This document shows, one piece after another, positions 1 through 43,216 of a stretch of DNA of 43,216 bases (the first letter of the stretch is position 1; each line of letters starts with the position of its first letter). The DNA is from Ignavibacteria bacterium (GTDB lineage: Bacteria; Bacteroidota; Ignavibacteria; Kapaibacteriales; UBA4661): contig JAAFIV010000038.1 in the NCBI GenBank assembly GCA_013298775.1, forward strand, positions 1-43,216, given 5' to 3'. Both the position numbers and the translations under genes were made by a program. The notes under the pieces are model-generated. The model saw only the letters and a program-made list of their open reading frames with translations. It had not been told where the DNA came from and made no database searches.

Positions 1-1
1 T

Positions 2-133
2 GATGAACTCTGGCAAAAAGTACGACAAAGACCATGTTTCCAAAAAGCCCGTCCCAAAAACGACTCCAGCGTTTGCTTAAAAAAACTTGACTTTTCCATA
101 GAAATCGGGCGGCTGTTATCACAAGCACAGTAG
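2..133 (+). other. Open frame entering from the left edge
   Basis: A frame is open from the first bases to a TAG stop at 131-133 and would encode 43 residues (beginning DELWQKVRQR). It could be the C-terminal tail of a gene that lies mostly outside the window, since the following bases hold a strong inverted repeat typical of a gene end. I do not recognise the peptide, and a 43-codon open frame can arise by chance, so this is only a candidate partial gene. Confidence 0.25.
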
Positions 134-203
134 CCGTCCGGCGGGTTTACACGGGATACTGTGCCGAGAGAAGAACCCGCCGGATGGTCAAGAAACCGCC
201 CGA
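105..203. repeat. Nested inverted repeat with a crossing pairing
   Basis: An 8-bp outer arm (105-112) pairs perfectly with 196-203. A 14-bp inner arm (134-147) pairs with 174-187 with one mismatch. A third 8-bp match, 125-132 with 157-164, is also perfect but crosses the inner stem, because its right half lies in that stem's loop. No T-run follows, so a simple terminator is unlikely. It may be a structured RNA, a mobile-element end or a protein-binding cruciform. Confidence 0.6.
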
Positions 204-240
204 CGGGATAGTACCTGACCAGTTACAATGAAAAAATCAA

Positions 241-942
241 TTAAATCTCAAACAAAAAGCCGTATTTCTCAAGTTGCTTGTAGCGTTTGTGGTCGAAGGT
301 ATAGAGCCGTGCGGCGCGGTGTGCCTTGCCACGCTGGGTTTCGCCCGTGTCGCGGAGAAGTTCGTAGCTTTCGATTTTTTTACGAAAATTTCGCTTGTCG
401 AGCGAGGTTTCAAGCACAGTTTCGTACAAGGTTTGAAGCTCGGTGAGGGTAAATTTGTCGGGTAAAAGCTCAAATCCGATAGGCTGATAGCGCACCTTGC
501 CGCGAAGCCGCTCCACTGCTGTTTCAATGATGGTTTTGTGGTCAAAAGCAAGTGCGGGCATATCCTTGAAAGAAAACCATTGCGCCGAGCGAGCATCCGT
601 GCCTGCTGCAAGTTCTTCGCTTCTGAGATTCACCAGCGCGAAGTATGAGACCGAAATCACGCGCCCACGCGGGTCGCGCTCTGGTGTGCCGAAGGTGTAG
701 AGTTGTTCCAAATACACGTTGCTGAGTCCTGTTTCTTCGCGGAGTTCACGTTTTGCTGCGGCTTCCAGCGTTTCTTCCATGCGCACGAAACCTCCTGGCA
801 ATGCCCATTTGCCGCGAAATGGCTCAATGTCGCGCTCAATGAGGAGAATTTTCAAATCCGCTTCGTCCAAACGATGGTCGTAGCCGAAAATAATGCAATC
901 AACCGTCAGTGCGGGGCGTGGATGCGTGTAGGTGTAGGGCAT
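241..942 (-). CDS. NUDIX hydrolase-type regulator (NrtR-like)
   Basis: The 233-residue protein has an N-terminal NUDIX fold with a complete Nudix box at residues 51-73 (G-x5-E, then REL-x-EE-x-GL). A C-terminal extension of about 85 residues (roughly 150-233) resembles the winged-helix half of the NrtR/AraR family of NUDIX transcription factors. NrtR proteins repress NAD-salvage genes and sense ADP-ribose-type ligands; many have lost catalytic residues, but here the box is intact, so the protein may still hydrolyse a nucleoside-diphosphate substrate such as ADP-ribose. The gene stands alone and faces the left edge. Two palindromes centred at 973 and 1037, just upstream of its start, suggest autoregulation. 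NUDIX assignment is firm; the regulator role is inferred from the C-terminal domain and the sites. Confidence 0.88.
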
Positions 943-962
943 TACTGATGTTTGAATGTTTG

Positions 963-983
963 TTATTGTTAATTTTACACTAA
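963..983. promoter_or_regulatory. Operator-like 21-bp palindrome, proximal
   Basis: The 21 bp centred on 973 match their reverse complement at 8 of 10 pairs and end in ACACTAA. The site begins 21 bases before the start codon of the NUDIX gene, where a repressor would block transcription. The distal site has the same right half at the same distance from its centre. Binding by the neighbouring NrtR-like protein is inference. Confidence 0.5.
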
Positions 984-991
984 CTTAAAAA

Positions 992-1057
992 ATTGAAAGA
1001 ATATACACAAGGAAAATCTTTGGAATGAAGTGTAAAAATCACACTAATTCTTTCAAT
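992..1057. repeat. 11-bp inverted repeat enclosing the distal operator
   Basis: ATTGAAAGAAT at 992-1002 is the exact reverse complement of 1047-1057. The 44-bp interval holds the distal operator-like palindrome. It may be the edge of an old insertion or a second regulatory symmetry; nothing else in it is recognisable. Confidence 0.5.
1027..1047. promoter_or_regulatory. Operator-like palindrome, distal
   Basis: GTGT at 1030-1033 and ACAC at 1041-1044 are symmetric about 1037, and ACACTAA (1041-1047) sits at the same offset as in the proximal site. The two centres are 64 bp apart, close to six helical turns, which would put two bound dimers on one face of the DNA. The outer part of the left half is weaker than in the proximal copy. 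Confidence 0.45.
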
Positions 1058-1065
1058 AGCAGTAT

Positions 1066-1317
1066 TTATCGAGGTTTGGAGATAATCGAAAAATCTTCAT
1101 CGTGATAGACACGAGCAACGCTCGGCGTGGTATCGCGTTGCAAAGCGGCTTCCACGTCGCGCCCAAAGCCAAGCGAAGCAAGATACAGCGCGTGAGGCGT
1201 GGTGCGTCGTGCGTCGTGCAGAGCGGCTTCGTCCGAAAGCGAAGCGTAGGTCTTGAAGGCAGTAAAGGAATATTCATCGGGCTGCAAAGCAGGTTCTTCG
1301 GCGAGAAGCGCGTCAAT
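1066..1317 (-). pseudogene. C-terminal remnant of ComB-like phosphosulfolactate phosphatase
   Basis: About 84 codons end in a pattern typical of the ComB C-terminus: ALYLASLGFGRDVEAAL, then a short segment with PSVARVYHDEDFSII before the stop. ComB (2-phosphosulfolactate phosphatase) converts phosphosulfolactate to sulfolactate, a precursor of coenzyme M in archaea and of sulfonated products in some bacteria. The N-terminal two thirds are missing: upstream in the same frame the sequence changes abruptly to a transposase remnant with an internal stop at about 1350. The likely reading is a gene destroyed by insertion and deletion. The family call rests on the C-terminal pattern only and could be wrong. 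Confidence 0.45.
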
Positions 1318-1545
1318 CAAGTGAATGTAGTCTGCGCAACAATACTATACGCCTCGGTCAGAATGATGAATGGGTGCTGCTGAAAGGCAATACTCCTGTT
1401 TCTGAGCGTGTTTGAAGAGCTTTGTCATCATCTGTGCGGCTCGGAGCGAGCCTTCAACACAGAGCGAGGCACTGACATCAAAGCCAACAACCATGCGCGA
1501 GGCAACATCGGTTAGGATGGCTGCATATGCGAAACCTTGCCAAGG
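1318..1545 (-). pseudogene. Remnant of an IS3-type DDE transposase (rve core)
   Basis: Translating the minus strand gives GFAYAAILTDVASRMVVGF followed by a stretch ending IHHSDRGV, a TAG stop near 1350, then YCCADYIHL. The first block holds the conserved aromatic/D and SR.IVG segment of IS3/rve integrase cores, and HHSDRGVQY is the second-Asp motif; the Q codon CAG has become TAG. The N-terminal part appears frameshifted or lost beyond about 1545, and the third catalytic residue (Glu) is absent because the frame runs into the ComB remnant. No terminal repeats were found. The fragment is dead but proves past IS activity here. Confidence 0.7.
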
Positions 1546-1705
1546 TATGGATGGAGGTAATAGGTTTTTATTAATTTTTTTTCAGGAAGGTACATTTGCC
1601 TATCTCTTGTGAGTGTGATAAATTGTAGAATATATTTGTAGTCTAAGCGTCTATCTCTGTGCCGCGAAGTATTGCGCCATTGTTTTTCACCAACTTTCTC
1701 ACACC

Positions 1706-2383
1706 ATGACCACTGAAGAATTTCTGAACGAACAGCCAGAACCTGACGAAATGCCGCGCTCGGCGAAGCGCAACTGGCTTATCGTCTATACTTTTTTTGC
1801 AGTTTTAGGTATTACTGGCTTGATTCTCATTGCGCTCTATCGCCAAGTACCGAAAAAAAGTGCGCCTGTGACGAAGCGGAAATTCCCTGCTACCCGCACC
1901 GTCTTTACTTCCATACTTGCACCCGTAGATTCACTCACCGCACGGCGTATTGTGCGCGATGTATCGGCAACGATTGGGAAGGATTCTGATTATACACAAA
2001 TGACCATTAGCGGAACAGCCGTTTACAAGCGGTGTACATCGCTCAAGGATTTTGAAAATCTCTTTTTTGACGCGCTCGTAAAAGCGGAAACAGAAAACTT
2101 GAAGCGGCAATCGCTTTTGCTTTCGCACGTTTCGGGCGTGATTACGAGCGATGCTCTGCCAACAGATTTGTATGTGGTAGGGCGCATTGCCGAAGAAAAC
2201 TTTGCATCCGAAGAAAAGCGTCTTCTCAGTTTCGCGCAAGTAATGGGGCGGCGGAGCGAATCAATGTCGCCCGTAACAATGACGCTGTATGTCCCACAAG
2301 GCGGCGCGACGCGGCAAAGCGTGGTTTCTACCTTGCGACGCGGCAAATACAAGCTCACCGAACATCCGTTGCAATGGCAATAA
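1706..2383 (+). CDS. Single-pass membrane protein of unknown function
   Basis: The 225-residue product has an acidic N-terminus (residues 1-17), a basic stretch and one strong hydrophobic helix at about 25-45, then a soluble domain of about 175 residues. This fits a type II membrane protein with the bulk in the periplasm. No catalytic motif or known family is recognisable. It lies between the decayed transposase locus and the peroxiredoxin gene, with 140 bp to the latter, so it is probably its own unit. No clear Shine-Dalgarno site precedes the ATG. Continuous codon structure supports it being real, but no function can be assigned. Confidence 0.7.
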   Translation: MTTEEFLNEQPEPDEMPRSAKRNWLIVYTFFAVLGITGLILIALYRQVPKKSAPVTKRKFPATRTVFTSILAPVDSLTARRIVRDVSATIGKDSDYTQMTISGTAVYKRCTSLKDFENLFFDALVKAETENLKRQSLLLSHVSGVITSDALPTDLYVVGRIAEENFASEEKRLLSFAQVMGRRSESMSPVTMTLYVPQGGATRQSVVSTLRRGKYKLTEHPLQWQ

Positions 2384-2390
2384 TTCATCG

Positions 2391-2440
2391 GAACATCGTA
2401 ATATTTCGTAAAATTTTGTAAAATTTCGTAAAATTATCGT
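2391..2440. repeat. 10-bp phased tandem repeat upstream of peroxiredoxin
   Basis: Five consecutive 10-bp blocks carry the core CGTA (or TGTA) followed by AAATTT/ATATTT; the element recurs every 10 bp exactly. The phased A/T tracts would bend the DNA in one direction, or offer stacked sites to a protein. The repeat begins 7 bases after the preceding stop codon and lies about 85-135 bp before the peroxiredoxin start. Confidence 0.6.
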
Positions 2441-2524
2441 CCCAAATGTGGACGAGTAGTTCTCTCATTTGCAGGTATGTAAGCACCCTCACCTCTTTTT
2501 TCATCATTTCACAAGGATAGATTC

Positions 2525-3010
2525 ATGGCTACTGTTGGACAACCCGCACCCGATTTCGCGCTCAAAACTAAAACCGCCGAAGGTCCGGCGACACTGAAAC
2601 TTGCCGATTATCGCGGCAAAAACGTCGTATTGCTGTTTTTCCCAATGGCATTTACAGGCGTTTGCACCAATGAGCTTTGTTCGGTAAGCGGAGGTTTGGA
2701 ATTATACAATTCTCTGAACGCACAAGTGCTTGGAATTAGTGTTGATAGCCCGTTTACGCTGGAAGTTTTTGCACAGAAAAATAACATTAGCTTCCCGCTT
2801 CTTTCCGATTTCAACAAAGAAGCCTCTACCGCCTACGACGCGCTCTACGGCAATTTCGTACCAGGCGTATGGGATTTACAAGGCGTATCAAAGCGTTCAG
2901 CGTTTGTGATTGATAAAGACGGTGTTCTCCGCCATGCAGAAATCTTGGAAAATGCTGGTGAGTTACCGAACTTCACCAAAATTGAAGAAGTCTTGAAATC
3001 ATTACACTAA
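2525..3010 (+). CDS. Peroxiredoxin (AhpC/TSA family, AhpE/BCP-like)
   Basis: This thiol peroxidase of 161 residues reduces hydrogen peroxide and organic hydroperoxides in the cytoplasm. The active-site motif P40-x3-T44-x2-C47 is present, with Cys47 as peroxidatic cysteine, and Arg124 is placed as the conserved arginine of the fold. A second cysteine, Cys52, lies five residues after Cys47, the spacing used as the resolving partner in some bacterioferritin-comigratory proteins, so an atypical 2-Cys cycle is possible. The segment GNFVPGVWDLQGVSKRSAF is typical of the family. No signal peptide is present. Its TAA stop coincides with the first bases of a dispersed repeat. A phased 10-bp repeat lies in the upstream region. 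Confidence 0.92.
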   Translation: MATVGQPAPDFALKTKTAEGPATLKLADYRGKNVVLLFFPMAFTGVCTNELCSVSGGLELYNSLNAQVLGISVDSPFTLEVFAQKNNISFPLLSDFNKEASTAYDALYGNFVPGVWDLQGVSKRSAFVIDKDGVLRHAEILENAGELPNFTKIEEVLKSLH

Positions 3011-3178
3011 GTACACGGTTCTTGAATTATGCAACGATTATTTGGAACGCTGATGAAGCCCAGACTGTCAAGACGTTGAGGACTCTTTTCCATCCTCAAA
3101 GTCCTTTCAGTCCTCAAATCCGCGTTCCTTGCTCACATTTTTCATTATCACTGTGTAATTCCAGAATCACGTACTAAG
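3008..3178 (+). repeat. Dispersed element, family B (copy 1)
   Basis: This 171-bp stretch is clearly homologous over its full length to 27870-28040 in reverse orientation. Its ends are imperfect terminal inverted repeats (AAGTACACGGTTCT against the complement of AGAATCACGTACT), and an internal GGAACGC/GCGTTCC pair forms a second inverted repeat. The left end coincides with the TAA of the peroxiredoxin gene. It has the look of a MITE and has no coding capacity. Confidence 0.7.
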
Positions 3179-3197
3179 AAGTTCAGTGCTGAAGCCA

Positions 3198-3233
3198 AGT
3201 AGTGGCAGAGACGTTCTTGTTTGTGCCACTACT
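3198..3233. repeat. Palindrome upstream of crtW (degenerate family C core)
   Basis: AGTAGTGGCA at 3198-3207 pairs perfectly with TGCCACTACT at 3224-3233, and the interior resembles the CAGACA..TTCTTGTCTGTG core of the elements at 20440 and 28661. A GTG that could extend crtW upstream lies inside this palindrome, which argues against that longer start. Confidence 0.6.
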
Positions 3234-3321
3234 GTTTCTCGCAATTATTGATGCGGATGCAACAAACTCCACCATTTCTACCATTCGCGCACCTTTACCA
3301 AGCATTTACTCAAGTCGAACA

Positions 3322-4062
3322 ATGGCACGAACACAAAAGCAGGATAGTTTCTTCGGTATAGCGATTGCGCTTGCAATTGTGCTGGCGTGGGCTGGGCATT
3401 TGGTCTTCGCGCTTGTGCAACATGACGCACTCACGCTGCATCCCGCACAAATACTTGTTCATTTGCTCGTGCAGACGTTTCTTTTTACTGGTTTGTTTAT
3501 TACCGCACACGACGCTATGCACGGTGCGGTGTGTCGGCATTATCGCAGGTTGAATGCAGCAATTGGTGTGGCTGCGGTGCATCTCTACGCCTTGTTTTCC
3601 TATGAAAAGCTCTGGTACAAGCATTGGGAACATCATCGTCACGTTGCTACGCCGCATGCCGACCCCGATTACCATGACGGCGAGCATACAAGTTTTTTCG
3701 GATGGTATCGCCATTTTTTGATGAACTACATCGGCTGGAAGCAGCTTGTCGGCATGGCGTTGGTCTTCAATATCTTACAACATGGTTTCCATTTGCCGAT
3801 AGCGAATATCCTGTTCTTTTGGGTCATTCCTGCTCTTGCTAGCACTGTACAGCTCTTTTTCTTTGGCACGTATCTCCCACACCGCGAGCCAGAAGGCGGC
3901 TACACGAACCGTCACCGCTCTTTTTCGAGTTCGTTTGGTACGCTACTTTCTTTTTTTACCTGTTACCATTTTGGCTATCACGTTGAGCATCACGAATTTC
4001 CTGCCGTTCCTTGGTGGAAGCTGCCCGCCGTGCATCGTGGCTATGAGCAGCAGAACGGCTAG
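3322..4062 (+). CDS. crtW: Beta-carotene ketolase, CrtW type
   Basis: This membrane-bound di-iron oxygenase adds 4-keto groups to beta-ionone rings, giving echinenone, canthaxanthin or ketolated derivatives. The histidine clusters of the family are all present, counted from the ATG at 3322: HDAMH at 63-67, HWEHHRH at 101-107, LPHR at 185-188, and HFGYHVEHH at 216-224 followed by PWWKLP. Four hydrophobic segments fit an integral membrane enzyme. The length of 246 residues from this ATG matches CrtW (about 240-260). An in-frame GTG at 3202 would add 40 residues but lies in an intergenic repeat. No other carotenoid gene is in the window, so the substrate pathway must be elsewhere. Confidence 0.88.
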   Translation: MARTQKQDSFFGIAIALAIVLAWAGHLVFALVQHDALTLHPAQILVHLLVQTFLFTGLFITAHDAMHGAVCRHYRRLNAAIGVAAVHLYALFSYEKLWYKHWEHHRHVATPHADPDYHDGEHTSFFGWYRHFLMNYIGWKQLVGMALVFNILQHGFHLPIANILFFWVIPALASTVQLFFFGTYLPHREPEGGYTNRHRSFSSSFGTLLSFFTCYHFGYHVEHHEFPAVPWWKLPAVHRGYEQQNG

Positions 4063-4132
4063 GCATACAACTCCATCACCACGCATGCGCAAAAGTTTTT
4101 TGGTGTTTGAGACCCTTCGACAAAATCGTGTG

Positions 4133-5290
4133 CTATTTTTCAGTCTTAAAAATTTCAATCGTCATTGTGCCATCGGGAAAGATTGCTCCGCGATACATTC
4201 CTGACGTATTATGCGGCATAGCGATATTTCCTTGCGCATCCAACGCAATCACCCCGCCAGCACCGCCGCGCTCCACGAGCTTTTTTAAGACGACATTTTC
4301 GGCTGCTTTCCACACTGTTACTCCCTTATACGCCATTTGTGCGGCAATATCATAGCCAACAACACTACGAATAAAATATTCGCCATGTCCCGTCGCAGAG
4401 ACCGCACAGCTATTGTTGTCGGCGAATGTTCCTGCTCCAATAATGGGACAATCTCCCACACGTCCATATTTTTTGTTTGTCATACCGCCCGTTGAAGTTG
4501 CCGCCGCAAGATTTCCTGCGCTATCAAGAGCTACTGCACCCACGGTTCCGAATTTGCGCTCATCGGGATAGTGCGTTTCGCTTGCTTCTTCATTCGGTTG
4601 TAATGCGCTTCGTTTCTTGTCTTTTGAGGATTTCTCTTTTGAGGATTTCTCTTTTTTGCTCTGCTTTACTGATGAAGCCTTTTCGTCTGGTGTTTCTTGC
4701 GGTACTTGTGTGCTTTTATTCTCACTTTGCATCTTCAGTAACTCATTCCAACGACGCTCGGTGTAAAAATACTTGTCTGGCATCCGCTCCAAACCTTGCT
4801 CTTTTGCAAATTGTTCTGCGCCTTTCCCAACAAGCATCACGTGGGGCGAGCTGTCCATCACCAAGCGTGCCAGCACAACAGGATTTTTTACACCCCGCAC
4901 ACCAGCAACTGCGCCAGCTTTGAGTGTTTTGCCATCCATCACCGCCGCATCCAATTCGTTGGTGCGCTCGGCGGTAAAGACCGCGCCTTTGCCCGCATTG
5001 AACAGAGGCGAATCTTCCATCACGATAACGGCTGCTTGCACGGCATCTAACGCAGTCCCACCGCGTTGCAAAATGCTGTAGCCCGCTTTGAGAGCTTCTT
5101 GTAGCTTCGCTCGATATTCCTGCTCAATCGCAGGAGTCATTTTATCTCGGTTAATCGTACCTGCGCCGCCATGAATTGCGAGCGCAATCGGTTTTTTCGC
5201 AGTCTGCGCTGAAAGCGTCATACTTGCGAGAGTTGCTCCGATAGTCGTAGAAATCATGCCAACAAGGAAGAGTGAGGTCGCCAGACGCAT
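4133..5290 (-). CDS. iaaA: Secreted isoaspartyl peptidase / plant-type L-asparaginase
   Basis: An Ntn-hydrolase of 385 residues cleaves beta-aspartyl dipeptides, including beta-Asp-Arg from cyanophycin, and asparagine. It opens with a signal peptide (about 1-29), so it acts in the periplasm or outside. HGGAG at 40-44 starts the alpha subunit. The proenzyme self-cleaves before the nucleophile Thr249 (FGTVGAVALD). RVGD at 277-280 and TGHGE at 300-304 form the substrate pocket. A Lys/Ser-rich low-complexity insert (about 205-230) sits just before the cleavage site and is unusual for the family. It is the last gene of the operon with cyanophycinase, with 18 bp to the upstream gene. Family certain; substrate inferred from the operon. 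Confidence 0.92.
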   Translation of the reverse strand: MRLATSLFLVGMISTTIGATLASMTLSAQTAKKPIALAIHGGAGTINRDKMTPAIEQEYRAKLQEALKAGYSILQRGGTALDAVQAAVIVMEDSPLFNAGKGAVFTAERTNELDAAVMDGKTLKAGAVAGVRGVKNPVVLARLVMDSSPHVMLVGKGAEQFAKEQGLERMPDKYFYTERRWNELLKMQSENKSTQVPQETPDEKASSVKQSKKEKSSKEKSSKDKKRSALQPNEEASETHYPDERKFGTVGAVALDSAGNLAAATSTGGMTNKKYGRVGDCPIIGAGTFADNNSCAVSATGHGEYFIRSVVGYDIAAQMAYKGVTVWKAAENVVLKKLVERGGAGGVIALDAQGNIAMPHNTSGMYRGAIFPDGTMTIEIFKTEK

Positions 5291-5308
5291 AAAGGGTAAA
5301 AATTGGAG

Positions 5309-7960
5309 TTATTGAATCGCAACATTGGCAAACGTTAAAGCCCCAACACCGCGTGAAGTCGTAATCCATGGACCTTCATACACGCTTTTGCATGGTGCGT
5401 TGGAAGGCGCATTTGCTGAAGTATTTGCTGAAGTATTTGCTGAAGTATTTGCTGAAGTATCCAGATAGCATTTTTCTGGAATGTACGTAATCATGCGGGC
5501 TGTACTCGGTGCCGACAGCGAGCAAATAATGGTATTTTTTTCTGCGCGAACATTTGCAAAGCGCACAGGTACACCATCCAACAAGAATGCGTCTGTGCGA
5601 AGGCTACGAACTGCTCCAGCAATGCTCGTATCTTGACCACACACAAGCGTATCATTGCATGCAAAGGTGAGGCGAATCTCGGTTTTTTGCGGATTTCCCC
5701 ACGTCGCGCCAAGCAAAAGCGGCGAGGAAATACCAAGCGTGTCCTTTGCCGCCAAGAAGTCGCGCAGGAGAATTTTTCCGAGACGCGCTCCTAAAACTGC
5801 GTAGCCTGTGTTTCCGTAGTGGCAGCCGTCGTGGTCGGGGATTGCTGTTGCCGAAAATACTTCTAGGCGTGGTGTTTCCTTGCTTGCCATTGCGGACAGT
5901 GCCAAAAGGCGTTGTGCGTCGCGGGGGGTGTTTTCAGGGCTTTGGTTGCACTCGGACGGACGCACCTGCACGACAAGAACCTTGCGAAGCCCCGTATAAT
6001 CTTGCTTCCAGCTATTGAGCAATGTCATAAATTTTTGCTCATACCCTGTATTTGCATTCGACTCGCCCTGATACCACACCATTGTACGCGCCGCACTTGC
6101 AAGCCCGCTTTTACGCGCTCTCCAGAGCATACGTCCGTACCACGAGCGTATTTGCATAGGGTTGGCGTTATCGCGGAAATGTTGCTCAATTGTTGAACCG
6201 CTCAGACCACCATTGATGATCGCTTGTGGAATGTTTGTTGCTGCAAACAGCTCTTCTGCTAGGCGCAGTGCCATTCCACCAACATGATACGTGTCGTTTG
6301 TTCTTGCGCGGGCAATTCCCCAGAAATTATCCGCAGAACCAACAGCAAACGTGCGTAGATAGGGATTCGGAGCCGTAGAGCTTTCTCCTAAAATAGCATT
6401 AGACTGACCACTGACGAATACAACATCCCCGCAGACCAAGCTATCGCGCTGGAGAATGACGATTTCGCGCTGTGTTCCATTCTCGCGCACAATAGCACCG
6501 AAGGTAAACGAATACAAACTTGCTTCTGCATGAAGCGGCACCGTGAGGCTGATAGTTGCTGCGGTTTGCTTATCAATTTGCTCGTATTTCACTCCTGTGG
6601 TTTTGCGCAAAATTTCTTTCCCATTTTTGGAAAGCCGCACGTAAGCGGAGTCGGCGTTTTGAAGGACAAGAGTTCCACGAAGCTCAAGCAGTGCTGAATC
6701 GCGCTCATTACGCGGGAAAAGCTGCAATGTTCGCGGGAAATTTTCTTCTGCAATAAATCTTTGTTCCTTGATTTGGGGAATGAGCGTTGCTGCAGTTTGC
6801 AAATACTCTGCTTTTTCGCGGTCGGCGAGCGCACCTTGCATATTGCCAAGTGCTGCACGGCTTAAAGAGCGAACTGCATAAATATCCGCATTGATAAAAT
6901 TCTCACGCTGAAGAAAGGCACTTGCGGCACTACCAGCATTAGCAAAACCGCTTATATCTTGTGGATTGCGCTCTAAAATTGTTGTACATTCTTTTTCACA
7001 TAAGGAGTTTTTGCCTGCATTGTAATACGCTCTCGTCAAAAAAGAACGCGAGCGTATCATTGACGAGTCCAGCGAAATTGCTTTTCGTAAATCGGCAATT
7101 GCTTTATCATAGTCACCAAGCAGAACATAGGTATTGCCTCGATTTGCAATGTATTTGATATTCGTTGAATCCCGAGTTATGAGCGCAGTATAATCCTCAA
7201 TAGCACCTCTGAAGTCGCCAAGTTCCGCATTACAATTTGCACGGTTCAAGTATGCAGAAGAGATATTGGATGCGGAATTCGGTAAAAATTTTATTGCTTG
7301 ATTGTAGTCCGGAATAGCTTCTTTACAGCGTTTCAGAAGAGAAAGATAATTTGCACGCTCATAGTACAACTCACCATCTTTGGGGAAGAGTTGTATTCCT
7401 TTTGTGGCAATATCAATAGCTTCGGGGAAACGTTGCTGTACATTGAGTATGACCGCGAGAACTTTATACGCTTGAGGAATATTGAGCTTTAATTCCAAAC
7501 ATTTCTTCAAATCTTGCTCTGCCGCCTGCATTTGTTGGGTGTTGAGATACGCTGTTCCGCGAAGAAAATAGGCATTTGGTTGCTTTGGTGCGAGTTTTAT
7601 TGCTTCCGAAGCATCTGCAATTGCGGCTTGTGGATTATTCAGGATAAAACCGTATAGTTGCGCACGAAAGGTATAGATGTCTGGATTTTTCCACATTGCC
7701 AAGGCTTTGGTGAAATTTGCAAGTGCGCCTTGTGCATCACCTCGTTCCTGCTTGGTCAGTCCTTCATTCGCAAGGGCGGCGGCTTGTGCTTGTTGTGGTG
7801 TTACTTTTTGAGGCGTTCCTCTTGGCGGTGATGAGGCTTGTGATTGTGCCGCGCTGACGATAGGAGACAACAGTAGAAAAGCATAACAAAACAAGACAAT
7901 GACGTAGCTCGAACACAAGCAATGACGGTACATCTGGGTAATTGAGATTGTCAAGAACAT
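5309..7960 (-). CDS. Secreted TPR protein fused to a sialate O-acetylesterase (SGNH) domain
   Basis: The 883-residue protein begins with a signal peptide (a second Met at residue 10 is an equally good start). Residues about 60-395 are tetratricopeptide repeats. Residues about 500-735 are a SASA/SGNH esterase: catalytic Ser520 in SGQSN, WYQGES at 629-634, and the Asp711/His714 pair in DHDGCH. A beta-rich tail follows, including a four-unit TSAN repeat at about 836-850. SASA enzymes remove acetyl esters from sialic acids or plant and bacterial polysaccharides. TPR arrays normally bind proteins, so the fusion may tether the esterase to a complex. It lies between cyanophycinase (33-bp gap) and iaaA (18 bp), all minus strand. 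Its true substrate is unknown. Confidence 0.85.
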   Translation of the reverse strand: MFLTISITQMYRHCLCSSYVIVLFCYAFLLLSPIVSAAQSQASSPPRGTPQKVTPQQAQAAALANEGLTKQERGDAQGALANFTKALAMWKNPDIYTFRAQLYGFILNNPQAAIADASEAIKLAPKQPNAYFLRGTAYLNTQQMQAAEQDLKKCLELKLNIPQAYKVLAVILNVQQRFPEAIDIATKGIQLFPKDGELYYERANYLSLLKRCKEAIPDYNQAIKFLPNSASNISSAYLNRANCNAELGDFRGAIEDYTALITRDSTNIKYIANRGNTYVLLGDYDKAIADLRKAISLDSSMIRSRSFLTRAYYNAGKNSLCEKECTTILERNPQDISGFANAGSAASAFLQRENFINADIYAVRSLSRAALGNMQGALADREKAEYLQTAATLIPQIKEQRFIAEENFPRTLQLFPRNERDSALLELRGTLVLQNADSAYVRLSKNGKEILRKTTGVKYEQIDKQTAATISLTVPLHAEASLYSFTFGAIVRENGTQREIVILQRDSLVCGDVVFVSGQSNAILGESSTAPNPYLRTFAVGSADNFWGIARARTNDTYHVGGMALRLAEELFAATNIPQAIINGGLSGSTIEQHFRDNANPMQIRSWYGRMLWRARKSGLASAARTMVWYQGESNANTGYEQKFMTLLNSWKQDYTGLRKVLVVQVRPSECNQSPENTPRDAQRLLALSAMASKETPRLEVFSATAIPDHDGCHYGNTGYAVLGARLGKILLRDFLAAKDTLGISSPLLLGATWGNPQKTEIRLTFACNDTLVCGQDTSIAGAVRSLRTDAFLLDGVPVRFANVRAEKNTIICSLSAPSTARMITYIPEKCYLDTSANTSANTSANTSANAPSNAPCKSVYEGPWITTSRGVGALTFANVAIQ
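5411..5458. repeat. In-frame 12-bp tandem repeat, four units
   Basis: Four identical copies of ATTTGCTGAAGT encode repeated Thr-Ser-Ala-Asn near the C-terminus of the TPR/esterase protein. Each unit adds four residues without shifting the frame, so the number can change by slippage while the protein stays intact. Confidence 0.9.
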
Positions 7961-7993
7961 TCTGCGGAAGAAAGGGAAAATGGAGCAATGAAA

Positions 7994-8971
7994 TTATGGT
8001 TTCGGCAGTGCAAATCTAGCACCCGATGGCAAAATATCCATGCGAATATTCTGTGCTGATAAATTACCCGCTCCGTCAGTTTTGATGCTCTTTGCAGCGC
8101 GAGCATCGAAAAGCTGGACGCTTGCATCCCCCAAGACTTCGCAGGTGTTGTCTGGCTTAACAATAATGCACGTGGCTTCATCAATACCAATGCCCAGCAA
8201 GCGCGGATTCTCCAGAACGAGCGTCAGGAGGCGGTTTTGGCGTTTGCGTTTCACAAAATGCTGGTCAATAATGGCATTCTGCACAAAACCAAATCCCTCT
8301 GCCGTAGCGATGTTTCCTTGTTGCACAACGCCGTAAGGATTGTTTGTATCTTTATTTTTCATTTCGTCGCCCGTGAGCATAATTTTACTTTGCACTGCCG
8401 CGCCAGCACTCGTGCCAGCAAGCACGCCACCACGCCGATAGATATTCCGAATTTCTTCCAATGCCTTTGTGCCTTGAAGCGCAGATGTGAGGCGGGTTTG
8501 GTCGCCGCCAGAAAAGAAAATCCCTGTTGCGGTGCGGAGTTTGGCAAGATTACTATCGGCATCGCCAGTTTCTTTGCTGCATATCATCATATCAAGATGT
8601 TGTGCGCCGTATTTTCGGAATTGCTCAATCTGTGCAAGCGCAGTTTCTTGTGGCTCGCTGCTTGCCATTGGAACGATGCAAATACGCGCTTTTTCATTGC
8701 CGCCAGCAAGTGCAATAATTTTTTTCATAATCACTTCTGGACGCGGACCACCACCGATAATCACCAAATGCCCTTTGGGTTTTTCACCTGCGTGCAGCAA
8801 AGGTGCTGTCTGCGCTAGGGCGCATGCAATCAAGCTCATCAAGAAGAAACGGCGGAACGAAAAAGGTACAAATACAAGCATGAGATACGGAAAGTAAGTT
8901 GAAAAATACGTGAACATGATAGGGCGAAAAGAATTCACGCGGCAAGGTACAAAAAAACAATCACATTTCAT
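7994..8971 (-). CDS. Cyanophycinase, exported (peptidase family S51)
   Basis: This serine exopeptidase family releases beta-Asp-Arg dipeptides from cyanophycin. The S51 hallmarks are present, counted from the ATG at 8971: GGGPRP at 73-78, the SGGDQTR strip at 154-160, the nucleophile Ser188 in AGTSAGAA, DQHF at 236-239 with a basic stretch KRKRQNR, and IGIDEAT at 261-267. The start at 8971 overlaps the receptor stop by ATGA, but Met31 (8881) or Met19 gives a more normal signal peptide (RRFFLMSLIACALA then a cleavage region near residue 61). Either way it is exported, unlike cytoplasmic storage-type CphB. It sits with a TonB receptor upstream and isoaspartyl peptidase downstream. Confidence 0.88.
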   Translation of the reverse strand: MKCDCFFVPCRVNSFRPIMFTYFSTYFPYLMLVFVPFSFRRFFLMSLIACALAQTAPLLHAGEKPKGHLVIIGGGPRPEVIMKKIIALAGGNEKARICIVPMASSEPQETALAQIEQFRKYGAQHLDMMICSKETGDADSNLAKLRTATGIFFSGGDQTRLTSALQGTKALEEIRNIYRRGGVLAGTSAGAAVQSKIMLTGDEMKNKDTNNPYGVVQQGNIATAEGFGFVQNAIIDQHFVKRKRQNRLLTLVLENPRLLGIGIDEATCIIVKPDNTCEVLGDASVQLFDARAAKSIKTDGAGNLSAQNIRMDILPSGARFALPKP

Positions 8972-11316
8972 TCTATTCGCCAGCGCACACCCAGAAAGCC
9001 GCGTATTCCCTGAAAGGAAGCGTAGGAATAGGTGGGGTCGAAGGTGAAATTATTGGGATTGTTTACAGGGTCGTTCGCACGTTTATCAAACGGGTCGAAT
9101 GCTCGCATAATGGAATTGGCGGGCGGTGTGTAGTTCAGCAAGTTTTTGATGCCACAGTAGATTTCAAGCGGTGTTTCGGCAAATGTTTTCGTGAATTGAA
9201 TATTTTGAATGCTAAAAAGCGGCGAAAATTCAGGACGTGTATCGTTGGGAAAGATGGGAAGCCGCATCGGACCATAGATGGCACCAGTATAATCCATCTT
9301 CACGCCCAATTCTTCGAGAGTGTAGCTTACGCCGAAGGTGCCTGACACGCGCTCGCTCAGGATTTGCCACGTGCGCACGCCATCGTCGGTATTGGAAACA
9401 TCCATTACCGTTATCCCAAGCGTGATATCGAGCGGGATTGCGCCAAAGTCGGCATCAATACTAGCAGAGATGCCTTTTGATTCCCCAAAGCCGCGCAGAT
9501 TCTCGTAGATAATTGCTTCGGGGTCGGTGTCGTAATCGGGAATAATTTTGTTAGTGAAATAGGTGTAAAACGCCGCAGCATCAAGCGTCAGCGTGATGTT
9601 CTCAAGATTGGCGGTCTTCGAGTAATTGAAGTTAAAATTGTACGATGTTTCGGGACGCAACACCTCGCGCACAATCACGCGCCGCGCACCCGTCAGTGCG
9701 GCATGGTCTTCGGCAAAAAGATTCACAACACGAAAACCGGTTCCGCCAGAAAGCCGCACCACGTCTTGCGTTTCGGATTTCCACTTGTAATTCACACGTG
9801 GCGTAACAATACTGCCGTGTGCGCTACTCCAATCGTAGCGAAGGCTTGCGAGCAGCGTATGGTCGGGAGCAAAGGAAAATTCATCTTGCACAAATATGCC
9901 CGGAAGCAGGATACGCTGCGGTGTTGGGGTGCCATTCGCGTCGTTGGTGGCAGGTGTGTTGTCTTGGTAAACGGTATAGCGTGTTGCCGCTCCAAACAAG
10001 AATTTATGCGGTGTTTGGGCAATTGCAATTTCTTTATCCCATGTCAATTGCGCAAAAGCAATCTGTTGCCGCGCCTCATAAAAGCTCGTTCCGTAGTAGG
10101 AATTTTGGTGGTGATGATTGAAGGAAGCCCGTAGCATCACGTTTTCGTTCTCAAACGGCAGCGCGTATGCGCCCAACGCCTCGAAACGATGTGTCCAGAT
10201 AGACTCGCCGTACACGCTGTCGCCGCCGCGAAATTTCGGTTCCCATTGCATCTGCCCACCTAAACGGTTTTCGTGCAGATACCGTGCTGCAAGCGAGGTT
10301 TCAAGACGTTTTCCATCTTCGGTTGTACGGTCAAAATTCCACTTCAGAAATGTGGAGATACGCTCTTGCAAAGCAACATCCATCATACCATCGGCGTTAT
10401 TATCAATACGATTGCTCATATTGTAGTAGTTCGCGCCCAGAAGCCCAGTTCCAATCGGGGTTTTGAGCTTCACGCTTGCATCTGCGTTATGCTCCAGCCA
10501 TGACGTAGAGAAAGCATCCAACGCAAGCAATGACGAGCGTTCTGGCGATTTCGTGATGATATTGATAATCCCTGCTAATGCTTCCGAGCCATACAGCGTC
10601 GAAGCTGGACCTTTCACAACTTCTACGCGCTCAATCATGCTTGTTGGAATGCCGCTCAAGCCATAGACCGTCCCCAAGCCGCTTACAATCGGCATTCCGT
10701 CAATGGTGACCATTGTGTACGCGCCTTCAAGTCCGTTCAGGCGAATATCGCTTGTACCGCAAACACCGCAATTTATCTGGGGTCGCAGACCATTCACGTT
10801 TTGCAATGCGTCCACCAAACATGCGGAGGGATTTTTTTTGAGAAAGCTCGGTGTAAATACTTCTACTTGCACAGGCGAATCGGAAATCAAGGTTTCACGC
10901 CATGTTCCCGTGATAACGAGCTTTTCTGTGGTCTTTGTATCTTCTTCCATCTGAAGCTGCACAGCAAGGTTTTGTGCTGCTTCAAGACGAATAAGACGTT
11001 TCAGCGTTTTGTAGCCAATACGCTTTCCTTCCAGTGTATATGCGCCTTCTGGGATATTAAGCATACGAAAATTGCCCGCCGAATCCGTCCGCGCACCGAA
11101 GGATGTTCCCACAAGGCGGAGTGTGGCAAAGCCGATAGGTTCTCCGTTTTTGCTCGTAATATTGCCGCGCAGAGTTGATATTTGCTGTGCTTCGGCAGAT
11201 GAAACAAAAAACAATATGAGAAGTAGCGAAAACACTCTTTTCTGCGCAATTGTCCGTGCGAACAACGGTATTGCATATGAATACATCTTCTGACAAAATC
11301 GTACAAGGCGCATCAT
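8968..11316 (-). CDS. TonB-dependent outer-membrane receptor
   Basis: A 782-residue TonB-dependent transporter. After a signal peptide (about 1-44) comes a carboxypeptidase-regulatory-like beta-sandwich (about 47-122), a TonB-box-like stretch EKLVITGT (131-138), and a plug domain (about 140-258) with IDGMPIVSG and VEVVKGPASTLYGSEA motifs. The beta-barrel runs to the C-terminal aromatic-rich strand ending WRIE. The plug carries a close cysteine pair, N-C183-G-V-C186, seen in a Bacteroidota subgroup of receptors and possibly metal- or disulfide-related. It overlaps the gene on each side by 4 bp. Because the next genes are cyanophycinase and isoaspartyl peptidase, the cargo may be beta-Asp-Arg peptides; metal or siderophore import is the main alternative. 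Confidence 0.9.
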   Translation of the reverse strand: MMRLVRFCQKMYSYAIPLFARTIAQKRVFSLLLILFFVSSAEAQQISTLRGNITSKNGEPIGFATLRLVGTSFGARTDSAGNFRMLNIPEGAYTLEGKRIGYKTLKRLIRLEAAQNLAVQLQMEEDTKTTEKLVITGTWRETLISDSPVQVEVFTPSFLKKNPSACLVDALQNVNGLRPQINCGVCGTSDIRLNGLEGAYTMVTIDGMPIVSGLGTVYGLSGIPTSMIERVEVVKGPASTLYGSEALAGIINIITKSPERSSLLALDAFSTSWLEHNADASVKLKTPIGTGLLGANYYNMSNRIDNNADGMMDVALQERISTFLKWNFDRTTEDGKRLETSLAARYLHENRLGGQMQWEPKFRGGDSVYGESIWTHRFEALGAYALPFENENVMLRASFNHHHQNSYYGTSFYEARQQIAFAQLTWDKEIAIAQTPHKFLFGAATRYTVYQDNTPATNDANGTPTPQRILLPGIFVQDEFSFAPDHTLLASLRYDWSSAHGSIVTPRVNYKWKSETQDVVRLSGGTGFRVVNLFAEDHAALTGARRVIVREVLRPETSYNFNFNYSKTANLENITLTLDAAAFYTYFTNKIIPDYDTDPEAIIYENLRGFGESKGISASIDADFGAIPLDITLGITVMDVSNTDDGVRTWQILSERVSGTFGVSYTLEELGVKMDYTGAIYGPMRLPIFPNDTRPEFSPLFSIQNIQFTKTFAETPLEIYCGIKNLLNYTPPANSIMRAFDPFDKRANDPVNNPNNFTFDPTYSYASFQGIRGFLGVRWRIE

Positions 11317-11627
11317 TTCTTGTGTCCAATCAATTCATAATACGTTTCTTTTGGCTCGCCCGTCCAGCCGTTTACGCCATGCTTGGGCAGCCAATAGCCA
11401 TGAACAATAGCAAACATGAGGCTTCCAGCAATGCCAATTATCCAATAGGCAAGTGCGCGGTAGCCTAGTGCCGACATTGTGAGTGCGAAGGCAAGAAATA
11501 ATGCGGTTTTCAAAAGGCGTTTCCATGCGGGTTTATGCGCTTCAAAATGCCCAAAAAAGAGATTGCCAACGTGAAAAATAGTCATGATGACGGCAACGTC
11601 GAACCAGAAATCTTGTTGAATGCCCAT
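11313..11627 (-). CDS. Small membrane protein, first gene of the receptor operon
   Basis: Three hydrophobic segments (about 9-25, 40-58 and 64-82 of 104 residues) separate short loops; the C-terminus is soluble with HGYWLPKHGVNGW. I chose the ATG at 11627 because an AGGTG stretch precedes it by about 8 bases; ATGs at 11657 and 11645 are in frame and would add 10 or 6 residues, the first one sitting only 3 bases from a mobile element. It overlaps the TonB receptor start by 4 bp, so translation is likely coupled. I do not recognise the family. An inner-membrane partner of the receptor system is possible but not shown. Confidence 0.75.
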   Translation of the reverse strand: MGIQQDFWFDVAVIMTIFHVGNLFFGHFEAHKPAWKRLLKTALFLAFALTMSALGYRALAYWIIGIAGSLMFAIVHGYWLPKHGVNGWTGEPKETYYELIGHKK

Positions 11628-11666
11628 GTGTTGCACCTGTATCATTGATGAAATCATAATTCTTGA

Positions 11667-11808
11667 CTCACCTTACGCACACCCTCGCGCCGCCCTCACC
11701 CCTCGCTGCGCGAGACCCTCTCCCAGAGGGCGAGGGTTAGTGGAGACTAGCTCTGAAGCCCTCTCCCTCTGGGAGAGGGTTGGGTGAGGGTCTTATGCGT
11801 AAGGTGAG
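11667..11808. mobile_element. MITE-like element, family A, with target-site duplication
   Basis: A 142-bp non-coding element has perfect 13-bp terminal inverted repeats (CTCACCTTACGCA at 11667-11679 and its complement at 11796-11808). It is flanked by a 7-bp direct repeat TTCTTGA (11660-11666 and 11809-11815), as left by transposition. The interior is a long imperfect hairpin with CCCTCTCCC..GGGAGAGGG blocks that recur at 25566-25684. It lies in the 5' leader of the receptor/cyanophycinase operon. Confidence 0.8.
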
Positions 11809-11846
11809 TTCTTGATACAAAAATACAATAATTTTGTCTTTGAAAA

Positions 11847-11876
11847 AATTATTTTTAGTCTAAGCTAAAAATAATT
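11847..11876 (-). terminator. AT-rich hairpin terminator for the DUF5683 gene
   Basis: A perfect 12-bp stem (11847-11858 with 11865-11876) with a 6-base loop is followed, on the minus strand, by a run of six T. It lies about 60 bp after the stop of the DUF5683 gene transcribed toward it. The stem is nearly all A/T, so its strength is uncertain. Confidence 0.55.
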
Positions 11877-11936
11877 CTCAAAAATAGACCCGAATACGCC
11901 CGAATAGATATTGCACCTCACCCGCCAAGAAGCCTC

Positions 11937-12713
11937 TCACCAATGCACAACAACAACAAGCCGTAGCTGCACAAGGTCGAAATAGGGCAGAAGGCGAGGC
12001 GGCGAGGTGCGGTGCGAGGCGAGGCGTTGTTCGGTGAGGATGTGCGGTGGAATATCCGATGGCAGAAGCGAGGTTTTACCATCATTTGCGGGAATTTCAT
12101 CGCTGACATCGAAGTCGTACAAATGCGCTCCCACGAAGGCATCTACTGCAGCTAACGCCCATACTGCCACCGATGCAATGATAAAAGCATCGCGAGTGTC
12201 GCGATAAAATTCTCTTATGCGTAAATACTGGGGGAAAATCCTAATCTGACTTGTCGTATCCAAGCCTTTATAGAGAGTTTCATTCTTCTGATAGAGTTGC
12301 TCGCGTCCAATCGCCTCCGCTACACAATATACCGCCCCCCCAAAGAAAATCGGTGCTTTCCAATAACTCTCCACGTAGAGCTGTCCCCAGCCGGGAATGA
12401 TTGATTTCCATAAGGCTTCTATCGGCGATTTCGTCATGGTCGCAGTTGTCGAGTTTCGTTGTCGGGTGCTGCCTTGAGAAGTGTCATTTTGTGCGCCCAG
12501 CGAGGAAATAGGAATAAAGTTTCGTTGGTTTTTTGAAAGTGTATCTTGGTGCAATTCTTGTGAAATTTCTATCAAGCACTCTTGCTCAAACTCTTGACAT
12601 AAAGCCATGTTGAAGCGTTGTGTCTGTGCGAAACAGGGATATTGTGCTGCTATCACAAACATTGCGCTGCATAGGCAAAGAATGAGGACGAATTTTTCGG
12701 ACAACAAAGGCAT
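11937..12713 (-). CDS. DUF5683 membrane protein, exported
   Basis: From the ATG at 12713 the product has 258 residues with a signal peptide (about 1-30, ending CFAQ). The DUF5683 core follows: KSPIEALWKSIIPGWGQLYVESYWKAPI, then two hydrophobic segments, a YR-RD patch, and AAVDAFVGAHLYDFDV. This family is widespread in Bacteroidota, usually as a small envelope protein of unknown function. An upstream in-frame Met at 12800 would hide the signal peptide, so it was not used. The gene is divergent from rimM with about 150 bp between the starts. The tail (about 215-258) is not conserved to my knowledge. Confidence 0.8.
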   Translation of the reverse strand: MPLLSEKFVLILCLCSAMFVIAAQYPCFAQTQRFNMALCQEFEQECLIEISQELHQDTLSKNQRNFIPISSLGAQNDTSQGSTRQRNSTTATMTKSPIEALWKSIIPGWGQLYVESYWKAPIFFGGAVYCVAEAIGREQLYQKNETLYKGLDTTSQIRIFPQYLRIREFYRDTRDAFIIASVAVWALAAVDAFVGAHLYDFDVSDEIPANDGKTSLLPSDIPPHILTEQRLASHRTSPPRLLPYFDLVQLRLVVVVHW

Positions 12714-12857
12714 GACAACATGCTGCAGAGAGCATGAAATCACGGTTTTGAAAGAAGAAAACGTGCCTTGCATAGAACGGAAAAGAAAAACGGTTCGCAA
12801 ACATTACCAAGAAATTGCGTAGATTAACGAAATTTATCACACAAAAACGACACATAC

Positions 12858-12862
12858 AAGGA
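12858..12862 (+). promoter_or_regulatory. Shine-Dalgarno site fixing the rimM start
   Basis: AAGGA ends 3 bases before the ATG at 12866. It supports this start over an in-frame codon at 12815 that would add 17 residues unlike RimM. Confidence 0.6.
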
Positions 12863-12865
12863 AAT

Positions 12866-13432
12866 ATGCGCTTCGCAGGACGAATCTTCCGTACACACGG
12901 TACACAAGGACATCTTATTTGTGGTGAAACAGTGCCGCACTTTCGTGGCTTCGAGCCAGGTATGACGCTGAATCTCGGCTTTTCTGCTTCGTTCACAAAG
13001 CCCTTTGTTGTTGCCGAAAGCAAGCAAGCAGGTGTGGGACAATGGATGGTGCGCTTCAAAGGAATTGATTCACCAGAAGTCGCATCAAAACTGCGTGAAC
13101 AAGGAATTTTTCTTGCTGATGAGGTGATTCGTGCTGCGATAGATGTGAAATTTAACGAGCAATTTTTCGATGATGAAATCGTTGGTTGCCGCGTGGTGAA
13201 CCGCGAAACAGGCGAGGAATTGGGGAAAATCAAGGAAATCTGGGAAACGTCTGCACACGAGATTTGGGTGGTGGACTACAAAGGCAAAGAGCTTCCTATT
13301 CCCGTCATTGACGAAATTATCAAGCACGTAAACATTGCACGAAAGACGGTTTCTATCTACGTTATGCCAGGCTTGCTGGAGATTGTTGATGAGACAAGTG
13401 CGGAGGACGAGCGAGATGATGACAAGCAATAA
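12866..13432 (+). CDS. rimM: Ribosome maturation factor RimM
   Basis: RimM binds ribosomal protein uS19 and helps mature the 3' domain of 16S rRNA in the 30S subunit. The 188-residue product has the N-terminal beta-barrel with RIFRTHGTQGHL near the start and WMVRFKGIDSPEVASKLRE, then the PRC-barrel with LGKIKEIWETSAHEIWVV and GKELPIPVI, ending PGLLEIVDE as usual. A short acidic tail closes the protein. In many bacteria rimM is next to rpsP, trmD and rplS; here none of these is adjacent. A hairpin terminator follows at 13443-13487. Confidence 0.93.
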   Translation: MRFAGRIFRTHGTQGHLICGETVPHFRGFEPGMTLNLGFSASFTKPFVVAESKQAGVGQWMVRFKGIDSPEVASKLREQGIFLADEVIRAAIDVKFNEQFFDDEIVGCRVVNRETGEELGKIKEIWETSAHEIWVVDYKGKELPIPVIDEIIKHVNIARKTVSIYVMPGLLEIVDETSAEDERDDDKQ

Positions 13433-13442
13433 CAAACAAAAA

Positions 13443-13487
13443 CGGCGTAATGATGCGCTTTCCAAAGGAGCAGCATCAATTACGCCG
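13443..13487. terminator. Hairpin between convergent rimM and rpoZ
   Basis: CGGCGTAATGATGC (13443-13456) pairs with 13473-13487 with one bulged base; the loop is 16 bases. It starts 11 bases after the rimM stop. There is no long T-run on either side, although an A-rich stretch precedes it, so it may act as a bidirectional terminator or as an mRNA end protector. Confidence 0.6.
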
Positions 13488-13579
13488 AGATGTTGTTGAA
13501 TGTTTACGCATGAGAGCAGCCTATCTGCTGCTTGTGCGTTTCATTCTTAAATTGTACCATTCCTACCAAGCCTTGTTCC

Positions 13580-13900
13580 TTAGTCCATCATTGGAGGCGG
13601 CATCGGAGATTCCACGCGATAGAAGAGCTTCCGCTCAAAAATTTCACGCATGGCAATAAAGGTCGGTTTTGGAATTTTGTCAAATTCTTTGCTAATCTGC
13701 ATTTGGTCGTAATTACCGTATTCGGTTTCATCTTCAAGCGGGTCAATGTGTTGCATCCGCGACTGAAGCTGAACTTTCACATCGTCGTTAATCTGGCGGG
13801 CGCGTAATCCCATTGCCGTGATAGCCTCATAAATACTACCTCTATCGGACGAGTCAAGGCGGATTGCTACCGGATTGACGATATAATCTTTGCTGTTCAT
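13580..13900 (-). CDS. rpoZ: RNA polymerase omega subunit (Bacteroidota type)
   Basis: Omega is the small subunit that helps fold and hold beta-prime in the RNA polymerase core. From the ATG at 13900 the product has 106 residues. The segment GSIYEAITAMGLRARQIND corresponds to the conserved helix that contacts beta-prime, and the C-terminal half, KIPKPTFIAMREIFERKLFYR, follows the pattern of the longer omega of Bacteroidota (KPT..A..EF...K..YR). An in-frame start at 13936 would add 12 residues without family support. It converges on rimM. Short and diverged, so the call depends on these two blocks. Confidence 0.75.
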   Translation of the reverse strand: MNSKDYIVNPVAIRLDSSDRGSIYEAITAMGLRARQINDDVKVQLQSRMQHIDPLEDETEYGNYDQMQISKEFDKIPKPTFIAMREIFERKLFYRVESPMPPPMMD

Positions 13901-14042
13901 AGTGGATGAATGAATGGTGCAACAAGTTTGGAGCAAGCCGTAAAGATACGCTTTTTAAAGCGTTACACCAAAGAATTTTTCTTGATAACCAGAGGCATTA
14001 TATTTTGCTTTTCATCATTACCACAACTTCTCTCAACATACT

Positions 14043-14927
14043 ATGAATGCTTGGATTCTCGCTACTCGCCCTCACACCTTGCCCGCCAGCGTAACGCCTG
14101 TTGTGCTTGGTTCAGTTCTTGCCGCATTCGATGGCGCATTCGCACTTGCACCTGCGCTTGCAGCGGCTGTTTGTGCGATGCTCCTACAAATTGCCTCCAA
14201 TCTTATCAACGACATTTACGATTTCCGAAAAGGTGCGGATTCCTCAGAACGACTTGGTCCGCCACGTGCTGTTGCTGCGGGCTTACTCACCGAACAAGCT
14301 GTGAAGCGGGTTGCAATTGGTGTGTGCGTACTTGCATTTGTGCTGGGGCAATATCTTGTGTGGGTGGGAGGGTGGCAAATTTTGGCGATTGGTGTTCTCT
14401 CACTAATTGTTGCATGGGCATATACGGGCGGTCCGAAGCCGCTTGCATACATGGGTTTGGGGGAGGTATTTGCGTTTTTATTTTTTGGCGTGGTTGCTGT
14501 TATGGGAACATATTTCGCTCAGACGCACCAATTCTCGTGGGTCGCGCTTGTGTACTCGTTTGTGCCAGGTTTTTGGTCTGCGGGAATTTTGCTAACAAAT
14601 AACATACGCGACATTCACACCGACGCGCCTGTACAGAAAAACACCGTTGCGGTACGGCTCGGCGACCGAAATGCACGAATTTTGTATTGCATTTTTACCG
14701 CACTCGCGCTTGTTCTTCCCTTCCAGCTCGCATTCCTCCTGTTTCCAGAAGTGCAAACGCCAGCGTGGTTGTTTCTGCCACTCTGCGCCGTGCCACTCGG
14801 TGTGATGAGCTGCCGCAGCCTTTTCCAAGCACAGGGCGCAGAACTGAACAGCATCTTGGGAGGTACGGTGCGGAATTTAATCGTACATTGTTTGTTGGTG
14901 GCTCTGGGGCTTGTTTTGGCGAGATAA
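14043..14927 (+). CDS. menA: 1,4-dihydroxy-2-naphthoate polyprenyltransferase
   Basis: MenA attaches the isoprenoid tail to 1,4-dihydroxy-2-naphthoate in menaquinone synthesis, in the inner membrane. The 294-residue UbiA-family protein has about eight to nine hydrophobic helices. The first aspartate motif is N53-LIND57-IYD60-FRKGAD66, which binds Mg-diphosphate. The second is NNIRD190-IHTD194 followed by KNTVAVRLG. WILATRPHTLPAS at the N-terminus is typical of MenA rather than UbiA or heme O synthase. No other men gene is in the window. Confidence 0.93.
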   Translation: MNAWILATRPHTLPASVTPVVLGSVLAAFDGAFALAPALAAAVCAMLLQIASNLINDIYDFRKGADSSERLGPPRAVAAGLLTEQAVKRVAIGVCVLAFVLGQYLVWVGGWQILAIGVLSLIVAWAYTGGPKPLAYMGLGEVFAFLFFGVVAVMGTYFAQTHQFSWVALVYSFVPGFWSAGILLTNNIRDIHTDAPVQKNTVAVRLGDRNARILYCIFTALALVLPFQLAFLLFPEVQTPAWLFLPLCAVPLGVMSCRSLFQAQGAELNSILGGTVRNLIVHCLLVALGLVLAR

Positions 14928-15045
14928 GGTTGGCTGTCAGACGGAAGAAATACAAACTTTTTGGGCAGCTTCAGGATTTGGGGTGAAGTTTACGGCATCA
15001 TTTACTGTCCATAATCTTCAATAGCATGAAAGAGGGTATTTGCGC

Positions 15046-15088
15046 AAAAAAAAGCGTGGAGATAAGGTATTTCCTCATCTCCACGCTT
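15046..15088 (-). terminator. Rho-independent terminator for the lytic transglycosylase gene
   Basis: On the minus strand a 12-bp perfect stem (15077-15088 with 15052-15063, plus an inner GG/CC pair) is followed directly by eight T. It sits about 40 bp after the stop at 15127. On the plus strand the T-run is absent, so menA would read into it from the weaker side. Confidence 0.85.
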
Positions 15089-15126
15089 GAATATATTATC
15101 TGCTTTTGGTAATCAATACCGAAAAA

Positions 15127-17844
15127 TTACTGCAATCGAAGCACCTGCCCTAAACGGACACTATTCGATTTCAATTCCCTATTCAGTTCTTTCAAGCGTT
15201 CTTGCTTTACACCAAACTTGCGCGAGATGGAAAAAAGTGTGTCGCCCTCACGCACGGTGTAGGTTTTTGTGCTTGCCACATCTTCTTGCGAAGGCGTTTC
15301 GCTACCTTTTTCGGCGGTGCTGCTTAAAATGACCAAATCCATTCCTTTGCGTATGTAATTCCCACGCAGCTGATTCCATGCTGACAGCTCACGTTGAGTA
15401 ACGTTATAGCGGTTCGCGATATCAGCAAGTGTTTCGCCCTTTTGCACTTTATAGACTATCGCTTTACCACCAGCAGCAGCCGTTGTGGAGGCGACAGAAG
15501 GCTTGGGTTCAATGACTTTTTTCTCTCCTTCTTCTGTTGCCGAGCGTGTGGGCTTGGCTTCGACGAATGCCACTGGCACAGTCAGCACCTGCCCGACGTA
15601 AATACGTCCGTGTTTCGACATGCTAGAAAATCTGCGAAGTTCATCAATCGTAACGCCATAGCTATCGGCAATTTGCGCTAAGGTTTCGCCACGTGCGACG
15701 GTGTGCTGGATTGTACCTTGTTTCGCAGCTGGTTTTTTGCTTGCATCCTCGGGGCGGAAGTTTTTATCCACATACAGCGTCAATTCCGCACCTTCACTGA
15801 CTTTATCGGAGTTGTACGGAATATCATTCCAATTACGAACATCCGATAAACGCACGTTGTAGCGTGCCGAAATGCTATACAAGGTTTCGTCGTCCTTAAC
15901 GGTATGGCTTATTTTCTTGCTGTTCTCTGGAATTGGCGCGGGACGATGCTGCACTTTTTCTTCGTCGCTGTTCTTTGCATCTGTCTTCATATCTGACTTT
16001 GTCTCTGATTTTGTATCCGCTTTTGTATCCGCTTTTGCAAGCGTTTTGTCATCGGACTTCTCAGAAATTTTATCTTTCCGTTTGCTCTCTTTGCCAGATT
16101 CTTTCGACGTTGAACCCGTTACGGCTTGTGTGCCGCTTGTTTCCTCGTCTTCTTCCTCATCCTCATCAGCATCACGCTTAGAAGGCGCATTGTATCTGCC
16201 ATCGGTGGGGATGCGGAGCATTGTTCCCGCCGAAATGCGCTTTTTGCGTCCTGTAAGGTCGTTCGCAGCAGCAATGACGGACTGTGGCACATTATACTTG
16301 CGAGCAATCGAACTCAAGGTTTCGCTTCCCGCAACTTCGTGCATTGTCCATGAATGCTTGTCGGATTGGCTCATTTTATCGTAGTTCGCAATAAACGTGC
16401 TTTTTGTTCCAACGGGAATTTTAAGCTGGTAATTATCCGAATACGGCGGTGTAGAATAATTGATAAGTTCAGGGTTAAGGTCGCGCAAGGTTTCCTCGCC
16501 AACGCCCGCCGCTCTCGCCAAAACACGGAAGTCTGCCGCTTCATTGACAGGAACGGTTTCGTAATTGTAGCGTTCTTCAAATTGAATTTGCGTTGAAGTG
16601 AAGCCGTATGCTTCAGGATTCATGCACACTTTGGAAGCAGCCACATACAGAGGCACGTAATTACGGGTTTCTTTCGGGAGAAATGGGCGAATATCCCAAT
16701 ACGACGGATTTTGAATGCCAGAACGCGCCATTGCGCGGCGCACACCACCTGGACCGCAATTATACGCGGCAAGTGCCAAATGCCAGTCGCCAAGCTCGTT
16801 GTAGAGGTCTTTCAAATAGCGCATTGCGGCGCGGGTTGCTTTTTCGGGGTCGCGGCGTTCATCGCGCCAGTAGTCTGCGCCTAAGCCGTACATTTGCCCC
16901 GTTCCTTTGATAAATTGCCATAAACCCACCGCTTTTGCCCACGACGTGGCTTGCGGGCTAAGTCCGCTCTCAATCATGGAAAGATAGATAATTTCTTCTG
17001 GTGCGCCTTCTTCGCGGGCAATTTTCCGCATCATGGTAAACCACTTACCCGTGCGCTCAATCCACTTCTGGAAGTAGCGTCGTCCGCGCACAGCGAGAAA
17101 TTCGATTGCCCAGAGAACTTCCTGATTTTCTGGCATTGCCACTTGCAATTTCACGCCGCGCATCCCTGTAAATGTGGCGAGTGCAGAGCTAGATTCTGGC
17201 AAATTTAACGCCTGAAACTGCCGAGCAGAGGAATCCTTGCCGCGTGGGAAATTGAGGTCGTCGTAGGACGGCATGTCGGGGTTTTCAACCGATTGGAAAA
17301 ATTTATCGCGCAGCACCACAATTTGTGCCTTGTCGCTTAAATTATCAAGGTTGCGGATATAATTTTCGTAGTCCTCAATGATAGACTGCATCAGGTCCAT
17401 GAAGTCTTGATTATCCTGAATTTTGGGATAATCCGAGATTTTATTGAGCGTTTCGATAGCTTGGTCGAAGGAACGGGCTGCACGGGCGGTATCCGAGCGG
17501 TTTATGTACGACAATGCTCGAAGGTACTGCTGACGCGCACTTTCAAGTGTTGTCGTAACAAAGCGTTCATTTACCTGCAAACCCGGAACTACTTGGAGCG
17601 TATCGTCTAACTCAGCAAAATCGTCTTGAAGACGAGGAATGATGGGGATTCCATCATTTTTTTGTTGTGAGGTGGGCGGTGGTGTTGGCTGAACAGTTTC
17701 TTTCTCCGTGCGCTGCTGGGCGAGAAGCGTTGTACCGCTTCGTTGCTCGTGTAGCACAAGAATACAAAAACTCATCACAGCGAAGAGGCGGAACAGTGCG
17801 CTTTTGAGCATTACGCTTTTCGCGAGACAAAAAGTCTGTTTCAT
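15127..17844 (-). CDS. Lytic murein transglycosylase with LysM repeats (MltD-like)
   Basis: This 905-residue exported enzyme cuts the beta-1,4 bond of peptidoglycan, forming anhydro-muropeptides. A signal peptide (about 1-43) precedes an alpha-helical region. The SLT domain follows at about 275-385, with catalytic Glu292 in SMIESGL, AVGLWQFIKGTGQMYGL and AAYNCGPGGV. The C-terminal half has a degenerate LysM and five clear LysM repeats that bind the glycan; the third to fifth each have a G-E/D-T-L signature. A Lys/Asp/Ser/Thr low-complexity linker (KADTKADTKSETKSD) separates them. The start at 17844 was chosen because AGAGGAG lies 5 bases upstream; an in-frame Met at 17907 has no such site. 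E. coli MltD has only two LysM, so this form is extended. Confidence 0.92.
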   Translation of the reverse strand: MKQTFCLAKSVMLKSALFRLFAVMSFCILVLHEQRSGTTLLAQQRTEKETVQPTPPPTSQQKNDGIPIIPRLQDDFAELDDTLQVVPGLQVNERFVTTTLESARQQYLRALSYINRSDTARAARSFDQAIETLNKISDYPKIQDNQDFMDLMQSIIEDYENYIRNLDNLSDKAQIVVLRDKFFQSVENPDMPSYDDLNFPRGKDSSARQFQALNLPESSSALATFTGMRGVKLQVAMPENQEVLWAIEFLAVRGRRYFQKWIERTGKWFTMMRKIAREEGAPEEIIYLSMIESGLSPQATSWAKAVGLWQFIKGTGQMYGLGADYWRDERRDPEKATRAAMRYLKDLYNELGDWHLALAAYNCGPGGVRRAMARSGIQNPSYWDIRPFLPKETRNYVPLYVAASKVCMNPEAYGFTSTQIQFEERYNYETVPVNEAADFRVLARAAGVGEETLRDLNPELINYSTPPYSDNYQLKIPVGTKSTFIANYDKMSQSDKHSWTMHEVAGSETLSSIARKYNVPQSVIAAANDLTGRKKRISAGTMLRIPTDGRYNAPSKRDADEDEEEDEETSGTQAVTGSTSKESGKESKRKDKISEKSDDKTLAKADTKADTKSETKSDMKTDAKNSDEEKVQHRPAPIPENSKKISHTVKDDETLYSISARYNVRLSDVRNWNDIPYNSDKVSEGAELTLYVDKNFRPEDASKKPAAKQGTIQHTVARGETLAQIADSYGVTIDELRRFSSMSKHGRIYVGQVLTVPVAFVEAKPTRSATEEGEKKVIEPKPSVASTTAAAGGKAIVYKVQKGETLADIANRYNVTQRELSAWNQLRGNYIRKGMDLVILSSTAEKGSETPSQEDVASTKTYTVREGDTLFSISRKFGVKQERLKELNRELKSNSVRLGQVLRLQ

Positions 17845-17849
17845 GCGGT

Positions 17850-17856
17850 CTCCTCT
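17850..17856 (-). promoter_or_regulatory. Strong Shine-Dalgarno site of the LysM transglycosylase
   Basis: On the minus strand AGAGGAG is followed by five bases and ATG (17844). This is the best ribosome-binding site in the window and decides the start. Confidence 0.75.
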
Positions 17857-17950
17857 CTGGTTAGGGGTGGAACATCGAACAATTAAACAAGTGGAACTGC
17901 ATACCAAGAATAGATTCCCGAAAAGTATGCCAAGAATGCAGAAAAAATAT

Positions 17951-18081
17951 TAAGACTTTCGCAAACGACGCAGACAAGAGTGTCTGCGCTACCATTGAAT
18001 TCAAGTTTTACGCGCCTTCGGTAGCACAAACACTCCTGTCTGTGCCGCAAAATGAGCATTGTGGAAAGTCCTCATTGTAAG
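17951..18081. repeat. Dispersed element, family D (copy 1)
   Basis: Two palindromic cores face each other: GCAGACAAGAGTGTCTGCGCTACC from 17970 and GGTAGCACAAACACTCCTGTCTGTGCC from 18020. The ends GACTTTCGCA and the complement of GAAAGTCCT form imperfect terminal repeats. The closest copy is at 19491-19636. The rest of the gap up to 18355 shows no gene, only a 15-bp tandem repeat. Confidence 0.7.
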
Positions 18082-18304
18082 AATTTTATGTAAATATTCT
18101 TGACAAACGCCGCAGACCAACTTTTTGGAAGCGCAATATAGACCTTTACAAAAATCTATACAAGTAGGAAGTTTTGAACGCGATGCTTCCCTATGTGCAT
18201 TGCTCACTTCATTTTAAGAGCTATTTTTGCGGGCTTTTTGGCTCAAAAGCTGATAAAATCTTGTGTTTCGATGGTAAAGGCACGAAGAGAGCTACGGAGG
18301 GAAA

Positions 18305-18349
18305 TTCCTGTTTGTACACCTCCTGTTTGTACACCTCCTATTTGCACAC
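18305..18349. repeat. 15-bp tandem repeat, three units
   Basis: The unit CTCCTGTTTGTACAC occurs three times with few changes, starting 45 bp past the stop of the argE-like gene. It is not in a gene. It may be a slippage tract or part of the transcript end. Confidence 0.75.
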
Positions 18350-18355
18350 CAAAAG

Positions 18356-19456
18356 TTACAAGCCAATAATTGCCAGTTCTTCCACAAGTTGAATGTAGGT
18401 ATCAATTCCCGCGTGCAGTTCTTCGACAAGAATGTACTCATCGGCAGTGTGCGAGCGTTCCGAAAAGCCGGGACCAATTTTTACCGATGGGAAGGGCATA
18501 ACGGACTGGTCGGACAGCGTAGCGGAAGCAAAGGTCGGCAAACCGAGATTTTGAGCGGCTTGTACAATAGGATGCGTCAGCGCAATTGCCGACGGACGCA
18601 AGCGCACCGAGCGAGCTTCTACGCTGCAATGCAAGGTTTCAAGCTGCGTGCGAATGATTGCCAGCGTTTCCTCTTGTGTGTAGGCATTGGTCGTGCGTAC
18701 ATCCACGACGAAGGTGCAACGGTCGGGAATGACATTGTGCTGCGTACCAGCATTGATGAGGGTTACGGTCATTTTTATTGCACCCAATAATTCAGAAACT
18801 TTTGGGAATTGGTAGGAATGAAGCCATTGCACCGCCTCGGCAGCTCGCGCAATGGCGTTAATTCCCGTGCTGCGAGCGGCGTGTCCAGATTGTCCGTGCG
18901 CGGTGCAATCTAGTACGAGTAAGCCTTTTTCCGCAATCGCAAGTTCGCAGTTCGTGGGTTCGCCGACAATTGCCGCATCAATGCGCCCCAAATCTGGGAA
19001 GAGCGATTCTATGCCGTTTTTGCCAATAATTTCCTCCTCCGCGCTCGGCGCAAGGATGAGATTAAACGGCAGTTCGCGCTCGTAGAAATAGACGAAGGTT
19101 GAAATCAAGCCGACGAGTGCCGCACCTGCGTCGTTGCTGCCGAGACCGTAGAGCTTTCCTTGCTCCAGCGTTGGCTCGAAGGGATTGCGCGTCCAGTCTT
19201 GGTTTGGCTTCACGGTATCGTGATGGGAATTGAGCAGGAGCGTAGGTTTCGCGCTATCAAAGTGTTGGTTGCATGCCCACACGTTATTGCCTTTGCGCCC
19301 AGTAGGGATGCGGCGTTCATGCAAAAACTCTTGGATAATATCTGCCGTTGCCGCTTCCTCGCGGCTAAGGGACGGCGTAGCGATGAGGCGTTGCAGCAAG
19401 CCCAGTGCTGCTGGAAAAAGATACGTTTGTGAAGATTGCTGTTTATTCATAGCCAC
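18356..19456 (-). CDS. argE: M20 deacetylase, N-acetylornithine/N-acetylcitrulline type
   Basis: A cytoplasmic M20-family zinc hydrolase of 366 residues that probably removes the N-acyl group in arginine synthesis. Metal and catalytic residues are in place: H78-x-D80 in NSHHDT, bridging D109 in LGSNDAGA, base E140 and E141 in SAEEE, E166 in VGEPTN and H336 in SERSHTADEY. The wording NSHHDTVKP and KLYGLGSNDAGA is characteristic of the Bacteroidota ArgE-like group, which can act on N-succinyl or N-acetyl forms of ornithine or citrulline, so the exact substrate is open. No other arg gene is near, and the gene is flanked on both sides by family D elements. Confidence 0.82.
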   Translation of the reverse strand: MAMNKQQSSQTYLFPAALGLLQRLIATPSLSREEAATADIIQEFLHERRIPTGRKGNNVWACNQHFDSAKPTLLLNSHHDTVKPNQDWTRNPFEPTLEQGKLYGLGSNDAGAALVGLISTFVYFYERELPFNLILAPSAEEEIIGKNGIESLFPDLGRIDAAIVGEPTNCELAIAEKGLLVLDCTAHGQSGHAARSTGINAIARAAEAVQWLHSYQFPKVSELLGAIKMTVTLINAGTQHNVIPDRCTFVVDVRTTNAYTQEETLAIIRTQLETLHCSVEARSVRLRPSAIALTHPIVQAAQNLGLPTFASATLSDQSVMPFPSVKIGPGFSERSHTADEYILVEELHAGIDTYIQLVEELAIIGL

Positions 19457-19490
19457 GAAACTGCTAAATTAGGTGTGAATGTTTATTGTT

Positions 19491-19636
19491 AGGACTTTCG
19501 CAAATGACGCAGACGCAAATGGCGCAGACAGGAGTGTCTGCGCTACCGCTTGATGCAGATTATACGCGTCTTCGATAGCACAGGCACTCTTGTCTGTGCT
19601 ACCAAACGAGTATTGTGCGAAAGTCCTCATTGTAAG
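19491..19636. repeat. Dispersed element, family D (copy 2)
   Basis: AGGACTTTCGCA (19491-19502) pairs perfectly with TGCGAAAGTCCT (19616-19627), a 12-bp terminal inverted repeat. Between them are the two opposing palindromic cores GCAGACAGGAGTGTCTGC and CACAGGCACTCTTGTCTGTG. The GACGCAGAC start of the first core is partly duplicated. CATTGTAAG follows the right end here and in copy 1, so the true element may extend a few bases further. Confidence 0.75.
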
Positions 19637-19703
19637 GATACACCCAAATCTAGCGCATTTGCGGCTATTATTTTTGTTAATTTTCCACTTGAATTCTTTT
19701 GCC

Positions 19704-20234
19704 ATGCACCCACGCGATATTACGCCCGCATACTTACAATCCCTTGTTTTTACGCAGCATTCCACGTTTAACGGTCCAACCATTCACGGAATGAAATACA
19801 AACAATTCCGCACCATTGTGGATGGACGCGGGGATGTTATCGAACTCTGGAGCTTGCCATGGGTGGAGCGGGAAGGCGTGATTATTCCTCAGCATGTGTA
19901 TCAGTCGGCGACGGATTATGGCGTGATTAAAGCGTGGCATCTGCACGACATTCATACCGACCAATTTACCGTTACGCGTGGTAAAATGCAGGTCGTCTGC
20001 GTTGATATTCGCCCCAATTCCCCTACGCACGGACACGTCAATTCCTTCATCATCGGCATCCAGAACCCCGCAATGATACTCATTCCGCCAGGTATTATGC
20101 ACGGTTGGAAAGCATTGTCGCAGCCAGAAACGATAGTGGTAAATTTGCAATCGCACCCCTACGACCCCGCCGATGAATTTAAGTATGAGTGGGATTGCGT
20201 TCTCAGCAATGTGTGGGAACCGAAATTTGGGTAG
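19704..20234 (+). CDS. dTDP-4-dehydrorhamnose 3,5-epimerase-like cupin
   Basis: The 176-residue product, started at the ATG at 19704, has the RmlC double-stranded beta-helix. The segment KAWHLHDIHTDQFTVTRGKM (76-95) corresponds to the active-site RGLH.Q region, followed by VVCVDIRPNSPTHG and the IPPGIMHGWKAL pattern. H79 would be the candidate catalytic histidine. RmlC epimerises C3 and C5 of dTDP-4-keto-6-deoxyglucose in rhamnose synthesis. The usual RGLH is changed to KAWH, so a related sugar-nucleotide epimerase is equally possible. No rmlABD neighbours are seen. A longer in-frame start at 19590 lies within a dispersed repeat and was rejected. Confidence 0.75.
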   Translation: MHPRDITPAYLQSLVFTQHSTFNGPTIHGMKYKQFRTIVDGRGDVIELWSLPWVEREGVIIPQHVYQSATDYGVIKAWHLHDIHTDQFTVTRGKMQVVCVDIRPNSPTHGHVNSFIIGIQNPAMILIPPGIMHGWKALSQPETIVVNLQSHPYDPADEFKYEWDCVLSNVWEPKFG

Positions 20235-20256
20235 AAAAATTGGGTAGAAAAATTGG
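20230..20256 (+). repeat. 13-bp tandem duplication at the epimerase stop
   Basis: The unit TAGAAAAATTGGG is repeated, so the TAG stop of the epimerase gene is present twice. A similar pair (AAAAATTGGATA) lies at 20407-20433 on the far side of the family B copy. Confidence 0.6.
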
Positions 20257-20276
20257 CATGTAGTCAGGTCTTGATT

Positions 20277-20400
20277 GGTGAACGCGGACAAGAGGACAAA
20301 GAGGAGTATGAGGAAGAAATGATGCTACAATTGAAAGAAAAAGTCCTCACAATCCTCTCAATCTGGGCTTCATCCGCATTCTCTGACGAACGTCCTTGCT
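20277..20400 (-). repeat. Dispersed element, family B (copy 3, degenerate)
   Basis: GAACGCGGACAAGAGGAC at the left and GTCCTCACAATCCTCTCAA..TCATCCGCATTC at the right match the internal part of the family B copy at 27870-28040 in the same orientation. The outer terminal repeats are not preserved. It fills part of the gap between the epimerase and transporter genes. Confidence 0.55.
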
Positions 20401-20439
20401 CGTTACAAAAATTGGATAAAAAAATTGGATAAACAGAAC

Positions 20440-20590
20440 CTTTGTACACGACAAAAACTCTGAGACACTTGTAAAATCAGGCTTCAGTGGCACAGGCATT
20501 CTTGCCTGTGTTCGTCGCTTGAAACTCGCACCAATACTCACAGACAAGAATGTCTGTGCCACTGTGAAAAAAGTATTGTCGTGTACAAAG
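20440..20590. mobile_element. MITE-like element, family C, with 9-bp target duplication
   Basis: A 151-bp element has perfect 15-bp terminal inverted repeats (CTTTGTACACGACAA at 20440-20454 and its complement at 20576-20590). It is flanked by an identical 9-bp direct repeat AAACAGAAC (20431-20439 and 20591-20599). Inside are two palindromic cores, CACAGGCATTCTTGCCTGTG and CACAGACAAGAATGTCTGTG. There is no coding capacity. Intact ends and an exact duplication point to a fairly recent insertion, 41 bp upstream of the MFS transporter start. Confidence 0.85.
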
Positions 20591-20631
20591 AAACAGAACA
20601 GTATTTTTAGATAAACACACCTACAAACCGC

Positions 20632-21927
20632 ATGAAACCACGCTTGAATTTTTGGCAAATCTGGAACATGAGTTTTGGATTTTTGGGTATTCAATTTGGC
20701 TTCGCACTCCAAAACGCGAATGTGAGCCGTATTTTTGAAACCCTCGGCGCGAACCCTGATGAAATCCCGATTCTCTGGATTGCCGCACCCACAACGGGCT
20801 TGCTCGTACAGCCAATTATCGGCTATATGAGCGACCGCACGTGGGGAGGCTTAGGGCGGCGGCGACCATATTTTCTCGTCGGTGCAATACTCGCCTCGCT
20901 CGCGCTCATTGTCATGCCAAATTCCCCCACGCTTTGGATTGCTGCGGGTTTGCTTTGGCTCATGGATGCGTCTATCAATGTCTCTATGGAGCCATTTCGC
21001 GCACTTGTAGCGGATATGCTGCCTTCCGAGCAGCGTACCACAGGCTTTGCGGTGCAGAGTTTTTTTATTGGCACAGGCGCGGTAATAGCTTCTGCCTTAC
21101 CGTACATGCTCACAAATTGGTTCGGCGTGAGCAATACGGCTGCAAAGGGCGCGATTCCGCCATCGGTGGTGTGGTCGTTTTATTTGGGAGCAGCAGCATT
21201 TCTGGGAGCGGTGATTTGGACAGTTGCCACAACGAAAGAATATCCACCAGAAGATATGGCAGCTTTCGAGCGTGAACGTGAGGCGCAGAGCGGCTTGCTA
21301 CATGGTGCGAAGGAAATTTGGGAAAATCTTTTCCAAATGCCCAAAACAATGCTCCAGCTCGCAGTGGTGCAGTTTTTCTCGTGGTTCGCGCTTTTTTCTA
21401 TGTGGATTTACACCACTGCCGCCGTTACAACGCGCATCTACGGCACAAGCGATACGAGTTCTGCCGCCTACAATGCTGGTGCAGACTGGGTTGGCGTATG
21501 TTTCGCGGTGTATAATGGTGCGGCTGCGCTCTTTGCCTTTCTCATTCCTCTTATTGCCGCAAAAACAAGCCGCAAAGCCGTCCATGCGATTGCGCTCGTG
21601 GCGGGCGGTATTGGTTTGGCTTCGATTTTTGTTGTTACCAGCCCGACGATGCTGCTTGTTTCTATGCTGGGTGTAGGCTTTGCATGGGCAAGTATTTTAT
21701 CCATGCCCTACGCCATGCTTGCAGGTGCCTTGCCAGCGCAGAAAATGGGAATCTACATGGGAATTTTTAACTTTTTTATTGTTATTCCGCAAATCACTGC
21801 CGCAGGAATTTTAGGCTTTTTTATGAAAAATATGTTTGGTAATCAAGCTGTGTACGCGCTGCTTTTGGGCGGCATTTCGATGTGCATTGCTGCGGCACTT
21901 ACGATGTTTGTGCAGGATGAGAACTAA
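20632..21927 (+). CDS. MFS sugar transporter (GPH/SLC45-like)
   Basis: A 431-residue inner-membrane carrier with about twelve hydrophobic helices. The loop between helices 2 and 3 carries [17 protein letters not shown] (64-80), the MFS signature in the form used by the glycoside-pentoside-hexuronide and sucrose/maltose proton symporters. A long cytoplasmic loop (about 205-235) divides the halves, and a second [20 protein letters not shown] motif fits the same group. Proton-coupled uptake of a disaccharide such as maltose or sucrose is likely; the exact sugar cannot be read from sequence. No glycosidase gene is adjacent. Its upstream region contains the family C mobile element, which could affect its promoter. 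Confidence 0.85.
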
Positions 21928-21956
21928 CGCCAACAATATGCTCACTCACCGCTCTA

Positions 21957-22078
21957 CGTGAGGCTCTCACGTCTTCGTGAGGGTCTCACTTCACCACAGA
22001 TATATTATTAGATGTATCAAAGTAGAGTGAGATGTACCAAAGGAAGTGAGAGCCTCATTAGGAAATGAGAGTCTCACG
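21957..22078. repeat. Long imperfect inverted repeat
   Basis: Arms of 36 bases (21957-21992 and 22043-22078) are largely complementary and themselves consist of two related GTGAG..CTCAC blocks, so each arm can also fold alone. The 50-bp centre is AT-rich. It lies between the transporter stop and the DUF1684 lipoprotein start and may serve as terminator or be another short mobile element. Confidence 0.65.
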
Positions 22079-22105
22079 TATTATCGCACATTTAGAGTCC
22101 AAATC

Positions 22106-22777
22106 ATGTCCAGAGTTCCAGCCTTCCGCAGTTTCCCTTCATTTGTTGTCATTGCATGGTGCATAGTGCTTTTTGGCAGCTCCGCTTGCAAAAAAAATGA
22201 AGGAAACGCTTCCCAAAGCATACATAATCAATACTTTCAGCCAGATAGCATTCTCGCCGAGCGCGTGGCAAAAGACACATTCTGGCGCGAAGGCGAAACC
22301 TCGCCGCTTCCAGCGAAAGATAAAGAATTATTTCAAGGATTACAGTATTTCCCGCCAAGCGCGGAGCTGTGCGTGCTTGCGCGATTGGAACTTTCCCCCA
22401 AGCCCGACACCGTGCAGATGCAAACAAGCGATAATGAACTCCGCACGATGCTTCGTTCTGGGCGAGTTTTTTTTGCAATTGGCAAGGATTCATGCGCCTT
22501 AGCGGTGTATCGCTATACAGGAATTGAAGGAAAAATGCAGCAAGGCTATTTTATTCCCTTCAAAGATGCGACCAATGGTACCGATACGTATCGTCCAGGA
22601 CGCTACGTAGAAGGCGTGCCGCTTGGCGCGGCGAGTATCTTGCTTGATTTTAACCGTGCGTACAACCCCTATTGCAATTACAATGAAGAATATTCTTGTC
22701 CGCTTGTGCCGCGAGAAAACATTGTGCCTGTGAAAATTGAAGCAGGGGAAAAAATCTATTTTCATCCGCGCCAATAA
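22106..22777 (+). CDS. DUF1684 lipoprotein
   Basis: From the ATG at 22106 the product has 223 residues with a lipoprotein signal (hydrophobic run, then GSSAC with the lipidated Cys at about 28). The DUF1684 core is recognised by KDTFWREGETSPL early, FIPFKDATNGTDTY in the middle and the closing block LDFNRAYNPYCNYNEEYSCPLVP, plus ENIVPVKIEAGEK. The family is widespread and its activity is not established. A start 20 codons upstream lies in the inverted repeat and hides the signal peptide. No operon partner is evident, though lipoprotein genes follow. Confidence 0.85.
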   Translation: MSRVPAFRSFPSFVVIAWCIVLFGSSACKKNEGNASQSIHNQYFQPDSILAERVAKDTFWREGETSPLPAKDKELFQGLQYFPPSAELCVLARLELSPKPDTVQMQTSDNELRTMLRSGRVFFAIGKDSCALAVYRYTGIEGKMQQGYFIPFKDATNGTDTYRPGRYVEGVPLGAASILLDFNRAYNPYCNYNEEYSCPLVPRENIVPVKIEAGEKIYFHPRQ

Positions 22778-22937
22778 TCTTGCTGCGAGCGGGGGAAAGA
22801 AACAAGAGATGAGCGAAAAAGTATTGCCAGAAGTATGAAAATAAGTCGTATTTTCGTGCCAAGGAATACACAGCATTTTCAGTGTTGTGCTTATTCTGCC
22901 GTGTTCGCACTTCCATCACCGCTTTGCTTGTTGATTC

Positions 22938-23669
22938 ATGTTTGCTGATTTCATGCTTGTTTTTTCATCGTATCGGTCAGTGCTTGGCGATGTGCCGCGC
23001 CTGAAAAGCGTTCTCGGTGCCACGCGCCTTATCGTGCATCGTCCCACAATATTTTTGCTGTCCTTCATGCTGACGGGCTGTATTGTGGTAATGCAAAAAC
23101 AAGAAACCTCAAAAGCCGCACAAACACAGCAACAACCGCAAAAACCTCCTGTGCGTCAGTTCGCGAGCAAGCCCGTCGTTGCAATGTCGGATGAGGTGGT
23201 ACGCTCTGAAACAGGCGATATGGTCTCGCTTTTACCTGCCGAATGGTCGCTCGTAAATTTAGAAACGAATCTCCCAACGCAAGTCTTCAGTGTTGCCGTC
23301 AATCCCGCATATACTGCGAGTTTGGTCTATTCGGTCGTGCGTAAGGAAGAAAATTTCGACCAAGTGTATCAGAAAGATGGTTTGCTGGGAATTGCGAAAA
23401 TTGCCGAACAAAAGCGGCAATATAAAATGCGTACTATCAAGCGTTTAGGAGAAGTAGAAGAAGTGCAAGTTGGTACAAAACGCTTTTGCCTCTATCGCTA
23501 CACCACCGACAACGGCGCGACCTTGAACCGCGTGGCATTTTTCCGCTCGTCGTTTGGCAATTTCTACGAACTCACCTTATCCGATATGACCTTCACAGGG
23601 CGTAAAATCATGTCCCGCGAGGATGCCGATAATGTCTATGCGTCTATTCTAGCGACGATTGATTTTTGA
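22938..23669 (+). CDS. Lipoprotein of unknown function
   Basis: The 243-residue product has a hydrophobic segment ending in the lipobox LTGC at residues 45-48, followed by a Gln/Pro-rich linker (about 53-72) and a soluble domain of about 165 residues. The n-region before the lipobox is unusually long; a GTG at 23034 would give a normal 15-residue signal and may be the real start. The soluble part contains SLLPAEWSLVNLETNLPTQVF and an AFFRSSFGNFYELTLSDM strip, reminiscent of small PsbP/LpqN-like folds, but I cannot assign a family. It stands alone between two other lipoprotein genes. Confidence 0.7.
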   Translation: MFADFMLVFSSYRSVLGDVPRLKSVLGATRLIVHRPTIFLLSFMLTGCIVVMQKQETSKAAQTQQQPQKPPVRQFASKPVVAMSDEVVRSETGDMVSLLPAEWSLVNLETNLPTQVFSVAVNPAYTASLVYSVVRKEENFDQVYQKDGLLGIAKIAEQKRQYKMRTIKRLGEVEEVQVGTKRFCLYRYTTDNGATLNRVAFFRSSFGNFYELTLSDMTFTGRKIMSREDADNVYASILATIDF

Positions 23670-23808
23670 GATTAAACCTTTTGCATGCGGTCATCGTCTT
23701 GAAAAGAGCATCATTGCTTCTTCTAAGCCTTCTTTTGAACCTTCTTTTGAATCTTTATTTGCCCCAAACTCTTTTTTCTTTTTATTCACTATCAAGGAAT
23801 AATTGACC

Positions 23809-24780
23809 ATGAATTTTTCTCGTTTTTTCTCTGCGCTTGCGTGCGTGTGCCTTGTTGGTTTCGCGCTTGTCTCGTGTGAAAATACCACTGGTGGCGGCGG
23901 TACAACGGTTACCATCCCAGACCCTGTAAGCGGCTTGCAAGCGACCTCCGCAGGTGATTCTACCGTCCGTATTCGCTGGATTGCCGTTACTGGCGCGACC
24001 ATTACGGGCTACCGTGTTACCGTAGTTTCTAGCACGGGAACAGTGGTTGCAACTGGTACACCGACAAATAGCATCGTGGATATTGGTGGCTTGCTTCCTG
24101 GGCGTGTTTATACGTTCCGCGTACAAACCCGCACCAGAGACACCGTTAGCCCTGAGCGCAATATCACGTGGGCACCCGCACAGCGTGTACGCATGAGCGG
24201 TACAGGCGGCGCGGTACGTTTGTATGAATCAAACTCTAGCTTCGGTAGCGGCTTGTCGTTCCAAGGTGGCGTAGCAACAAATCGCCAAGTGATAGATGCA
24301 CGTCTTTGGGATTTAGGCTTGGATACTCGTCCCAATACTGCTGGACAAGTTTCGTTTGACATTGGTTCGCCAAATGCAACATCGTATGATGCCTTTAGAA
24401 ATAGTGGTGGACGCAAAACAGTAGTTTCTAGTAATGTGTACAATACGATTGACAGCTTGAACCAAGTATTTGACACGCAACTGAACGTTGGTACAACCGA
24501 GCAGCTTATCAACTTCACCACAGCAAATCGTGGTTTTGTGATGGCTGTGCGTACCCAGGACGGCAACTTTGCGAAAGTATTTGTCAAAGCGGTGAATGGC
24601 GTAATTTTGCAAGGAAACTCACCGAACCGCTTCGTGGAAGTAGAAATTTCCTACCAAACGGTTGCGAATGTTCCGTACGCAGTAAACTTCAACAAAGCAG
24701 CAGAATCTGCGGTGTATAGCGATATGGAATCAGCAGGATTGCGCTTTGTCGGCAAGAAAGTTTCTTCGCAAAAAGACTAA
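23809..24780 (+). CDS. Lipoprotein with a fibronectin type III domain
   Basis: From the ATG at 23809 (323 residues) the signal ends in the lipobox ALVSC, with the lipidated Cys at about 23. A short Gly/Thr linker is followed by one fibronectin type III domain (about 36-115), seen from PDPVSGLQATSAGDSTVRIRW and ITGYRVTV to PGRVYTFRVQTR. The remaining 200 residues are beta-rich and unassigned. AAGGA at 23794-23798 is 10 bases before this ATG; a TTG two codons earlier is less likely. FN3 domains in envelope proteins usually mediate spacing or binding. A strong terminator at 24805-24840 ends the unit. Confidence 0.8.
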   Translation: MNFSRFFSALACVCLVGFALVSCENTTGGGGTTVTIPDPVSGLQATSAGDSTVRIRWIAVTGATITGYRVTVVSSTGTVVATGTPTNSIVDIGGLLPGRVYTFRVQTRTRDTVSPERNITWAPAQRVRMSGTGGAVRLYESNSSFGSGLSFQGGVATNRQVIDARLWDLGLDTRPNTAGQVSFDIGSPNATSYDAFRNSGGRKTVVSSNVYNTIDSLNQVFDTQLNVGTTEQLINFTTANRGFVMAVRTQDGNFAKVFVKAVNGVILQGNSPNRFVEVEISYQTVANVPYAVNFNKAAESAVYSDMESAGLRFVGKKVSSQKD

Positions 24781-24804
24781 TCCTTGATGGAAATCTGAGC
24801 AATA

Positions 24805-24840
24805 AAAAAGGCTTCATCTCACACGAGATGAAGCCTTTTT
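24805..24840. terminator. Bidirectional rho-independent terminator
   Basis: A perfect 16-bp stem (24805-24820 with 24825-24840) with loop ACAC is bounded by A5 on the left and T7 on the right, so it terminates in both directions. It serves the FN3 lipoprotein gene from the left and frr from the right. Confidence 0.93.
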
Positions 24841-24940
24841 TTACGAAGTCGTGAAAAAAAGCGATTAAAACCCAAGATTTCCTGAACCTTTCAGCCCTCA
24901 AACCTCAGATTTCATCCTTTCTTCAGATTTCTTCCTTTCC

Positions 24941-25501
24941 TCAAACTTCCATGACTTCTTTTTCTTTTTTCGCCAACACATCGTCAATGTCTTTGATAAA
25001 GCGGTCGGTGAGCTTTTGCATATCGGCTTCGCCGCGTTTGCGGTCGTCTTCGGACAAATGCTCATCTTTTTCCACTTTTTTCAGTGTTTCGATGAAATCA
25101 CGGCGAAGATTGCGAACCGCAATGCGGCTATCTTCGGCGTGTTTTTTACACGTTTTTACGATGTCCTTGCGGCGTTCTTCGGTGAGCATTGGAATAGGAA
25201 CGCGCACGACGTTACCGTCATTAGACGGGTTCAAGCCCAAGTCGGCTTCGCGGATTGCTTTTTCAATCGGCGAGAGCATTGCTTTTTCAAAGGGCTGAAC
25301 AACAATCGTGCGAGCGTCTGGCACTGCAATCGAACCGACTTGGTTCAAGGGCATTGGCGAGCCGTAGTAATCCACGCGCACGGGGTCGAGAATGGTTGCT
25401 GTCGCCCGTCCAGTGCGGACTTTGGAGAATTCCTGTTGCAAATGCTCTAGCGTTTTTTTCATTGCCGCTTGAGCTTTATTGGTTACGTCTTGAATTGGCA
25501 T
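24941..25501 (-). CDS. frr: Ribosome recycling factor
   Basis: RRF splits post-termination ribosomes together with EF-G. The 186 residues are the standard family length. Characteristic blocks are FSKVRTGRATATILDPVRVDYYG, the VGSIAVPDARTIVVQPFEK beta region, AIREADLGLNPSNDGNVVRVPIPMLTEERR, and the closing three-helix segment ending in DDVLAKKEKEVMEV. In many genomes frr follows pyrH and tsf; here its upstream neighbour is typA on the same strand, with a family A repeat between them. It ends near the bidirectional terminator at 24805. Confidence 0.97.
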   Translation of the reverse strand: MPIQDVTNKAQAAMKKTLEHLQQEFSKVRTGRATATILDPVRVDYYGSPMPLNQVGSIAVPDARTIVVQPFEKAMLSPIEKAIREADLGLNPSNDGNVVRVPIPMLTEERRKDIVKTCKKHAEDSRIAVRNLRRDFIETLKKVEKDEHLSEDDRKRGEADMQKLTDRFIKDIDDVLAKKEKEVMEV

Positions 25502-25565
25502 AGCTTTACTATCTAAAAAAATCGTTCAACAAGAGAAATTTTCTAGTCAGAGGTGATTCAGAGCT

Positions 25566-25684
25566 GCCCTCACCCCTCGCTCCGAAGACGGCGCGAGACC
25601 CTCTCCCACGCGAAGCGCGGGGAGAGGGTTAATGAATAACTAGCTCTAAAGCCCTCTCCCTCTGGGAGAGGGTTGGGTGAGGGG
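25566..25684. repeat. Dispersed element, family A (copy 2)
   Basis: CCCTCACCCCTCGC..GCGAGACCCTCTCCC at the left and CTAGCTCTAAAGCCCTCTCCCTCTGGGAGAGGG at the right match the interior of the element at 11667-11808; the outer 13-bp terminal repeats are not preserved. Its right edge touches the typA stop codon. Confidence 0.7.
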
Positions 25685-27532
25685 TTACGCGGGTTCCGTC
25701 GTTGCCAAACGCTTTCTCATGCGATTGCGCTCGGTTGCATCCAAAATACGCTTGCGAATGCGGATGCTTTGCGGTGTTACTTCCAAAAGTTCGTCATCAG
25801 CAATAAATTCAATAAACTGCTCAAGGCTCATTTGGCGCGGGGTGTCGAGTTTGACAACGCCGTCGGAGCCGCTTGCACGCATGTTTGTAAGGTGCTTTGT
25901 GCGGCATGGATTCACCACAAGGTCGTCCTCGCGCGAGTTTTCGCCTACAACCATTCCCTCGTACAAATCTACGCCTGGCGGAACGAAGAGAATGCCGCGC
26001 TCCTGCACCATTTCAAGCGCGTACGCAGTGGATGGACCAGATTCCATCGAAACAAGCGAGCCGCGTGTGCGGGTGGCAAATTCGCCTTTGTACGCGTCGT
26101 AGCCATGAAAAGTGTGGTGGATAATGCCTTCGCCGCGTGTTGCGGTCAAAAACTCCGTGCGGAAGCCGATAAGACCACGCGACGGCACGATAAACTCTGC
26201 CCGCACCGAATCGCCTGTTGGAGTCATGTTCAACATCTCTGCTTTGCGACGACCCAGAAGTTCAATCACCGTACCAACCTGCGCTTGCGACACGTCCACA
26301 ATCACGTGTTCCATCGGCTCTTGAATTTTATTGTTTTCATCGCGCTTGTACAATACTTCTGGCTTGGAAACCGCAAATTCGTAGCCTTCGCGGCGCATGG
26401 TTTCAATCAAAATTGCTAATTGCAATTCGCCACGACCCGATACTTTGAAGTTATCCGCAGAATCCGTATCGGCAACGCGCAAAGCAACGTTGGTGCGGGT
26501 TTCGCGGTACAAACGCTCGCGCAATTTCGGCGTGGTAACAAACTTTCCTTCGCGTCCAGCAAAGGGCGAGGTGTTCACGCAGAAGTTCATTGCAAGTGTT
26601 GGCTCGTCAATGTTCACGTAGGGTAATTGCTCAGGATTAGATGAATCGGCAATCGTATCGCCAATAAACACGTTCTCAAAGCCCGAAAGCGCGATAATAT
26701 CACCCGCTTCGGCTGATTCTACCTCTTTGCGCAAATTGCCTTCGTACACGTACAATTTCGTAATGCGGCTATTTTCCTTGCTTCCGTCGGGGTGCAAGAG
26801 TGCAACGCTATCGCCCACTTTCACGCGCCCACGATGGATGCGCCCAACAGCGATGCGCCCTACGTAGTCGTTCCAGTCCAGCGCAGCAATAATCATTTGG
26901 AAGGATTGGTCTGCGTCGCCAACGGGTCCAGGAATTGTTGAGATAACCGTTTCAAAGAGTGCGTCGAGATTGGTTGCTTCTCCGTCCAAGGTGCGTTTTG
27001 CCAAGCCTTGCTTTGCAATCGCGTAGATAACGGGGAAGTTTAATTGGTCATAATCAGCTTCAAGATTGATGAACAGCTGCATAACTTCGTCCAAAACCTC
27101 ATCGGCGCGTGCATCGGAGCGGTCAATCTTGTTAATCACCACAATCGGTATAAGATTCATGCCGAGAGCTTTTTTGAGTACGAAGCGCGTTTGCGGGAGC
27201 GGACCTTCTGCCGCATCCACAAGCAGCAACACGCCATCCACCATTGACAAAATACGTTCTACTTCGCCGCCAAAATCGGAGTGTCCGGGGGTGTCCACGA
27301 TGTTAATTTTCGTGCCATTCCACGTAACGGCAGCGTTTTTCGCCATAATCGTAATACCTTTTTCACGCTCAAGGTCGTTGGAGTCCATAACGCGGGTTAC
27401 GACGGCTTGGTTTTCGCGGAAAATACCCGCTTGGCGCAAAAGGTGATCGACAAGCGTTGTTTTGCCATGGTCAACGTGAGCAATGATGGCAATATTCCGA
27501 ATATTCGTATTTCGTTTAATGTTGGTGTCCAT
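25685..27532 (-). CDS. typA: Ribosome-associated GTPase TypA/BipA
   Basis: TypA is a translational GTPase related to EF-G and LepA that binds the ribosome and supports assembly and growth under stress and cold. The 615-residue product has P-loop AHVDHGKTT at 18-26, DTPGH at 80-84 and NKID at 134-137. It also has the EF-G-like domains with [21 protein letters not shown] and the C-terminal TypA domain around [19 protein letters not shown]. The TAA stop lies at the very edge of the family A element, so the repeat may supply the last bases. Length and motifs are normal. Confidence 0.97.
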
Positions 27533-27739
27533 AAATGTTGGTGAAATTCGACAAAATGTGATTGTATGCGTGATTTAGGCACATTCTTCGTTGATATTCG
27601 TTCTCTTTTGGAGTGATTTTTTGAAGAAAGTGCAGAAATATCAAAGACTTCTAATGTACGACTTTTTTTTGGATTTACCAGAAGTTAAGAATATGTACGC
27701 GAAAAGTCTTTATCGAAAGGAGGCAGGAAAAATGTTGGT

Positions 27740-27770
27740 AACGCCTGTATTTGTCAGGAATACAGGCGTT
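27740..27770. terminator. Perfect 12-bp hairpin
   Basis: AACGCCTGTATT (27740-27751) pairs perfectly with 27759-27770 around a 7-base loop. The plus-strand side is followed by TTGATTG only, so it is a weak terminator at best. No gene is known to end here, which leaves its role open. Confidence 0.55.
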
Positions 27771-27827
27771 TTGATTGAATATTGAAAAATATCAAATTAT
27801 TATTGTCTGTATGCCTCGGGGGGCATA

Positions 27828-27866
27828 TCTTTTATTTATCTCTTTTATTTATCTCTTTTATTCATC
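27828..27866. repeat. 13-bp tandem repeat, three units
   Basis: The unit TCTTTTATTTATC occurs three times, the last with a T-to-C change. It abuts the left end of the family B element. Confidence 0.8.
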
Positions 27867-27869
27867 GCT

Positions 27870-28040
27870 CTTATTACATGATTCTTACATTATACAATGA
27901 TACTAGACAATGTGAGAAAGGAACGCGGACTGGAGGACGGAGAGGATGGTGAGGACGGCAAAAAGTCCTCAATATCCTGAGAGTCTGGGACCTCATCCGC
28001 GTTCCAATAATCATTACGTATTTCAAGAACCATGTACTTA
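27870..28040 (-). repeat. Dispersed element, family B (copy 2)
   Basis: This 171-bp stretch read on the minus strand matches 3008-3178 along its length. Terminal inverted repeats (TTACATGATTCTT against the complement of AAGAACCATGTAC) and an internal perfect GGAACGCGGA/TCCGCGTTCC pair are visible. It lies 10 bp beyond the stop of the membrane protein gene at 28051. Confidence 0.72.
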
Positions 28041-28050
28041 TTCATCTTTT

Positions 28051-28590
28051 TTATTCATCACTTGAAGCCATACGCATTGGTTGGACAATCAAGAAAAAGA
28101 CTGCCGTTGCATAGCCGAGCATGGAAAGAAACGGTCCCGCACCGCTTAAAATCGTGATGCGTTTGGTGAGAAGCTGTTTTGCGGTTTCGAGTGGGAAATC
28201 CTTGTACGCCGCATACTGCGTAGCTTGGACGAGCAATATATCGTAATATCCTTGCCAAACCTCAATCGGAATATACAAACACACCAACATTCCACCAATA
28301 AACAATCCACCACGCTCACGCCAGAGTGCTTTGTTCTGTAACCACAACCACGCACCCAGCACCACAACTAGCCCGTAGCTAATAAGCGTATAAAATGAAC
28401 TCCGTGCAAAGAGGCGAAGCGTCTGTGCTTGCGCATCGGGCGGCATATCTGCTTTGAAGGTGAGGGTGCCTGGTACAAACAAATCAAAGCCAATTGCAGC
28501 ACGAACAACCGTTCCGCCAAGCCAGATAATACCTGAAAGTGCGAATAAAAACAGCGTAAAACGCTGGAGCGATGAGAGGTGTATGGTCAT
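28051..28590 (-). CDS. Four-helix integral membrane protein of unknown function
   Basis: The 179-residue product has four hydrophobic segments (about 10-30, 65-84, 95-112 and 148-170) with a periplasmic loop after the first containing GFDLFVPGTLTFKADMPP. No catalytic motif is seen. The layout resembles small DUF2269/CopD-like quinone or redox membrane proteins, but this is not certain. It is a single gene between two repeats, with no partner on the same strand closer than 190 bp. The codon pattern is consistent over its whole length. Confidence 0.72.
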   Translation of the reverse strand: MTIHLSSLQRFTLFLFALSGIIWLGGTVVRAAIGFDLFVPGTLTFKADMPPDAQAQTLRLFARSSFYTLISYGLVVVLGAWLWLQNKALWRERGGLFIGGMLVCLYIPIEVWQGYYDILLVQATQYAAYKDFPLETAKQLLTKRITILSGAGPFLSMLGYATAVFFLIVQPMRMASSDE

Positions 28591-28660
28591 AATCTGATAG
28601 AGAAAATCTTAGATGCAACAAATTTCAGCACACAATTTCCGAATAGCAAGTAGAATATGG

Positions 28661-28745
28661 CTTCAGTGGCTTGAGACATTCTTGTCTGTGTTCTTCTCCT
28701 GAATCCAGCACCAATACTCACAGACAAGAAGTCTCAAACCACTAA
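28661..28745. repeat. Dispersed element, family C (degenerate copy)
   Basis: CTTCAGTGGC..AGACATTCTTGTCTGTG from 28661 and CACAGACAAGAAGTCTC..CCACTAAG to 28745 repeat the two opposing palindromic cores of the element at 20440-20590, including the shared CACCAATACTCACAGACAAGAA. The 15-bp terminal repeats are not recognisable. It lies downstream of the OmpA-family gene. Confidence 0.65.
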
Positions 28746-28779
28746 GGATAAAGTTTTACTATGTACTGGGTTCGGTCAT

Positions 28780-30933
28780 TTACTTTTCCGTCATTGCAAC
28801 GTCATCAATAATAAATTCTACACGCCGATTTTGCTGCCGTCCTTCTTCGGAATCATTCGTGCCGACGGGCTTATCTTCGCCGAAACCTTTGGAAAGAACC
28901 CGCTTGCGGTCTATGCCGAGCGTCTCCAAATACTTGTACACCGCTTCAGCACGTTTGCGCGAGAGTTCGACGTTGTTTTTCTTTGTGCCAACGTTATCGC
29001 TGAAGCCAGCAATGGTGATGTTCAGCGAGGGATTGCGCGTCATCATGTCCACCACGCGGCGGAGTTCGGGGTCGGATTCGGGTTTTAATTCCCATTTTCC
29101 TGTTTCAAAAAAGATGTTGTTCAGCACAACCGATTGCCCTTTTTCAAGCTGCACAAGGCGCAAATCCCGCTTCAATTCTTGATACTTCTGCAATGAACGC
29201 AAATCGATATTTTCATTCACCGACGCATAGCGGTCTGCTTCAGCGCGAAAACCGTACAATTCGCCAGCAGGAAGGGAAATTTGAAAACGCCCCGTAAGCG
29301 AGTCGCTATGCGCTACGCCAAGCTCTCTGCCTGTTGTGAGCGATTCATATCGAATAGCTGCGCCGCCAAGTGGCTTTTTCGTGCGAGCATCCAGCACGCG
29401 ACCCGAAATCAGCACAACAGCGCGTGGACGCAAGCCTTCTGGCACGACGATACGGAAAATATCACTGCCACCAAGCGAGTTTTTTTCCGAAACAAAATAG
29501 GCAAATTCACCCGAAGCAGGGAGCGAAAAATACGCATCCCAATCGGAAGAATTGATGCTCGGTCCGAGATTTTGCGGCTCTGTCCAGCGCGTCCAGGTTG
29601 AATCCAAGCGGCGCGACATGAAAATATCGTTGCTGCCATAGCCGTTATGCCCGTCGGACGAGAAATAGAGCGTCATGCCGTCGCTTGCCAGAAACACGGT
29701 GGATTCATCGCTTGCCGTATTGACTTCGCGCCCCAAGTTGAGCGGCGACGACCATTTGCCATTGGCTTGCATAAAACTCACGAATAAATCCATCCCGCCA
29801 AGCGAGGTATTGCGGTCGAGAGCCATGAGCAAGGTCTTTCCGTCCGAAGCAAGCGAGTAGTTTACAAGCTGTTTGTTTACTTGATAGTCCTGAATGTATT
29901 GCCGCGTGGGTTGTCCCCAGCCGCTCGTGGTCTTTTGCGAGAGCGAAACGCCCGCCGTTACTGAGCCGTTGGGCAAATACACATTCCCAACAAGCATCGT
30001 ATTTCCGTCAGGCAAAATGCCGCACACAAAGTTCGGATATTGATTATTGAGTGGCAAACTGATATTTTTCGCCACGCCCCAGCCCACCACGTGTGTAAGG
30101 CTATCTTCGGTAATTTCGGAATACCAAATATCTTCTTCGCGGCGCACACCGTAATTTTCTGGATGCTGCTTGCGGCAGAAATACAGGGTTTTACCGTCGG
30201 TGGTAATAATGGGAAATACTTCCTCGTATTCAGAATTAACTGCTTTTCCAAGATTTTCTGGCTTTGTTGTATTCGTAAGTCCCTTCAAAGTATTGATTTC
30301 AGGCTTCACCGTGTCGGTGGAAGTAGAAAGTGCAATCGCATCAATTTCGTTGATACCCTGCACCAATCCTACATTCAGCACTAATTCTACCTCCGCAACT
30401 TTGTACGGACGTGCTTCAAAAAAGATGTTCAGCATTCGCCATGCTTCAGGAATGGCGCGGGGTACGGCTCGGTACACCGTGTCCAATTCGCGGGGCGTTG
30501 TTCCGCGAACAATCACGGCAGTAATCGCACCCGGATTAAAATTCTCCGCAATGGCTATCTGCCGCGCGGGAACGGGAACATCGAAACCAACGCGAATGTT
30601 ATCCGTAATCGAAACAGGAATCTGGTTGTTATCTTTTCCCGAAGCCCACGAGCAAGGATTACTCACGCCTGCGCGGGCAAAGATATTCGGCTTGCCCAAA
30701 AGCTGATGTGATGAATACGGTCCGATATTCGCCTTTTGCGAGGTAACACGCACCACGCGCGAAGCCCATTGCACCTTTGGTTCATACGGAACTTGCTGAG
30801 AAGACGCGCCAGAGGGCGTGTCGGATGAAGAGGTGAATTGTGCGATAGTTTGCGCTTGTACAAACATTTGCACAAAGACCAGTATTGCACAAAAAACAAT
30901 GCTGAACGTCAGGAATAATGATGCTTGTCGCAT
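28780..30933 (-). CDS. OmpA-family protein with PD40 propeller (PorE-like layout)
   Basis: From the ATG at 30933 the product has 717 residues with a signal peptide (about 1-28). In order there is a discoidin-like beta domain (about 52-200), a WD40/PD40-type propeller (about 240-500, with TDGKTLYFCRK, ASDGKTLLMALD, ASDGMTLYFSSDGHNG and GGSDIFRI), a carboxypeptidase-regulatory-like domain (about 510-590), and an OmpA C-terminal peptidoglycan-binding domain (about 605-712, with GFSDNVGTKKNNVELSRKRAE). This order resembles PorE of the type IX secretion system, except that PorE starts with TPR repeats. It is probably a periplasmic peptidoglycan anchor of an outer-membrane complex. An in-frame Met 22 codons upstream spoils the signal and was not used. 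Confidence 0.88.
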   Translation of the reverse strand: MRQASLFLTFSIVFCAILVFVQMFVQAQTIAQFTSSSDTPSGASSQQVPYEPKVQWASRVVRVTSQKANIGPYSSHQLLGKPNIFARAGVSNPCSWASGKDNNQIPVSITDNIRVGFDVPVPARQIAIAENFNPGAITAVIVRGTTPRELDTVYRAVPRAIPEAWRMLNIFFEARPYKVAEVELVLNVGLVQGINEIDAIALSTSTDTVKPEINTLKGLTNTTKPENLGKAVNSEYEEVFPIITTDGKTLYFCRKQHPENYGVRREEDIWYSEITEDSLTHVVGWGVAKNISLPLNNQYPNFVCGILPDGNTMLVGNVYLPNGSVTAGVSLSQKTTSGWGQPTRQYIQDYQVNKQLVNYSLASDGKTLLMALDRNTSLGGMDLFVSFMQANGKWSSPLNLGREVNTASDESTVFLASDGMTLYFSSDGHNGYGSNDIFMSRRLDSTWTRWTEPQNLGPSINSSDWDAYFSLPASGEFAYFVSEKNSLGGSDIFRIVVPEGLRPRAVVLISGRVLDARTKKPLGGAAIRYESLTTGRELGVAHSDSLTGRFQISLPAGELYGFRAEADRYASVNENIDLRSLQKYQELKRDLRLVQLEKGQSVVLNNIFFETGKWELKPESDPELRRVVDMMTRNPSLNITIAGFSDNVGTKKNNVELSRKRAEAVYKYLETLGIDRKRVLSKGFGEDKPVGTNDSEEGRQQNRRVEFIIDDVAMTEK

Positions 30934-31120
30934 TTTTTTATCAACAAAAACTTCGTGCTGCTTTTTGCGCTGCACGACAAAAAAATGAAGGAAATCCATT
31001 CTAAAGAAAATTTGTGAACAAGGACGTTAAACGTGAAAACCTGCTGCATGGCTCTCACGGAGGGAAGACGAAACCATCACGCCTTGACGCGCAATGCTTT
31101 CGAGAGTGGATGATGCTTGA

Positions 31121-31307
31121 TTGGTAACGATTCAGGCACACAGAACGACAGAACGTTGTCGTATTCGCCCCCTTGATAAAGGGGGAACGGGGGATTAAAC
31201 GGTTCAACACCGCTTCACCTCACTTGTTTCACGCGGCAAATCCCCCGTTCCCCCTTTGTCAAGGGGGCGAATGAGTGAAATTGCCATGACACCCGAATCG
31301 TTACAAT
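31121..31307. repeat. Nested long inverted repeat, MITE-like
   Basis: Inner arms of 34 bases (31163-31196 and 31239-31272) are almost perfectly complementary. Outer arms (GTAACGATTC at 31124-31133 and GAATCGTTAC at 31295-31304) are exact, with a few more matching bases outside. The whole of about 187 bp is non-coding. The rest of the 31000-31457 gap shows no gene. Confidence 0.75.
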
Positions 31308-31457
31308 GACAGAAATACTTGCTTGCGATTATCTCTGTTGGACATCATCCATAAAATTGACAAATTACAAAGCTACGGATTTTCGTGGAATGTACCCACG
31401 CCAAATTTTTCATGCTTGTCTTCTCTTATGATTTCATTCACCATTTCTGAATTTGCC

Positions 31458-32807
31458 ATGAACTTCGCTCTTTCACCTGCATTTGTGCGTGTTGTCCGTG
31501 CTTCGTTTCGGCATAGCTTAGGCACACGCGCACTTTCGATTGGTTTAATGTGCTGCTTGCTTTTGCTCGGAATGCTTGCAGGGCGCACGAATGCTTATGC
31601 ACAGGCAAAACTCCTTATTCCAATGGATGTAAGCCAAAGCGACCATTTGAAGAGCTACGGCGTGGCGTATTGGACGCTTTCGCGGAATCAAAATGTGGAT
31701 TGGCTACTCAATTATCGCGGCGGCGCGTTTATGACCGAATACAGCGAGACACTTGCCGCAGAGTGCCGTATTCGCGGGGTTTCCTTTGAGCAAATTGATG
31801 CGGCAAGCGCGGCGCAAATTTATGCGGAAGTGCAGAACGAAGGCAATAACATGGACGTTGTACGCCTTGAAAAACAGCCGCGCGTGGGCGTGTACGTGCC
31901 GCCTGGCTTCAAGCCTTGGGACGACGCGGTTACGCTCGTAATGGAATATGCCGAAATTCCCTACACAAAAATTTGGGATGAAGAAGTTATCAACGATTCG
32001 CTTGCTCGCTTCGATTGGCTGCACGTTCACCACGAGGATTTTACGGGGCAGTACGGGAAATTTTTTGCTAGTTTTGCGACTGCTCCCTGGTATATTCAGC
32101 AAGTGGCGTTGCTCGAAAGTACCTCGAAAAAGCTGGGCTTTCGCAAGGTTTCGGAATTGAAAAAAGCAGTTGTGGAGAAGATTCGTCGGTGGATTGGCGA
32201 GGGCGGATTTATGTTCGCCATGTGCGGCGCGACCGACACCTTTGATATTGCACAAGCCGCGCAAAATGTGGATATTTGCGATGTGATGTTTGACGGCGAC
32301 GCGCCCGACCCGAACGCCAACGGCAAACTGGACTTCTCGCGCACCTTCGCCTTTGAAAACTTCTCGCTTGTGATGAATCCATATGAATACGAGTATTCCA
32401 ACATTGACTGCGATGCAAATTACCGCTCGCTCGACCCCGCAAGCGATTACTTCACGCTCTTCGACTTTTCCGCAAAATACGACCCCGTTCCCACGATGCT
32501 CACGCAATGCCACGTGAACGTTGTGCGTGGATTTCTTGGGCAAACGACCGCATTCCACAAAGAATTTATCAAGAAATCTATCTTGCTTTTGGGCGAAAAA
32601 GAAGGTTCGGACGAGGTGAAATATCTGCACGGAAACTTCGGACGCGGCACCTTTACGTGGTACGGCGGACACGACCCCGAAGATTACCGCCATGCCGTCG
32701 GCGACCCCGCAACGGATTTATCATTGCACCGCAATTCTGCTGGCTATCGCCTCATTTTGAACAATGTTCTGTTTCCCGCAGCAAAGAAAAAGAAGCAGAA
32801 AACCTAA
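31458..32807 (+). CDS. Exported protein, 'asparagine synthetase B-like' Bacteroidota family
   Basis: The 449-residue product from the ATG at 31458 has a signal peptide (about 1-49, ending NAYAQ). The mature start AKLLIPMDVSQSDHLKSYGVAYW and WLLNYRGGAFMTEY match a family often labelled asparagine synthetase B in databases. No ATP-pyrophosphatase or glutaminase motif of AsnB is visible, and the protein is exported, so that label is probably wrong. Later blocks, WLHVHHEDFTGQYGKF, FMFAMCGATDTFDIA and NFGRGTFTWYGGHDPEDYRH, suggest a glutamine-amidotransferase-like or esterase-like fold, unproven. The upstream in-frame codon at 31323 gives a poor N-terminus. It lies 171 bp before gatB and may be independent. 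Confidence 0.75.
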   Translation: MNFALSPAFVRVVRASFRHSLGTRALSIGLMCCLLLLGMLAGRTNAYAQAKLLIPMDVSQSDHLKSYGVAYWTLSRNQNVDWLLNYRGGAFMTEYSETLAAECRIRGVSFEQIDAASAAQIYAEVQNEGNNMDVVRLEKQPRVGVYVPPGFKPWDDAVTLVMEYAEIPYTKIWDEEVINDSLARFDWLHVHHEDFTGQYGKFFASFATAPWYIQQVALLESTSKKLGFRKVSELKKAVVEKIRRWIGEGGFMFAMCGATDTFDIAQAAQNVDICDVMFDGDAPDPNANGKLDFSRTFAFENFSLVMNPYEYEYSNIDCDANYRSLDPASDYFTLFDFSAKYDPVPTMLTQCHVNVVRGFLGQTTAFHKEFIKKSILLLGEKEGSDEVKYLHGNFGRGTFTWYGGHDPEDYRHAVGDPATDLSLHRNSAGYRLILNNVLFPAAKKKKQKT

Positions 32808-32861
32808 GGCAAAGGACGAACGCTGAGGGATAAAGCTGAGGAATGAGGAAGGAAGCTATTT

Positions 32862-32922
32862 GTAGGCTTCGGTAGCACAGACACTCCTGTCTGTGTGGCA
32901 AACTGGCATTTTGCAAAAGTCC
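32862..32922. repeat. Dispersed element, family D (half copy)
   Basis: Only the right half of the family D element is present: GGTAGCACAGACACTCCTGTCTGTG and the terminal TTGCAAAAGTCC. It sits between the exported protein gene and gatB, about 57 bp before the gatB start. Confidence 0.65.
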
Positions 32923-32978
32923 GACACGTACCAACTAATTTTGAAACTATCCGTTTTACTCTTCATTTCTTTGAATGT

Positions 32979-34460
32979 ATGTCTCACTCTTCATCTCTGC
33001 CCACCGCTAAATACGAAGCGGTTATTGGCTTGGAAGTTCACGCGCAGTTGCTCACCAAAAGCAAGATTTTCTGTGGCGATTCCACTGAATTTGGTATGCC
33101 ACCGAACACCAACATTTCTCCCGTTTCGCTGGGGCATCCGGGCGTGTTGCCTGTGCTGAACAAGCAAGCGGTAGAATTTGCGATTAAAATGGGCTTGGCG
33201 ACGCATTGCCAGATTCGTCCTGTGTCGCTCTTTGCGCGGAAGCATTATTTTTACCCCGATTTGCCAAAAGGCTACCAAATTTCGCAGTTCGATGAGCCGC
33301 TCTGCTACGAGGGGTGGATTGATATTGAAGAAGACCCAAAAGTAGAAAATACCGCGACAAAGCGCATTGGCATTACCCGTATCCATATGGAAGAAGATGC
33401 GGGAAAATCTATCCACGACCTTGATATTGATACGCTGGTTGATTTGAACCGCGCTGGTGTGCCACTTATTGAAATTGTGAGCGAGCCAGATTTGCGCTCG
33501 GCGCAAGATTCCGTCGCGTATCTGACGCAAATTCGCCAAATCCTGCTCTACTTGGACATTTGCGACGGCAACATGGAGGAAGGTTCTATGCGCTGCGATG
33601 CGAATATTTCCATTCGCCCCATTGGACAAAAAGAATTCGGCACAAAGACCGAAGTGAAAAATATGAACAGCTTCCGCAACGTCGAAAAAGCGATTGAATA
33701 CGAGATTGCACGCCAGATTGAGCTGGTTGAAGCGGGCGGAACAGTTGTGCAGGAAACACGCGGTTGGGATGCTGCCTCGCAAACAACAAAATCCCAACGC
33801 AGCAAGGAACAAGCGCACGACTACCGCTATTTCCCCGAACCAGATTTGCCGCCGCTTCGCGTGAGCAACAACTGGCTCGCCAGCATTCAAGCGGCAATGC
33901 CAGAACTCGCACTCGACCGCAAACACCGCTTTGTAAAGGAATTTGGTTTGCCCGGCTACGATGCGCACGTTCTCACGCAAGAACGCGCCGTTGCTCAGTT
34001 CTTCGAGGATGCGTGTAGCCATTTGTCCGAAAAAACAAACAACCGCACGAAGCTCGTGAGCAACTGGATTATGACCGAAGTAATGCGGACGCTGGGCGAG
34101 AAAAAAATCACGATTCAAGAGCTGAACCTCGCACCACAACACGTTGCGGAGCTTGTCGAGCTTTTTGCGACCGATGCAATTTCCTCGAAAATTGCCAAAG
34201 AAATTTTCCCAGAAGTATTGCAAGGAAAATCCCCGAAAAAAGTGGTCGAGGAAAAAGGTTTGGCGCAGGTTTCCGATACGTCGTTTATTGTGGACATTGT
34301 TGAGCGCATTCTCGCCGGAAACCCTGATGAAGTCTCGCGCTATCGCGGTGGCAAGACGAATTTGATGGGCTTTTTCGTGGGGCAAGCATTGAAGGAAACT
34401 AAAGGCAAGGCGAATCCGAAAGTAGTGACGCAAATTTTGCAAGAACGCTTGGATGGGTAG
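32979..34460 (+). CDS. gatB: Asp/Glu-tRNA amidotransferase subunit B
   Basis: GatB is the kinase/tRNA-binding subunit of GatCAB, which converts Glu-tRNA(Gln) or Asp-tRNA(Asn) to the amidated form. From the ATG at 32979 it has 493 residues. Typical blocks are YEAVIGLEVHAQL, GHPGVLPVLNKQAV, KHYFYPDLPKGYQISQFD, EEDAGK, DLNRAGVPLIEIVSEPDLRS and a C-terminal YqeY-like tail (from about 345) that grips the tRNA. The in-frame TTG at 32895 lies in a repeat and was rejected. gatA and gatC are not in the window, so the subunits are unlinked, as is common in this group. Confidence 0.96.
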   Translation: MSHSSSLPTAKYEAVIGLEVHAQLLTKSKIFCGDSTEFGMPPNTNISPVSLGHPGVLPVLNKQAVEFAIKMGLATHCQIRPVSLFARKHYFYPDLPKGYQISQFDEPLCYEGWIDIEEDPKVENTATKRIGITRIHMEEDAGKSIHDLDIDTLVDLNRAGVPLIEIVSEPDLRSAQDSVAYLTQIRQILLYLDICDGNMEEGSMRCDANISIRPIGQKEFGTKTEVKNMNSFRNVEKAIEYEIARQIELVEAGGTVVQETRGWDAASQTTKSQRSKEQAHDYRYFPEPDLPPLRVSNNWLASIQAAMPELALDRKHRFVKEFGLPGYDAHVLTQERAVAQFFEDACSHLSEKTNNRTKLVSNWIMTEVMRTLGEKKITIQELNLAPQHVAELVELFATDAISSKIAKEIFPEVLQGKSPKKVVEEKGLAQVSDTSFIVDIVERILAGNPDEVSRYRGGKTNLMGFFVGQALKETKGKANPKVVTQILQERLDG

Positions 34461-34530
34461 GAATAATCAAGGCTTTGGGTGTTTCGACATTGTTTGATAT
34501 TTGTACTATTTTGCTTGGAGATGCGTTTGC

Positions 34531-34968
34531 ATGAACAGTCGTCAAGAAATTCAACAACTCACGCACTTACGTTTGAAAGAAGCAAAAGTGCTTTTTGCAA
34601 ATGGTCTGTACGACGGTGCGGTGTACATGGCGGGATATAGCGTTGAACTTGCCCTCAAAGCCAGTATTTGCAAGGCATTGGATGTGGATGATTTTTTCTC
34701 AACAGGAAAATACACGCAAACAAAAACACTCAAAACACATAATCTCGCAGATTTGCTGGTATTCTCAGGCTTGCAGACAAAATTTAGAATAGAGCAAGCC
34801 AACAACACCCCAACTTTTCAGCAATGGTCGCATTTATCTTCAATCTGGTCTGAGCAATTACGCTATATGCCCGAAGGAACATATCGCAAAAAAGACGCAG
34901 AGCAAATAATATCCGCAATCGAAAACCCCAACAATGGAATACTGATATGGATACAGAAACACTGGTAA
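34531..34968 (+). CDS. HEPN-domain protein, first gene of a two-gene module
   Basis: The 145-residue product carries a HEPN four-helix bundle, seen in LRLKEAKVLFANGLYDGAVYMAGYSVELALKASICKAL and KTHNLADLLVF. HEPN proteins act as RNases in toxin-antitoxin and defence systems or as nucleotide binders. The catalytic R-x4-6-H motif is not evident here, so it may be non-nucleolytic or use other residues. A TTGGAG stretch lies about 10 bases before the ATG. It overlaps the next gene by 22 bp, showing tight coupling. It sits between two housekeeping genes, gatB and uvrC, a common place for small mobile modules. Confidence 0.72.
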   Translation: MNSRQEIQQLTHLRLKEAKVLFANGLYDGAVYMAGYSVELALKASICKALDVDDFFSTGKYTQTKTLKTHNLADLLVFSGLQTKFRIEQANNTPTFQQWSHLSSIWSEQLRYMPEGTYRKKDAEQIISAIENPNNGILIWIQKHW

Positions 34969-35279
34969 AAACGAAAGTAAAAGCGGTTGAAGACGCTTTA
35001 CGCAAAGATAATCATAATATCCTTCTGGTTGTCGCGCCGCTTGACGAAGGCTGGGGCAGTGGCTTCGTTATTCATGCAAAACCGCTTCAGAACTATGATT
35101 CGTACTATGAAGTTGTTAGAATTATTACGGAGAAGCTATTCCTCTTAACCGATGCGGACTTGCGTTTGCATATTAGTCATATTCAAGTACATAATAGGTT
35201 GAGCGAGCCTTCGCGCATTTCACCTGCTACAGACCGCATTTTTGCGCAACGAGAGCTTGCCGCATTAGAAACCGCATAA
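34947..35279 (+). CDS. Small soluble partner of the HEPN protein, unknown function
   Basis: The 110-residue product starts inside the HEPN gene (22-bp overlap) and ends 24 bp before uvrC. HEPN partners are often MNT nucleotidyltransferases, but the GS-x-G...D-x-D pattern is absent. The segment ILLVVAPLDEGWGSGFVIHAKPL followed by YYEVVRIITEKLFLLTDADLRLHI suggests a small alpha/beta fold. I cannot assign it to a family. The overlap and size make an antitoxin or regulator of the HEPN protein plausible, but this is inference from arrangement only. Confidence 0.65.
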   Translation: MDTETLVKTKVKAVEDALRKDNHNILLVVAPLDEGWGSGFVIHAKPLQNYDSYYEVVRIITEKLFLLTDADLRLHISHIQVHNRLSEPSRISPATDRIFAQRELAALETA

Positions 35280-35303
35280 ACACTACCATTCCTTGAGGTT
35301 ATT

Positions 35304-37268
35304 GTGCAGGAAGAATCTCCCCAAAGACAAGAATCGCAAAGACAGGACCACCAAACGCTGGAAGATATTGTCAATGCCGACGATGGTAGCGCGATGCAGA
35401 TTCCCAGCATCACGCTTGCCGAAAAATTGCACAATCTTCCCACGCAGCCAGGCGTGTACTTGCACAAAGACGCGGACGGCAAGATTTTGTACGTCGGGAA
35501 GGCGAAAAATCTGCGGAATCGGGTGCGGTCGTATTTCCAGCAAGGTCGTCCGAGGGACGCAAAGACGCGGGTTTTGGTGAGTAAAATTCGTGATTTGGAA
35601 ATTATTGTTACCGATTCCGAAGTAGAAGCACTTATCCTCGAAAATACGCTTATCAAGGAGCATCAGCCGCGCTACAACATCCTGCTGAAGGACGATAAAT
35701 CCTACCCCTACATCTGCGTCACAAGCGAGCAGTTTCCCCGCATTTTCCCAACGCGCCGCATCGTGCGCGACGGCAGCAAATACTTCGGTCCGTACACCGA
35801 AACGAAGTATATGTATATCATGCTGAATTTACTGCGCTCGCTCTTCCCGATTCGCTCCTGCCAGCTTGATTTAACGCCCGATAGCATTGCAAAAGGCAAG
35901 TTCAAAGTGTGCTTGGATTTTCACATCAAAAAGTGCGAAGGTCCGTGCGAGGGCTTTGTTGCCAAAGAGCAGTACAACGGCATGATTACTCACGCTGTGC
36001 AGATTTTGAAAGGGAAATCGCGCAGCGTGGAAAAGAGCTTGGAGCAAGAAATGGAGCGGCTTTCGGAGGAAATGGAATTTGAAAAAGCGGTGGTTGTGCG
36101 CAATCGTCTTATCGCGCTTCGGGAATACTCCGAAAAGCAAAAAGTTGTCTCCACCGACCCCGTTGATAGGGATGTTCTCGCACTTTCGCGCAATGAAAAA
36201 GATGCCTGTGCGGTGATTTTGAAAGTCCGCGACGGAAAACTTATTGGCAAGCAGCACTATTACATTCAGCACAGCGAGGAAAAAAGTGATGCCGAGCTTC
36301 TGCGTGCCACCTGCGAGCGGTTTTACTTGGAAAGCGACGACGTTCCCGATGAAATTTTCCTGCAAACCGAAATTGACGATACGGAAATACTCGCGGCATG
36401 GCTTCAAAGCAAGCGTTCTGGCAAAATTGTTTTAACCGTTCCGCAGCTTGGCGACAAGCGGAAATTGGTGAATATGGCAAGCATGAATGCGGATTTTCTC
36501 TTGAAAGAATTGGAATTGCAACGCCTGAAACGCGAGGAAAATAAGGACGCGCTTATTCCTCGTGCTGTGCTTTCCTTGCAACGCGATTTGCGCCTCAGCA
36601 AGGCTCCGCGCCGTATTGAGTGCTTCGACAACTCGCATTTTCAAGGCTCGGAGACGGTTTCGTCGTTGGTTGTTTTTGTGGATGGCAAGGCGAAAAAATC
36701 AGATTACCGCAAGTTCAAAATCCGCACCGTTGAAGGGATTGACGACTTTAAGTCCATGCAAGAAGTGGTGCGCCGCCGCTATACACGCATGATTGCCGAA
36801 GATACGCCGCGTCCCGACCTTATCATCATTGACGGTGGCAAAGGACAGCTTTCCCACGCCGTAGAAATCATGCGGGAACTGGGCTTGCAGGATATTCCCA
36901 TGATTGGTTTGGCAAAGCGTTTGGAGGAAGTATTTTTCCCGAATTCCTCCGAAGCGATTCTGCTCCCAAAAACCTCCAGCAGCCTCAAACTCTTGCAGCA
37001 AGCCCGTGACGAGGCACACCGCTTCGCCATTGAGTTCCACCGCTCGCTCCGCGACAAGCGCACACTGCAAACCGAACTCACGAACATCAAAGGAATTGGC
37101 GAGCAGACAGCGCAAAAATTACTCAAAGAACTCGGCTCAGTCGAAGGCGTACGCACTGCTTCCAACGAAGATTTGGAGCGGGTTGCAGGCAAAAAAACGG
37201 CAGCATTGATTCAGGCGTATTTTGCTGAACAGGTGATTGAATTGAGTGAAGAAAACAATGAGGAGTGA
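35304..37268 (+). CDS. uvrC: Excinuclease ABC subunit C
   Basis: UvrC makes both incisions in nucleotide excision repair. The 654 residues include the GIY-YIG domain (G50VY to YVG65, then KNLRNRVRSYF), the UVR motif that binds UvrB (about 248-285, EEMEFEKAVVVRNRLIALREY) and the RNase H-like 5' nuclease (about 430-590: ECFDNSHFQGSETVSSLVVF, DLIIIDGGKGQLSHA). Paired helix-hairpin-helix motifs close it (NIKGIGEQTAQKLLKELGS). The GTG start has GAGG five bases upstream; an ATG at 35394 would give a more usual 624 residues and is a good alternative. It follows the HEPN module by 24 bp. Confidence 0.96.
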   Translation: MQEESPQRQESQRQDHQTLEDIVNADDGSAMQIPSITLAEKLHNLPTQPGVYLHKDADGKILYVGKAKNLRNRVRSYFQQGRPRDAKTRVLVSKIRDLEIIVTDSEVEALILENTLIKEHQPRYNILLKDDKSYPYICVTSEQFPRIFPTRRIVRDGSKYFGPYTETKYMYIMLNLLRSLFPIRSCQLDLTPDSIAKGKFKVCLDFHIKKCEGPCEGFVAKEQYNGMITHAVQILKGKSRSVEKSLEQEMERLSEEMEFEKAVVVRNRLIALREYSEKQKVVSTDPVDRDVLALSRNEKDACAVILKVRDGKLIGKQHYYIQHSEEKSDAELLRATCERFYLESDDVPDEIFLQTEIDDTEILAAWLQSKRSGKIVLTVPQLGDKRKLVNMASMNADFLLKELELQRLKREENKDALIPRAVLSLQRDLRLSKAPRRIECFDNSHFQGSETVSSLVVFVDGKAKKSDYRKFKIRTVEGIDDFKSMQEVVRRRYTRMIAEDTPRPDLIIIDGGKGQLSHAVEIMRELGLQDIPMIGLAKRLEEVFFPNSSEAILLPKTSSSLKLLQQARDEAHRFAIEFHRSLRDKRTLQTELTNIKGIGEQTAQKLLKELGSVEGVRTASNEDLERVAGKKTAALIQAYFAEQVIELSEENNEE

Positions 37269-37274
37269 GGGCAA

Positions 37275-37553
37275 ATGAACACTATCAATCACCGCCAGCA
37301 AGCACTCATGGATGAGCTTTTCGAGCGTGTCCATGCGCAGTTTCCCAGCCTTCACAGGACGGATGAAATACAATTCAGTCCCGATGACCCACATCATATT
37401 TGGATATTCGCCACAGGCTGCATGACAGCGAAGGAAGAGAGCGATGTGCAAGATTTGACTGGCGAAATTGAGGCGGAAATACTTGAAGAATATGGCTATC
37501 GTATTTCACTCATGTTGCTGACGGAAGTGACGGAAGAACTGGCTTTGGCATAA
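37275..37553 (+). CDS. Small soluble protein between uvrC and radA
   Basis: The 92-residue product begins 6 bp after the uvrC stop, in a GGGCAAATG context, and ends about 50 bp before radA, so all three are likely co-transcribed. It is acidic and helix-rich, with MDELFERVHAQFPSL at the start, FSPDDPHHIWIFATG in the middle and a C-terminal EILEEYGYRISLMLLTE strand-helix. The pattern recalls the small nucleotidyltransferase-adjacent or secreted-protein partner families but does not allow a call. Linkage to two DNA-repair genes is suggestive only. Confidence 0.65.
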   Translation: MNTINHRQQALMDELFERVHAQFPSLHRTDEIQFSPDDPHHIWIFATGCMTAKEESDVQDLTGEIEAEILEEYGYRISLMLLTEVTEELALA

Positions 37554-37605
37554 AGCCTGAAGCCAGTATGTATCAGCTTTGCAGGATTACCACACAAAAA
37601 CCACC

Positions 37606-39030
37606 ATGAAAACAAAAACAATTTACGCCTGTCAAAGCTGCGGATTTTCCGCGCCACGTTGGGCGGGAAAATGCCCATCCTGCGGCGAATGGAACACGAT
37701 GACCGAAGAAACGCAGGTAAAGCAAAGCGCGGCAACCTCGCGCCGCGTGGAAGCGAGGGGTGGCTTGGGCGGTGCGTCGCTTGTGAAGCAGAAACCGATA
37801 TTGCTCCAAGACATTGAACACGTCGCTGAAGACCGCATAAAAACTGGCATTACCGAGCTTGACCGCGTGTTGGGTGGCGGTATTATGCAAGGCTCAATTA
37901 CGCTTGTGGGCGGCGACCCGGGCATTGGAAAATCAACGCTCATGCTGCAAATGTGCGCTCGCTTGGGCGATGTGAAGCCCTTGTACGTGACGGGCGAGGA
38001 ATCCTTGCAACAAATAAAATCCCGCGCAAACCGCTTGAATCTTGACTTTTCAACGCTCAGTGTCCTTGCCGAAACCAACGCCGATGAAATCGTCGAAGCC
38101 ATGCGCACCACCGATGCGGGCTTGGTGATTGCTGATTCAATTCAAACCATGTTCCGCACGGATATTGAGTCCGCGCCCGGCAGCGTGGCGCAGGTGCGCG
38201 AGTGTGCTGCCTTGCTCATGCACGCCGCAAAGACGCTTGGCAAACCCGTTTTCCTCGTCGGACACGTTACGAAAGAAGGTTCGCTTGCGGGACCGAAAGT
38301 GCTGGAACATATCGTGGATACGGTCTTGCAATTCGAGGGCGAGCATATTTACTCGTATCGCATTTTACGAGCGGCAAAAAATCGGTATGGTTCGACGAAT
38401 GAAATTGGCGTGTTTGAAATGAGCGAAGACGGTTTGCAGGAGGTGACGAATCCTTCCGAAGTGTTTTTATCGCAACGCAATGCGGGTGAGTCTGGCACGG
38501 CAGTAACGGCGGCAATGGAGGGTTCGCGTCCGATTTTGGTGGAAGTGCAAGCCTTAGTTACGCCGACAAGCTACAATCAGCCTCAGCGCAGCGCGACAGG
38601 CTTGGATTACCGCCGCTTGCAAATGATTCTGGCAGTGCTGGAAAAGCGTCTTGGTCTCGCGCTCGGCAAGCATGATGTGTTCGTGAACATAGCGGGCGGC
38701 TTGCGTTTGGACGACCCTGCGGTGGATTTAGGCGTGGCGGCTGCGATTGTGAGTTCGTTCCGCGATATTGCCATTCAGCCTGATACGGCACTTATTGGTG
38801 AAATCGGCTTGACGGGCGAAGTTCGCGCTGTTGTTTCGATTGAGCAGCGCGTGAACGAAGCACGAAAGCTAGGCTTTCAGAACATTGTGCTGCCCGAAGC
38901 AAACATGAAACGCTTTACAAAATCCTCCGCAAAAGAGCAAGGCACACCAAACGCTGCATCACTCTCTATGCAAGGTTTGAAGCCAGCCGACCGCATTTTG
39001 AAGGCGTTGTTGGATGTTGTTGGTGGGTAG
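37606..39030 (+). CDS. radA: DNA repair protein RadA (Sms)
   Basis: RadA is a RecA-like ATPase and hexameric helicase that processes branch migration and recombination intermediates. From the ATG at 37606 it has 474 residues: a C4 zinc finger (Cys9, Cys12, Cys23, Cys26 in YACQSCG and GKCPSCGEW), Walker A GGDPGIGKST at 102-111, the RadA-specific KNRYG at 258-262, and a Lon-protease-like C-terminal domain (about 290-474). An upstream TTG at 37579 adds nine residues without support. It sits in the same direction as uvrC, so two DNA-repair genes may be expressed together. Confidence 0.96.
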   Translation: MKTKTIYACQSCGFSAPRWAGKCPSCGEWNTMTEETQVKQSAATSRRVEARGGLGGASLVKQKPILLQDIEHVAEDRIKTGITELDRVLGGGIMQGSITLVGGDPGIGKSTLMLQMCARLGDVKPLYVTGEESLQQIKSRANRLNLDFSTLSVLAETNADEIVEAMRTTDAGLVIADSIQTMFRTDIESAPGSVAQVRECAALLMHAAKTLGKPVFLVGHVTKEGSLAGPKVLEHIVDTVLQFEGEHIYSYRILRAAKNRYGSTNEIGVFEMSEDGLQEVTNPSEVFLSQRNAGESGTAVTAAMEGSRPILVEVQALVTPTSYNQPQRSATGLDYRRLQMILAVLEKRLGLALGKHDVFVNIAGGLRLDDPAVDLGVAAAIVSSFRDIAIQPDTALIGEIGLTGEVRAVVSIEQRVNEARKLGFQNIVLPEANMKRFTKSSAKEQGTPNAASLSMQGLKPADRILKALLDVVGG

Positions 39031-39083
39031 CGAGACAATATGAACATTACCATTTTACGTAATTTACTTCTTTGAGGTGTCGT

Positions 39084-39389
39084 ATGAGCTATACAACGTA
39101 CTCAGCGCATATCCGCCAACACCGCATTGTTCTTGATGCGGGAGTAATATTGCCAGAATCAGCCGAAGCAATTCTTGTTATTCTCAAAAAGCCAGAAGAA
39201 GCTGAACAACAGGGCAATAACGGCGCGTTTCGTGAAGAGCAACAGGATTGGTACGCCTTAGCAGCGCATAATCTTGAGTACGCATATGATGAGGATGAAC
39301 CTGATTACTCCGATGTGCCACTACGAGAATTAAACCCGCTTTTCCGCTCATCACTCTCACCCTTGAATCCACACGTTCTCATTGCATAA
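39084..39389 (+). CDS. Orphan antitoxin-like protein
   Basis: From the ATG at 39084, with GAGG six bases upstream, the product has 101 residues. The N-terminal part (YSAHIRQHRIVLDAGVILPESAEAILVIL) has a swapped-hairpin AbrB/DUF2281 look, and the C-terminal part has the pattern W-YALAAHNLEYAYDEDEPDYS that many type II antitoxins use to mask their toxin. A MazF/PemK or VapC-type toxin would be expected next, but the next gene (11 bp on) is a glycosidase. It may be an orphan antitoxin whose toxin was lost, or a regulator. Confidence 0.65.
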   Translation: MSYTTYSAHIRQHRIVLDAGVILPESAEAILVILKKPEEAEQQGNNGAFREEQQDWYALAAHNLEYAYDEDEPDYSDVPLRELNPLFRSSLSPLNPHVLIA

Positions 39390-39400
39390 ACACACCATTT

Positions 39401-40522
39401 ATGAACACAAAACTTTGTACCATAGCGTCATTCCTTGTGTTGAGCTGCATCTCTGGCTCATGCCTCGCGCAAACACGAGATTCTCTCGACCTCAAAATCG
39501 CACAAATGCTACTCATTGGCTTTCGCGGTATGTCGCTCCAAGAAACCGACCCGTTTCTGAAGGACGTAAAAGCTGGGCGCGTGGGCAGCGTGATTTTGTT
39601 TGATTACGATGTTCCTACGAAAGAATACAAGCGCAATATCGAATCGCCCCAGCAAGTACGCGCTCTCGCGGCACAACTCGCCAAAGCTGCGCGGGAAAGT
39701 AATGTTGGGCTGCCGCTTTTTATCAGTATTGACCAAGAAGGTGGGCGTGTAAACCGCTTGAAACCTCGCTATGGCTTTCCGCCATCGGTATCGCAGCAAT
39801 ATTTGGGCAAAGTGAATAATATGGATTCCACACGCTTCTATGCCGCAAGAACCGCACAAACACTTGCCGAGCATGGTTTGAATCTGAATTTCGCGCCGTC
39901 GGTGGATGTGAATGTGAATCCTGAAAATCCTGTTATTGGGAAAATTGAGCGGAGTTTTTCCGCAGAACCCAGTATTGTCGCGGCTCAGGCGGCAGTGATT
40001 GTGGAAGAGCATCGCAAAAAGAAGGTCATCACGACGCTGAAGCATTTTCCCGGACACGGCTCCTCGAAAGCGGATTCGCACAAGGGATTTGTGGATGTAA
40101 GCGATACGTGGAAGCCTGATGAAATCACGCCCTACGCGGAACTTATTCGCCAAAATAAAGTGGATATGATTATGACGGCGCATATCTTCAACAACCGCTT
40201 AGATGCTGATGTTCCCGCAACGCTCTCGAAGCGCGTGATTACGGGCATTCTGCGCGATAGTTTGAAATATCAGGGCGTGGTGATTTCCGACGATATGCAA
40301 ATGGGCGCAATCGCTGACCACTACGGGCTGGACGTGGCATTGGAGAAGTGTATCAACGCAGGTGTGGATATTGTGTGCTTTGGGAATAATTTGCAGTACG
40401 ACCCCGACATTATTACCAAAGCAAGCGGCATTTTGAAGCGTTTAGTGCTGGAAGGCAAGATTTCACGCGCTCGCGTGGATGAATCGTATCGTAGAATTGT
40501 CGCGCTCAAGCAAAAATTGTAA
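39401..40522 (+). CDS. nagZ: Exported beta-N-acetylhexosaminidase (GH3)
   Basis: A glycoside hydrolase family 3 enzyme that releases N-acetylglucosamine from muropeptides or chitin oligomers. The 373-residue product has a signal peptide (about 1-24, SCLAQ), so it acts in the periplasm or outside, not in the cytoplasm as E. coli NagZ does. IDQEGGRVNRL is at 110-120, KHFPGHG at 214-220, the acid/base Asp-His dyad at D225-S-H227, and the nucleophile in SDD at 296-298. Only the TIM-barrel domain is present, as in NagZ. It follows the antitoxin-like gene by 11 bp. Cell-wall recycling is the likely role. Confidence 0.9.
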   Translation: MNTKLCTIASFLVLSCISGSCLAQTRDSLDLKIAQMLLIGFRGMSLQETDPFLKDVKAGRVGSVILFDYDVPTKEYKRNIESPQQVRALAAQLAKAARESNVGLPLFISIDQEGGRVNRLKPRYGFPPSVSQQYLGKVNNMDSTRFYAARTAQTLAEHGLNLNFAPSVDVNVNPENPVIGKIERSFSAEPSIVAAQAAVIVEEHRKKKVITTLKHFPGHGSSKADSHKGFVDVSDTWKPDEITPYAELIRQNKVDMIMTAHIFNNRLDADVPATLSKRVITGILRDSLKYQGVVISDDMQMGAIADHYGLDVALEKCINAGVDIVCFGNNLQYDPDIITKASGILKRLVLEGKISRARVDESYRRIVALKQKL

Positions 40523-40552
40523 TTGTGTGAATGTGCATCATCCGTATTCTTT

Positions 40553-40640
40553 GGAACAGACAAGAGTGTCTGTTCTACCGAAGCCGCATAAAATCTGACT
40601 CGGATGGTAGCGCAGACACTCCTGTCTGCGCCGCGTCAAA
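40553..40640. repeat. Dispersed element, family D (copy 3, short)
   Basis: GGAACAGACAAGAGTGTCTGTTCTACCGAAGCC and the opposed GGTAGCGCAGACACTCCTGTCTGCGCC are the two palindromic cores of family D. The AGGACTTTCGCA ends are missing. It fills the gap between nagZ and the small membrane protein gene. Confidence 0.7.
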
Positions 40641-40683
40641 AATGTTGTTCAGAATTTTTCTCAAAACTTTCACAAAGGAAAAC

Positions 40684-40884
40684 ATGATTTCCATCATTAT
40701 TGTCGCACTTGTCGGCGGAACGCTGGTTGCGCGGTCGTTTCTGCTGTTTAAGCGCATTGGGCGGGAAGAATACAAAGGGCAGGAAAAATATCTGCTCACG
40801 CAAGCGATTGGTGGTATTTTGGTTGCATTTATTTTGGTGTTGGTTATCTCTGCAGTTCTCAAGTTTACAGGAGTGGAAGACTGA
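40684..40884 (+). CDS. Small two-helix membrane protein
   Basis: From the ATG at 40684, with AAAGGA four bases upstream, the product has 66 residues: helices at about 2-20 and 43-62 separated by a basic, charged loop (KRIGREEYKGQEK). No family is recognised. Its TGA stop shares bases with the ATG of the next gene (TGATG), so the two are translationally coupled. It is too short to be found by similarity alone; the ribosome site and the overlap are the main evidence. Confidence 0.7.
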   Translation: MISIIIVALVGGTLVARSFLLFKRIGREEYKGQEKYLLTQAIGGILVAFILVLVISAVLKFTGVED

Positions 40885-41645
40885 TGAATGCTTGTTCCTC
40901 CAAAGATGCGTGGTTTTTAAAGTGGCATAGAATATTGTTGTTGCTTGCACTGCTGGTCGTTGCGCCGCTTGGAAGCGTTGCACAGCATCACACAACAACT
41001 TTTCCCGATAAGCCTTCCACGCACGGAATGTTGCTCTTTGGCGGCACTGCTGACGCAAACATCTACGCCTCGCATTTGCCGATGTTTCATTCACCGCACG
41101 ATTATCAAGTATTGCTGCGCCTTGCTTTGCCAGACAGCGTTCACGCGCTCTACAAGGCTTCGCGCCAGCAGTTTCCGCAAGAGCGCGTCTATACGATTGA
41201 GCCAGAAGTATTCGTGTTGCCAGAAATGATACGGTATCCGCGTCCCTTCAAGGTGCAGGTGTATCGCGGACATTTCGAGCGTGGTGGAACAAAAATTGCA
41301 GAAAATGTTGTGGTTGAAATCCGCACCATTCTTCATGTTCGGAAGTTTGACCCGCAGCAAAAACGCGCTGCAACATCGGAGTATTTCGTTTTCGGGACAG
41401 CAAAAGAAGCCTTTGTGGCTCATACTATTTCGGCAAAGCCTGACTTCGACCAAATCTGCTCAGTGCAAAATTCCCCTGCGTTTTCGCAGTTTTTTACCAA
41501 AAATCCATTTGCCGCTCTCACGCTTTCCAAGCGAGCAAATACGCCGCTTGCGGATAATGATTCTCTCTCGGCACAAGCGAAAAAGGGAACGCTGCCTCTG
41601 CGGATTGCACAAAGTTTGTATTGCGAATTTGATGATTTGAAATAA
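40884..41645 (+). CDS. Exported protein with a conserved LPMFHSPHDYQ motif
   Basis: The 253-residue product has a signal peptide (about 1-33, SVAQ) and then a highly ordered start, HGMLLFGG..IYASHLPMFHSPHDYQVLL. I know this HGMLL / LPMFH-PHDYQ pattern from uncharacterised exported proteins of Bacteroidota. The clustered His residues (H85, H89, H92 region) could bind a metal, but no enzyme class is known to me. The remainder is beta-rich with a YRGHFERGGTKIAENVVVEI strand pair. It is coupled to the preceding two-helix membrane protein by a stop/start overlap, which suggests a joint function. Confidence 0.75.
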   Translation: MNACSSKDAWFLKWHRILLLLALLVVAPLGSVAQHHTTTFPDKPSTHGMLLFGGTADANIYASHLPMFHSPHDYQVLLRLALPDSVHALYKASRQQFPQERVYTIEPEVFVLPEMIRYPRPFKVQVYRGHFERGGTKIAENVVVEIRTILHVRKFDPQQKRAATSEYFVFGTAKEAFVAHTISAKPDFDQICSVQNSPAFSQFFTKNPFAALTLSKRANTPLADNDSLSAQAKKGTLPLRIAQSLYCEFDDLK

Positions 41646-41944
41646 GCCTTGAACTCAAGCTACAGAACAGAGAGTGTAGGAAGAAAAATGTGCGTGAGAT
41701 TCTGTGATTGTTGCAGTAAAAAATATGCGTGAAGGGTACTACAAAAAAAATGAAACTTTTTTGAACAAAGAGCGTTTATGAAGAAGTACACGGTAAGGTA
41801 AGAAATTATTCTGCACACAATGGGTTTCATTGCAGAGGTCTGGTACGATAGTTGATAAGATTTGCTGTATTCCGTGTGCAACAATAAACGTTGCCGTTGC
41901 TGTATTCTTTTGATTTTTTCTGTCTTGAACGAAGGCAAATATCT
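41646..41944. other. Intergenic region, no recognisable feature
   Basis: About 300 bp without a credible gene. A minus-strand frame of 92 codons (41660-41938) has no ribosome site or family and biased composition. No long inverted repeat or known dispersed element was found, which is unusual for this window. It must hold the promoter of the 61-residue membrane protein that follows. Confidence 0.5.
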
Positions 41945-42130
41945 ATGGAACTTTTCAAAAAAATCGCGCTTGTTGTTGGAGCATTTGTCATTGCAGGATT
42001 TATTCTCAAAATCATTTTTGGTATTTTGGGAGCCGTCTTTTCTTTGATTTTCTCCATCAAAGGCTTACTCTTGATTGCCGCAATTGCGCTGCCAATCTAC
42101 CTTTTCGCCGAAAAGAAATTTCTGCGGTAA
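41945..42130 (+). CDS. Small two-helix membrane protein
   Basis: From the ATG at 41945 the product has 61 residues, almost wholly hydrophobic, with helices at about 6-30 and 37-54 and the basic end EKKFLR. A start 18 codons upstream is in frame but adds an unrelated polar segment. No ribosome site is obvious. The family is unknown; small proteins of this layout are often envelope-stress or phage-shock associated, but no evidence for that is present. It converges on coaE. Confidence 0.55.
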   Translation: MELFKKIALVVGAFVIAGFILKIIFGILGAVFSLIFSIKGLLLIAAIALPIYLFAEKKFLR

Positions 42131-42160
42131 ATGTACGCCTAAGAGCGTTTCATTTCCCCA

Positions 42161-42838
42161 TTACATTTTCGCACTCCATTTTAGACGAATTTCGTCCAAG
42201 CAGCGGATTGTTGCTTGTTCTGAGTCTTTGCGCGAGCCATCGTTATTGATAACGAAGTCGGCTCGCGCTTTTTTTTCTTCTGCGGACATTTGTGCTGAAA
42301 TTCGTTTGCGAGCCTCTTCGGGCGAGATATTCCGCCCTTCTGCCAAGCGTTGAATACGCGTTTCCTCCTTTGCATCCACGACAATGACGGCATCGTACAC
42401 TGCATCAGCTCCTGTTTCAAAGAGGAGAGCCGTCTCATTGAAAACGAATGTTTCTCCCTTTGCAAAACATGATTGTACGCGCTCTGCAACCGCTTTCCAG
42501 ACAGCAGGATGTACAATTGCATTCAAACGGGCAAGAGCTTCTGCATGTGCGAGGCTGTTTCCGAAAACAAGGTCAGCCATTTTTATTCGATTGAGCGTAC
42601 CGTCTGAATGATACATTTCCCCAAACTCCGCATTAATACTTGCTTTTACTGCCTCGTCGGTATTCGTGAGTTCTCGCCCAATGTCATCGGCACTCAGCAC
42701 GGTATAGCCATGAGCGCGGATAATTTCTGCGACGGCACTTTTCCCAGAACCGATTCCGCCTGTAATGCCGATGAATGCTTGTGTTGAGTCAGTTTTGATG
42801 TTCTGAAAATGATGTACGTTTATCATACTGGGATTCAA
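42161..42838 (-). CDS. coaE: Dephospho-CoA kinase
   Basis: CoaE phosphorylates the 3'-OH of dephospho-CoA, the last step of coenzyme A synthesis, in the cytoplasm. The 225 residues include the P-loop GGIGSGKS at 27-34, SADDIGREL at about 49-57, the VHPAVW helix, and the lid region RIQRLAEGRNISPEEARKRISAQMS, followed by ADFVINNDGS. An extra N-terminal stretch of about 20 residues precedes the usual start (IGITGG); a Met at residue 5 is an alternative. The upstream GNAT gene ends 22 bp away on the same strand, so the two are probably co-transcribed. Confidence 0.95.
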   Translation of the reverse strand: MNPSMINVHHFQNIKTDSTQAFIGITGGIGSGKSAVAEIIRAHGYTVLSADDIGRELTNTDEAVKASINAEFGEMYHSDGTLNRIKMADLVFGNSLAHAEALARLNAIVHPAVWKAVAERVQSCFAKGETFVFNETALLFETGADAVYDAVIVVDAKEETRIQRLAEGRNISPEEARKRISAQMSAEEKKARADFVINNDGSRKDSEQATIRCLDEIRLKWSAKM

Positions 42839-42860
42839 AATTGTGTGTGAAGATTCTCAT

Positions 42861-43216
42861 TTACAAACTCATTCGCATCAGTATCATTTTCTTTTCAAAG
42901 CCAAATTTCTCGTACGCCCGCACCGCAGCGTGATTGTCATGATATACCTCCAAAACCAATTCCAAAACTCCGCGCTCGACCGACCATTCCTTGAGATGCT
43001 GCATAATAACCTGCATTACGCCTTTGCCACGATGCTGCGCCTCAAGATAGAGGAAACCGATATAGGAATGCAGCGACCGCTTTTTAAACGGCTCTGCGTC
43101 TTCGATGCGGGCATATCCGCAGCCAAGAATTTCGCCGTTTTCTTCTGCCACAACAAGATGCACTGCCTCAGAATCCAGCATTTCTGCGAGTTTGTAGTAG
43201 TGGATTTCTCCGTCTT
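42861..43216 (-). CDS. GNAT-family N-acetyltransferase, cut by the right edge
   Basis: The frame remains open to the window edge (DGEIHYYKLAEMLDSEA before the first internal Met), so the N-terminus lies outside. The visible 117 codons cover the acetyl-CoA site Q-H-R-G-K-G in LEAQHRGKGVMQVIMQHL and the closing NHAAVRAYEKFGFEKK of the family. GNAT enzymes transfer acetyl groups to amines of proteins, antibiotics or metabolites; the substrate cannot be told. It lies 22 bp upstream of coaE on the same strand, and CoA supply is its only apparent link. Confidence 0.85.
   Translation of the reverse strand, partial: DGEIHYYKLAEMLDSEAVHLVVAEENGEILGCGYARIEDAEPFKKRSLHSYIGFLYLEAQHRGKGVMQVIMQHLKEWSVERGVLELVLEVYHDNHAAVRAYEKFGFEKKMILMRMSL

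Follow-up and report, generated by a model that had tools for sequence, protein, structure and literature searches.

What is the 151-bp element that lies between two genes of an Ignavibacteria genome, which transposase moved it, and where does its interior come from? The element occupies positions 20440-20590 of the window, by which is meant the whole analysed stretch of 43,216 bp, contig C32 of a 5.19-Mb draft genome (99.2% complete, 95 contigs). The original prediction, made from the sequence, described perfect inverted ends of 15 bp and an exact target duplication of 9 bp, and all of this is confirmed at 20431-20599. Flank comparison places the duplicated 9-mer, AAACAGAAC, at 20431-20439 on the left and at 20591-20599 on the right, both read on the plus strand. 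The left terminal inverted repeat, CTTTGTACACGACAA, is found by end search at 20440-20454 (plus strand) and its reverse complement forms the right one at 20576-20590 (minus strand). With up to three mismatches allowed, the only matches to the 15-bp end in the window are the element's own two ends; 1.36 inexact matches are expected there by chance.

Within the ends is a 76-bp core (20487-20562, no strand assigned), bordered by a left subterminal segment at 20455-20486 (plus strand), whose core-adjacent sequence ATCAGGCTTCA recurs in other copies of this first family (F1), and by a right subterminal segment at 20563-20575 (plus strand), which by column identity is the most variable part among the 55 copies described below. 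Palindrome searches resolve the core into two 24-bp REP-like palindromes, GTGGCACAGRCATTCTTGYCTGTG and its inverse. Palindrome 1 (20487-20510, plus strand) consists of a GTGG head and the hairpin CACAGGCA-TTCT-TGCCTGTG; a 28-bp linker without assigned strand (20511-20538) separates it from palindrome 2 (20539-20562, minus strand), which is inverted and matches the consensus exactly. There is no transposase remnant in the interior, this inverted pair being present instead. Folded as single-stranded DNA, the element reaches -39.9 kcal/mol (z = -9.3), and none of 200 shuffles is as stable. It is preceded by a dTDP-sugar epimerase-like gene (19590-20234, PF00908); after it comes an MFS transporter gene (PF07690, 20632-21927), whose listed start is 41 bp from the element end. 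A minus-strand frame of 121 aa with a TTG start, at 20347-20712, is the one listed open frame that overlaps the element. Short, non-coding and bounded by perfect 15-bp inverted repeats, the 151-bp element has the build of a MITE.

The original prediction proposed a genome search for a full-length insertion sequence sharing these ends, and the same genome does contain one. It measures 1,179 bp and lies at G000:C14:80601-81779 (501-1679 of locus L061), with ends CTATGTACACGACAA and CTTTGTACACGACAA that face each other and differ from the MITE end by 1 and 0 mismatches. MITE and insertion sequence have the same outermost bases; deeper similarity was compared by eye only. The insertion sequence has one open frame, of 351 aa without an internal stop, and thus provides the transposase-encoding, full-length element with common ends that is expected for a MITE. 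The translated product scores 203.2 bits against the IS4-family profile NF033591 (cutoff 152) and 52.4 bits against PF01609 (cutoff 23), and the string YQQRWTIETLFASLK, read by eye, has the Y-2-R-3-E-6-K spacing that is presumably the IS4 family signature. Target duplications of the IS4 family are about 9-12 bp, and this insertion sequence is flanked by an exact 9-bp duplication, GGTACAGAC. IS4 had been among the candidate families named beforehand, and of these it is the right one. When the insertion sequence and one 9-mer are removed, what remains is a 175-bp MITE of a second family, which aligns with an intact copy (L233) at 94.857% identity over 175/175 bp with 0 gaps. The insertion sequence is therefore nested in the core of a second-family MITE, and within a palindrome A, as the 24-bp sequence of the core is called below. 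This is the only complete copy in the host genome; the other match is a 64%-identical fragment with two stops. As to the active transposase that had been supposed to exist elsewhere in the genome, an open frame is indeed present, and its activity is inferred only.

The ends are widely dispersed, and a search for further copies with 9-bp duplications, also proposed at the outset, was productive. Used as a genome query, the element gives at least 60 matches, 40 of 425 candidates having been scored; the closest other copy among the scored matches is 93% identical over 151 bp. The original prediction would have been in difficulty had no other copy shared the ends, and the genome has 140 occurrences (74 + 66) of the 15-bp end when up to two mismatches are allowed, against 19 (12 + 7) for the reversed control. 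A strict paired-end pattern at MITE spacing is found at 27 places, against 0 in the control. The 62 end pairs in the fetched loci reduce to 55 elements when overlapping alternatives and pairs longer than 200 bp are dropped; these 55 were drawn by best matches and first-listed ends and are a sample, not a census. Their 9-bp duplications are exact in 22, have one mismatch in 13, two in 6 and three or more in 14, so that 35 of 55 have at most one mismatch. When flanks of different copies are paired as a control, 0.08% are exact and 0.37% have one mismatch, together 0.45%. Dispersed copies with duplications of fixed length, a further mark of a MITE, are thus present. Among the 14 copies with three or more mismatches, 10-bp repeats at L146 and 8-bp repeats at L040 were noted by eye. 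The claim of recent movement, drawn from the exactness of the duplication, needs qualification: the recency is only a relative one, the nearest copy being 93% identical. Two variants of the ends were also seen, an end of one copy amplified into 14-bp tandem units (TTGTACATGATAAA, L141 430-514) and an additional end 14 bp inward at L049.

The best 35 duplications show base preferences, with T before the duplication in 28, G as its first base in 18, C as its last in 27 and A after it in 26, which points to a symmetric target T|GN7C|A (that is, T|GNNNNNNNC|A). The insertions are mostly outside long open frames, which contain 9 of the 55 copies compared with 1627 of 2000 random points of the window. 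Genes flanking the copies are convergent in 9 cases, divergent in 4 and in the same direction in 30, so there is no convergent preference. The empty site overlaps palindrome A or the related palindrome B in 7 of the 55 insertions; at L005 it is the core of another copy (104 bp, 88%, no gaps). Mean column identity over the 55 copies is 0.94 and 0.93 for the two ends, 0.82 for palindrome 1, 0.85 for the linker and 0.96 for palindrome 2. With these values, the notion of a core more strongly conserved than the ends was given up.

These observations lead to a mechanism that is predicted from sequence comparison. The MITE at 20440-20590 would be non-autonomous and depend on the 1,179-bp insertion sequence, whose IS4-family DDE transposase would recognise the MITE ends in trans. 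The enzyme would cut at these ends and join them to a target with a 9-bp stagger, preferably T|GNNNNNNNC|A; repair of the staggered target would generate the 9-bp duplication, and the 76-bp palindrome pair would be carried along as cargo. The window element is very probably an IS4-type MITE moved in this manner by its partner's transposase, a reading supported by the same-ended insertion sequence, by its own 9-bp duplication and by the restored 175-bp target; the many copies, the duplications on both kinds of element, the open transposase frame and the target preference are likewise direct observations. The mover would have been this enzyme, or else a near relative of it that has since been lost, and the core a passive passenger. 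Against the IS4 reading stand the single complete insertion sequence and one fragment, which are few for dozens of MITEs, the 14 of 55 copies with at least three duplication mismatches, and the lack of strict co-occurrence of insertion sequence and MITE among related genomes.

Palindrome A is found genome-wide 286 + 281 times with up to two mismatches, and palindrome B (GTAGCGCAGACACTCTTGTCTGCGC), which is related to A and has a GTAG head where A has GTGG, 143 + 138 times with up to three mismatches, although the counts for A and B may overlap for intermediate forms; the control gives 0 for each. Palindrome-B-like repeat pairs with GTAG heads inward and a start-to-start distance of 53 bp are seen in the window at 17968-18045, 19522-19599 and 40554-40631. 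A REPIN or BIME is marked by REP palindromes that are paired in inverted orientation and present in many copies, and the core has this feature; its layout, with 28 bp between the inverted palindromes, corresponds to that of REPINs as far as the consulted part of a published description goes (PMC3116915). An element spread by a REP-associated tyrosine transposase (RAYT), with the inverted ends merely incidental, is nevertheless very improbable. The genome does encode an open RAYT-like gene, one of two matches to Y1 transposases, the other being broken; the open one (192 aa, L093 1315-1893, minus strand) scores 66.1 bits against NF047646, below the cutoff of 80. Yet palindrome A, its variant and palindrome B, searched with up to seven mismatches, are absent from the 3,345 bp at L092 and likewise at L093, so that the association with a RAYT that is expected of REPINs is found at neither locus. 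The open gene is instead among 15 matches to GAAGTGAGACCCTCAC-type palindromes of its own, a family different from A and B. Since the only open RAYT-like gene is flanked by other palindromes, it appears that MITEs spread the core as their cargo. The exact 9-bp duplications adjoin the inverted ends and not the core, and by these outer-end duplications the RAYT reading is largely refuted. Palindromes of GTGAGGSTCTCAC type, the same kind as those around the RAYT-like gene in L093, are present in the window at 21958-22077.

The core is not confined to the IS4-type MITE. A second family (F2), with ends GGTACTAAATGATTTCAGTTGGAA that occur 26 + 28 times in the genome (control 0), has the core in 19 of 20 elements examined; its target duplications are 8 bp, exact in 10 of these 20 and with one mismatch in 5, against 0.3% in the cross control. 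A third (F3) has ends GGAAGGCTCAAAAATTAA and GGAATGGTAAAAAATTAA, with 18 matches for GGAAGGCTCAAAAATTAA (control 0), and identical 3-bp flanks in 12 of 13 elements compared with 34 of 156 in the cross control. One palindromic core is thus common to three MITE families that differ in their ends and in the length of their duplications. The consensus cores of F1, F2 and F3 (the last from 12 of the 13 elements) are near-identical and differ at few positions.

The core sharing may be due to end exchange, gene conversion or repeated capture. A single capture of the core followed by end exchange or gene conversion among the families is given about an even chance. The mean core distance between F1 and F2 (0.162) is smaller than that within F1 (0.175), the smallest distance between families is 0.013, and the same multi-base palindrome variant is present in all three (many F1 copies, L244 in F2, L309 and L312 in F3), all of which, with the near-identical consensus, is consistent with one origin. 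The remaining mean distances are 0.089 within F2, 0.114 within F3, 0.168 between F1 and F3 and 0.132 between F2 and F3. Physical encounters are also on record, namely the IS4-type insertion sequence inside an F2 core and an F1 MITE inside another core. The cores nevertheless group partly by family: of 83 cores, 58.9 have their nearest neighbour in their own family, while shuffling gives a mean of 38.4 and a maximum of 51.0, and mixing of cores among families is therefore incomplete. Cores of only 76 bp carry little phylogenetic signal, which weakens any phylogeny drawn from them.

It is rather unlikely that three insertion-sequence-derived pairs of ends separately captured the core from palindrome pairs that were free-standing and abundant, perhaps with an advantage because a double hairpin insulates or terminates transcription. 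In favour are core copies in which the ends of none of the three families can be recognised (L114, L126, L296, L297 and L299 are examples) and the predominance of insertions outside long open frames. However, many core copies that seem free-standing at first look have decayed first-family ends, and free cores may therefore be decayed MITEs. The list of free cores is moreover biased to perfect palindromes, because exact matches to palindrome A come first in it, and is no measure of the core's resistance to decay. The gene orientations given above, without convergent preference, lend an insulator or terminator no clear support, nor does covariation: in the local hairpins of 38 gap-free 151-bp copies among the 55, one cell changed on both sides, a score reached by 13 of 500 shuffles, which gives no support for covariation. 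Long-range pairing of the arms has 23 cells changed on both sides, a score that 0 of 500 shuffles reach; a selected long-range structure is not claimed, as the double changes are largely in four rows with the same palindrome variant in both arms.

The distribution in related genomes was followed in a panel of 61 (own genome, genus, family and order). The MITE query has matches in 5 of the 61, all of the same genus, and the transposase query in 10. Co-occurrence is not strict. In genome G004 the transposase is present at 86% identity (one match contains a TGA) and the MITE query finds nothing; MITE copies are present in G005 and G006, where the transposase matches are weak and broken (best 40% and 34%). 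Repeats may be missing from some of these genomes because the assemblies are drafts. G005 is Candidatus Kapaibacterium sp. PH2015_12D_48_15, as L229 of the named record and L089 of G005 are identical over 3,151 bp, and the host shares its genus. Conservation of the same element in distant relatives, which would have spoken against the original prediction, is not observed: in seven genus relatives, where this side is rearranged, no element was seen upstream of the downstream gene. Homology upstream of that gene begins within the flank or the gene in these seven, with unrelated DNA above, so that none of them shows the window copy's orthologous site cleanly empty. G005 was considered for such a site and failed, its two flanks being on different contigs.

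Scanned with the pattern, named genomes yielded 56 stretches, which contain 57 elements. Nine are in the Kapaibacterium record and all have the same core; the 48 elsewhere, in Saprospiraceae, Desulfobacterales, Chlamydiae, Gammaproteobacteria and other hosts, are without it. A 9-bp duplication with at most one mismatch flanks 36 of the 57 (7/9, 14/15 and 15/33 by batch). The end type is therefore widespread and the interior local. IS4-type MITE ends with 9-bp duplications and host-specific interiors occur in several phyla (L177-L232), and GTCATTCCCGC-type palindromes are found inside Legionella and Anaerolineales loci of such MITEs. The suggestion that all IS4-type MITEs have hairpin cores was weakened: with ends cut off, the 15 Saprospiraceae elements have z values of 0.5 to -2.9, the nine Kapaibacterium elements -2.1 to -8.6, and other hosts vary.

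Bacterial MITEs derived from insertion sequences include RUP (from IS630-Spn1), MITEPsy1 (from ISPsy2) and MITEAba12 (PMC2229807, PMC3189936, PMC6382973). In the parts of these accounts that were consulted, the elements resemble the present one in a short non-coding body, inverted ends that match a full-length insertion sequence of the same genome, a target duplication and a stable stem-loop. They differ in that here the ends are of IS4 type with a 9-bp duplication and the interior is a palindrome pair common to two other families; the consulted portions of PMC2229807 and PMC3189936 describe no interior common to several families. Titles and abstract openings likewise yielded no core common to several MITE families, which is weak evidence of absence as few subscription papers were covered. 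The partner's transposase scores above the NCBIfam IS4 cutoff and the partner has a 9-bp duplication, whereas the MITE itself has no transposase. REPINs consist of two REP palindromes in inverted orientation (PMC3116915), and one REP family has a GTGG head, a variant of the GTAG tag (PMC3733652); to the extent that these sources were consulted, the core is like a REPIN or BIME in its inverted conserved palindromes and more variable linker, and perhaps in its GTGG head. It is unlike them in not being near the RAYT-like genes of the genome and in being enclosed by MITE ends of DDE type, with duplications of 9, 8 or 3 bp. Some insertion sequences target REPs, as does the IS4-family ISRm22, with 9/9 copies in REPs according to the consulted part of the report (PMC1525189). 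The partner, too, sits in a palindrome A, and 7 of 55 MITE sites overlap A or B; most MITE sites are elsewhere, the preference being for T|GN7C|A and for non-coding DNA relative to random window points.

Taken with its same-genome partner, the MITE is an ordinary new member of the insertion-sequence-derived MITEs. The usual picture of bacterial MITEs is that of insertion sequences with internal deletions, and in contrast to it one small palindromic module is found here within three unrelated sets of ends. It is suggested, tentatively and at somewhat less than even chances, that a double-palindrome module which no transposase of its own moves has come to form the interior shared by three MITE families served by three different putative transposases, passing among them by recombination or end exchange, so that its spread may outlast the loss of any one of them. 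The origin of bacterial MITE interiors was left open in an earlier account, as far as the consulted part shows (PMC2229807). If the suggestion is upheld, it would become testable where such interiors originate, and by what route REP-like repeats attain copy numbers in the hundreds when no matching tyrosine transposase is present.
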